A stretch of 64,000 bases of DNA, taken from positions 555,923 through 619,922 of the forward strand of contig ML996698.1 of assembly GCA_010356995.1 (NCBI GenBank), read 5' to 3'. Both the position numbers and the translations under genes were made by a program. The notes under the pieces were generated by a model. The model was not told where the DNA came from and did no database searches. It saw only the letters and a program-made list of their open reading frames with translations. Shown here in pieces: positions 1 to 64,000 of the stretch; positions within the stretch are counted from its first letter, which is position 1; every line of letters begins with the position of its first letter. Source of the DNA: Trichodelitschia bisporula (taxonomy: Eukaryota > Ascomycota > Dothideomycetes > Phaeotrichales > Phaeotrichaceae).

Positions 1-2352
1 GGCGGAAAAACAGCACCGCCACTAATCGCCGCCGCCAGCAGGGCACTTCCATCCTTCGTCCACCGCCCCAAGCCCCGCAAACTCGTCGCGTACAGGATGC
101 TGAAGATCGGGCCCTCGGCCGCGTAGAGTAGCATGAGCACGACCTCGGTCTGCGGCCCCCGGGGCCGCGTCGCGAGGATAGAGAGGACGAGCAGCGCGGC
201 GTAGGACGCGAATAGTACGTATCGTGGCTTGACAAGTGTGCATAGCGCGGCGGCGATGAAGCGGCCCCCCGTGAACACGCTGTGTCCGATGACGCCCGTG
301 TCGGACTTTTCGCCGCGCTGGGTCCGCGGGCCGAGAAGATACGCGATGCCCGAGACCGAGACGCTCTCCTGCGCGCCGAGGTAGCAGAACTGCGCGATTA
401 CGCCGAGAGCAAGCGTAACGAAGACGACGCGCGTGCGGTAGCCGCCCGGGAGAGTAATTCGCGCGAGATGGGCGTCGTCAGAGCGCGCGGAGAAGGCCTC
501 GAGCTCGGCGTCCGTGGCTTCGGGTAGCGGGATATAGTAGTACAGCACAGCGAGGAGGACGACGATCAGTGCGATGCCGAGGTATGTCCACTGGACGTCG
601 ACGAGGGAGGCGGTGTGCGGCTCCGCGGCGCGGAAGAGGACCTTTTGCGCGAGGAGGGGCGAGACCACGGAGCCGATTGCTTGGACGGCTTGAGCGAGTT
701 GCAGCCGGGCTTCCATGTAGCGTGGCGGTCCGCAGAGGGCGACGAAGGGGTTGGCGGCGATTTCGAGGGAGGAGAGACCGAGACCGACGATGAAGTTGCT
801 GACTACGAAGGCGGGAAAGGAGGTTAGGACTGCCGAGGGCCAGAAGATTAGCACGCCGCAGGCGTAGATGCAGAGCCCGATGATGAAACACGCCTTGAAG
901 CCCCAGCGCTTGAAAACCAGCCGACCAAAGGACAGCGTGCCGGCGAAGTAAGCCGAAAAATAGGCTGAGTGGATCCCTAGTTTCTGTGCTGTGCCCATTT
1001 CCACTTTGCGCTGGAACTGCAAGTTTATCGCGTCGAGAAAGCCGTACGCAATTCCCCAGATGAAGAAGAGGATGGTGACACAGAGGTTTGGTAGTAGGCA
1101 TTCGCGCGCACTGAGCCCAATAATGCACTTCCGCCGCGGACTGATGTCCACAAAATCAAAGAATCGTTGCGGCGAGGAGCGCGATGGGGCGATATGGCTG
1201 CCACCTGTGCGCGTGCGTGCCAGCATATCCGGCGTCGTTAAGAAGTCAATCATGTCGACGGGCTCTTCTTCGACGGGCTCTTCGTCGGAGCGCTCCGCAT
1301 CGGCCTCAGTGGCCACGACGGGCCGCTTCGGCAGCTCCAGAGCGCGAGGCACTCCTGGTTGTGCATCTTGCGTAGTGACTTTCTCGCTCTCTCGCTGTGA
1401 GGAGTTTCCCGGATCGCGGAGGATGCGCGGCATGAAACGAGATACCAGTGGTTTCAATCCTGGGACGCAGGCGCACATGATGCCGACATTGACCTCGATG
1501 GCGGACCACATGTAACTCAGGGAAGCGTACCAAGCAACGTCGGTCTTGTTTCGTACGTCGGTGGCCAACTCTGGGTCTTTGCTCTGCATGTCCAAGCGGG
1601 CCGTAAGTGCTTCTTGCAGGTACGCGATGCGAATAACGTCGACAACCGCAACAAAGAAGCCGAAGCCGAAGGTAATGACAAGAATCGTTTTTTGCTTCTT
1701 GGGTAGCCGCATGCCGGTTAAAATCGGCATGGGTAAGAACAAGATGGCGAGGTCGGTGATGATGTTGACAGGTGCCGAAGATAAATACAATGTCACGATG
1801 TCCTGGCAGCGGTCCGTTTCCAGGACAGGTGTGGCAAAGGCGGCGCCCACTGGACGACACTGAAAGATGTTGAGGAAGGTGAGCGCCAGACCGGCGGCGT
1901 TGACAACCATCAGAGTTACGAGCGTGGCCCATCTGAAGATCTTTTCCGACTTGGACAAAGTCAAGTAAAAGAGGAGGATGGAGGTTTTGGTGGCCATGAG
2001 GGCCGGGTTCTGACGGGTCAGCCTGCCTTGATCGTACACGTTCAAGAATACCTACATAGAGCACCGAGAACGCATACTCTGACTTCTTAAGCGGCGAATT
2101 CCAATCGTCAGGAATAGCTGCCTGATGCCGGCCCAGGCCGACGGACGTGCCATAGCAAATCGCGAAGGACAGTCCAAAAGCTATGCACCAGGCCAGAATC
2201 ATGAAGTAGTCATCAAGTGATACTCGACGCACAATCCCAAACTTGGACACCAGGCGCAGAACCACGAACAGAGTCGACAGCACCAGCATCACCGCCGTGA
2301 CTACCAGCACGGCGGGGCCGCGACTAGGTAGGTCCGGGTCCTGTGGATGCAT
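1..2352 (-). CDS. Fungal rhodopsin-domain (SAT4-like) protein fused to a FucP-type MFS sugar transporter; 3' end outside window
   Basis: Exon 1 is 2352-2056, a 46-nt intron spans 2055-2010, and exon 2 runs 2009 to the window edge, giving at least 768 residues. Residues 1 to about 290 look like the fungal integral-membrane rhodopsin/SAT4 family: several hydrophobic helices, SLDDYFMILAW after helix 2, and the late ACVPGLKPLVSRFMPRIL segment where such proteins usually leave the membrane. About 100 polar, acidic residues follow. From about residue 388 the protein is a glucose/galactose (FucP-like) MFS transporter, with ARECLLPNLCVTILFFIWG and GLSSLEIAANPFVALCGPP. I read every codon between 1380 and 999 and found no stop, so both halves share one frame. 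The start at 2352 is the Met just before the first helix; the frame stays open upstream to 2529. A separate MFS gene starting at Met 1253 is possible, but the rhodopsin part would then lack its own stop codon. Confidence 0.8.
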
Positions 2353-4690
2353 GGAGATTTGGTGGTTTATGACGGTAACGCGGCGCGCGAGTGACACATT
2401 GCGGTCGAGAGTCCGCTGAGCGGCTACAGGACGGAGGATACGAGGTAAGAGAGCAGGCCAGATGGAGACATTACCAGTTCGAAGATGTGGCGACGATGTG
2501 GCGAAGAAATGAAGAGTTTGGAATCGCAACGCCTTGGAGAGGTCCTAGTGGACAACCCCACGGTCAAGATGGTGAGAGAAGATGGTTTCCAGGAGAGCAA
2601 AGTCGGTCCACGAGGCTAGAATTCGTAACACCATACGCAACAATTGGCGATACCAACGACAAAGCAGATGAGAAAGATGAACGATAGGCGATAGGCGAGG
2701 TGCCGGGCTGATGGGCCTCTAACTCTCATAAGGGACGCAACGACCATCAAATGGCCGACCGGGTGGCGCATTCAGGCATTAGACCATTCCTGCCGACCCC
2801 CCCAACCTGGCACTCCCAGTCTGGCACGGCCGGCTAGGAGAGTGTGGGGAAAACGGCAGGTTTGTCGCGGGCCAAACCCCGGGAAATGCCCTGGGTTGGT
2901 GCTGGATAGACCGCGGCAAAAGGCGAGAAGTTGGGTGTGGATGGGGGTGGGCAGTAAGCGGCCGTGAGCGGGCAGGATGCGCTCCGCCAGACCACCCATA
3001 TCCTCCTCCCCAGTGCTCCCCCTCAACAGTCCATCCAGCTGGTCAATAGCAGTGCCAGAAACAAATTGCCCTGATTCCCTTTCTTGTCCATCACAGCCCT
3101 CATCCCATGGGCGTGGGCCGACCGCAACTCCTGTGCATAGCTATCACCTTCCCTCCTCTCTCTAACCTCCCCCTCCCATCCTGTCCCGTCCCCCTCGTCC
3201 TTCTCTTCCTGCTCTGAACTGGCCAGGTGTTCGCGATGCCCTTTCATCAAGCCCACGTCTGCATATGAACGTGCGCCCCGGGGGCACTCAATATACCCGC
3301 AACGCCATCCTAGCGCATCATCATGCAACGCTCGCAGAGAGGAGCAGTGATTCCGGGAAATCCAGTAAAGGAAAGGAAGAAGACGTGAAGCAGTCCAGGA
3401 TAACAAGGTTGGACCGGCACACTCGTAGCCAGCTGAAGAGTGCTAGTGGTCGTGTACCCTTCCCCTTCTCATCTCCTCACGAGCCGTCCGTTAATCCCAA
3501 GCCGCTTCCTACAGCTCCTCTGCACCCTACTATCCCTCCACTGCCCTGGTTCAGAGTGCGGTACCCTTACCGTGCCGACCTGGTTAACCCCCATGTTGCT
3601 CATATATTGAGCGGGAATGATGCTTCAAGCCACGCGCACGTTGGCCGAGGAGCTGTCTGCGCTTCACGGCGCATTGTCCTCGCGACCAGAATCCTGAAGC
3701 CCTGAGCCCAACGAAAATAGGAATGTCAACCCTCAAGCCGCGAGATGGCGTGGTGGATGCGCCACATGCCGGCCGGTGAGGGTGTGCGTGGAGAAGATGG
3801 AGGAGGAGGTGAGGTCGCCGAGTGGTCCATCGTGAGACGGAAGTGCGGGGTCAGCCGAAGGGACCACAAGGGATCGAGTGGCGCAAGCCGCTGTGTGGAG
3901 AAGCAGCCAGAAACTCGTGACCCAACGAAATGTGACCGACCAAACGCTCGTGAACCTCGCAAACCCTCGCAAAACACCCAACCCCAAGAATGTCCAAACT
4001 CTCCCGCCTCTAACCGAATAAACCACCACTCGCGGTTCACCAATCCCTCCGACCAACATCTCAGGTTGCAGCAGATAGCCCATCCACTCCTCCAGCTCCG
4101 TCAAATGCTCTCCTGCATACCCCATCGATCAGTGCAGACATGCATATATATTACCTCGCTCCAGGCCCCATCGCGGGATACCCTCGTGAGCCATGTGCCA
4201 TCACCGCTACTCCGCCCCCATAGCCACTGACTCGACCTGGTAACGACGATGAGAGACGGCAGATATGCGCTAGTTCCACGACGTCGTGTCCGCCGAGAGG
4301 GCGAAATGAACCCCATCACCGGCTCGGTCGTCGGCTTGGCCGGGTGCAGGCACATTGGAGACGGCGAGAGGGGGTCGGCACAATCTCGCAATGCCGGCAT
4401 GAAGTACGTAAATGGCTCCCAAGGAGCGGACCGGCAGCACGCAAATTGATCTGCCAAGCGGCTCAACTGAGACACAACTGGACGGAAGAACACGGGCTCA
4501 CGGGACGCTCGAGGGCGCAACCTGGCAACGGCTCAGCATGAATAGATTAAACAACTACCTTATACTTCTGACCCCGCACGCTACCATCCCGTTCGCCACA
4601 TAAATGCTTCGACTCCCGAGCCCAGCCCTTGGTTTATTCCTCCTGCTCAGCACCTTCGTGGTGTATACGGTATCGAAACTAGCACTGCGC
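2353..4690. other. Intergenic, no gene seen
   Basis: This covers the upstream region of the rhodopsin-MFS gene and the downstream region of the GPI-protein gene. Open frames up to about 160 codons exist on both strands, but their composition is low-complexity and I recognise no motif or plausible intron-linked protein. No tRNA-like fold was seen. Confidence 0.5.
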
Positions 4691-5401
4691 TTACAACAGC
4701 CCCACCATGGCGAGCGCAACGCCCACGAGTCCGCTCGCCGGGACGAGGAGACTCGGCGCCGCGTTGCCAGTTTTGCTGGCGCTCGCACCGGACGCCGTCT
4801 TGCTCCCACTCACAGCAGCCTCGGTCGGGGCGGCAGTCGTCGAGGCCTTGGTGGCGGCGGAGGTGACCGTGGTCTTGCCGGTCGCAGTGGCGGCGGACTG
4901 GGCAGAAGCCCTACACTTATTAGACGCGAGCATATATTTAGGTAGAAGTAGACTTACTGCGAGGCGGCGGCGCACCAGGCCTGAGCCTGCTGTTGCGCAG
5001 ACGGCTGGTTCGGATCTTGGGGGCAGTTGTTATAACAGCTGTCAGTCGCATTAGCCGTGCCTCCGATATGCCCCATGGTATTCCGTCCCTGGCTCCCAGC
5101 CGGGTCCCGAGCTCGGCATCCCGTCGTATCCGTGCAGGTAGTACTCACGTCAGGACAGCGTTCTGCGCGTCACACATGCACCTCCAGTCGTTGGCCGGGC
5201 AGGCATCGAGCTGGATCTTGGTGGTGGCAAGGCAGGCCTCGACAATGCTAAAGATGTTAGCTTTAGGCTTGAATGTCGAGATATGATGACGTACTTCTGA
5301 GCGTCGCAAGAGGACGATGTCTTAGCAGCAGCGGGAGTGGTGGTGGTCTGCGCAGCGGCCAGGCCAGCGGCGGCCAGAATGGCGATGACGGAGAAACGCA
5401 T
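4691..5401 (-). CDS. Small GPI-anchored, eight-cysteine, Ser/Thr-rich cell-surface protein
   Basis: Four exons: 5401-5295, 5247-5149, 5038-4958 and 4910-4691, with introns of 47, 110 and 47 nt. The start MRFSVIAILAAAGLAAAQ is a clear signal peptide. The mature part has eight cysteines in a compact block (SSC, EAC, DAC, WRCMC, TCYNNC, AWC), then a Ser/Thr/Ala-rich stalk, and ends in a hydrophobic tail (LVGVALAMVGLL) with no charged residues after it, as expected for GPI attachment. It resembles the common fungal 'GPI anchored serine-threonine rich protein' group. The cysteine count matches CFEM domains, but the spacing does not look classical, so I do not call it CFEM. Function unknown; probably cell wall or plasma-membrane surface. 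Confidence 0.8.
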
Positions 5402-5547
5402 CTTTGGCTGTGGGTTGGGGGAGGAATGAATTGATATTAGGATGACTTAAAGGTGGTAAAGACCCAGAACGAGTGGATGGGCTAAGGCGATGGATATGCA
5501 AAGTAGCGGAACGATGTCTCACGAACACCTAAGAAAGGGGGCATCGG

Positions 5548-5554
5548 ATTTATA
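5548..5554 (-). promoter_or_regulatory. TATA-like box upstream of the GPI-protein gene
   Basis: The minus strand reads TATAAAT about 147 bases upstream of the ATG at 5401, a usual position for a fungal TATA element with a leader of around 100 nt. No transcript data support it. Confidence 0.4.
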
Positions 5555-7032
5555 CGCTGGCGTTTTCCCCGGTTCCCGTGCAGTCACACTGCTCTGTGCT
5601 GAACGGTGCCGCGAGCCACTGTGCCACTTCAAGCCATGGCTCATGGAGAGAAAGTGGAGCTGGTGGGCCGTGCTGTGATTCGATTCATTCCGACTCGGAA
5701 CGAAGAGGTGTGGGCATCGGACGCGTCCTCAACCCTAGAAGAGTCCCAAACAACAGAATACCACAGCAGCATTGCATAAAGTCCTCGTACGCCGCTGCGG
5801 TATCCTACAGCTGTACTCCGATTGCTCCTATGCTCCACACCACGATGCATTGTGCACCCCAAGTTCCGCTCCGTTCGATGGCCAAAGAGGACAGCTCCAT
5901 CCCAATCATCACCTTTCCTGATTTGGAGTTAGGCGGCGCCCCACAACTTCAAGCTTTAAGCCGCACGTCCCACTGCGTGAGAATCGGGGTTTTACGGAGT
6001 AGTTATTGGTCAGTGAATTGCTTCCCCCCGTTTCCATGCCGCCAACCAGCCCGCATTCAGCCCCGCACGGGCCGAGACACGGCGCGATGCCAGGGATGTG
6101 GTTTGTCAAGCGCGGTCGGTCCCCGGATTTGTTTGCATCGGGCGTGATCGTGATGCTGCGCGGTTGGGGAGACGGGTCGTCGCCATGCGCTGGTGAGGGG
6201 CGTAGTGGCATGGAGTTTCCACTCTTAGATCGTGATGTATGGGTGCTGGATGAGTGGATAGAGAGGAAGCGGAGACCTTATGGAGGTGGGTTGCCTCCAA
6301 TAATACGAAGGTTCTACGTAAGCGATTCTTGAGCATGGTCGTGGCGTTCTACGAACATCTCAATACGTGGGGAGATGGCGCTGTCGATCGACCAATGATG
6401 AGCGAAACGGATATTGAAGACATTCTCATCAATACACTTGTCGATTGATGCTGGAGCAGACATTCTCCTTGGAGCTGCGCGTACACTTCTCTCGTCGGAC
6501 TTGAGCACAATAGACAGCAGCCAACAGCGTGGTCATGCTAACAAAGTTGGAGGGGATCGAAGAAAGTTTAGTGGGAGGCTACCTTTCTTCCAGGGTTCAA
6601 GAGTCGAGAACTTGGACTGATATGGTGAGACGGCCAGACCACTACGGATCCTTTCCATATGAAAGAGCTATGCTTCCAAGTGACTGAAAATCACCGAGTG
6701 TCCACATTGATATCTGCTTCAAGTAGGTCAGCCCCGATGTCAAGGTAAAAGAGAGCTCTCGATGGATTGTATCGCAACAGTATGTGGTTTACAATTGCAA
6801 GCCTACATTTCACCCTGTTGCGGGGAATGGGATCATCATAGCGGGGTCGTGATACCGAAGTTGTTGATGCCTTATCGTTGCCTCAATTCCTGATCTCGGC
6901 CTCGATGCCTGCCCACATCTGCCAAGACTTTGCACTGCCAAGCGCACAACCGAGCCGCCCAACCTCAATTTCACCCTGCGAAATCCTACAGCTTGCAACC
7001 GACAACCCACGGCCACTCGCAAAATTCGACCC

Positions 7033-7077
7033 GTAAGTCGAAGTCCTCACCATACGGACAGCCTCTAATCACTACAG
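7033..7077 (+). other. Probable 5'-leader intron of the L31 gene
   Basis: A consensus GTAAGT donor at 7033, a CTAATC branch-like site at 7064 and a CTACAG acceptor ending at 7077 define a 45-nt intron that closes four bases before the L31 ATG. Leader introns are frequent in fungal ribosomal protein genes. Inferred from splice signals only. Confidence 0.6.
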
Positions 7078-7080
7078 AAA

Positions 7081-7615
7081 ATGCCGAACGCGACCAAGAC
7101 CAAGCCCGCCGCTGGCAAGCGCAGCGCCATCGCCGATGTGGTCGCGCGTGAATATACCATCCACCTACACAAGCGTGTACGTGCCTTCCACCGTTCAGTT
7201 TTGTGAAGTCCATCAATGGTGGCCTGCATGTGCGGGCGGCATTGGACGGAAGACTGATTCGATTGGCATACAGGTCCACGGCGTGAGCTTCAAGAAGCGG
7301 GCGCCCCGCGCTATCAAGGAGATCCGCGCGTTCGCTGAGAAGGCTATGGTACGTTGCTCTCGACGAGTCTGTAGTGTATTGCAGTACGAATACTGATTTG
7401 TTTTTAAGGGCACCAAGGACGTGCGCCTCGACCCGCAGCTGAACAAGAAGGTCTGGGAGGCTGGTATCAAGGGCGTTCCCTTCCGTCTGCGCGTCCGCAT
7501 CTCGCGCAAGCGTAACGACGAGGAGTCGGCCAAGGAGCGCCTCTACAGCTACGTCCAGGCGGTCAACGTCAAGAACCCTAAGGGTCTGCAGACGGCTGTT
7601 GTTGAGGATGCTTAG
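7081..7615 (+). CDS. rpl31: 60S ribosomal protein L31 (eL31)
   Basis: Three exons, 7081-7176, 7274-7348 and 7409-7615 (introns of 97 and 60 nt), encode 125 residues, the usual eL31 length. The whole protein follows the family: REYTIHLHKRVHGVSFKKRA near residues 24-43, RAIKEIRAFAEKAMGTKDVR, then the VWEAGIKGVPFRLRVRISRK stretch and a short acidic C terminus (VVEDA). The protein sits near the peptide exit tunnel of the large subunit. The first exon gives a Lys/Ala-rich N terminus, and the ATG follows the leader intron at once. Confidence 0.97.
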
Positions 7616-8468
7616 ATGGGTGGATGATTTGTCTCGTTGGCGTCAATGGTCGGGGCGTGCGATGATATGTATACCGCATACCAGGGTTCCAATTCCATGA
7701 TACCATACAAGACAACAATCTCTGATGCTGTGATGTGCTTGTCGCTTTGCTTGGATGCCATATTCAAAGACTTTAATGGCGTCGGCGATGGCCATGCAGG
7801 GCCCACAGGCTTTCACTACTTGTCCCAGGGTTAGGCTTTCGAGATTACAATGTTCATACAGTTGCACTTGGCCCTTACATGCGAGTCACTCATGTTAGTT
7901 AAGAAGCAGACATTATTGCATTCCATTCTCAACTAGCGAATACTAGTCGATAGGCCGCTTCATTGGAGACAATGTTCTTCATCCAGTAAGGAGGATGTGG
8001 CAGGCTGCTTGATAGTAGACGACGCTCCTGTCCACTTCTGCCGACATATCGCACCACCTTGGTCGTACTCTTCCTTAACCACATGTCAAAAACACCAGAC
8101 CCTCCATTCGACGGCTCAACTGGCCTTTGGATGTTCGCCACCCCGGTGTACCAGTCGGAGCACTGTCGTCAGTCTCCTCATGAGCTTGAGAAGCTGTCCG
8201 GAGAACGTGCGGAACGTGCGGAGTCGAGGTGGGCGCGCTTGGAGCCTGTTGATATGCGACTTTGAAGCTGACAGAGACTTCCTCCTGCCCGCTCGAGCCG
8301 GGAAAGTCAAAGGAGCCACAGGATAACTCCCTAAAGAGCTTCGGAATGGGTATAGCGCATGACGAGAACCAATAAGCAGAGGTGCGTCAATGGGCGCCGA
8401 TGAGAATACTGACTGGCCATCAGAGTGCAGTTTGACGTGGCCGTGAAAGGGCGAGGCGAAAACTGAGG
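7616..8468. other. Intergenic between convergent L31 and TCA17 ends
   Basis: This is the 3' region of both genes. Only short open frames of biased composition occur; nothing recognised. Confidence 0.5.
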
Positions 8469-9103
8469 CTATATAGTAGTGGCACCGGCAGTCCATGCTT
8501 CGCCAATTCTCTTGACTTCCTTGATAAAGCCAGGGCTGTTGATTTGATCGGACGAGATCTTTTGATCAACGCCTGCTTTCAGGGCTGAGGCTTCGACAGG
8601 ATTAAAGAAGGGGTTTCGCATGAGGTTTATGTAGGCGGTTTGCAAGGCTCGAAACGCCTATGCAGTTAGTATCGCGACTGTATATCGAACTGCGCTCGAC
8701 GGCGAAGAAACCTACAGGCTTCAGGTCTGCGTCTCGGATTCCCACCGCCGAGCTCACTTTTGCATCTCCAGAAGCAGCGAGCCGTCCTTCCATGTCCACG
8801 ACTATGATGAACTTGATCCCCGTATTGGTGAGCCAGCCATACATAGCAAGCCGCTCATCGACTGCCTGAAGAAGCCCAAAGTCCTGATCGGCAGTTTTCA
8901 GCGGCATTCGCATTTCGAAGATGTCGAGACATGATGAGAGCAAGAAGGAGAACTCCAGGGAATCGCGCTCTTTTGGTGGGAAAAGCGAGATATGCAGTGG
9001 ATTATTCTGCCGGCAATCAGCCTTACTTCGGGTCGCCAAATGGTGCACGTACGTGTTTGCCGATCACGCCAATGCAAGCTATGGAAGGCACGCGAGTAGC
9101 CAT
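8469..9103 (-). CDS. TCA17: TRAPP-associated sedlin-like protein (TRAPPC2L / Tca17)
   Basis: Three exons, 9103-9053, 9006-8716 and 8657-8469 (introns of 46 and 58 nt), encode 176 residues. It starts MATRVPSIACIGVIGKHNNP, the typical N terminus of the longin-fold TRAPPC2L family. It continues with LHISLFPP, LLSSCLDIFEMR, a YGWLTNTGIKFIIVVDME core strand, and a final helix with AYINLMRNPFFNP. Family members bind the TRAPP II tethering complex and act in vesicle traffic at the Golgi. Length is slightly above the usual 140-150 residues because of an inserted loop near residues 90-105 and a C-terminal tail. It is divergent from the PSST gene. Confidence 0.9.
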
Positions 9104-9390
9104 GACAGCACACAACCCTTCAAAAATCGGCACTGCTGCTCTAGCAGACGGTTTGGATGGCGTAGGAGTTTCTTGTCGAGAAGTTCTGGGTGCATACTCT
9201 CTCATCCCTTAGCCTCCCCATCACATGTCGTCGAGTGCCGGAGGAACATCGGTCCGGGACTCAACTCTCCCGTCGCATCCTTGGTCATCCTCCACATCAC
9301 GGTGACAGAGGCAGTCGCCACAACCTCCATCTTTCCCTCACCCCCTCCAATTCTCCTCCATCCGAGCGCCCCACGTCGTAGAGCGCAAAT
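9104..9390. promoter_or_regulatory. Shared 287-bp divergent promoter region of TCA17 and PSST
   Basis: The two start codons (9103 minus, 9391 plus) are only 287 bases apart, so both promoters and leaders must fit here. I saw no clear TATA box. The stretch before 9391 is pyrimidine-rich, as common in fungal leaders. Confidence 0.5.
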
Positions 9391-10186
9391 ATGCTCGCGA
9401 CATCACGGTCCACCGCCGCAATGGCGCTGCGCGGTACGTAACCGTACTTGGAATTGCCATCTTCCGCTAATTGGACATCCATAGCCAAACCTTCGACCGC
9501 CCTTCTCCCCGTCCGCGCTGGTTCAGCTGCGTGGATATCTACCTCTCCGTCAAAACCTGCACAGACGGGAAACGTCGGTCTTGTATCACACAACCCCTCA
9601 CCTTCGTTGGCCGCTGCAAAGGCCCGCCATGAGGTTCCGCTGCCGAGCCAGGAAGGAACAAAGGGCGCCCTTCAATACGCACTGTACGCGTGCCGCATGC
9701 CATTCAGTAGACTAAAAGGCGGCTGACGAGTCTAGCACGACCCTCGATCAAATCACCAACTGGGCTCGGCAGGGCTCCTTGTGGCCGATGACGTTCGGTC
9801 TGGCATGCTGCGCCGTCGAGATGATGCACCTGTCCACACCACGCTACGATCAAGATCGTCTCGGTATCATTTTCCGTGCATCTCCTCGGCAGTCCGATGT
9901 CATGATCGTGGCCGGTACATTGACGAACAAGATGGCTCCCGCTCTCCGCCAGGTGTACGACCAGATGCCCGATCCGCGCTGGGTGATCTCCATGGGCAGC
10001 TGCGCCAACGGTGGCGGCTACTACCACTACAGCTACTCCGTGACGCGTGGCTGTGACCGCATTGTGCCGGTGGACGTGTATGTTCCCGGATGCCCACCCA
10101 CGTCGGAGGCGCTTATGTACGGCATTTTCCAGCTGCAGAAGAAGATGCGTAACACGAAGATCACGCGGCAGTGGTACAGGAAGTAA
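9391..10186 (+). CDS. NADH:ubiquinone oxidoreductase 20 kDa subunit (PSST / NDUFS7), mitochondrial complex I
   Basis: Three exons, 9391-9433, 9485-9683 and 9736-10186 (introns of 51 and 52 nt), encode 230 residues. The N terminus is a basic, Ser/Ala-rich mitochondrial presequence ([14 protein letters not shown]). The core carries the four ligands of Fe-S cluster N2: the adjacent pair C105-C106 ([11 protein letters not shown]), C170 ([11 protein letters not shown]) and C200 ([11 protein letters not shown]). Other family marks are [11 protein letters not shown] and the C-terminal ITRQWYRK. The subunit sits at the peripheral arm-membrane junction and passes electrons to ubiquinone. All key residues are present. 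Confidence 0.96.
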
Positions 10187-11229
10187 ACTGGCGGACGTGG
10201 ATGGCATGAAGAGGTCGTGGAATGTACATAGTGAGAACCCCCTTGAGCTGGTTGAGTGGAGGCATTACTCCAAACTCCATGAGCTCCAAAGTGTTATATC
10301 CAGCATCGGATTTTGTCGCGATGAATCCTTCCTCGTTACATGCTGGCGTAGTGAGGCAATGCGCTTGCAGCGGAGTCCAGAGCATTCCATACAGTACCTG
10401 CAATGCGCGTTGCTTTATCGTAGCGCCTTGCAGTAGGGCGTACTCGTACCATTGACTCAGTCCCCAAAGTTTATTATGTACTTTGACGTCTTGTACTTTG
10501 CGGACCCGGTAACGCTTGCAACCCCTGCGCTTAGCATTGTGGGGCCTGTGATAGGCCCCGCCTCACTACATGGCAAAGAAAATAGTAACTATGCACACCA
10601 GTCAGTTACTACAGGAATTGTGGAGTAGCCAGATATGAGAAGCTTGAATGGTTGAAGCTGGTACCAAAATATTTAGCGGCGGCTGGCGCAGTTGGGGCTG
10701 ACACCGAGGCGTGCTGCGAGATGTGAAACAAAGTGGTGCATCCTTGTCAGGCGGCGTGCACATCGTATTGCTGTGCGAGAGGGACACCTCTCCGGAATAT
10801 GTTCAGATCCCCCCCCATCCCAATCCAACACATTTACCATCTTCCCGTTTGCACGAATCTGTACTTAATAGTCGAAGCGATCACGCGTTGCCATTGTTGC
10901 CCTTGTTGCCCTTGTTGCGGTAATTCTATCCGTCGCGTCCCCGGCGCGTTGACTTGCGGCTGCTAAAGGGTAACAATAGAAGGAAGTCCCCCTCAACTCC
11001 ACTCTGCAACCGTTAGACGCTCGCAACAGCAACACAACACCGTGTACCCTCTCTAAAGCTCGACCGCGGTCCCTCTTCTTATCTGCATTCATATACAATT
11101 GGTGCAGCGACTGCATTCGAATCCACATCATCAGAAAGGCGGAGCGTGCGCCCATGCGATAGCACTCCCGGCTTCTCGTCGCCGCCGCAGGCTTTGCACC
11201 TCATCGGCTTTGTGCCTTCGTTCGCCGTC
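10187..11229. other. Intergenic, no gene seen
   Basis: Downstream of PSST and upstream of KEX1. There is a short run of GTTGCCCTT-type 9-base repeats around 10890-10918. Nothing else is recognisable. Confidence 0.5.
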
Positions 11230-13209
11230 ATGGCCCTTCCCATACAACCCACGTCGCGATGGCGATGGGGACTGGCGTGGATGGTGTTTGGCCTGATGGC
11301 CTCGCTGTCGCCGGTTATGGCGGATAAAACGTCAGCCGACTACTTTGTGAGCTCGTTACCTGGAGCGCCAGGTGGGCCTCTGCTGAAAATGCATGCTGGG
11401 TGAGTCTTACAAATGTTTTCTCGACGTTGGACTGAATGTGGTAGGCACATCGAGATTACGCCTGAGCACCACGGGAACCTGTTCTTCTGGCATTTTCAAA
11501 ACAGACATTTGGCAGACAGGCCGCGCACTGTAATATGGCTCAACGGTGGCCCTGGATGCAGCTCAGAGGACGGAGCTATGATGGAAATCGGCCCATACCG
11601 AGTGCGCAAGGGCGGAAAGTTGGAGTTGATAGACGGTTCATGGGACGAGTTTGCCAACCTCCTCTTCGTCGACAACCCCGTGGGTACCGGCTTCAGCTAT
11701 GTGGATACCGACAGCTACGTCAGCGAACTGGACGAGATGGCCTCGCAGTTCGTACAGTTCTTGGAGAAGTGGTTTTCGATCTTCCCGGAGTACAAGATGG
11801 ACGACGTAGGCTGCCGCTTCCCTTCCGCTAATTATACTGACTCTTGCTAGATCTACCTTGCCGGCGAGTCTTATGCTGGTCAACACATCCCGTACATCGC
11901 TCGCGCCATCCTTGACCGCAATAAGGGCCATCAAGCTGATTCGTGGAACCTTCAAGGTCTTATCATCGGTAACGGTTGGATCTCTGGTGTTCATCAGTAT
12001 CCGTCCTACCTCCAGTATGCCTACGAACATGGGCTCGTCAAGGCTGGGACGGAAGAAGCGACGCAGATCGAAAGGCAACAGTTGCTCTGCCAGGAAGAGC
12101 TCTCGAAGGGTGGCAAGGATCATGTCGATGTCTCGGCATGTGAGGATATCCTGCAAGAGATCTTGGTGGCGACTTCCACCAAGAAGGGAGATACCCAGAT
12201 GTGCCTGAACATGTATGACGTCCGCCTGCGGGACGAGTACCCCAGCTGTGGTATGAACTGGCCACCCGATCTGCCAGACGTCACGAGCTACCTCCGCCGC
12301 AGGGATGTCATCGACGCTCTACACGTTAACCCGGACAAGCGCACGGGGTGGATGGAATGCAACGGCGCTGTGGGCAGTGCATTCAACGCCCGCGACTCTA
12401 AGCCGTCCTACCAGCTCCTCTCGGGCCTGCTAGCCGAAGTGCCCATCATCCTCTTTTCCGGCGACCAGGACCTGATCTGCAACCACATCGGCACCGAAGA
12501 ACTCATCCACGACCTGGAATTCAACGGCGGCAAGGGCTTCGAAATCTCACCAGGCGTGTGGGCACCGCGGCGCGCATGGGAATTCGAAGGCGAACCCGCG
12601 GGCATCTACCAGGAGGCGCGCAACCTTACGTACATCAAGTTCTACAACTCCTCGCACATGGTGCCCTTCGACTACCCGCGCCGCTCGCGTGATATGCTCG
12701 ACCGCTTCATGGGCGTCGACATCGCCAGCATCGGCGGCATCCCGACGGACTCCCGCATCGACGGCGAGAAGGGCCCGCAGACATCCGTCGGCGGACACAC
12801 CAACAGCACCGCTGCGGAGAAGGAGCAGTCTACTAAGCTACAGGAGGCGACCTGGCGTGCGTACGCAAAGAGCGGCGAAATGGCCCTCGTCGTCGTCATC
12901 ATCGCTGTCTGCATTTGGGCTTACTTCGTCTGGCGCGCACGGCGGAAGCACGGCGGTTACACCGGGCTTCCCGGGTTGGTGCCCGATGGCCGGGAGGGCT
13001 TCAGGCATAAGCGTGTCACTGTGCCCGATAGGGATCTTGAGGCGGCGGACTTTGACGAGAATGAGCTGGATGATTTGGCGGAGGGCAGCGCAGCGAAGCG
13101 GGGAAGAAACGAGGATATGTACCGCGAGCGTTACAGCGTTGGCGAGGCTAGTGAGTCCGAGGAGGAAGAGGCGGAAGAGGAAGATGAAGGGAAACGACCG
13201 AGAAAATAG
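11230..13209 (+). CDS. KEX1: Carboxypeptidase KEX1 (Golgi serine carboxypeptidase)
   Basis: Exons 11230-11399, 11445-11805 and 11851-13209 (both introns 45 nt) encode 629 residues, the usual KEX1 length. An N-terminal signal peptide ([21 protein letters not shown]) precedes an S10 serine carboxypeptidase domain with [15 protein letters not shown] and NPVGTGFSY. The catalytic triad is S184 (GESYAG), D382 (FSGDQDL) and H446 (SSHMVPFD). A single membrane helix at about 521-540 ([17 protein letters not shown]) is followed by a cytosolic tail rich in Glu/Asp, as in KEX1 proteins. The enzyme trims C-terminal Lys/Arg from secreted peptides after Kex2 cleavage in the late Golgi. The start was chosen because it gives the signal peptide directly. 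Confidence 0.96.
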
Positions 13210-13536
13210 GCGCATGTGTGAAGACTTTCGGCGCTGATTGTTAGCGTATGGGGTTGGTTTTGGTGTAGACACTCTGCTAGTGCTCTGGTTTAGATGATGA
13301 GACGTGATTGCTGGGTTCTCGTTCTTGCATGCGCGAACAAGGCTAAAGCCTCGTGGGAATGGGCTTCGGTTTCGGGATGTGAGGACTGGCGTAACTTGAA
13401 ATTGATATCACGTGGCATCTGAGATTCGTCCCGAATTGACGACGGTGAACGCTACACATCCAAAAAGTTGTACCGCCAGCTTGCGCCTCTCCGGAGGTCA
13501 ACTATCAAGATATTGAGGTGAAAAACACCCAAGGGC

Positions 13537-13541
13537 AAAAA
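13537..13541 (-). terminator. RNA polymerase III terminator of tRNA-Asp
   Basis: A run of five T on the minus strand begins three bases past the tRNA 3' end, the standard Pol III stop. Confidence 0.75.
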
Positions 13542-13544
13542 GGA

Positions 13545-13616
13545 CTCTCCCGCCGGGAATCGAACCCGGGCCGTCCGCGTGACAAGCGGAAATCATGACC
13601 ACTAGACTACGGAAGA
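13545..13616 (-). tRNA. tRNA-Asp (anticodon GTC)
   Basis: The 72-nt minus-strand sequence folds as a cloverleaf. The seven-base acceptor stem (TCTTCCG with CGGGAGA, one G-T pair) leaves discriminator G. The D arm contains TAGTGGT, the anticodon stem-loop CCGCTTGTCACGCGG presents GTC, and the T arm is CCGGGTTCGAATCCCGG. There is no intron and CCA is not encoded, as normal for eukaryotes. Internal A and B boxes are both intact. Confidence 0.96.
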
Positions 13617-14171
13617 TGGGCGAGCTGTGCTCGTCGTAGTGTGGTGAAGGCTTTGAGCTCTGTCAGTATATATATATAACAAAATAATGTACTGGTCCCA
13701 AGGCTGCTCGGAGTCCCGCGATCTTATAGCAACGGTCACTTCAAAGACTGGGACGTCATAGTAAATCACCAAGCAGGACCCTGGTTCATAGCGGACATGG
13801 GATCGTAGCCGGCATCGGAACGCAGCTCCCAATCCACATACCATTCATCACACTATATCTGCAACCCACGAAAACCGTCCCCCTCGCCATCCCAGCCATC
13901 CCAGCCACCTTCTGGGACAGCAGATACAAAGAATTGCACCCCGCCCTACTCACGCGCCAGAAACGAACGAAAGAACCAGCCCCCGCCCAATCCCGTACTC
14001 CGTACGTCAGCGAGGGCCGCAGCGCCGCCGTGCCCCAGACCCAGCGAGCCCCAAGAAAAGAAAGGAATGTATAATTCCAGCAGTGCGATGCTCCATGCAA
14101 CGAGAAAGGAAATCTTGCCGCGGTGCGGAGCCCGGCTCTGCACCTTCCTCCACAAATCAGACCCTGGACTT
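13617..14171. other. Intergenic between tRNA-Asp and the secreted-protein gene
   Basis: Upstream flank of the tRNA and 3' region of the neighbouring gene. It has an AT-rich (TA)n-like patch at about 13668-13680 and one palindrome-like GTACTCCGTAC at 13995-14005. No gene seen. Confidence 0.5.
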
Positions 14172-14682
14172 TTAGACGCGGAACTTGGCCGAGCGCCGGT
14201 AGGTACCGTAGCCCTGCGTCGGCGCAGCCTCGACGGACTTGCTCGGTGCGACGGAATTAGCGCTGCTGAGTGGCAGCGCCACGCTGCCCTTCTCGCCCGC
14301 GGGCTTGGGGAAGAGCGGGCGCGTCGCGTTCACGGGGGAGACGTCGAAGCCGCTGCTCGGGCGGAGGAGGGCGGGGCGGGTGCCCGTCGGGAAGGGGCGG
14401 CGGGAGAGGGTGCGATCGGGCTTGAGGTTCTTGGTCTTGGTCTTTGTCTCGGTGACGGTCTGGGGATGTTAGCGGGTGTAATGTGAGGAAGGAGTGGGGG
14501 GAGGGGTGCGTACCGCGGTTGCCTTGACGGTTTCAGTCACGGTCACGATGGACATGGAGGGGCAGGCGCTACCCTGGGCGTTGACGGGCGCGACAGGCGC
14601 AGGGGCACCGCCGTAGTTCGAGCCCGAGTTGGTGTTGCCGGTGTTGGACCCTGAGCCGGATCCGGAGCCAGAGCCCGAACCA

Positions 14683-14719
<37 letters not shown>

Positions 14720-15608
14720 CGGAGGCGACCTGAGTCTGCGCAGGGGCTTCATTCGCACTCGAGGCGGGGCGGGGGATAACGACGGTATGGGTGCGGGTGA
14801 GCTGGATGGTCGTGGTGCTGTCATCCATAGTCTGCTGGCGGACGGCAGTGACGGTCTTGGTCAGGGTATTGGTGACGGTGACCTCGATGGTGGTAACCTC
14901 CTCAGTAGTCACGGTGCCATAGGTGCGCGTGATGGTCTTTGCCGTCTTGCTGATGCTGAGCTCTAGGTTCGAGTCCGCAGTGGTCTGCGGCGCGAGGCTC
15001 GTGCTGCAGGGCGTCATTTCAGCGCCCGAGATGCCCGTAAAGTAGACGACGAAGGTCTTGGTGATGGTGCTCGTGACCGTGGCGGGCACCGTCTTCGTGG
15101 ACGTACCGTTCACGACGAAGAGAGAAGTATAGACCGTGGTCAGAGCCGTGGTGACGCTCGTGCTCGTCGACGTCGCAACAAAGCGGGTCGAGATGTTGGC
15201 CGGGAGGATCGCGTCCGTCAAGTTCACGTTGGGCTTCGCGAATCCGCCAGTCGGGCGGGCGAACCCACCACTCGGGGGTGCGAACCCGGACGGCTTGGAA
15301 CCCTTGGGCGGTTGCACCCCCTTTGCGGCATCCACTTCGACGCCGCTGGAGCTCACCGGGGCGGAGCTCGACACCGAGCTGGCCGGGCCATAGCCGTACG
15401 CACTCGGTGAGACGGCCGCCGCATCGACGACGGCGCTGCTGGCCGGGGCCGAGCTGGCCGGGCCGTAGCCGTACTCGATGGCCGGGGCGGCTGATGGGGC
15501 AACCGGTGCTACCGGGGCAACGGGCCGACCTTCGGGTGATGTCGAGTTCAAGCTCTTCGCAGCAGAGATGGTCGCCAGAACGGCGAGGGAGAGAGACTTG
15601 AAGAGCAT
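14172..15608 (-). CDS. Secreted Ser/Thr-rich protein with Gly-Ser repeat, probable cell-wall protein
   Basis: Exon 1 is 15608-14514, a 54-nt intron spans 14513-14460, and exon 2 is 14459-14172; 460 residues. The start MLFKSLSLAVLATISAAKS is a signal peptide. The N-terminal region contains repeated YGYGPASS-type units near residues 45-80 and GFAxPxGGF-type units near 110-130. The middle has many TVTxTxTKT-type threonine-rich strings, like fungal wall glycoproteins. A run of about 11 Gly-Ser dipeptides lies near residue 300-320, encoded partly by GAGCCT repeats on the plus strand. The tail is basic and polar, with no GPI-type hydrophobic end. I recognise no enzyme domain. The likely place is the wall or extracellular matrix, heavily O-glycosylated (inference). 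Confidence 0.75.
14683..14718 (+). repeat. Six perfect GAGCCT hexanucleotide repeats inside a coding exon
   Basis: The six tandem copies encode Gly-Ser pairs on the minus strand in the secreted protein. Imperfect copies continue to about 14650. The unit is a multiple of three, so copy-number change keeps the frame. Confidence 0.9.
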
Positions 15609-18600
15609 TTTGCTGATATATCAAGTCGGATTCAAGTGTTCCTATTGGTCGAGACCTTCAGGGGAAGGGAGAGTATTGCGAAGTCCGGCCTGGGACGAGA
15701 TAGAGAGCAAACGGAAATCAATTCCGCGAGTTGAACCAGCCAAAAGGAGTGAGACTGATTGATGGAGTAAGGAGTGTAATTGCTCAAAGAGCAAAAAGGC
15801 AGGGAGTGAAGCAAAAAACCGTGGGTAGAGAAGAAGAGGGAGGGGGCGGGAACGGAGGTACACACGACCTTACATAGTCTTCCCATCGAGAGCAAGACGG
15901 CACTAAGACCTTGGACGATGAGGCGCTAGGAGTTCCAATGAAAAGACTGGCAGCATCTCTGCTTCCCACAAGCCCAACTGGCGGAGACCCCAGCAACGGT
16001 CTCTTACCGGCCGATGGGAGTGGAAATCAACCATGAAGCAGAGGCATATGGGAAATTACCCCCCCTGTATGGAGGGGCATCCATCGCCCACTCAGCGGCG
16101 CAGATGCGGCGGCGCCGCCGGTATGGCTAGGGCGTTCGGCCAGTCACATCGCGCAGAAGGTGTTTTAGCCACTTTGCTGTCCAACGTCACAGGATCGCGG
16201 CAGGTTGAAGCTGATTTCTTTGTGTTCGGCGGGTTTGCGGTGTGGGTTTGGACAGAGTGGTTAGTAGGTAGATGCGGGAAGCGGAGAATCTGCGAAGACA
16301 CGCTAGACGGAGCAGTTAGCCCTACTTGGAATATGCTGTGATATCCCGAGCGGGAAAGCCAACATCGGAAAAGAGAAAGAAATTTGTGCGGCCAGCAACC
16401 ACCTTCCGTTGCCAGAGCTTCTTGTTACCGTGGGGGGTGCAACCAGCCGATTGGGACTATCCTAGAAAACCAGCGGGATCCCCGGTTTCTTGGTGTTTGA
16501 ACTTGGTGCTTGGGAGTTTTGCTTCACGCCCCGCCCGTCGGCCTTGAATGCCGCGCCGTTTGCCAAATCTCTCCGGCTGGTGGCCTCCGTTTACGCCATT
16601 GCCGTAGCCCGACCGGGCCTGCGAGACATGCACTCCTGCCATGCGCCACGTTGTCACAGCGTGGACAGCGGCGGTGCATGCGACCGGACCTGCAGCATGC
16701 TGTGTTCCCTTCCACGGGTTGCATACGAAAAGGATCCAGGACGAAGGAGGATGGGATGCAGCGAATGTGTGTCACTTTCCCACTTTTGAACTCTAAGTAA
16801 AGGTGAGGCTCAAAGTCTGTCAGTCTAATGAGGGATGTAGGTAGTAGTGAGCATTCCGTCCTTCGGTAGCCGAAGGAAGCCACCGGGCCGGCAGGGCTCA
16901 CGACATCGGTACCCAGCTGTGGCGCAGTCAAACCGTTTCACCATCATCCCGTGTGCCTTGGTGGGCCTGTCTTCCCCCCTCATCTCACGGAAATCTCATC
17001 GCTATTGATACGAACCACACTATTTTTGCTGTTCTTGTGCTCTCATCCCGCATCTCATCTCGCTTTCTCCTGAAGCTAGCAAACGCCAGCCTGCCTCACC
17101 AGATCCGATTCTAACAAGGCTGTGCCTTCTGCGGAGAAAGCTCCGGGACCGAGATGATGAAGTCATCAAACGCCAGATCTGCGCCGATCACACTCTGGCT
17201 CGCTCCCCATTCTAATTGCTCACGCGGCGGCAGATCAACGCTTAAGATTGCGCGGATATCAAACTGCCCCCTTTCAGACTTTGACGTGCTTTGACAAGGG
17301 ACCACGTTCCATCCCTGCCAGGGCAACAACCTATCCTATCCCGCCATCCTCATAATTTCAACGGTCCCGTTCCAAGACATGCAAAGCTTCAAAGCGGTTC
17401 TCCCTTGCGTCTCCCAAGGAAGCTTCGGCTCCTGCCAAGCGGCCTTTGGTTTCTCAGTATAAACAGCGTACCTGGATGCTCAGTTGACAGGTAAACATCT
17501 GCTCCACTACCGGCCGGCGGCCCATCGCAGTCTAGCCCAGACCCGACACTGCACGTCGGAGGAGCCTCGATTGCCGCTTGAGCCTCCGGATGCTCCCTCA
17601 TCCAGCCCATGCGCATACTTAACCCTCCGACACCCCACCCCCGTGGCCAGGCCAGGTATCCCCGACCGATACTACATGTTGCTTACAGTCTATTCAAGGT
17701 CCAACTGAAACCATTTCACCTGTCCGGTTCCGCTTCCATGAGGAGAAGCTCAGTGGGTTGACAGCTTTTGCCATGCCATGTTTGGTCCAAGTCGCAGCTG
17801 CCAATCCGGATCCCCTTTTTTGGCAACGATATCGGTGGTGACACTTGTCATTGGCGGTTTATCGCAGAAGCGCCGTTTAGAGCTGTAGGAACACGGATGT
17901 CCAAGTTGCCGGCGCAATGAATGGCACTGTGGCCGTGGAAGGCGGCTTCAGCATCGGCTCATTTACGCTCATGGCGACAACAGCGGAATCAGCGTAATGT
18001 TATGATGCGATGCAACCCGTAGGACCTGACAACCAGATGAATTTTTGCACTCTTCAACTTCTGAATTGAGATCTCAGATCCGCAATTTGGACGACAGTCA
18101 AAGGCCTGTCACATTGGTGCAAGGCCTGTTAATTCCGGCTGGCATGGCTTTGACAGACCGCTGGCGTTCTTGCTAAGGTCTTCCCAGGAGCTGAGCAATG
18201 TCAATTTGAATCAGAGAAACTGGACAGAAACAATATTACATATACTGACCTTGGTCAGACGATGCGCTTTTCGTCTTGTTCTTCTTGGAAAACAGATGAC
18301 CGCAAACTCGCAAACTCCAGCATTCAAGCACTGTTTAGAGTCGATGCTTGTTTCGTACATGTGTACTGGTGGAAACCGATGATTGTAAACCAACCCGCAC
18401 AGGCAGCATACGGTTCAACTTCCAAATGTCTATCAGGGTCCAAAGTTATAATCACCTTTCCCTGGTAACAGCTGAGGGCAGCTTTCCAAGCCGGACACTT
18501 GAAGTGGGCGGAACAACTCTGGAATCACGGCAGTGTCTCGATCTGTTACAGACCCAGTTGAGCCCTTCATGGGGAGATCCCCGCATCTGGCCCATAAAAT

Positions 18601-18834
18601 TACAGAACAAGACCAGCAAGCCGTCCAGGTATCATCAGCATCACCCAAAATCGTTGTTCATGTTCCACTCCCAGGAACCGAGCACCACACTTCGGCACCA
18701 AAAAGGTATCACAAAGACAATGATCTCACACCCTAAAAGTTCAGCGCCATTCCCCATAAAGACCGTTCACAGCGCAGTTTTTGAATCAACATTATTACAG
18801 AGCCGATAAGCAGGAGTGTCGACTTCTTTCTCTC
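15609..18834. other. 3.2-kb gene-poor stretch
   Basis: It starts with the promoter of the secreted-protein gene, whose leader is purine-rich on the plus strand (15640-15850). The rest shows only short overlapping frames on both strands, with no recognised domain, tRNA or long repeat. I saw no terminal repeats or transposase-like peptides. Confidence 0.5.
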
Positions 18835-20213
18835 CTAAAAAGCATTATAATTAGTTTTGTGAACAGGCTGCAGATCATTCGGTCCCTTATATTCGGACTC
18901 ATGCATATCGAACGACGTCCGCTGCTGAATGACAAGCTTCGTGCCAGAGCTTGACTTGAGTGTATCGAGACCGACGGTGTCGTGCTCCACATCGCCAGCG
19001 TTGCTTGTCGTACGGTTGTAGCCACTGCTCGCAGGGAAGCTGCTTCCTTTCGACGCCGTGGTCTTGGAAAGAGTCTTGACTTTGGTGAAAAGGGAACCAA
19101 ACCGGCCCTTAAAGATCGGAGCCAGGAGAGGCCGAAGGGCTGGAACGCATGCACAAATCTGATTGATTGTCAGTAACGTAATTCCCAAAGAAGAATATCA
19201 TGGTCGGAGAGGGAAAATCGTACGATTGCAACGTCATTCTCAATGGTGCAAGCTAGGAAAGCTGGAGTCTGCCACCAAGTGGCGTCGTATGTCGAGTAAA
19301 ACACCTTCCAGGCATAATAGGTCCTGATAGCACCTGCCGCCGTAACCGCGTACCCAAGAGCCAATAGGCCCGCCACGGCGTACCGCTGGCTCGGGGCCAT
19401 CTTCATGCGCAGAACCAGCGGGATTGGGAGCGTCGTCACCATGAAGTCAACCGTTGTCTTGACCGCACCACCTGCCATAGTGACAGGGCCTTCATTCATG
19501 CATTTCGCATCCGCGGGCGGAGGGAAAGTCCAGGCGGCGTGAACAGGTCTGGAAGATGGGTCAGCACAACTCGACCGACCTAAGGACAGAAATCTAGCGA
19601 CTTACATGCAGATGAATATTTGGAGGAAAAGGAAGACAAAAAATGTGGTTATATTAAAGGCGAGAGCGAGATGGAGCACCCAGCGGAACCATTTCATGGA
19701 GCTCTCGCCGATGAGGCGGTAATAGAAAGTAAATAGCGACAGAACGGTGCAGTTACCTGCGAGCATGAAAAGGATTTTGGAGACATATGCCAGCTTCAAG
19801 GAGCCTATGCGTCCGGGATTAGCCAGCTACCAGACTGCAACCGCAAGCATAAACGTACCTTCCGTCCAAGCGATGGGGATATCCCATATGTGCCTATTCC
19901 ATCCCCAGTGGAGCGCGCCTATGTTGACAACCACAACCATGGCAAACGTGAAGACCTAGACACCGTGCGGTTAGTGACAGCCTGGCGGGAAGATGGGATC
20001 ACACACGAAGGCGGCGAGAATCAAGATGTCATCGAGGCCAAACCATTTTGTGATGGTCAATCTTGTGTAGATCCTCAAAAACACAAACAGGCATGCAATT
20101 GCGAGAAAGACCGCATTGAGAATGACCAAGGTGGGTCCTTGGGTCTGCGGATTCGTGTAGTTTGGTGTCGGCCAGGCCAATATCACTTCCAACGGAGGAA
20201 CCCTCATGGCCAC
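18835..20213 (-). CDS. Fungal rhodopsin-domain (SAT4-like) integral membrane protein
   Basis: Five exons: 20213-20007, 19955-19859, 19804-19606, 19548-19224 and 19158-18835 (introns 51, 54, 57 and 65 nt), 383 residues. The protein has about seven hydrophobic helices and family marks: LRIYTRLTITKWFGLDDILI after helix 2, LAYVSKILFMLAGNCTVLS, and the late ACVPALRPLLAPIFKGRF segment. A polar 110-residue cytosolic tail follows. The family is large in filamentous fungi and of unknown biochemical role; it is named after a rhodopsin-like arrangement, but I see no evidence for retinal binding. It is related to the N-terminal half of the fusion gene at the left end, yet here the gene ends with a normal stop after the tail. 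Confidence 0.88.
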
Positions 20214-23200
20214 GAAGGGACCTGATACCGAGTACTATCTTGGCCGAAGTGTTCCAAGTGAAGGCGGGCGGATAGGCTAGTAAGTGACGTCGAGCATCAA
20301 GGAGTCCGTGAGTAAGGAAGCCGAGAGATGGGACCGGGAGATCTAATAAGTCAGGGATGGGGTCAGTTGGATTTAAGAAATATCCCCAGTGGTGCAGGAT
20401 GCTAGTTCTAGGGTTGGACAATGTTGGGCAAATAAAGTTTAACTGCATGGTGGAATGGTTCTGTGGGTCTACTGTAACAGTGCGTAGGCATGAGGGGTGT
20501 GCCTCTGCTGTGAGGCGACATGCTTAAGGCTGCAGGTGATATGCGCTAGCGACTCGCACGCCAGCCAGACAAACCTGCAAGCGAACAGGGCCGATGGCTA
20601 CCGGTAGAAGTGCGGCCGGCTTAATGGAAGGCGGGGCGAAATGGCGACGTTTGGTGAAGTGGGGAAGGGATTATTTCTGCAGGAACGGATAAGGCGCCAT
20701 CACCGCGATGCCAGCCTCGACAAGTAGAACTAGCAAGACCAAATTGTGGCGTTAATGGACGCCGGCCTTGCGCTCCTGTGCCGTACCCTGCCGAAAGATT
20801 GACGCGGGGGAGGATGCAGGGGCCCAGCTTCGGTGAAACGCCCACTGACTTTTCAGATGCGGGAGAGTTGGCAAGATACTTGCTGACTGAAAAACTGAAA
20901 CTATCGCAACAGCTTCAACGTTGATTCCTCGATGTCTGTTGATCGTTCTCTGTTGCCCGTTGAAAGGGACTACTGGGGTGCACGGTACCTGCACGCTTGC
21001 CTAGCGCGGCTCCCTAACGAGAGGTGGGGCAAATGCCGTGAAGCTAGGAAACGCCGAAATTCGTCACGGTTTTTGATAGTGAGTTTATCGTACGGCGTGG
21101 TGTCCGCCATGAAGGCGGGGGGCGGAGGTGCAGATCCGGAGAAGTCCATGGTGAGATCAAAGGGCCTGTGCCACTCGCGTGTATCTCTGGCCCGAGCCAA
21201 CTGTACATCCGTAGAGTAATCCACCAAAACGACATGCTTGTTGTTTTCCTGTTCTAGACTTCAGCCCTCTGGACCCGATAATCAGGATACCGTAGGACAG
21301 GAGGATTATGAAGCTTCCTTGAACCCTGAGGGTTGCCAAGTTCTTAACTAACCACATTTTTCAATGGAATGCAGGACTCCGTTCTCGAATGATAAGCTTG
21401 GCATCTCAGCAGTTCTAGTGCTGGCGGGGCTGCGCGTAATTTTCCGTCAGGTACCGGTACCGTACGTGGTTCAATGCGCAAGCGCCGCGCTTCTCGCCGA
21501 CCAGCTTGCCTAAGCAAAGCGAATTTCGGATCGCATCATAGCGCATAAAGCCGCGAAGCACGACTCAACGCGTCAAAGTTAAACTTCGAGACCATCGGCT
21601 ATTGCCCATCGTCCCATGAAGTTAGCTAGTCGTTGTCGTGCCGAGCGCATTTAGTGCCACGCTTCGTGTGCGGTGTGAGGAGCTGGTTATCACCCGAGTC
21701 AGATCCCCTGTCATCCAAAACCTAGATTCGTGCATTACATTAGATTGGACGCCTCGGGTTTCGAGTCTCAGGCTGTCGACTGAGATGAAAGCCGGCAATT
21801 CAGTGTTGGTTTGGGTCAACGTTGCGCCATTGCAAACCTTCTCCAACGTCAGGCAACTGCCATTGGCTCTGTGCGCAATATTGTTGACCGAAGTCCGTCT
21901 GGTCTGCAGCAAGATGGGGAAGAGATGATGCAAGCCTTGCAGAAAAGCACATTGCCATGCGGGGAAGCCGCCCACCATTCAGAGCTTTGACTCTCCGGTA
22001 GCTCGTCAATAGACTTTTGTCCTGCCTCTGGATGTCATGCCTTGGGGACGACGGCAGATGCTTCGTGGACTCCAGTTGGTTGACGTACGGAGTACTGTAT
22101 GCCGTTCTATTCGCACCCAAACGCTTGCCTGAGCTTGGTATGCAGTTTACTGTTGTATGAGTGAGGTGGAGCCAACAATGGGGTTGTGGTGGCACTGCCG
22201 GAGTACCTCAAGCTTCCTGGGGCGACCCCATATCCGCACCAGGGTTCCCTGCAAGCGCATCATACCCTGTCCACACCTTTGCCACATGGTGGCATTGTTC
22301 GCATCCTGAACCCAAAGCAATCATCGGACGTTGAAACATCGTATCAAACAGGACCTAGAGCCTAGGTGTCTGCTTCGTCGTCAATGCATCCAAGTACAGG
22401 CCCGTCAAAAGAGGAAACCAGCACTCTGTATCACTACCTCATCTCGATGTTGGGTCGGAGAACACATCCTTTAGCGTCCGATGCTGTGCCGTAATTTCGC
22501 GTGGCTCAGAGGAGGGAAAAGCCCCTCCACTTGCCAAGAAAAGAATGCCACTCCTTGAATGGGAAGAAGAAGAGAAGGATCAGAGAGAAAATTTGAAGAA
22601 GGCAGGGCTGCAAACTTGGTTGGCTGAAGGCTTTTCCGTCAATTTTTGATTCGCCTGTGGTACATATCAAAAGCGAGGGAAACTTCCGACAGCCGGCTGC
22701 GCTGCCCGTGGATGCCGTGCCATGCACCCCGCGCTTTGCATGAGAACGCGTCCAGAGGGTGGCGTAGATGGATAAGCGACAGGCGCTACTTCGTATATTT
22801 TGGTTGTTGTCTTTTCCTGCCCCCCTGGATACGGGCCAGAGGTTAGGTCCGGAATAATGGGTACCGCTCTTTTGGCGTTGGGTGCTTAATTCAGCCAGGA
22901 GCCACCACCGTCAGGCAGCCAGTGCATTCTTCTCGGGCTGGCAGAAGAATCATTCGAGTTGTCATACCGGGCGAGACGAATTGAGAACTCAGTCGGTAAT
23001 GCTTGTCACTTCATTCTTGGGATGTGTCCTTTGAATTTTCGGATCCAGCAGGCCTGCTTTCCGCAAGCTCAAGCATATGCGTCCATGGCGTCTTCGGAAG
23101 GGTAGCCGTTCTCCCGATACACCTGTCGAGTGACGTTGGTTCTAAACGGCTACGATAGCCCTTTGAGGATTCTCCGCAAGCTCACGGAGCATCAAGCGAC

Positions 23201-23987
23201 CAACCCTAATACCTTTTGACGGCGGGAGGTTTGCACCGGGGAGCGCATCGCGGGACATGGCTGCGCTTAGCCCTGTGAAAAGATCGGCGATTGCGATTTT
23301 TGTGGAGTAAGGGGGTCGGACCGGTGTGCGGGGAAAGGGGAAGATTCCCATCAGTAACGACGGTATTGACGGGACTAATTCCGTGCCGTAGAGACGGAAC
23401 TGCGGTCCGGTGGAATGGTCCGGATCTGCTGTGCAAGGCTTGAGGTTTGACAGGTGACATTTGAATGGAAGGAGGTTAACTTCGCTCTACCTCCGTACTG
23501 AAGACGTGAAGGAGATCGCAAAGGGACAGCCTCTATTGCCTCTGACTCTCTGAGTTCCAAGACCCAAGTCCTGGAACATTGAGCTGCAAAAGATTGCGAC
23601 ACATACGTATCGTGAAGCAGCACTTCAGCATATGCGGAAGTGCCTGGTTGATGGAAACCGGAGCTTGAGCAAGACAGAAGTGTTGATATAACAGTGCGGT
23701 ATGTGCAGCGGGGAATGAGTCTCTAGTCGATGTGATGGTCAATGATGCTAATTTTATAGGCTGTCAGTCTGCGAAGTATCTCACGATCGACCTACGGTAA
23801 ACGTTGAAGAGAACTGGTCGAACCCATGCAGCGATAAGTGATGTCAGGCCAAATTTTGCCAAGGCTGGAGCTTCCCGCAACCCGCAACTGTGAACCTGGG
23901 ACGACAGCTGGCGAAGTTCACCACCAACAGCAAAGACCCACCACCACCACAAATAGAGCAGGTTGACCTGCTAAGCACCCCGTCAAA
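20214..23987. other. 3.8-kb gene-poor stretch
   Basis: Divergent upstream region of the SAT4-like gene and GET1. Open frames are short and unrecognised. It contains GTACGGAGTAC at 22085-22095. No RNA gene or mobile element could be supported. Confidence 0.5.
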
Positions 23988-24731
23988 ATGCCGTCCCTTA
24001 TAGTTGTCGTCTTCGCCCTGCAGGCCATAATCCACATCGTTAACAGCGTCGGCGCCGCGGCAATCAACGAAATGGTGCGTGAAGGTCTCTCCACTTTACG
24101 CGCACAAACCGTGCTAACAACCTCATAGCTGTGGGCCCTTTACAGCAAGTTTCCGACTTTGACCTCGAAAGCCGCTCAGGAGCAGATCCGGCTCCGCCGT
24201 GAAGTCGTACGACTGAAGCGCGAGTTGGGCGGCGTGAGCGCGCAGGATGACTTTGCGCGGTGGGCAAAGCTGCGGCGGCAGAATGATAAGGCAATGGCGG
24301 ACTATGAGAAGCACGGTGCGCAACCCCCCACGGATGCTATGCTATCCGCAAGCCCGGAAATGTCTTGTACAGGAGCTAACAGCATTTCAGCATCGTCTCT
24401 CACACAAACAAAAGCCACTTTTGATTATCGCGTCGGCATTCTTCGCATGTTCATCACTACCATTCCGCGTTGGGCACTGCAGTTCTGGTTTGCGCGCACA
24501 GCGATCTACTGGGTGCCGAAGGGTTGGATTCCAGGCTATGCGGAGTGGCTGTTGTCCTTCCCTACCGCCCCTCGCGGCAGCGTCAGTATACATGTGTGGG
24601 CTTTGGCATGTGCAAGCGTTGTGAGCTTGATCGGGGAAGCCGTCACTGCAGCGATTGCAATTGGACTAGGAAGCAAGGCACAGGGAGCAGAAGTGGAGCC
24701 CGAGCCAGCAAAGGCGAAAAAGGACCTATGA
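23988..24731 (+). CDS. GET1: Get1 (WRB-like) subunit of the ER receptor for tail-anchored proteins
   Basis: Exons 23988-24074, 24129-24315 and 24391-24731 (introns of 54 and 75 nt) encode 204 residues. The first helix (SLIVVVFALQAIIHIVNSVG) is luminal-to-cytosolic. A charged coiled coil follows (RLRREVVRLKREL, with WAKLRRQNDKAMADYEKH), then two more membrane helices around VPKGWIPGYAEWLLSFP and VSIHVWALACASVVSLIGE. This three-helix, coiled-coil layout is that of Get1, which with Get2 recruits Get3 to the ER and inserts tail-anchored proteins. The second intron is a multiple of three and stop-free. Homologues run straight from the coiled coil to the next helix, which supports splicing. Confidence 0.9.
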
Positions 24732-25633
24732 AGTCATGAACAGCAAGGCGTTTGGGAAAGGTGTGGCTAAAGGCATGGTGGATGGCACGAATGACGCCTT
24801 TCTAAGGCTTGATATTCTACGCAGCAAGCCTAAATTATGCTTGGCTGGTGGGATGTCTCTCATCAAATAGACGCAGAGTAATCAAAGCAAATGCTCCAAC
24901 ACTGCAACACGAAGTGAGAAGCGACCAGTGAAGGCCACCGTAGTTTATCTAGGCACAAATTTGAACTCGTGACCGTGGGATAGAGATCGCCGAGTCTTCG
25001 AAAGTGCCAGTGGGGGTTGAAGGGTGGACTCAAGGGAACACTTTCATCTACAAGCATGGGGAGGGGGTACAATAGGTACCAGCCACATGCTAAGTTCAAG
25101 ATAGAGCCGGATTCGACTGTTGATGGTGATCTGATCAGTTCAGAGAGCGGTCAGAATAGACTGGAACTAGAGAAGGCGAAGTGCTGGTACACTCGACCGG
25201 ACGGAATAGAGTAGAGCGAAAGGAAGGTTGTAGATCCTTAGAGTTCGAATACTCGGAGTTTGAACTCTCAGTTGCATTGCCGATAGGTGCGGATTGAAGA
25301 ATGAACACGAGGATCATGTCAAAGTCTTAGCATGAAAGTGCTGCACTGATGGCAAAAGGTTGTGAGGTTGAAGAGGAATTGAAGGTGAAATTTTGCGGGC
25401 AAGAAGTAGCCGGGCGGATTAGAGAGTTTCCTCACCTTGGCAGCCGATCCACCCTACTCGCGGAGCCAACGCGCTCAGCCCTGTCGGAGTCCAAGCCGAC
25501 ACTTTACCTCATCTCAAATATATCCACAACGAACACCTTGACCTTTTGGCCTCACCGAGCGCCCTTCCCCTCCGTCCTCGACCGTACATACTCGACGCCG
25601 CCAGGAGCCACCGACAACCTCGCTGGCGCCGCA
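24732..25633. other. Intergenic, no gene seen
   Basis: Between GET1 and the next plus-strand gene. Only short frames; nothing recognised. Confidence 0.5.
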
Positions 25634-26758
25634 ATGGTGTCCCTCGAGAGGTAACAAAGCTCCCCTCCACTCATATCCGCCTCCAACCGCTAACACGCCC
25701 ACAGCCTAATCCAGATCCTCTTCTGGACCGTCCCCCTCGTCCTCCCACGCGCTCTGTCCCTGTACCGCGCCCTCACCTCCCCCGCCCCCGCACAGCGCCA
25801 ACCCCTCCCCTACCTCACACGCCTCACTCTCGCACTCACAACCCTCAGCATCATCGCCTACCTCGCACTCCTCACCCCCCCCTTGACTCCGCCCAACATC
25901 TTCACCCTAACCCGCTCCCGCCTCGCCCTCCCCGTAAACCTCCTCACAAGCCGGCTGCATACCGCCCGGCACGGCGCGTTGACACCCCTCGACCACGCCC
26001 TCACAAACGCATTTAAATCTGATCCCTCCCCCCGGCCCCGGCTCCTCTACGCCGCCTACGGCCCCAGCCCCATCGCGCACTGCCCCTTCTGCACCTCCGA
26101 CAGCACACGGAGCTACTTCTTCTACGCCATCCCCGCCCTTCTCACCCCACACCTGCTGCACACCGCGCTCCTCGGCGCCCTGACCTCTCCCCACCTAACC
26201 GGTGCGGCGGGGCGCTCCCTCCGCGCCCCCGCCGCAGTAGCTACAGCCGCCCTTTGCGCTGCCGACGCCGTCCTCGCCGCCGCCTACGACGTGGACGCCA
26301 ACGCCACGCGGCGCAGTCTCCGCGATGTGGACTGGTTCTTCTGGCGTGCGCGCATGTGGCGGCTCCTCGCCTTCGCCGCCGTCGATGCCGCGTTTGCCAT
26401 CGCGGTCTGGGGCCGCGCGGTCGGGCGTTGGCCGGGCGGGGAGGAGCCCGGGGGTGGGCTGCGGGAGCTCCAGGCGCTAGGGTACGGACTCAGAGACCTG
26501 TATCAGCGGAGTGCTGCGGTGGGGCCGGTGCGGCGGGTTGTGGTTGCGGATCGCGAGTTGAGGGCTCGGAGTGCGGCGTATTGGGACCAGGAGCCGAGGG
26601 TTATGGAGGAAGTGGAGAGGGAGCGCGAGGTGGTGGATGCGAAGAACCGGGTGCTTGGGACCATGGACGTGGAGCGCGTGAGGCACAATGCTGAGGAGTA
26701 TGTTGAGCGGGTGTTGGGGGATCTGAGGCCGTCAGTGGAGAAGAGCAAGGATGTTTGA
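25634..26758 (+). CDS. Conserved-looking fungal multipass membrane protein with CPFC motif, function unknown
   Basis: Exon 1 (25634-25650) is tiny, the intron is 25651-25704 (54 nt), and exon 2 runs to 26758; 356 residues. Two N-terminal hydrophobic segments (LIQILFWTVPLVLPRALSLY; TLALTTLSIIAYLALL) are followed by a soluble part with YAAYGPSPIAHCPFC. Further hydrophobic stretches come at about 150-185, 200-215 and 240-260, then a charged C-terminal coil (EREVVDAKNRVLG). The CPFC pair may be redox-active or bind metal; that is only a suggestion. I have the impression of similar uncharacterised proteins in other ascomycetes but cannot name a family. Exon 2 is very C-rich in its first 600 bases, unlike the neighbours. 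Confidence 0.7.
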
Positions 26759-27374
26759 TTTGGTGCTCGCGGGTGGCGTTGGGTGTTTGGTGCAAATGGA
26801 TACAGACGTGCATTTCGTCGCATGTGAGCTTGAACGGAATAGAAGTAGGCGACGTCACAGGAAGTTGAGCATGTGCAGAGGAACGCATATTGCATGAGGA
26901 AAGCATCAATATATGAAAGCGACTGAACCATAACTACGCCACATGAAACTGCACACCTGTCGTACATTCCACCTTTCCATAATACAGCAACTTACAGAAG
27001 ATATATGTCTCGTCTTAGCCAATGAAGCCCCAAATTCGTTTGCATCGACGCCGGCCGGAGGGACAGAAGTTCTTAAAGGTGGTCTCCATGCGCTGCTCTG
27101 CCAGGTCGCACCAGACATCTGCGCTCAACAAAATCACCCGCCGCAATAGGCACAACCATAAGCATGAGTGTCCGCGCGAGAATCGCACCAACTTTTTTCC
27201 TCATCCCTACGCAATTCACTTCCTTACACAATTCATGGCTCGCACCGCCGTAGCGACAGACAGCAGCATCAATATGCCCCGCGCTAACCTAGTTATTGAC
27301 GCGTGATGAATGTACCTGTAAAACCCGCACCGCTGTGAAGAAAGAAGCGCCGGAAAAGACATGAAGCCACACCA
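26759..27374. other. Intergenic between convergent gene ends
   Basis: 3' regions of the CPFC-motif membrane protein gene and RSP5. No gene seen. Confidence 0.5.
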
Positions 27375-30255
<2,881 letters not shown>

Positions 30256-30430
30256 GGTGGCCGCGAGTGGAGGGCGAGCGGGCGAGCCCCTCGCAGCTAC
30301 AGGCCCCGTCGAGAGCAATGCACTTTGAGTTGCTCTGAAAGGAAGTCAAGATAACCGGACACCGGATGTGAATGGCTGATGGCGAAATTCACCATACGAT
30401 ATCGACGAACGTCGAATATCAGGAGAGGTA

Positions 30431-30456
30431 GGGGTTTAGGGAGGGGGGTGGGGGGG
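30431..30456 (+). repeat. G-rich tract with quadruplex-type pattern
   Basis: Four G runs of 4, 3, 6 and 7 are separated by loops of 4, 1 and 1 bases. It lies about 175 bp upstream of the RSP5 start, on the template strand of that gene. Confidence 0.7.
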
Positions 30457-30637
30457 AAAGGTTGCTGGGTACGTGGTGGAGTTGCGGAGGGTAGGAGAGG
30501 GAGGTGGAGTCGGAGGGAGAGAGACGGAGGTCACGATGGCGGGATGAGCCCAAGCGCGGAAACGAGGCTGTGCAAGCCAAGCATTGACCTTCCAGGCGGG
30601 CTGATGGGGGGGCGGTGCGCGGCAGCGCGGATACAGC

Positions 30638-30648
30638 GGGGGGGGGGG
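30638..30648 (+). repeat. Poly(G) run of 11
   Basis: Eleven consecutive G in the RSP5 upstream region; run length may be uncertain in raw reads. Confidence 0.8.
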
Positions 30649-31070
30649 TGCTGAGAGTGAGAGGCGCTTGGAGATGGAAAGCGGGCGGGGATGTAACGCT
30701 AGGCGTGTGGGGTGTGTTGGGTAGATATTAGAGACACGGTTGTTGCTTAGTTATCTAGCTAGAGGGGGTAGGGATGTAGAGATGGGGAAAGAACTGAAGA
30801 CAACAAGAACCAGGCACGAGAACGAGACAAAAGCTAGCACTAGATCTACTCCGTAGTCCGCGGCGGTGTGGGATGAGCGGCGGAAGGATCAAAGATTGAA
30901 AAGATATGAGAAAAGAGACGTAACTTGAGAGGAGAAACGAAGCAGCAAGCTGGAAGAGGGGTGAGAAGTGGCGGAAACAGTGGCGGGCTGGTGGCGTAAT
31001 TGTGGTAGCGTGGTAGGCACGGAGGACTCTGTGGCTTGATCAAGGCGGGGCGGACTGATAAAGAGGGGAC

Positions 31071-31139
31071 GGAGAGGAGAGGAGAGGAGAGGAGAGGAGA
31101 GGAGAGGAGAGGAGAGGAGAGGAGAGGAGAGGAGAGGAG
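31071..31139 (+). repeat. (GGAGA)n microsatellite, about 13.8 perfect copies
   Basis: A perfect pentanucleotide array of 69 bases, flanked by purine-rich DNA with related GGAGCGGA words (31150-31260). It lies between RSP5 and the ABC1-kinase gene and codes for nothing recognisable. Confidence 0.95.
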
Positions 31140-31911
31140 GGGGAGGGGAGGAGTGGAGCGGAAGGCGGAAAGATAACGGTGCGGAGCGGAGCGGATAGCG
31201 GAGGCATAATACGGAGGTACATCCGTAGTGGGGGTGGAGCGGAAGGTTGAGTGATGGAAGTGGGAGTGGAGCGGAATCAACTGTCTATCATCTACGGTAT
31301 CATATACAGTCCCAGTACGTCGGCTAGATTACACCGATTGCACACCTCAGCTTCGATCGATAGACCGAATTGGCGGAGGGCGGGACGAACATGGCGGAGA
31401 GAGAGAGGCAGCGGGCTGGCGGAACCTCGGAAGCTGCTATTCTCCGACCCATGATATCACTGCCTCTCCACGTTCCTCCGCTCCACTCTCTCCACGCCGC
31501 TCCACTCATGACCATCTTCTCACCACTTCTCCTCTCCACAGCATCCTCGGCTACTCTTGTCCGCCGCACTCAATTTAATGCTCTGCTTGCAAATGCCTGC
31601 CTTGTCTCAATATCTCCGTACTAGATGGTCGCTGACAAGCCTCAAATCCTGCCGATCCTACCATTCTGGCTCGAGTACATACCCCCCATCGCAAGGGCGT
31701 CCACTAACCACGCAAACATTCCGGACATCTTCCGATATTCCGAACGCATCCCGTACGGAGTATGCATGCACATCCAAGATTGTCCAACCATCATGCCGAA
31801 TGACTTGTGTTTCTCCCCATGCCTTCACTCTACGTTGCCCAGTCTACTTAAACCCTGCTCTATACATGTATCCCAAAATAGACAGGCAACCACTCCCCCC
31901 TCCATACTCAT

Positions 31912-33800
31912 CTAAACGCCCAATGGCCCCATCCCAAAAATCTTACGCAGAGCAAGGTACATCTCGAACGTATTCAGCTTGAACTCGACGCGGGCATGCC
32001 CCGCCCACGCCCGTACCAGCTCCCACACTTTGGCCAGCCGCCAGTCACCCCCCATGATGCGCTCTAGCTGCTCCTCATACACAGTACGCGACGCGTAGTG
32101 TGCAAGAATGAGGAAAGTGCGCGCAGGGCCCTGGCGCGTCTGGAGTCCCTCGTCAAGGGAGCGCGCTTGTTAAAGTCAGTCGAATGCTCGCCGTACAATA
32201 GAGATAGCCCAAACGGGAAGGAAAGACTCACTCAGGTCGTTCGTCTTCAACACCAGGAGTAGCACGCGTGGAACTGCTCCCAATAACTGCACTAGCTGCG
32301 CAAGCATTCCTTCTCCCAGCGCTGCACCAATGACCTCTCTCTCCTTGTCATCCCGCTGGCGCAAGATCCCCCCATTCGGGTTCGTCAACGCTCCGTAATC
32401 GCGCCCCGTGATCGCGCTGGCGAACAGCGCAAAATCCTCATCCCCTACACCCGCCACCTTGTGCGCCCACCGCCGCATCTCCGGCTCATTGCCATCCAGC
32501 ACTGCCAGCCAGAGGTGCGCATAGCTACGACGCAGCGCACGCGGAATATCCCGGTACAGCCCGTGGTCGTAGAGCACGATGTCAAATGCGCCGTGCCGGC
32601 CGCGTGACCGCACAGCAATGTTACCGCCATGTGGATCGCAATGCAGCGGCGCGTCGTTGCCGAAAATCATTTCGTTGAATATGCGCGCCAGCGCAGCCGA
32701 CACCTCGTCGCGGTCAATACCGTGCCCGTCCAGGTAGCGAAGGTTATCCGGGCGCGCGCCGGTCACGTACTCGAGCACCAAGATGCGGCGTTTAGCCCAC
32801 AACACGCGCGGCACGACAACAGGCAGCTCGGGGGCAAAGGAGGCAAAGTAATTGCGAGCTCGGACTGCGTTCTCTCCCTCGCGCGCAAAATCGAGCTCCT
32901 GGGGGAGGCTGACCTCCATCTCCTCGGCCAGCCATGTCAAGTCGTATTCCGGGAACCAGCGCTTGAGGGTGGCGAAGGTGAAACTCGTAAGCCACAGATC
33001 CAGCGGCACCCACTCATCCAGGCTCGGATGCTGGAGCTTGACGGCGACCTGCTCGCCTGTGTCGCGCAACGTTGCGCGGTGAACTTGCGCGAGGGAGGCC
33101 GCGCCAATTGGGTTCGGGTCAAAGGTGGAGAAGAAGTGAGAGAGGGGGAATCCCGTGTCGTCAACGAAGAGCTTCTCAATACTCGGTATCGAAGACATGG
33201 GACAGCGGTCCTGAAGGGGGATGAAGGTGGTGCACCACTCCGGCGGGAGGAGGTAGGTCAAGGAACTCAGATGTTGCCCCAGCTTTATGAATATCGACCC
33301 ATTCTTCTCCATGGCGACGAGAGCGCGCTCGGCGCAGCGCTTGTGACATGCCGATAACTGCGCTCGGTACTCGGCCTCATCGTCTCGAGGATAGCGCAAG
33401 GCCCGGCGATAGCTACACGTGAAAAATCAGTATAAGGGTCCCTAAAGCCACTTCCTGGAGACACCAACTCATTGATACACACCGCCAACGTTCCTACCAC
33501 CCGCCCTGTCCTCTCCACCCCAGCAACAATATGCCGCCCCTTATCCGAATAGGTCGCCGCAAAGCCCACTCCCACCCCCAATCCTACGAGCATCACACGT
33601 CTCCTCGTCCTCTCCGCTCTTGCCCTCCGTGCCTCCCCCGCGGCATCATCTTCCCCTACGCGCTCCTCCGCCAGCGTGGCATAGCCCTTATACGAAGACT
33701 TCGGTCCTGCGCGCCCCGGAGTAGCACGCAGACAGGCGCGACAAGTCCAAGTGCGAGCGGGCGAGAAGGCCTTGAAAGCGGTGGGAGCAAACATGGGCAT
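31912..33800 (-). CDS. Mitochondrial ABC1/ADCK (UbiB-family) atypical kinase, Mcp2/ADCK1-like
   Basis: Exons 33800-33469, 33412-32232 and 32165-31912 (introns of 56 and 66 nt) encode 588 residues. The N terminus is basic and hydroxylated (RTWTCRACLRATPGRAG), fitting a mitochondrial presequence, followed by a helix (RVMLVGLGVGVGFAATY) that may anchor it in the inner membrane. UbiB-family signatures are present: the KxGQ motif (IFIKLGQHLSS), the Ala-rich loop (GAASLAQVHRA), VAVKLQHP, the catalytic HCDPHGGN and the metal-binding LYDHG. Known relatives are atypical kinases/ATPases tied to mitochondrial lipid and coenzyme Q homeostasis. I assign the Mcp2/ADCK1 branch from overall pattern, not Coq8. 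Confidence 0.88.
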
Positions 33801-34699
33801 GCGAGCCCGAGAGGTTGAGAAAGGGTACGAAGGGCAACGATCGTGATGTCAACCAGCGCAACGGTGAGTGCTAGTCGTGCATGGGGCGTGCTGAGTAAAT
33901 CGGCGGTCAACCAGGCCAATGCCGGCGTGCAGTATTGCTGGGTGGTTGAAGAAGGGGCGACAGGATTTTTTTTGGTCGGCGATAAAATGTCGGGATGCCG
34001 GTTTGGACGGTGTCTTGTGGTGGTGGCGGCATGCGGCTGGGGGGAAGGGCCAGTGCCCCTCCCACGGACCGCGGACCGAAGGAAGGACATGCCGCTCGAC
34101 CTTCATTCATCCCAATACGTTCTTGATACCGGATTTGCTTGTAAAAGGGTTAACTTAGGAATGAGAAGAGTTTGGCTCCTTACGTCGAGTTTCTTCCATT
34201 TTCGTCTCCAGATCGGGAAGCGATGATACGTCAGGGTGCCCATTGAATCATTATTTCTCGTCCCCGAGTACTTCACAATGCCTCACTGTCGCAATCAAAG
34301 CAGGATTCTACGAGTCCAAAGAAGATACATGCATACTGCATACGTAGTAGTAATCACATCACGCGTCTATCCGGCCCTCTAATAGTGCCACAAACCCCCC
34401 ATTACTCGGATTCATGCCCCACGATCGTGAGAAGCATTATCCTCATCCATAAATCTCATGAAACAAGAAAGCTCGCGGGGAGATTCATGAGAATACTGAT
34501 AAGACCCCTTTCTGTCCTGACCAAGGCCCACAGACAAATAACAATAGTACGAATTTCCAAACGGAAACAAAACTAGAAGGGTATGAGGAACTCCAAACTC
34601 CCATCTCTGAGCCTAACCAAGCAACGCCGTAACCTGGGCCGTTGTTCATCTCGGCATGATCGTGCATTGCAACAGGGCAAATCAGCTTCGACAACCTGC
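33801..34699. other. Intergenic, no gene seen
   Basis: Upstream of the ABC1-kinase gene and downstream of CRZ1. An open frame of 127 codons at 33843-34226 has no recognisable features and overlaps promoter sequence. Confidence 0.5.
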
Positions 34700-36948
34700 C
34701 TACGGTCCAACATCACTCGCCCACCCGTACGCGCCACCCTGCGGTGCGTAATCTCCTTCATCATCATACTCGCCAGCCGAGCTGTGATCAAAGTTGCCTT
34801 GCCCGCTAAGTTCGCCGTCCATTTGGTCGTCGGGGCCTTCGGCAGGGAGGTTGTCCCAGATACCTCCAAGGGTTGGATACTGTTGTAACAAGGCCTGCGG
34901 TAGACGGTAGACACCCCCCATGTGATCGATCATGTTGGGCTGTCCGTACATGTCGTATCCAGGCGGTTGCACAATAATGCCTCCCATTTCGGGCTGCATC
35001 ATGCCTGGATTCGCTGCCATCATCTGTGCCCGCGCATCTTCGTGCTGCGCTATCAACTTCTCGCGCGCCTCTTCCTCGAGCAGAGGCTTAATGCAGATAC
35101 GTCCTGCCTCGGAGCGGAAGTGGCGGCCAAGCGCGTCAGCACGGGCAAAGCGGCGTCCGCAACCCCAAGGGTTCGAGTCCTTTAGTGAGCCGCGACACAC
35201 AAACTTCTTTTCGCCCGAATGCAGGCCCTCATGTCGCTTCCTATCATGCTGCCGTGCAAATGCCTTGCCGCAAACACCGCAGACAAATGGCCGCTCGTCC
35301 GTGTGCGTGCGAAGATGCGAGCGGAGGTTGTATGCGCGCGTAAAGCGCTTGGGGCACAGGCTGCATTGGAAGGTTGCAGGGTGCTTTTGCGTGCGCTTGG
35401 ACCCACCCGAGCCTGAACTGGCTCCATTCTCGCTGCTAGTTGCGATGGTCGCAGCCGGACGCGAGGGATCCGCAAGATCAAGGATGTAGTCGCGGTTAGG
35501 CACCGACGACGTTGAAGAGCGCCGTTTGCCTGAAGGTGACGGAGAGCGTGAGCCAACACCGGCCGCGTGCGGGGACAGGCGGTTTTTGATGACTTCGGCG
35601 GCGCCCGGTGTCGAGGCTGTGGATGCTGGTCCCGCACTAGACTCGGATTTTGCACGCATGCGACGACCACGACCTAGGTGGCATGAATAAAGAAAGATCT
35701 TGGAACCAAAAATTGTCACTTACTTCTGTCCGGCGGGCTGAGCCCACCTTGCTCTTGAGCATCCGTCTTGACATCGTAGCTCTGCTCCTTGGGAGCCAGT
35801 TGAATATTGATTTCTGGGGGCGACATAGTGTCCGCTTGACCACCAGCATATTCTTCACCATTCATGTGCCCCAAGGTAGGGAACGCTTCATGGTTCTGGC
35901 CTGTGTACGGTTCGACCAACTGAGGCGAGGGGTACGATGAGTGCATAGGCACTGGCATGCCGACGCCTGAAGGACTCATAAATGTCTCAGGAGAAGAGAA
36001 AGCGGGAAGGTTATGCTGCTGGGGGAGCAGATGCGGTGATATGTGAGGGCTATGGCCAGGGCTAGGGTTGACGTTGTAGTGAGGATGATGGCCTTCGGAT
36101 ATGGAGAACTGGCCGATGCCCATGACTTCCTGGTACATGGACGGGTCGGCTTGAGCGGACAGTAGAGGCGAGTGGTGATCGGGTTCGAAAGAATCACTGT
36201 TGCCGAGAAAGGGAGATGGGTGTGCCGAGGACGAGACATCCGAGTGCGCATCCGAATGCTGGCGCCGATGCTGGAATCCGTGCCCCCACTCGGCACCACT
36301 CTGCATCTGCATGGGATATGCGGCGCTGGAGGGGTCTAGCGACGTGTTTCTCGAGTGCCGTGGGGAAGGCGCCTGGAAAGACATATGGCCCAGCGCAGGC
36401 GAGTTGTGTGGGCTTCCGCTTGACTGACGGTGCATGTTGGGCGCCAGGAGATGGGGAGGAGTAGGGGACTGAGTAGAGGTCGCCATCTGGTTTGCGAGTC
36501 CTGCCTGGTTGAGAGTATGCTCTTGCAGCGGGGGACTGGAGAGTAGCGCGGGATCAAGGGATCCAGTACTGTACTGAAGCGGATTTGGGAAGAGAGCGGG
36601 GTCGACTTCGTTTGATAAGCCCGCCGTGAAGTCGAACAGCTCGGTAGCTTGATCTTGATTGAAATGTGGGTTGGCGTTAGGCTGCTGGAGCTGGCCTTCG
36701 GGAAAGAGAGAGCCCTGTGCAAATGCCGACGGGTGAGGAAAGGGTTGCGACGAGCTTGTGAAGGCGACACTGGGATCAAAAGATCCAAACGAGGGAGTTG
36801 GATCGGAAGCGAGGAACGACTGGCTTGTCCCGATATCAGACACTGAAAGCGAGTTGCGAAAGGCGTTGTGAGGAGAAGGCGACGGTTGATTACTTCGGTT
36901 GTTGTGTCGGCCTGTTGAGGGAGATCTCCCTCTCTGGTGTTGGTCCAT
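34700..36948 (-). CDS. CRZ1: Calcineurin-responsive C2H2 zinc-finger transcription factor Crz1
   Basis: Exons 36948-35724 and 35673-34700 (50-nt intron) encode 732 residues. The first 450 residues are Ser/Pro/Gln/His-rich and contain [10 protein letters not shown], close to a PxIxIT calcineurin-docking motif, near residue 385. Ser-rich SPSP blocks follow. Two classical C2H2 fingers ([20 protein letters not shown] and [17 protein letters not shown]) and an atypical third ([17 protein letters not shown]) form the DNA-binding region; this set is diagnostic for fungal Crz1. In the pathway, calcineurin dephosphorylates the protein on a calcium signal, which moves it to the nucleus to activate ion-transport and wall genes. 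The start at 36948 is the first Met of the family-like N terminus ([11 protein letters not shown]); the frame is open upstream through C-rich leader. Confidence 0.93.
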
Positions 36949-38572
36949 GACGGGGCGGGGTGGTCTCGAGATATATAGACGTCTGAGTCGGAGAAGGACA
37001 GGGAGAGTGACAGTGGGAAGAAATGTGGATGTTTGTTGCAGTTCTTTTCTTAGGATTTGCGAGTGCTTTGGGGTGCGCGGGGGGGATGGGGGGGTGGTAG
37101 TGGTGGAGGGGGGGTGGGGTGGTATGAGTGGGGGAGGGGGTAGGTGTCTACGCTGAGAGGGGAACGGGACGATGATTTGCGGGTGGGGGGAGAGGGGGGT
37201 TGGAGGATTTTGCTGCTTGACTTGCAGGCAACGGGTCAAGGGGAGCTTCGCGACTGGTTGCGCAGTGATAGAAGGTTGGTTTAAGGTGTTCTGGAAAGGG
37301 AAACGGAGAAAGTGTGGCGATGAAGGGCGATGTAGGGTGTTTAGTGTTCCGTGCGGGTGACGATGGTATGTAGTGGTAGTAGTGGTGGTGATAGAGGGTG
37401 GTGGAGTATGTACGGTAGGATGTCCAGGCGGTCTGTGGGACTCATCCGTGCATTTGACCTGTTACAGGGCAAGAGAGTGGTAGAGAACGGGGAACGGAGA
37501 TGGGCTAACAACCACAACCAAGAAGATGGGCTAAATGGACTGCTCCGCCACGGGGCTTAGATGAGAGAAACAAAAGTCGGCGGCCAATCCAGCAAATGGG
37601 CAAATGGGCCAAATGGAAGTTTAAACAACTGCACTGCACCGGCAACCTATAACCCCAAAGTTATTTATGGAATCGATCCGTTGATAAGCAAGCAAGAGCT
37701 GGTCGCATGCGCGTTTCAGATCTCAGAGCGTCAAAGTCGTGCGCAATGCGATTTGCGACTTGCGCTTGTCAGCGCCATTTGGTGTTGCGAGCTCAGGTAA
37801 CTTGCGACACTAAGTCGATCAGGCTTACGCGCTGCTTCCTACGATGGTAGTTCTAGTTCTACTTGTCACCAAACGGTCTAAGTAGTTGGCGCAAGAAGGA
37901 GAAGATATTCGGGCAACATCCCATTGCGCTCGTCAACTGCTCAACTGATAAATGCGATCAAAGACCGTAGACAGCGTTAAGATGGAGATTATACAACTGC
38001 ATCATCCTCTTCATCACTGCATCCGTACGTACCTAGCCACTATCGGCTGGTTTGGGATCCGAACGTGCTCAGCCCCCAACCGTCCATCAATAGCTCGTAT
38101 CGCTCTCCCCGCTTGTTTCCAGTGCGCCCACGAGAATGAGAGAGGAAGTGAGTGAGTGAGAGAGAGCAATCAAAGCACTGTACAGCGGTCAAGGGATCCT
38201 GTCGCCACGTACCAAGGCAAACCCTTTCGACACTGTCTGCCCAAATAAACTCATGGCCAATAGCAAATTTCATGGCCAGGTACAGTACAGTACCAGCTCG
38301 AAAACTGTGTTGCGTGCGCGGCTGTCATGTCCGCCTCGCTGTTCCTGGATCACCGCCCCGTCCCAATGGAGAATGAATCCCGGCGTTGCACAGCCACCGT
38401 TGCTGCCTTCTCGGAGTTGGAATGTGAGAGTCGAAAGCACTAGCCTGAAGGGTTCGACGTCACACATCGTGAGGTTTACTCGTCAACTGCCAATACTACA
38501 TGCATGCAACCATGACGCCCCGTCAACCGCGCGTTTACTCCACACTTCTGCGGCGGACTACGGCAATCGTGC
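36949..38572. other. Intergenic upstream of CRZ1
   Basis: CRZ1 leader and promoter plus the PalA 3' flank. The leader is pyrimidine-rich on the coding strand, with strong G runs on the plus strand at 37079-37140. No gene seen. Confidence 0.5.
37079..37140 (+). repeat. G-rich tract with several G4-G7 runs
   Basis: Runs of seven G at 37079-37085, 37088-37094 and 37108-37114, then shorter runs to 37140. The pattern can form a G-quadruplex on the template strand about 130-190 bp upstream of the CRZ1 start. Confidence 0.75.
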
Positions 38573-41267
38573 CTATGAAAACTTCAGGCTCTTGGTTTGA
38601 TCCCATTGTCCGCCCCTGGTCTGGCCGGATTGGGCGCCACTTGGCGGCGCGCCACCTTGCGCAAATCGGATGCCCACTTGTGGCGTCCACATTCCTGGTG
38701 TCGCGTTGGAGCTTCGAGTGGGCTGTGGTGCCGTCAAAGGCTCGGGTTGTGGTGCTCTCGCCGCATACGACGGGCTCTGCACTTCCGCTTGCTTCTGCTG
38801 CTGCAGGCTCGCGACTTGATTGAGGTTTAAACCTGACATAGCCGTAGTCATATCCCTACGCCGGATGTTAGCAACGCCCATCGCACAACGAGGTGCTACA
38901 TACGATTCCATTTGCGATGCTTCGGAGCGGCGCTGGTAGGCAAAAGTCCGACACCCATCTCTAAAGCGCGTTACAATCTTGGCGAGGTCGTTGTAGAACG
39001 TTCGCCCTGCATTGAGGTTGGTTATGATTTCCTTGTATTTCATGTATGCGTTTTCGAGCTGCTGGAGAGCCCGCTCGCGGTCTTTGGTCGTCGAATCGCC
39101 CTTCCGGGCACTGGTAAAGGCTGCGTTCGCCTCTTGAAGTCGACGGATGATCTCGCGCTGCTCTCTTTCTTCCCCTGCCAGTACCGCCTTGTCGGCATCG
39201 TAAGCTTGCAGCTGGCGGTCGAAAAAGTGCTCAAACTGCCCGGCCTCAATCTTTTGCATAGGCATCTCGCGTTCCAGTCGAGCAGCTTCTTGGAGGAGAG
39301 CTGGATCTGGACGCTTATTAGCCTGTGCGTGGAATCTAGGTTTTACTCACTTATATCATCGGCCTTTGCCTTGGCCCTGATTTCTTCAATCTTCCGACGG
39401 CGTCTGCTTTCCAGTCTACCAATGTCGTTTAGGCAGCCCCTCAATTTTCCAGCTGCCTGATCAACCGCAACAGTGATGGCAGGTCTGCGGCTACTGGGAA
39501 CAAACCGCTCGAGGTCGCGATCGCTTCCCGCCAAAAGACGTATGAGCGCTTCATTTTCTCTTAGCTTGGCCTGGACCGTCTCATCTGTGCCATCAGCGGC
39601 CCTGAAGTAGCCACTGATTTCCCCAATGTCGGCGTACAGCTTTAGGGCAGCTTCTTGGGAAGTCGGCCGCGTCCAACGCTCGGTCCCATACTTGAGGCGT
39701 GCTCGTTCGTCCTCAGCTGCCTCAGATCGCAAGAGCTCCACACCTTCTTGATATATAGCTTGGTCGGCATCTTTAAGCTTCTCTGTTTCATGCAGAGACT
39801 TTGCAAGCTTTGTTGGCCCGTCCTGTTGCCGTATTTCTTCCGCATGGGACACAAGTCCAGGTGGGAGTCCAAGAGGTTTTTCAATAGCTTGAAGCGAGCC
39901 AGGCAAGTTCAGAGACTTCAGTACCTCGTGTAGCTGGCCTGTCATAGTTTCAAGCTCTCCAATGATGGTCTGGTTGACGAGGCGGTCTCTCCGGTCGGCG
40001 TATATGCTAGCTGCAACGTGAACCGCATACGGGACGAGCTTGGTGAAGAGCAAGGGGCCTAGCTCTGCATCTTCACCGAGAGCAGATAAGGGATCTGAGA
40101 CCTGTGGTGGCACCTTGGGCGCGACCATAGACCGGCGCTCCAGGAGTTTGAGCTCCGATTTTGGGGGCTCCGGTTCTGCCACATGTTAGGACGGCTTTGG
40201 ACTTGAGGGTAGGCGACATACGGAGGTAAATCATGTCATTGTCCTTCTCTGCCCGTTTCAGATCTTCCTGTATCCTGTTCTTCAGCCCATTCAAATCCGA
40301 AAGCACAGCCTTGCTGATGTATCTTGCTTCCCGTAACGCCTCAGTTACGCACGATAGACTGTCCTTCAGCCTAGCAACCTCTTCGCCGTATCTTCTCTTC
40401 TCTAGACAGTCTAGGGCGGCGCGAAGCTGCGCAGCGGCAGCGAAATGGTGGTGCTTAGCGTTCATGTGGTGTATCCACTCGCTGCTGATGGCATCTGATT
40501 TGACCCCGAATTCACCAGCCTCGGAGTACAAGTCCGACACCTTGGCTGCGAGCTTCGAGATAGACAAGTCCTTTAGATTATCCTTCACCGCCTTTTGCCA
40601 GAAGCATTCTTGCGCCTGCGCCAGCAGTAGCCTTTCGAGGCTCTCCAGCGTCATGATGTCCATATCCTCAGGTGGGCTGGACCGAAGTTCAGGTATGACG
40701 GTGACTGTCAAATGGTGAACGACGCCCGCAGAAAGGCAAAAGTAATTTGCTGCGGCTTTTAACCCGTCTTGTGTGCTCCGGTTCGCGGAGTAGGCGAGCT
40801 GAGAGTACATGGAGGCGAGGTTGTACAGCACATTAGCGAGCTCGAACCGAATGTTGTTTTGAGAGACTGGACCGATTAGCGTCGCCATCAACTTTTGTAG
40901 AAGCAAACTGACTTGGTCTCTGCGTGTTATACCCAAGAGCCGGATACCACGTAAACTCAACACCGATATCGATAGGAAACTTTCCACCCAACCACACTAG
41001 CTGCGCAGCGTAGGCCTGGAGCTTCTTTATCCCGCTGACGTGAGGCTCTAGAGCGTGTGCAGCTTCCCTGCGAAGCTCGTCAATTGTCTGCAGGTCCCGC
41101 GCAAACATGTCCGGATGCTGGTCATATTTGGTCGAGATATACTGCTTGATGGCATCGTTGAAGGAGAGGGCATGGGTTCGCCGGAAGGAGAGAAAAAGGA
41201 TGTTCCTAGCAAATAGTTAGAAGTCTCGAAGTCATGTTCATGGCTATACTAACGATATGGCCGCCAT
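38573..41267 (-). CDS. palA: pH-response protein PalA / Rim20 (BRO1-domain, ALIX-like)
   Basis: Six exons: 41267-41254, 41205-40913, 40866-40222, 40175-39351, 39306-38904 and 38855-38573; introns 44-48 nt; 820 residues. The tiny first exon gives MAAISNILFLSFRRTHALSF, the typical start of the BRO1 domain, which spans about 1-390 (QLVWLGGKFPIDIGVEFTWY; FELANVLYNLASMYSQLAY). A V-shaped coiled-coil domain follows (about 400-725), then a Pro/Gln/Ser-rich tail ending DQTKSLKFS. PalA/Rim20 binds ESCRT-III Snf7/Vps32 and the YPxL motifs of PacC/Rim101, bringing it to the PalB protease in the alkaline-pH response. One intron has a GTCAGT donor, weaker than its neighbours, but homology fixes the junction. 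Confidence 0.93.
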
Positions 41268-42183
41268 CTTGCTGGTTGGTGTACAAAATCGCTGACTATT
41301 ACCGTGCCGGACGCCGTCAAAGGTTGCGAGGACGACAACAACTGCGTCACCGCTTGGCACGAGGTTCGTTGCCCGACGGCAGCGCCACAGCGGGCAAGTG
41401 GCGTATGCCCCGCACTTGGTGAGCACAGCCGCAAACGCCATATCCTCGAAGCTGACAACAGCAATCCAAGTCAGATATCATCCAGATGGTTGCCTTGATG
41501 GCAAAAGAGCTGTACATGTCTATTCTGGTCCGACTAAAGTCGAGCGCGTTGCAGCAATAATGCATCTAGCAGCTGATTTGAATGGCCGTCGCCATAACGG
41601 CACAACAGACAATTGCGATACACAGTAAGGGTCTCCGATGAACGGGCTGTCTGTATCATCTGTCCGCATGATGGGCGAACCTAATAAACTTCGAAATTGC
41701 CTACCACCTCCGATATCTTCGACTTATAAACTTGCTCATGCTGTGGTCGGACGCTCCCTTCAACCTCTTGTTCCGCCACTAACCATCCCGAGAAACCCGC
41801 CAGCGTAGCCGACTGCTTAGTGAGGTCTAGTCCCAAACAAAGGTGAAGCTGGATTTGTAACCTTACCCGCTGGCCTGCCTAACGGCGGCTGCGGCAAACA
41901 TAACGCCGTACCGCAACCTAATCTATAGGAAGCACGCGCGCAGTCCTCTTTCGCCTTCCGTGATACCGTTTCAAAGTCCATCCACGTTGTCGTAGACCGA
42001 GGTAGCCCTGTCAGCAGTTTGCCTTAGTTTCCGCCGTCTTCTTCCCCTAAGCTTGCGTGGCACCTGCCCGGTATAAATACGCGTGGGGTCGAACCGGCCT
42101 CCGCAAACTGACGTCCGCTAGTTACTCCAATCCCGCAGCCCCACCCCGCAGACACATCCATCCGTTGCACTTCATCCTACAGA
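41268..42183. promoter_or_regulatory. Divergent intergenic region between palA and ATX1
   Basis: It holds both promoters. A TATA box for ATX1 lies at 42072-42079. Short frames between 41300 and 41630 show no recognisable protein. Confidence 0.5.
42072..42079 (+). promoter_or_regulatory. TATA box of ATX1
   Basis: TATAAATA lies 112 bases upstream of the ATX1 ATG, in a GC-rich setting, the best TATA element I saw in the window. Confidence 0.6.
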
Positions 42184-42540
42184 ATGCCTCAACATACCTA
42201 CAAGTTCAACGTCGCTATGAGCTGCGGCGGCTGTTCCGGCGCCGTTGAGCGCGTCCTTAAGAAACTCGATGGTAGGTTACAGTCATTCCGATTCAACCGT
42301 GCCCGTGTACTCGCGCCTCAGCTAACAAATCATGCAGGCATTGACCACTACGAGGTCTCCCTCGAGAAGCAGACTGCCGAAATCGTGACCACGGAGGACT
42401 CGCCGCTCGACTTCAACACCGTCCTGACCACGATCAAGAAAACTGGCAAGAAGGTCAAGTCTGGAGAGGAGGATGGAAAGGAGCTGCCCATTGATGTCGC
42501 CGCTTCCGCTACTGAGCCGAACCCTGTTCCTGTCGTTTAA
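42184..42540 (+). CDS. ATX1: Copper metallochaperone Atx1
   Basis: Exons 42184-42271 and 42338-42540 (66-nt intron) encode 96 residues. It is a single HMA (heavy-metal-associated) domain: YKFNVAMSCGGCSGAVERVL carries the copper-binding Cys pair C14 and C17 in MxCxxC form. It is followed by HYEVSLEKQTAEIVT and the Lys-rich IKKTGKKVKSG, where Atx1 proteins expose basic residues to dock their partner ATPase. A short acidic, Pro-rich tail extends beyond the usual 73 residues of yeast Atx1, as common in filamentous fungi. It delivers Cu(I) to the Ccc2-type P-ATPase of the Golgi. Confidence 0.95.
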   Translation: MPQHTYKFNVAMSCGGCSGAVERVLKKLDGRLQSFRFNRARVLAPQLTNHAGIDHYEVSLEKQTAEIVTTEDSPLDFNTVLTTIKKTGKKVKSGEEDGKELPIDVAASATEPNPVPVV

Positions 42541-44187
42541 GTGATGTCGGGCGTGCGTGGGTGAGGATATCGTGGAGGAAGACCAATACAAAATTATTTC
42601 TACATCCGTGGTGTTCTGTAGCCCATTCAGACTCCGTCAGAATTCGTGATGCACAGTATCCTCTCGAATCACGCCATATGGGGGCCAGGAACGTGTGGTT
42701 GTGGATGCATATATCCAACGAGGCGTTTAGGGCATCGGGCAGGAATCCGTGACGATGATGACGATAACGCTGTCCGTCTTAGATTACGTTCCCCTCCCGA
42801 TTCAGGTCCCGTAGCGTGTCGGCTGTTGCGCGCTAAAACCGTCGCCGGACACGCAGTTGCGTTGCCGTTGTCGCTCGACCAAGGGCGCGTCCAAGTGACT
42901 TTCAAGGTTAATTGAGCCATCAATCCGCGATTGACAAGGCTCGTTTCATTTCGGTACACGTTGCAACCAGAACATCATTGCGGGGAAAGCTTCGCCTGTC
43001 AGATGCAGAAGTACCGGCAAGGACTGCCCAGAGCCTGCCTGGAGACACCTCCTTAGATGCGTTCGCTGACTGCCGTTCAATCGCCAGTCGCTCGAGTTTC
43101 AATTACTCTAAGAATCATGATGTGCCCAGTTCCGGTTGACAAGCGAATCACCCCTTAGCCGGCTGATGAGAAACGTATAGCCAGTATCACCCATTCTCAG
43201 AATCCGAAGTCTGATTAGATATGAAGCCACCGTGCAGAGGAGTTATGTACCATCTGCCCCCCTGCTTCCGAGAGCCAGTGTCGGTCCGGGTACGAAGGAC
43301 CCGGTAGGAGAAGTGCCCATGTTCACCTCGGTCCGCTCCCCGCATCCAATAACAGGGGACCCATGGATTGGAATGGGATCCCGTGAGAAACTCCCAAGTT
43401 ACTGATGGAGGTGGCGTGCGTGGTTGTGGAGGCCGAGTAGCAAGTCGGGGATGCTCAATAGCCTGTAACTCTGGCTCAAGATCCGAATCCTTTGTTTTTC
43501 ATACAACCGATTTGGATAACCGCGAGGCATAAATGCTGTAGGGTGCGAGTAATATATGGCATGGTGTATATGCAGAGGCTCAAGTGTCTAGAACTAGAAC
43601 TACTAGCTACAAGCGCCACCACATCTTGAGCTTTTACGTCTACTGTAGTGCTATGGAGGCTCAACTATGGATGGATAAAAGTCAACGCAAAGCTCAGTGG
43701 TCTATATTAAAGCACAAGGTAGTTCAATGCCCGCTCTTGATACCTTATGTTGAGAAATGCTGTCGTTACTGCAAAGTACAACTAAGGGAGCTGGCGCAAG
43801 GTTGGCTATGACGTCACTCATGGAGATGAAAATGCCCCACAACTTCATGAGAACTGGGCACCGCCACAGGTTTACCACTGTGGGGCTGGCTAGGTCAGTA
43901 GCATCCGTTAGAGGCAAGGAGTTCCAAGGACATGCAGTGGAAAGAGCGAGGAACTGTGAAAGCTGCCCTCAGATCCTGGAAGGTGTGGCGCGCTTCGTGC
44001 TCCAAGCATCCAACTGACGTTACACTCCATTACGTCACTCGGCGGAGGTACCACCTCAAAACCACACTCTCCCCCCAAAGGCTGCCCTCCTAATCACACT
44101 GCCTCAATCACCTTCTTCACTGCACACAATATTCTCCTCACATATTCCAATCTCCACAACCCCAACTCAATCACATCCACCAGCACA
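42541..44187. other. Intergenic, no gene seen
   Basis: 1.65 kb between two plus-strand genes. Only short frames; no RNA gene or repeat recognised. The last 150 bases before 44188 are C/A-rich leader. Confidence 0.5.
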
Positions 44188-44762
44188 ATGGCCACTCTTC
44201 ACTGTAAGGCTCCTCTCAATGCTACTACCGCCTTGTTTGGCATGTCGGCGTTTCAGAAGCTGACCGCTCTCAGATCTTCCTCCTGTCAAGCCCTCCGCCA
44301 TTGCCCTAGGCACCCTCTTCAACAATGCCGTTGCCATTGGTGTTTTGACTCCCGTCTTCGGCGAGACCTACCGCCGTGCGCAGCAGGCCAACACGAAGGA
44401 GGAGTTCTTCCGCTCCAAGGAGGCTGCCACCGCAGCTGCTACTTGGGGTAGCTCTCTGGTCGGCTCCGCCCTCCAGGCCTACGGCGTCGGTGCTCTGATC
44501 AACGCTACCGGTACTCTCAGCTACAAGGGTGCTGCTTATCTCGGTTCTTTGATCTTCCTCGCTAGCGCTGCTCCTTCGGTAAGTCCTCACCGAACTCCTA
44601 ACGGTGGACGTTTTCTGACATTCATAGGTCGTCTCCCAGGTCCTGACTGAGAAGCGCCCTGGTGACACCATCCTCGTCGGTGCTGTGGGTCGCGTCTTTG
44701 AGACTGTCGGCCTCAGCTTGTTCCTGACCTACTGGGGCACCCGCACGAATCCCTTTGACTAA
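44188..44762 (+). CDS. Small four-helix membrane protein, DUF1761-like
   Basis: Exons 44188-44203, 44274-44578 and 44628-44762 (introns of 70 and 49 nt) encode 151 residues. Hydrophobic helices are at IALGTLFNNAVAIGVLTPVF, AATWGSSLVGSALQAYGVGA, AAYLGSLIFLASAAPSVVS and VFETVGLSLFLTYWGTR. The GETYRRAQ loop and the final TYWGTRTNPFD match small ascomycete proteins annotated as DUF1761. Their function is not known. The 16-nt first exon was chosen because it alone joins in frame to the conserved part. Confidence 0.75.
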
Positions 44763-45133
44763 ATCTGCTTGATTATGGAACCAACTGCGAGCGGAGGAAT
44801 GCGTAATGTACATTACAGCCGCGGCGTTTTGTCTTCCATTCCTTGATGATGCCTACTAGGGGGAACTAGTCAGAAGGGAACGCTTAGAATAGGCATATCA
44901 AGCACTTTCTCTGAGCTAGCCATCTGTACTTTGTAGCCCGCTTCTAGTGACACACAAACAAACTTCTTCTTCTGCCTCACAATCAGGCAAATAACTAACG
45001 GGGTTGGCTATCTTAAAGGCTGATATTATTAAGGCATGAGGCAGTCACTTGCTAGTTCTAGTCCATGTCATACCTCCATGAGTGATGCTTCAGCAAACCC
45101 TTTTGTCCGAGATGCAAGTAGGCGACACAAGCT
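44763..45133. other. Intergenic between convergent gene ends
   Basis: 3' regions of the DUF1761-like and UBX genes; nothing recognised. Confidence 0.5.
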
Positions 45134-46244
45134 TTAGGCTGACAATTCAGCAGCAAGCGCTACGCGCCGTCCATTTGCGACCAGAGCTGCTGACGGTACC
45201 ATACCCGCCTCCTTAAGTGTCTGGCCAAAGTCGGAGGTGTCGAACACCTTGCGAGGAAAGTTTTGGGTGAAGCTTGTGACCATCGTGCCGTTCTCCTTCT
45301 GCAGTGCCTGGGATACCTCCAAGAGTGTCGTATCGACCGGAAAGGACTTCACAACTGTTCCACCCGGGGTTTGGAGCCGCAATCGCGTCTCAGTGTAAGA
45401 GCTCGCTGGTTTACTAGCGGGTTGAGTGGCGGGAACTGCAGCGGCAGGCACGGGGCCGGTTGCTAACTCCGCCAGTCCTCCTCCACCGGCACGTTGAGCC
45501 TTCTCCAAGTCGGCCTTCCGCTTGCGTTCAGCCCTGTCAGCGGCAATCTGATCCAGCACCTTCTTGCGAGCGAGTTCTTCATCGCGCTTTTCGCGGCGCT
45601 TCTTTTCGGCTTCTTTGATGCGCTCCTTTTGCTGCAGGGCCTCCCGAATGTCCTGCGACTCCTTGGTAGCCTTGCGGCGGATTTCCTGGAATCCTGTCAG
45701 CACCAAAACAGTATACTTCATTTTGAAGAGCTTACCTCATTCTTCTTCTTGTCGAGCTTGTCTTGTTCAGAGACCTGGGCGCGCTTGGCCGCGAGTTTGG
45801 ACTTGAGTTCCTCCAATTTGGCGGCCTTCTCCTCTTCCGTCAAGGGCTTGACCTCTTCAGCGGATTCGGAGAAATCAGTGTGGCCCCTACTGCCAGTCAG
45901 CCTCGCCTGCTCGCAAAGATAATATCTGATGCTCACGATTTCGTGGCGTGGTACTCCGCCTGAGCTTGGTTTCGGAACTTCTTTCCACAATCGTTGCAGA
46001 CCAGGCTCCGAGCTTCTCCTACGTCATCGCCAGGGGGTCCATCGTCGCTGGTGAGCTCTTCAATGGTCTTGTCGGCATTCTTGTCTAGCCAGTCGACGGC
46101 ATCTTGCACTGATTGCTGTTAGCGGGGGAGTGGAGTACTGTAGGCTTGGAGTTGCTTACGGCTACCAGTCTGCTTGACTGCAAGCTTCGCCTTGTCCTCA
46201 GCAAACCCCATCTCCAAAAGCATTTGAAGGTCGGAAGGTGCCAT
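45134..46244 (-). CDS. UBA/UBX-domain protein (UBXN1/SAKS1-like), Cdc48 adaptor
   Basis: Exons 46244-46160, 46108-45937, 45889-45736 and 45685-45134 (introns 51, 47 and 50 nt) encode 320 residues. A UBA domain opens the protein (LQMLLEMGFAEDKAKLAVKQ). A U1-type C2H2 finger follows (VCNDCGKKF...YHATKSRGH), then a long Lys/Glu/Arg coiled coil, and a C-terminal UBX domain (TRLRLQTPGGTVVKSFPVDT; NFPRKVFDTSDFGQTLKEAG). Such proteins bind ubiquitin chains through UBA and the Cdc48/p97 ATPase through UBX, linking them in proteasomal degradation. The gene is divergent from the VAP gene. Confidence 0.9.
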
Positions 46245-46993
46245 GGCTGTAGACTGCTGTGGATTCTTGGGAAGAGCTGGGTAAAGGAAAGTGAGAAGTG
46301 TGGGGGATGGCGGGAGGGTGGGGCGAGGGGGGAGCGAGGGGTGTTGCTATAGTTGACCCAGGCTGGCTGTAGCGAGAGGCTTTTGTTCTCTCTACGATGG
46401 GAGCATGCACGGGTTCGAAATGGAGCACTCTTCGCCAAGGTTTACTGAAGTGGAGTTCTTCACAAATATGTTGGGACGACGGTGAGATGGTGGGGAGGCG
46501 GTACGGGTAAACTGGTGATGCGCGTTTGTCAGGAACAGGTCGGTTGGAGCTCACTGCGCACTTCTGGTTGCTAGGGCCGGGTTGCGTCAGACCCTCCCAG
46601 GCTTGTCCGTCCCCTAGAGTGAGAGCCCGTGTTCAATGGGCCACGCTCCCCCCTCCCCCTCCAACTCTCTCACCACGCACCTTCACCTATCTTACATTGG
46701 AAACCTTCGACGCGCCTTCTTTCCTCCATCGCCACTTTATTGCGCTTACCGAACACTTCCACAGACACCGCGACTATCGACCTTCCTTCCCCTTTCCCCG
46801 CGCTTGCCTGTACCGTCCTCCGAGCAAGTGTCGCCTGCGCACTCACACCCGCGCCGCGCGCCGTCTTTTCTGGGCACTTCCGCCAGCACACCCTCGAGAA
46901 CTACACCACCTCGCTCTACCTAGCAACCCCCGCACCCGCTCACGACTTGGTCCCACTCGTATACATATCATTACTACATCCTCTGCTGTCGCC
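46245..46993. promoter_or_regulatory. Divergent intergenic region between UBX and VAP genes
   Basis: It contains both promoters. A C/T-rich leader precedes the VAP ATG. Open frames of up to 188 codons here read through the pyrimidine-rich leader and are unlikely to be genes. Confidence 0.5.
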
Positions 46994-48082
46994 ATGTCTG
47001 TCGAACTGGACCCCGCAGAACTGCATTTTAAGCGTATGTTTGCATGCCAACCTGGCATATGAAGTGGCCACTTACGCAATCACAGGCCCCTTCCAGCGCG
47101 AAGTGTCGCAAGTGCTGAAGCTTCGCAACCCCAATTCAGTGCCCGTTGCCTTCAAAGTAAGCTGTTCTTGGAATTTTCCGCTGGGATTGGGCTAACCTTG
47201 CGTAGGTCAAAACCACCGCTCCCAAGCAGTACGCCGCGCGCGCTTTCCCCCCTGTCGTGTGCCATATCTGACCTGGTACCTGTAGATACTGTGTGAGGCC
47301 AAACTCTGGGAGGATCGAGCCCGGAGCTGAGGAGGAAGTGCAGGGTATGCTCAGCGCCATATCTGTTCGGATTCACTGCTCACCACTTGCGTATAGTGCT
47401 CCTGCAGGCGATGAAGGAGGACCCACCCCTGGATTACAAATGTCGCGACAAGTTCCTTGTACAATCCGTTGGCGTGCCCGCAGGCCGCGACTTCAACAAT
47501 GTACGCGCTCTCACCATTCTATGGTATTTTGGCTGATCCTTCGTACAGTGGTCTCACATTGAACAGACGGACCGCACCTTGATCCAGGAGAAAAAGATCC
47601 GAGTCGCATTCCTTCCCGCTGACGATTCGACGCCCGCTAAGCCAAATGGCTTCAGGGAAGAGACGCCCCACAGGCACCCCTCCCCCGATGCCGCTACACC
47701 TCAGCCGCCTAGCACCGCGCCTACCGGGCAGATGCCGGTTCCCGAATCGCGCCCTAAGGACAATAAGTACCTCGCTGAGGCCGGGAGCCCTCAGGTCCAG
47801 GAGAGGTCGCCTGCCCGGGAAGTCGCCGCCCCGATCCCAACTAGCGTCGAGGAACTGCAAGCACAGCTTGCTGAAGCTCATTCCGTTATTGCCAAGTTAA
47901 AGGAGCAGACTGACGACAGCGGGTTGAGACGGCGGAAGGGTGATTCCAGCGCGAAGGCTGAGGAGCGCATGACTTCTGGACCCACAAGCCTCGTTGCTCA
48001 CCAAACGCAGGAGGGCGTTCCTATCAAGGTTGTCGCCGGCCTCTGCTTTTTGTGCTTCCTTTTGGCCTACTTCTTCTTTTGA
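46994..48082 (+). CDS. SCS2: VAP-family ER membrane protein (Scs2-like, MSP domain)
   Basis: Six exons: 46994-47033, 47086-47156, 47206-47228, 47286-47344, 47397-47500 and 47549-48082; introns 48-57 nt; 276 residues. The MSP domain (1 to about 125) shows ELDPAELHFKRPFQREVSQV, VAFKVKTTAPKQYCVRPNSG and CRDKFLVQSVGV, all typical of VAPs. A Pro/Ser/Thr-rich linker, a short coiled coil (SVEELQAQLAEAHSVIAKLK) and a C-terminal tail anchor (VVAGLCFLCFLLAYFFF) follow. VAPs sit in the ER, bind FFAT motifs of lipid-transfer proteins and hold contacts with the plasma membrane. As a tail-anchored protein it is a candidate client of the GET pathway. Confidence 0.95.
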
Positions 48083-49070
48083 ACCCCCTAGGATGGTCTT
48101 GAGAGGATAGGTGATAGTCAGGTTGGAGGCTCATTGAAACCGGATGCGTGATGTTGGCTGCTGTGGGATTCATACGGAGGGAGTCATGGAGAGACAATAC
48201 TTCAGGCACGGAGTTGGAATGATTCCTGCGATTCTTGCTTCCATTCCTGTGTGCTGCTTCAGTTTCCTTGGTATAGGTTCGGAGAGGCTCCCTGACACCG
48301 AAATGGGAGGGTATCTGGCTTCGGTCGGCGGAGACAACCCGGGGCTTTTCGGACACATGTACAACAACGACGGACTTCTTCTGTAGGCGCGTGTTTGGCA
48401 GTAATGACATTGAGATGCGAATGGATACCGGCACATCTTCATGCGTTCATTTTGCATCACACTCCATGGGCGAGCAGTAAGATAGGTGAAGAAGAGTGCA
48501 TATTCATTGAGCAGTAGATAAGCCGGATACGTTTTGATGCATGGCGACCCGGGTTGGGGAAGCACCATCTGTACCGAGCCGAGCCTTAAAAAAAGGGTGA
48601 CATCCGGATGCATAGATGCATACGTAGTAGTTTTGGACTCCACCAAGCTATTATAGAGAAGTTGCCATTCGATGTTTTTACCTCCGTAGTTCGGAGTATT
48701 CCGGCGAGCCGGAGTTGTTACTTGACTGCATGTTATGATTGCACCTTGAGATTGGCGGGATAGAAAGCGCGTGGGGCGGTGGGCAAGCAGTACCGCAGCA
48801 CGCCGTGCACGCCTTCCATGGGGGTGGTAGAAGGGCAGCCGTGGCAGCGTGGGCAAGCGTGGTCACGGACCCTTGCTGTGTTTTTATTCGCGCGGAGCTG
48901 GGCTGGCGATTCACATCCTTACCGACGACGCAACGCTCCGAAAAACTCCCCTCCCCAAAACCTTCGCTTCGACCAGCGTCTCTTGATTCCACAACAACAG
49001 CCGCCACATTTCACCGCATTTCACCTCATTTCACCATATCCCCAACCCCTTCATTTGCCAGTCGCCCACC
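48083..49070. other. Intergenic, no gene seen
   Basis: Between VAP and porin genes. The 130 bases before 49071 form a C/A-rich porin leader. Nothing else recognised. Confidence 0.5.
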
Positions 49071-50418
49071 ATGTCTGTCCCTGCTTTCTCAGATATCGCG
49101 AAGCCCGCGAACGATGTAGGCATTCAATTGTTCCCCCTCGGCCCGCATCCGAGCCGTTAACCGCGCCGCCGTTCACGCTCCGGCCAGACTCTAGCGCGCA
49201 ATTGATACATGTAACTGACGCTTTTCACAGCTCATCAGCAAGGACTTCTACCATGCGACAGCCGGTACTTCATATTTGCGCTCCTCCAAAGGGCTTCTGG
49301 CGCATCATGCTCACTGAGTTGCAGCTATCCTTGAGGTGAAGCTGAAGGCTCCCAATGGCTTGGCCATCACCACAAAGGGCACTTCGCCGCACGAGGGGGA
49401 CATCAGCGGTTCGGTGCGTCTTATCCAGGCCACCCGCGACGTTTGGGGACTTGGCTAACAAAATATAGCTCGAGGCGAAGAAGGTCATCAGCAAGGGTAC
49501 ATATTCCTTCCCTTTTGGCCATCCCTTTGGTACCGTCGCACTCTCAATGCTTCTTTATAAGGCGAAGACGCACTTTGCGGATTTGCAGTTGCTTGCCATT
49601 GACACGCGGATACCATACACTATTCTTAGAACGAGACTAAAATTTCCGTACTTAGGCATAACCGCCACTGAGTCCTGGTCGTCTGCCAATGTGCTCACGA
49701 CCAAGATCGAGCTGGAGGATACCATTGCACAGGGCCTGAAGGCTGAGTTCCTCAGTGTCTTCAACCCGAAGCAGGGGCCCAAGGGCCAGAAGCTCAGCCT
49801 TTACTTCAAGCAGGGTGCCTTCAACACCCGTGCGTTCTTTGACTATGTTCCGTCCACTGGCAACGTCAACGCTGTCGTCGATGGGGTTGTCGCTCACGAG
49901 GGCTTTGTTGTCGGTGGTGAAGCCGGCTACGATGTCCAGAAGGCCGCGCTCACGCGCTACGCTGCCGCTCTCGGATACACGCAGCCGCAGTACAGCGTCG
50001 CAGTTACCGCCACGAACAACCTGAGCGTCTTCGCGGCGTCGTACTACCACAAGGTCAACACTCAGGTCGAGGCTGGCGTCAAGGCCGCCTATGACACCAA
50101 GAGCAGCTCCACGGTTGGCATCGAGATCGCCAGCAAGTACAAGATCGATACTCTGTCGTTCGCCAAGGTTTGTCTGCGCGTCTTTGTGCAGCACTTCCAC
50201 TGACCCCACGAAACAGGCCAAGATCAACGACCGCGGTATCCTTTCCCTGGCGTACAACAGCAAAATCAACTCGGGTCTTACGTTCGGCATTGGCGCGTCT
50301 CTGGACACTCAGAAGCTCAACGAGGCCGGCCACAAGGTTTGTATCCCTTTTCTTTGGTTGAATCCTGGTCACTGACGATGACTTCTAGATTGGTACTAGC
50401 TTCACTTTCGAGGGTTAG
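49071..50418 (+). CDS. Mitochondrial outer membrane porin (VDAC)
   Basis: Seven exons: 49071-49115, 49231-49264, 49325-49413, 49469-49496, 49656-50167, 50217-50336 and 50389-50418; 285 residues, normal for fungal VDAC. The N-terminal helix VPAFSDIAKPANDLISKDFY is diagnostic. The rest is alternating beta-strand sequence with VKLKAPNGLAITTKGTSP, AHEGFVVGGEAGYDVQKAAL and a final strand IGTSFTFEG carrying the usual end of the barrel. It passes ATP, ADP and small metabolites across the outer membrane. Introns are 49-60 nt except the first (115) and the fourth (159). Confidence 0.95.
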
Positions 50419-50713
50419 GTATTTTGAAACTGGGGCTGTTGTACCGGTAGTTTAGATTGCGGCGGATGTCATGGCTATGCTAGACCGTCAATGAAAGCAC
50501 GTTTCTTCCTTACCGTGGTTCCTCCCTTGTTCAGCTGCCATCGGGCCTGCCATACTTCATGCCTCAGATATCGTTACCAATGACGATGGCACATATGCGG
50601 GGAACTATGCGCCTAAAGGCCTGATAACCGAGGCTTCAGCAGCCACAGCTTTTGTACAAGAGGAGATGACCGACCACGAGGGTGCAGTTCAAGGTAATGA
50701 TTATATGCCAACG

Positions 50714-51520
50714 TTAACCGTCTCCTCGTTTCTTCGTGTCGGGTTTTGACTTCACGATGACAGGCACCGCTATAACCAACGCCACAACCCCCGTCACTAG
50801 GAAGAAATTGACGATCATACTCCCTCCGACCCTCTCCTCATCCAAGCCGCTCATCCTCCCGCGTTCCGCACGCGTCTCCCGCCACTTTCTGATCGATTCA
50901 TGGGTCCGGAAATGCCCCGCGCGGTCCCAATGCGGTATGAATGGCTCAGGTCCGGGCACCTCCTGGCCGAAACCCATTCCACCTGTGCTACCGGACCCCG
51001 CGGACTCAGCCTTCGTCTGATGCTCCGTTCGCTTCGCACTGTGCGCCCCATACCCCCCGCTTCTGTAGAAACTCGGTGGCGGCCCCTTGAACTGGGTGCG
51101 TCGCCTGCTCAAGCCACTTGCAGGACGGGAGCCCGCCGGACCAGCCGCGTGCGAGCTATGACTGCCAGTCGGGTGAGTGTGCCGGTGATGTACCGGACGA
51201 GTGAATTGGGCGTCATATTTGGCGCGCGCGGCCGGGGAAGACAAGACGTGGTAGGCTTCGCTGATGGCGACAAACTTGGAGGCGCTGGATGGGTTGCCTG
51301 GATTGCGGTCGGGATGGTGGAGCTTAGAGAGGGTATAGAATTGCGACTTTATCTGTGCGGGTGTCGCGTGTGGAGGGACGGAAAGAGTGGCGTAGTGGTC
51401 TGGGGGACTGGCGTCGGCAGAGAGCGCGAGGGTAGGGTGAAAAAAGCGGCATTGAAAGTATGAGGCAGGGTTTCGCTGTGGAAGAGACAGTAGGCAAAGG
51501 GGTCGAAGATGGGGTGTCAT
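50714..51520 (-). CDS. DnaJ-domain protein, probably mitochondrial, with C-terminal membrane helix
   Basis: Single exon of 268 residues. The N terminus is basic (HLRPLCLLSLPQRNPASYFQ), like a mitochondrial presequence. The J domain (about 40-110) has YATLSVPPHATPAQIKSQFY and the essential HPD in KLHHPDRNPG. A Gly/Ser/His-rich linker leads to a C-terminal helix (MIVNFFLVTGVVALVIAVPV) and a basic tail. It would stimulate an Hsp70 partner at a membrane. The frame remains open upstream to 51913, but the Met at 51520 is the first that gives a coherent presequence; the upstream part overlaps the shared promoter with MetAP2. Confidence 0.85.
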   Translation of the reverse strand: MTPHLRPLCLLSLPQRNPASYFQCRFFHPTLALSADASPPDHYATLSVPPHATPAQIKSQFYTLSKLHHPDRNPGNPSSASKFVAISEAYHVLSSPAARAKYDAQFTRPVHHRHTHPTGSHSSHAAGPAGSRPASGLSRRRTQFKGPPPSFYRSGGYGAHSAKRTEHQTKAESAGSGSTGGMGFGQEVPGPEPFIPHWDRAGHFRTHESIRKWRETRAERGRMSGLDEERVGGSMIVNFFLVTGVVALVIAVPVIVKSKPDTKKRGDG

Positions 51521-51897
51521 GTTGTATTGCCTTGGATATGCTGACGTTTGGGGGGCGGTAAAGAGACCGTAACCGGCGGTATTTACCGGCGGTATGATGC
51601 ACAGGTGCGTTGCTGGACAACAAGTCGCATCTAATAGACTATTACAAACAGTTGGAGCAGCGTGGGAAGGCTGGTTGTGCAATGGAGGTGAGGTAAAGGG
51701 AGAAGGGGTATGGAGCGCTGCGGATCGTACATTGGTTCCCCGAGCTGTGGAAAGCAACGTCATGCTGTCCTTCGGCAAAAAGTTTCCCAGCGCCACCACC
51801 ATCCCCGACGGCGAATCGACCCCCGCCCGCACACCCCCGCCTTCAAAACCAGCGCAGCATCCCAACCCACGCCCCAGCATTGCGCTCAACTGTAACC
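51521..51897. promoter_or_regulatory. Divergent promoter region of the DnaJ and MetAP2 genes
   Basis: 377 bp separate the start codons. A C-rich leader precedes MetAP2. No TATA box was clear. Confidence 0.5.
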
Positions 51898-53537
<1,640 letters not shown>

Positions 53538-54029
53538 CATAGTATTGTACTTCTGAAACACGCAGTACAACGGTAGGTATGAAGTATCTTTCGATGAATC
53601 TACTACGTAGAAGGAGATCTGTCGGTCCTTTTGCAATGTCACTGGAACCTGAAAAGGGTCATCGTTCGCTTAAAATATTTATCGTATGATGAACTACGAA
53701 TCTTATGACGCTGCTTTTGAAGAATGACATGAAATTGAAAGTCTCAACGAAAAAGGGTTTCAGTCAGCATCATGAAGCTGAGAAGGCCCAGACCCTTTTG
53801 TGTGGATACCAAGCACGTCAACTTCCCCTTGGTCTGTGCACTTGTGCCCAGTTTGACCCTTGAGTGGGCTGAACGTGTCCCATGTTCGCGCGAGCCACAC
53901 GGCCGCCCCCGGCGCCACAATTCCAATTGCTCCTCACCCCTCTGCGCTCAACGTGGAGCTCTCGACATCGACATCTCGCTCTCCGCAACCACCAATTCAT
54001 TATCTGTAGCAGCCTGCTTGTACCTTGCA
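53538..54029. other. Intergenic, no gene seen
   Basis: Between MetAP2 and the desaturase gene; promoter of the latter. Nothing recognised. Confidence 0.5.
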
Positions 54030-55224
54030 ATGCAGTCTACTACGAAGACGGTTGCGCCCAGCACCGGCCAGGACTCCGCCCAGCATGACTTCTTCTGGAC
54101 CTACACGGAGGAGCCGCATCGCTCCAGGAGGCAAGCTATCATCAAGGCTCACCCTGAGGTAATGGACGCTCCCCAGTTCCTATGTCAAGACTCTAACAGC
54201 AGAACAGGTTACGAAGCTTTGCGGACCAGAACCCCTCACCAAATATGTCGTCTCTGGAGTCGTCGCCCTCCAGGTCCTTTGTGCATACCTCCTCCGAAAC
54301 ACGCACCCCATATCGTGGCCCTTTTTTCTGACCGCCTATGCCATTGGCGCTACCGCGAATCAGAACCTGTTCCTGGCAATCCATGAGATCTCCCATAATT
54401 TGGCGTTCAGGTCCCCTCGGGCAAACAGATTGTTTGCCATATACGCGAACTTGCCTATCGGAATACCCTATAGTGCATCGTTTAGGGTATGGTGGGAATG
54501 CGCGCCGTGGGAATCTGGCTGACTGTTGTAGCCGTATCATTTGACACACCACAAGTCGATCGGTGTCGATGGACTTGATGTTGACCTCCCGACCTCTCTC
54601 GAAGCCGTCTTCTTTGACTCTGTCCTCGGCAAGGCCTTCTTTTGCACCTTTCAGATTTTCTTCTACGCCCTGCGCCCGATGATGATTTACAAACTGCCCA
54701 TAACTGGCATTCACATCCTCAACATCATTGCCCAAGTTGTGTTCGACATCATCTTGGTCAACACCATCGGCTGGTACTCGTTTATCTACCTACTGATGAG
54801 TGCCTTCCTTGCGGGCTCGCTGCATCCGTGCGCCGGCCATTTCATTGCCGAACACTACGTATTTGAGAAGCTAGGTCCGGAAGCCAAGGTCGCCGACAAC
54901 AAGATTCCGGTCACCGAGACGTATTCCTACTACGGGCCACTGAACTTCTTCACGTATAACGTTGGCTTGCACAACGAACATCACGACTTCCCCGCCATCC
55001 CTTGGACACGGCTGCCGACTTTGAATCGCATCGCGAGAGAGTTCTATGACGATTTGCCCTACCATAAGAGCTGGGTGAATGTCATCTGGCAGTTCATTTG
55101 GGATGACGATGTGTCGCTGTGGTCTCGCGTCAAGCGGACCGAAGGCGGTCGCAAAGTTGGAGGCTGGAGAGAGGATGAGCTGGGCGCCAACGAGACGAAC
55201 CGGCCGATACCAGGCGTAAAATGA
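54030..55224 (+). CDS. Sphingolipid delta-4 desaturase (DES1 type)
   Basis: Exons 54030-54158, 54208-54486 and 54532-55224 (introns of 49 and 45 nt) encode 366 residues. A short N-terminal lipid-desaturase segment (FFWTYTEEPHRSRRQAIIKA) precedes the membrane-bound fatty-acid-desaturase-like domain. The three His boxes are complete: HEISH at 102-106, HLTHH at 139-143 and HNEHHD at 283-288. The block YYGPLNFFTYNVGLHNEHHD is characteristic of dihydroceramide delta-4 desaturases. It introduces the 4,5-trans double bond in the sphingoid base in the ER, a step towards fungal glucosylceramide. It is convergent with the MACPF-like gene, 120 bp away. Confidence 0.95.
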
Positions 55225-55344
55225 TGGGTGGCCCTGCATGGTATTGACTGGCGTTTGGATGGATCTTGTCGGCATTAAAAATATACTCAATTTCATCCAT
55301 GGCAAAGCGAATGCTAATCTGAAGAACCAGTCCAAGTCGTCCCC

Positions 55345-57800
55345 CTAACATTTTCTCCACACGCCTCCGATCCGGTTCAGTACAGACCCAAACAGTGCGC
55401 TGTCATCCCAGTATCCCATGAGCCCTACCAGGGTCCACTTCTCTCCATCTTCCGGAGGCTTTTGTACCACTTTCTTCATTCCAGTCGGTAATTTGCCGGC
55501 ACCCCACGCCTTCCAGAGCAACGCCTGGCCAGTCTGGTCTCCGAACTTGTCGAAGAAAGCCAGACCGGAAATCATTCCGGAGTCCGGCACGTAGTAGACC
55601 TCGATTTGGGCAATATCTAAGCCCATGGCGTCCTCAGCAGACTCGGGGATCTTGCCGCTCGGACGATAGATCTTAAAGCGGGACGGCTGGTCAAAATGCG
55701 GCCTCCCAGTGTGCACCGCACAGCCATCCGCCTTCAGCTCCGTATCGTTGACGAAACGGAATCCAATGGCGCCAATGCAACCGTCTGCGGCCTTGGAGAA
55801 GCGACTCGCGCTGTTCCACTTGTGGTGGTGATGTGCGTGGATACTGAAGTTGCATAGGATGTTGCCATGGTCACGCCGCTCGTTAAACTCAAGAGAGACG
55901 AAGTGCCTGTAGGTGCCGTGCGGCTTGCCCTCATCGCCGGTCATTTGGGCGAAGAGATCTTCATTGTGCGAGAAGGACTGCACAACCGCTGACGCCGGAT
56001 CACGGGACAGAGAGTCGTGCGCTGCATCGTTGTACGCGGGAATCGGCAGCCTCTCGCGCAGCACTTCAGGGAAGGCGTAGTTGGGCCGTTTCATCCGTGT
56101 CTTGCCTGTCTTGCCATCGAAGTCGGCATAGGCAAGGTCGGGATGATTGACTAGCCGGGCAGCTTCTTCGGTGATGAGCGTCATGGCTTCACGGCACAGG
56201 AGGCGCGCTTCATTGAGGGCAGTCGGGTCTAGTGGGATCGGCTCTCGTGATGCATTGTTCGCGGCCAAGTCGAAGTCCAGGGAAATGAGTGGGTCGTCTA
56301 CGTGGAAGGTGTCGGATCGACCAGGACATCCTTCTTCATTTGTTTTCAAAATAGCCCTTTCGAGCGGACTTAGGCCCTCCCTTGCCAGAGGAGTTTGTGG
56401 CATAGGGGAAAGAACTTGGTTCCTACCAAACGGCACCGGCTTCTTGATTATCACATCGGACTTGACAGGATCTCTGGCTCTCCACTTTGACATATCTTGC
56501 ATGACTGCGCGATGTTAGCGGATGGTGGAACTGGTGGGAGGCAGCCCTACTCGTGTCAATCTGCTTCCACAGCTTCTTGTACGCCATCAAAGCATCGAAC
56601 AGATCGGTAGTATACACGCTACAAGGGGCATAATTAAGGATGAGATTCTTGTCTCCGAACTTCGGGTTCTCGGCCATCTCCTTGTACCGCCACTCCTGGA
56701 ATGAGCGTAACGATGTATAACGCGTCAGAATCGCCGAAGTCTTCGATGAGCATCGCGCAACCATGGAAGGGAAGGCATGCGCTACGGCCATCACGGATGA
56801 GATGGTCCATGGTGCCTCGGGCTTCTTAACTTCGCCACCGCCGGCCCAGTTTACGGATATGGTGATTTCGGTATCCTGGAGGAGCTCTGCGTGCTGCTTC
56901 TCGACCGATTCAGATCCACCGACAGATAACGGGGACGGCCCAACCGCGAGCTGTAGATCGATCGATTGCTTCACTTGCCGGACTTTGCTCTTGTCTTGGA
57001 CGCTAACCGATATCACGGCATTGAATTCGCCCCCTTCCAGAAAGCCTAGTAATGACCGTCAGGCCTTCCCGATCTCGTAGAAATTTAGCTTACCGGATAC
57101 GAAACAATCGCCATATATCTCAGTGAAGCTTTCTGGGGGGATGTTTTCGATTGGCTGGAATTCCATCACGTCCGGCTCGACTCGCGAGTTGTTGTTCACC
57201 TTCACGCTGACGAGATAGTTGAGCTGACTTTCCAGGACTTTACTCTCGTTTACGAAGCCGGCACTGGCATTCCCATGGATGGTACCATACTTGATCGATA
57301 TGGCTGTTGAGATGTTGAGAGCGTCCATGATGTCGCTGACGTTCTCGATTGCCCGCGTGGAGAATGTGACATTCTGGCTCGGATGGACTAGCGGAGCCGG
57401 CACTAACGTAAAGGGTAGATTTGTTGCAGTTGATGAGGGGTTGTACAAAGCCTCTTCCGCACTTGCGATAAGCTTCATGTTGGTCGATCCGTTGGCTAGT
57501 TCCTTAGGAGCGATGCCGTTGGTGGGTCCATTGTGACCAGTTCCGTTAACTTCGGGGACACTCGGTACGCTCGTGTCCGGATCTTCGACTCCAACTTCGG
57601 GCTTTGAGACTTCGGCTTTTGAGACTTGTTCATTCTCTGGGTTGTGGAGCACGATGCGCACCGCACCCTGCAGTCTTGGTTCGTGGGTGTAGGAGTTGAA
57701 CCCCTGTCCTGCCGAATATTTAGCCCAAAGTTAGCACGCAACACAGCCTTGGGACAATACCGAGTCTCAACTCGTTGGAGTAAGGGGCGGTAAGCGACAT
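55345..57800 (-). CDS. MACPF-like domain protein of unknown role
   Basis: Four exons: 57800-57761, 57708-57094, 57045-56551 and 56504-55345 (introns 52, 48 and 46 nt), 769 residues. The start MSLTAPYSNELRLGQGFNSY resembles the N terminus of ascomycete proteins annotated with a MACPF-like domain. The centre has FTEIYGDCFVSGFLEGGEF, which fits the MACPF core where a YGTHY-type motif and a Gly-rich strand occur. There is no signal peptide. The C-terminal half (from about residue 560) looks like a separate beta-rich domain (AIGFRFVNDTELKADGC; LVGLMGYWDDSALFGSVL) that I cannot name. All frames close and nothing looks broken. The family assignment rests on short motifs, so the role is open; the last junction could use an alternative acceptor nearby. 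Confidence 0.6.
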
Positions 57801-58380
57801 TTTCACGAAGACCTAGCACGTAATATGCAGATTTAACAGACATGACCGTAGAGGAAACGAGCCTAGATATAGTAGTCTACCGTAGCGTCGCTGTCCGCTG
57901 TAGCGTCGCTGTGTCCGCGAGGCTGACGCTCAGCTGAACCCAGCTTGGCTCCAAAGCTGAGCTGCGGCCCTGCCGTGATTATGCATCCACCCCGGTAATG
58001 CGGGGAGGTTGGCGCGGGAGAACCAATTCGATAAGCTAGAAGTGGATGCAACAGCAAGGTTCCAATCTAGGCTCTTCGAATGGAATAGTCCCTACAATGC
58101 GAGGCTCAGGTGGGGCACAAATCACGAGGCAACGGGCGCTGCACTCGCCTCAGCGTCAGCCCACGCACTGGGTCATTTGTTGCTCACGGAGGGCCTGAAA
58201 ATGAGGTGCAGAATCATGGCAGAGCTGAGTTTGAGACAGTTAAAGCTGAAGGGTTCCACGACTGGAGAAGTAACGTTCTAGAATCCCATATCAAAGGTCA
58301 TGATTTCCCATCGGAGGGTTGTCAACCAACACCAACTCCGGGATGTCGAGGTACATAAACAGCCACGGCAGCCACCCTAC
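57801..58380. other. Intergenic, no gene seen
   Basis: Upstream of the MACPF-like gene and downstream of a GPI-protein gene. It contains the short tandem duplication at 57882-57918. Confidence 0.5.
57882..57918 (+). repeat. Short tandem duplication, about 17-19-base unit, two copies
   Basis: Two copies of GTAGCGTCGCTG(TG)TCCGC lie head to tail about 80 bases upstream of the MACPF-like start codon. The second copy has an extra TG. Confidence 0.8.
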
Positions 58381-59473
58381 CTAAAAAATGACCCAAAACA
58401 ACGATGCGGCTAAACCGCCGAGTGCGGAACCGGATAGTAAAATTCTCCCAGCCCCCCCGGTGGCCTGCTGTACCGAGGGGGACGGAGAGCTCACGCCGTT
58501 CACGCCGCCCATGCCGGTGGCGATATAACCTCCCAACCCTTCACTCGTACCGGTAGGAATAGCCTCCTCAGTGACCACCGACGTGCTCGTACGCTTAGGA
58601 CCTCCAGTGACAGCGGCAATCGGCCCACTCTGGGAAGCAGTCGTAGTTGTCGGAGCGGACGTCTTCGCCCCCTTGGCCTTTGGCAGCGTGGAAATCTCCG
58701 TCTCGGTCAATACGAGTACCTGTCCCTGTGCTCCTGCCGGCGCATTCGCGACCCTGGCACAGCTTTGCCAGGCGACCTCCCTCGATTTCAACATGGCCTC
58801 CCAGCCAGACGGGTACCCGTTCATTTTTACATCGGTGGTGAAGAATAGGCCATATTTGTCGCCTCCGGTGGGCGTTGCGAGGGGCGGCTGGGTGAGCTTC
58901 GACGTTTCATCGGTCGGCCAGGCTATATCGGTATTGGCCACGCATACGCCCTTGCCGTTTATGGTTGTGGAAACACTGCCCGTAAGGTGGTAGGCGCTGG
59001 CCCAGTTGATCGTGGCGCTGGGGTAGGTGCTGCATCTCTTGATCAGAACATGGTTTTGATGAGACGCGGACAGTACTAACAGTGTGATTATCCCCTGCCC
59101 CACTCTGCTATACGTCGCAATCGCTATGCCTTCGCTGTTGGTTGGTGGCTGCTTGACTACGACCGCACTTGCTGGCAATGTGACCCTGGATGTGACCGTC
59201 TTCGTGGTGTGATTTTCCTCGTCGACTATCAAAATCACCTTGTCGGTGACTGTTGTAGGGAGTGCTATGGATGTCCATGAAGTGACCCAGGGGATGGGTG
59301 CTTCTACTGTGCACTCTCCTCCACAGGAACCAGCAGAAGAAGTAGCCGCTGCTGCAACTAATATTACTTTGGTGTTAGGATTCTATTTGCAGGTACAAAA
59401 CTCAGGGCAACGTACAGTGTACTCCCACGAGCAGTGACAGGACTCGCAATAATTCGAGAGATGGAGAACGCAT
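58381..59473 (-). CDS. GPI-anchored secreted protein, function unknown
   Basis: Exons 59473-59416, 59357-59114 and 59035-58381 give 318 residues. The first exon encodes a signal peptide (MRSPSLELLRVLSLLVGVHF). The mature part begins with a Cys pair (SCGGECTVEAPIPWVTSWTS) and a domain with IVDEENHTTKTVTSRVTLP and TINGKGVCVANTDIAWPTDE. A Thr/Ser/Pro-rich stalk and a hydrophobic tail (ILLSGSALGGLAASLFWVIF) follow, fitting GPI attachment. Similar fungal proteins are uncharacterised. The second intron (59113-59036, 78 nt) is a multiple of three without stop, so retention would add 26 residues; splicing is the more likely form because the intronic peptide looks unlike the rest. Confidence 0.72.
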
Positions 59474-60986
59474 GGCTACCCCAAACGAAAGCGTATATGG
59501 CGCAAAGGATGGACAAGCAACGCGAACAAGAACTATAACGAATTCAATTTAATATGGCAAGCTTGACCTCTCACAGGCATGGTGGGACAAGGCGTCCTAT
59601 GCAGGCGCCATGACGGACTCCTATTTACCGTAGCCGCTTAGCCTCACCGGATTCCCCGTCTTCGTGTGCGGCTACACTTTATGCAGGCTAGCAGTTGCAC
59701 CCGGGACGGTTAGGCTCATATCGTGCAAGAGAGAGGTGAGAGGCTCCGCCATCTCACTAGCACCTCGGGCGCTTAGTTCCACTGTCGCAGGGCGCGTTCT
59801 TAAATTGAAAGGAGGGCTGCTGTTGCTAGCGGCCCTCGTATCCCTGCTGCCGCACCGTTGTCCCGGTAAGCCTCCGGGGCTTGTGGCTGGGCAGGAGTAC
59901 AGTAAGGCTGGGCTGAGTGCACACGTTCTTTGATATCACGACTTCTGATTATTTGATGATACCCCTGTGGTGTCGCGCATATGATGAATATGACCAAGCT
60001 GCAACGCTGGAATGGAAAGTTAAGTTTTCCCAGAAGCTGGAGGATATCTGGCAGACAACTGCCCGTCGTATTGAGGCGCATAAGTAATCTGTTGCTGGCC
60101 AAGGGCCGTACCACGTTACTCGTTTCATGGGACGCCTTTGGAAGACATATGACGGAGGCGGGACTATTTCTTGGGCATCAATGTCGAAAGAGCTCGATAC
60201 CGAAAAGATGCCTTAGCGCAGTTGCCACACAGACATGCCATGTCACAGCCATCACCGGTGGTGTCGGGGACAACACCACTTCCTTCCTGTCTGTGCAACC
60301 GAGGAGCTGGCGGTGCACGCGTACGGAAATTGTGCTGGTAAATTGCACTTTTCCAATTACGATGAAGAAAGTACATTCAGCTGCTGTCGAGTAAGATCTG
60401 ATCAAGCTCGCCCTTCTTAGAGAGCATAGTTGCTGAACCAATGGCGAAAGAGGTTCGGAAGGGAGGTTTTGGGACAACATGGTGAGGAAGGAGGCCATGG
60501 TGTATAGATCTGAGCTGGTACGAGCAGGTCGAGCAGGTAGAGAAGGGGAGAAATGGAGAAGTGAAAGCTGCCGAGGACCTTGGACCCTTTTATGTTGTGA
60601 AGTTCAGGCACAGCAGCGCACGGTTAGTGGTGATCCATTATTGACGCGCTTCCGGCGTCTTATACAAGGTTGTCCAGTCGTCATCAGATTTCCGCGAGTG
60701 CTCTATTGACCGTAAGAAAGACTAGCGTTTCAGCCTTGATACGGAAGGAACCAACCAAGCCTGCGAGCAATCGCATAAATACTTAGTAAGTTTGAGTGAC
60801 GTCATTGGGCGACGTTGAGAGCTTCCATATCACGTGTGTGGGGTGGAAGTAAGGTATGGCCGATATCGCCCAAGCTTTATTCCCAGGATGCGCTTGACGG
60901 TCTTGACCCACGACATAGAAGCCGTTCCTACCCCACCCCCCCCCCCCATTATTCTTCAAAGCCCATACCGTAGTGAAGCTAACGTC
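59474..60986. other. Intergenic, no gene seen
   Basis: Divergent upstream region of the GPI-protein gene and ECT1. Short frames only. It contains the poly(C) run at 60936-60947. Confidence 0.5.
60936..60947 (+). repeat. Poly(C) run of 12
   Basis: Twelve consecutive C, preceded by CCCCA, 40 bases before the ECT1 ATG, so probably in its leader. Confidence 0.8.
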
Positions 60987-62586
60987 ATGGCATCTCTTGC
61001 AAAGGTATTTCTGTCACGCCGATGTCCGTACCGTTTCCGGTTGCATCCAGCCATTTGGATATCCCATCTGACGTCCATATCTAGCCCGATGACTGGGTCC
61101 CTCAACCTGGAGAATGGCCCGTTGACCCGCAAGAAGACGTGCCAATCTCAGACGAGCGCATCTGGGTAGATGGTTGCTTTGACTTTGCCCACCATGGTAC
61201 AAACCCCGCATGCCCACACTCGAGGAGCCCTGAGGGACCGGGCACTTTGACCGGGAAGATGAACATATTGGGCTGACAGAGCACAAGGCCATGCCGGAGC
61301 TATGCTTCAGGCACGCCGCCTAGGCAACGAGCTTTTGGTCGGCATTCATTCCGACGAGGCCATTCGCGAGCACAAGGGCCCTACGGTCATGACCTTGGAC
61401 GAACGGTACGGCCTTCGGCAGGCACTACTACGCGCTCTGAGCTAACATCAAAACCAGTGTGGCCGCTGTATCTGCCTGTCGCTGGGCCACCCTCCCCGTC
61501 CCATACGCCCCGTATGTCACACAGCTGAGCTGGATCACTCACTATGGCGCCCGTTACGTCGTACACGGCGACGACATTACGTCCGACAGCAGTGGTGAGG
61601 ACTGCTACCGTTTCGTTAAGGCGGCGGAGCGTTTTAAAGTCGTGAAACGCACACCTGGTATCTCAACGACCGACCTCGTCGGGCGTATGCTACTATATAC
61701 CAAAACGCACTTCATCCGTTCGTTTGAGGCAGTACTAGATGGCAAGGAAGGCAGCGGCAGCGACGAAGAGAGGAAGGTCCGGGGCAAAGAGATGAAGACC
61801 CGCATAGCCGAGTATGCGAGTGATGCATCTGGACACAACCCTTGGTGCGAGGTGTGTACGTGGAGGGCCAATGTAGACGTTGACGGCGGTGAGATATCCC
61901 AAATGGTGGCGGGGCGTGGGCCGCAGCCGGGGCAGCGTGTGGTGTACGTCGATGGCGGGTTCGACCTGTTCTCATCCGGGCATATTGAATTCTTGCGCCG
62001 GGTGGTTGGTACGGAACTGGAGCGAGCGCGCACATCGGGATGGTATGATGAACAGGCGACGGAAAAGCGGAAACTGGAAACAGAGTCAGACTACGAGCCT
62101 GTCTTTGTGGTTGCTGGGGTTCACGACGATGAGGTGATCAACCGGCACAAGGGGGTTAATTACCCCATCATGAACATCTTCGAGAGAGGATTATGCGTGT
62201 TACAGTGCAAGGTATGGAGGCATAGATAGGCTATGTTAGGACTTGCTGACCGCGCCTAGTACATCAACGCCGTCGTCTTCTCCGCTCCCTTCGCGCCAGT
62301 GGCCTCGTATCTGAAAGCCCTTCCCCACGGCATACCTGACGCCGTCTACCATGGTCCAACAGACTTCATGCCGACGGAACTGGACCCGTACGCCGACGCG
62401 CGGCAGTTGGGCATCTTCTGTGAGATCCCGCACCACCCTTACTCGGAGATCAACGCCAGACAGATCGTCGAGCGCATTCTTAAAAATCGTTCTGAATTTG
62501 AGGCTCGACAGAGGGCCAAGGGGTTCAAGGCGGAGCTTGAGGAGAAAATCCTGCAGCAGGAAGCGGAACAGGCGACGGCGATATAA
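60987..62586 (+). CDS. ECT1: Ethanolamine-phosphate cytidylyltransferase
   Basis: Exons 60987-61004, 61085-61196, 61288-61405, 61458-62211 and 62260-62586 (introns 80, 91, 52 and 48 nt) encode 442 residues. The short first exon (MASLAK) joins PDDWVPQPGEWPVDPQEDVP. The first cytidylyltransferase fold has VDGCFDFAHHGHAGAML with its HxGH motif, and HSDEAIREHKGPTVMTLDER. A second, degenerate fold begins VYVDGGFDLFSSGHIEFLRR, the tandem layout of this enzyme. It makes CDP-ethanolamine from CTP and phosphoethanolamine, the rate-setting step for phosphatidylethanolamine by the Kennedy pathway. The C-terminal coil (AELEEKILQQEAEQATAI) is family-like. Confidence 0.95.
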
Positions 62587-62838
62587 TTCACGTGCACAGT
62601 GGTCGGAGTTGGACGGCGCAGTTCACGTTAGATGGCAGAATGGGGAGTTTCAACCCGCATCCGGAGGGAATATAATTCAACTCATTTCTCTAATCATGGC
62701 GAGTCTCCCGCTGGTTGGCTGCTCTGCAGCCTCTATCATTCTTTCCTAGCCTACGAACAGGGGTTGAGTTACTCGAGGAAATTCAAAGTACCCAAGAGAC
62801 CAAAAAGAATACTTGGATAAAGCAAGACGTCGGGGTAT

Positions 62839-64000
62839 CTACAACTTGGCCTTTGGTTTCTCTGACTTCAGCATGGCTTCGGCCACTAGACGGCGCTGAA
62901 TTTTGCCCGTTGCCGTCTTGGGCATGTTGTCTGTAAAGAAAATCTGCCCCAGATTAGCCTCACAGCCCTCCAAGATGGACATCAGTCTCGTGGCATACCT
63001 TTTTGGGCACCTTGAACTTGGCGACCCTTTCGGTAACCCACTTCCTCAGCTCATCCGCGCTGACTGTCTCGCCATCCTTGAGGACCACAGCAACTCCTAC
63101 ATCCTGTCCATAGTGCTCATCTTCGATGGCAAAGCTCACCGCCTCTCCAACAGCTGGATGTTGCGCAAGCACATTGTCCAGCTCAATCGGACTGATCTTC
63201 TCGCCACCTTTGTTAATCAATTCCTTGATCCGTCCCGTGATGAAAACATAACCATCGGCATCCTTCTTGCCCTGATCTCCGGTGCGGAAGAAGCCGTCCT
63301 TGGTGAAAGAGGAAGCGTTCGCCGAGGGGTTGTTCAAGTATCCGGGGGTGACATTCTCACCACGAATGCAAATTTCCCCCTCGGATCCAGTGGGGACCTC
63401 GGCACCAGCAGCGTCGAGGATGCGCACATCAACACCCTGTCCCAGGCCCACACTGCCCGGTATGCGCTTGCCAGGAGGAAGCGGGTTTGACGTCATTTGA
63501 TGGGCAGCCTCTGTCATGGCATAGGCCTCAAGCACGGGTGCATGGAGTGCTTTTTCCAAGTCGTGGAAGACCTTGGGGCTGAGTGGCGAGGAGCACGAAC
63601 GGATGAACCTGATGTTTGGTTTAGGGTTGGGGATTTCGCCTTTAAGCAGGATTTGATGCATGGTGGGCACTGCGGTGTACCAGTTGGCGCCATACGTGAT
63701 GAAGTCACGCCAGAAGTCCGAGGCGGAGAACTTCGGAGGCACAATGACAGAGGAGGCAGCGGCAAGAGGTGCGAGGAAACCGGCCAGAAGACCATGGACA
63801 TGGAATAACGGCATTACGAGATATGTCCGGTCCGCAGGTGTAAGCGCGTAGGTGTTCTTGATGTTTTCTGTAACGCAATTAGAGTGGCAATCAGAGCGAC
63901 GACTGATAAGTATCTTTCATACTCATTGTTCTGGTCAAGTTGCGGTGGGTCAAGGGGACAGCCTTGGGCCGTCCAGTTGTGCCACTCGTGTGGAGTACCA
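62839..64000 (-). CDS. PCS60: Peroxisomal AMP-binding acyl-CoA (oxalyl-CoA type) synthetase Pcs60; 5' end outside window
   Basis: Exons are 64000-63923 (cut by the window), 63867-62999 and 62943-62839, with two 55-nt introns; 350 residues are visible. The ATP-binding signature TSGTTGRPKAVPLTH lies at the right edge. MPLFHVHGLLAGFLAPLAAA, GEICIRGENVTPGYLN, FFRTGDQG and GRIKELINKGGEKISP follow, and the C-terminal lysine loop PKTATGKIQRR. The last three residues are AKL, a peroxisomal targeting signal type 1. The closest named relatives are yeast Pcs60 and plant AAE3, both linked to oxalyl-CoA formation. About the first third of the enzyme lies beyond 64000. Confidence 0.92.

Follow-up and report, generated by a model that had tools for sequence, protein, structure and literature searches.

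A putative fusion of a SAT4/Pth11-class seven-helix module with a FucP-type transporter in a fungal genome

Three known groups of membrane proteins are close to the predicted product of the gene reported here. Proteins of the SAT4/Pth11 class (class 14, PF20684) form a very large fungal class of seven-helix proteins. In the accessible text of a census of fungal GPCRs, only proteins with six or seven helices were kept for most classes, and hits had to cover more than 75% of both query and target (PMC12842992). The FHS family of transporters (TC 2.A.1.7) includes FucP of E. coli, in which Asp46 and Glu135 form the proton path according to the available part of PMC3824880. It also includes RhtA of A. 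niger, a FucP-type fungal transporter which the available text of PMC5161314 describes as a validated L-rhamnose transporter with putative orthologues in different fungal orders. Finally, transceptors, whose substrate triggers signalling with or without transport, and transporter-like sensors, such as Pho84, Gap1, and Snf3/Rgt2, share the idea that sensing and transport are found in one membrane protein, as set out in the accessible parts of PMC3824880 and PMC12740885.

Gene structure and surroundings

The window, meaning the whole stretch of DNA analysed here, is 64,000 nucleotides long (C12:555923-619922) and belongs to a fungal assembly of 25,654,952 bases (25.65 Mb) in 30 contigs. The gene of interest lies on the minus strand at the start of the window, inside a contig of 970 kb. 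From position 2051 to the window edge its frame contains no stop, so the initial annotation was right that the minus frame stays open through the region between the two modules. Beyond the edge, the end of the frame was read in a longer stretch (L005, C12:551000-560000), where the frame runs to a TAG at C12:555625 (window coordinate -297), an ordinary end, and measures 782 codons from stop to stop. The first 14 of these codons are intronic, and the remaining 768 codons therefore constitute exon 2.

Exon 1 (2056-2352, minus strand) begins with an ATG at 2352 and encodes residues 1-99, which comprise helices 1 and 2 and the start of helix 3 of the SAT4 module. It lies in a different frame from exon 2, and the first part of the PF20684 match is found in this frame. 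The two exons are joined via a canonical 46-nt intron (2010-2055, minus strand) with a GTAGGT donor, a CTGAC branch-like site, and a CAG acceptor. Splicing yields an open frame of 867 residues without internal stop and unites both PF20684 parts into a single full-length match. Position 2352, the end of the range given in the initial annotation, is the ATG of this first exon. At the other end of the gene, the last ~100 codons (window -296 to 2) receive a negative coding score in their own frame, and they nonetheless align with the last helices of a standalone FucP paralogue described below.

A partial look at the surroundings, in which 10 nearby open frames were compared with Pfam (two from L005 and eight from a list of 20 between window 3401 and 12400), revealed no sugar-catabolism cluster around the gene. 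Two of these frames matched serine carboxypeptidase and two matched AhpC/TSA, one of the latter under the cut-off, and six had no match. In the serine carboxypeptidase (Peptidase_S10) gene at window 11404-13209, which we take to be KEX1-like, a hydrophobic stretch is followed by a long C-terminal tail of acidic character. The opposite strand downstream of the fusion gene carries an AhpC/TSA (peroxiredoxin) gene (L005 2064-2877) with apparently two exons and an N-terminal part rich in alanine and lysine. A tRNA-Ile (GAT) gene (L005 3817-3894) is also found downstream, outside the window. Four pairs of imperfect inverted repeats that surround the fusion gene were set aside as chance.

The two membrane modules

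The Fung_rhodopsin (SAT4/Pth11-class) domain occupies window 1437-2259 on the minus strand, intron included, and corresponds to residues 32-290 of the spliced protein. It matches positions 1-237 of the 237 in PF20684 with 196.2 bits (E 8.1e-58), well past the curated cut-off of 27 bits, and hydropathy gives seven peaks. The inner loops carry charges of +2, +2, and +4, and the outer loops -1, 0, -1, and -1; an N-terminus outside and a C-terminus inside fit these charges and the hydropathy. Judged by profile and helix count, this half of the protein is an ordinary SAT4/Pth11-class domain. No CFEM domain was found in the spliced protein by Pfam, and the 190 residues of the SAT4 half that are encoded by exon 2 have no sequence match in the PDB. 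The best-scoring SAT4 paralogue among the loci fetched from this genome (L007, on contig C4) is 30% identical over 227 residues.

SAT4 genes are numerous in this 25.65 Mb genome, which contains 65 exon-level PF20684 matches, two of them from the fusion gene. Outside the fusion gene, the frames that hold these matches never exceed 507 codons, a test that would miss fusions with an intron between the modules. Thirty SAT4 loci were fetched, and in 18 of them the match reaches at least profile position 224. Seventeen of the 18 reach an in-frame end no more than 171 residues further on; the fusion gene is the only one that continues. The shortest in-frame ends after the domain probably lie at introns. 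An example is the 11 residues of L020, the window's second SAT4 gene, in which a further exon supplies an ordinary tail with a stop near 18836; this gene ends normally, as had been noted at the outset.

The second half of the protein is a transporter of the major facilitator superfamily (MFS) of FucP/FHS type, which extends from residue 408 to residue 867 (window 1085-1, minus strand, and past the window edge to the TAG). The initial annotation correctly recognised an MFS protein here, of which it saw the N-terminal half; the transporter is complete and runs past the window edge. On the spliced protein, PF07690 matches residues 408-799 with 47.5 bits, above its cut-off. Hydropathy shows eleven peaks in the transporter, and the twelfth, its helix 2, is below threshold and was placed by eye, which brings the hydropathy count for the whole protein to 19 helices. 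The inside/outside bias of the loop charges is weak in this half. A match of the spliced protein to Gemini_mov (E 0.05) is under its cut-off and is attributed to chance.

The relation to FucP is clear at the level of alignment. The transporter matches the sequence of E. coli FucP (3o7q) with E 3.8e-30 over 367 residues (residues 53-419 of the 421-residue query) and the fucP model TIGR00885 with E 5.8e-44. Nine PDB matches to the MFS part were obtained in all, two of which are FucP; the other seven sequences are galactokinase (E ~0.007), which are considered chance. The NCBIfam equivalog cut-off for L-fucose permease is 280.4 bits, and the fusion transporter stays below it at 150.9 bits with a query that ended at the window edge. 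A complete standalone paralogue is also under the cut-off, at 195.2 bits, and identity as a fucose permease is accordingly unsupported by the NCBIfam score for this FucP-like protein. FucP Asp46 and Glu135 align with D and E in the fusion transporter, whereas Asn162 is replaced by Q and Tyr365 by F, and the same changes occur in the standalone paralogue. Asn162 matters in FucP. Given the FucP relation, the proton-path residues, the fucP scores below cut-off, and the example of RhtA, it is fair to regard the protein as a predicted sugar-proton symporter of FHS type, with perhaps a deoxy sugar as its substrate, and not fair to call it a fucose transporter.

When the whole genome was searched with the MFS part, just two FHS-type places came up, the fusion gene and the standalone paralogue (C9:243849-245426), which has five exons, encodes 465 residues, and is without a seven-helix part. 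The two transporters are 47% identical in the N-terminal half and 34% identical in the less conserved C-terminal half. The divergent stretch around helices 7-8 (~window 240-400) aligns with the paralogue without gaps; a compensating frameshift or a missed intron was considered there and rejected, since no other frame looks paralogue-like by eye. Between exons 2 and 3, the paralogue has an apparent GC-AG intron with a GCAAGT donor (C9:244190-244232; L006 4191-4233).

The linker and the case for one polypeptide

The two modules are connected by a linker that reaches from the last SAT4 helix to the first MFS helix (window 1083-1442, minus strand; residues 289-408, 120 residues). An acidic linker of roughly 100 residues had been proposed at this place; a linker is present, and it is 120 residues long, contains 17 K/R and 20 D/E, and is acidic in its centre. 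It has no Pfam match, and a protein search with 117 of its 120 residues found no second copy in the genome. Likewise, when the fetched loci were scanned for motifs resembling the linker, matches came from the fusion gene only. The linker contains a tandem direct repeat of 15 nt (window 1255-1284, minus strand; L005 6178-6207) in two copies that are 93% alike, the length of which preserves the frame. Because the SAT4 module is predicted by loop charge to have its N-terminus outside and its C-terminus inside, the linker would be cytosolic. MFS proteins of the FucP kind start in the cytosol, and the predicted placement of the linker fits this location of the MFS N-terminus.

Openness of the linker is modest evidence on its own, since 3.45% of 2000 dinucleotide-shuffled versions of the 354-nt linker also kept the frame open and one antisense frame is likewise open. 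The case for the join is carried by the joint evidence, to which the frame-preserving repeat and the presence of just two FHS-type places also belong. Scored with a codon table built from 11 other open frames in the window (3512 codons), the linker's own frame has the best coding score of the six frames in both halves. The score is 0.205 against 0.027 for the next frame in the first half, and 0.031 against 0.020 in the second half, where the margin is negligible. A simple pattern scan of window 1000-1560 revealed no candidate GT-AG intron that has a fair donor, branch site, and acceptor (GC-AG introns were outside the scan), and none of five TATA- or polyA-like words. Production as one polypeptide, which we infer from the DNA alone, is well supported at that level, and the gene probably encodes one polypeptide with both modules, of which the transporter half is of FHS type. 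Points on the other side are the changes at FucP Asn162 and Tyr365, the lower conservation of the transporter's C-terminal half, its fucP score below that of the paralogue, the negative coding score at the end of the gene, and the weak loop-charge bias in the MFS half. The natural fusion of a SAT4 module with a twelve-helix FucP-type transporter that was originally suggested is thus backed by the DNA of the gene, by the domain scores, and by the other SAT4 genes of the genome.

Other explanations would separate the two modules. The locus might give two products, a SAT4 protein and an MFS transporter that starts at an internal ATG or is released by proteolysis. The linker does have an in-frame ATG at 1251-1253 (minus strand) and another at 1226, either of which could begin a separate MFS protein, and its charged composition also counts in favour of this reading. 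However, the linker has no stop, so that the SAT4 part would lack a stop of its own, and the pattern scan offers no GT-AG intron candidate and no TATA or polyA-like word. The coding signal also runs on without a break, though it is weak in the linker's second half, and two products are regarded as improbable. It is far harder to accept that an assembly or sequencing artefact joined two genes. Such an artefact would need to erase a stop and yet leave behind a codon-biased, in-frame linker of 120 residues, within a contig of considerable length, and a protein search finds no second linker copy in the genome.

A further reading does not compete with the single polypeptide and is a variant of it. 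Here the fusion is real and serves as a mere tether for co-localisation, in which the seven-helix part is neither a receptor nor a regulator of transport and the join sets stoichiometry or trafficking. The predicted topology permits this, and the lack of a PDB sequence match for the exon-2 part of the SAT4 half is in keeping with it. Nothing speaks directly against it, and full-length modules are expected whether the tether is passive or regulatory. This passive variant has a substantial probability that falls somewhat short of an even chance.

Possible function and comparison with known systems

If the single polypeptide is produced, the two-exon gene would give one membrane protein of 867 residues and 19 helices. 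In it, a SAT4 module of seven helices, its N-terminus facing outwards, would be followed by the cytosolic, acidic-centred linker of ~120 residues and then by a complete FucP (FHS) symporter, so that both modules would lie side by side in one membrane. The transporter half may use proton symport to import a deoxy sugar or a related monosaccharide. The seven-helix half may work in cis by way of the tether, either as a receptor or as a regulatory partner, for the transporter or for signalling that the transporter's substrate sets off. Regulatory coupling between the modules is a tentative proposal that we hold to be on the unlikely side. Somewhat more doubtful is the specific idea of a receptor-tethered transporter, in which sensing of a sugar or another signal would gate uptake, or uptake would report to the receptor, within one molecule. 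Such a layout could link sensing to uptake within a single molecule, and a sensor-transporter role is what we infer from it. Since the relatives of the transporter carry deoxy and other simple sugars, the ligand of the receptor-like half might, as a sensible starting guess, be the transporter's own substrate. A natural SAT4-transporter fusion is therefore a testable hint on that ligand and, if the receptor-tethered reading is true, would give a handle on what a SAT4/Pth11-class protein senses.

The SAT4-FucP layout appears to be undescribed among the matches listed in a literature search that covered titles and the starts of abstracts, with most subscription papers outside its scope; this agrees with the initial annotation, which knew of no described protein of this kind. 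The accessible portions of PMC12842992, PMC5307856, PMC4683645, PMC5425790, and PMC12370193 make no mention of it. The layout may already be present, unremarked, in public fungal proteomes. Searches among viral contigs with the MFS part or an alignment as query, and among prokaryotic contigs with the 683-residue frame, confirmed no relative, a result with no bearing on fungi. Linker-like pieces (DFLTTPDM, FFDFV) may also be present in other fungal proteins, in which case the layout would be more widespread. With 19 helices by hydropathy against the 6-7 applied to class 14 GPCRs, and with the mutual coverage demanded in the accessible text of PMC12842992, the fusion protein would be discarded by that census. 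Surveys restricted to 6-7-helix proteins, as that one is for most classes, would miss such fusions.

The first module agrees with SAT4/Pth11-class proteins in its full-length domain, its seven helices, an N-terminus outside by loop charge, and a charged cytosolic tail. The difference is that in the fusion protein this tail does not end and runs into the transporter. Compared with the FHS family, the second module is alike in its relation to FucP and in the equivalents of Asp46 and Glu135, and it differs by the N-terminal seven-helix module and by Q and F at FucP Asn162 and Tyr365, a comparison made with the sequence of FucP. The proposed protein resembles transceptors in logic and not in build, because in transceptors the transporter fold itself senses (accessible text of PMC3824880), whereas here, as known from sequence alone, a separate seven-helix module is attached to the transporter.
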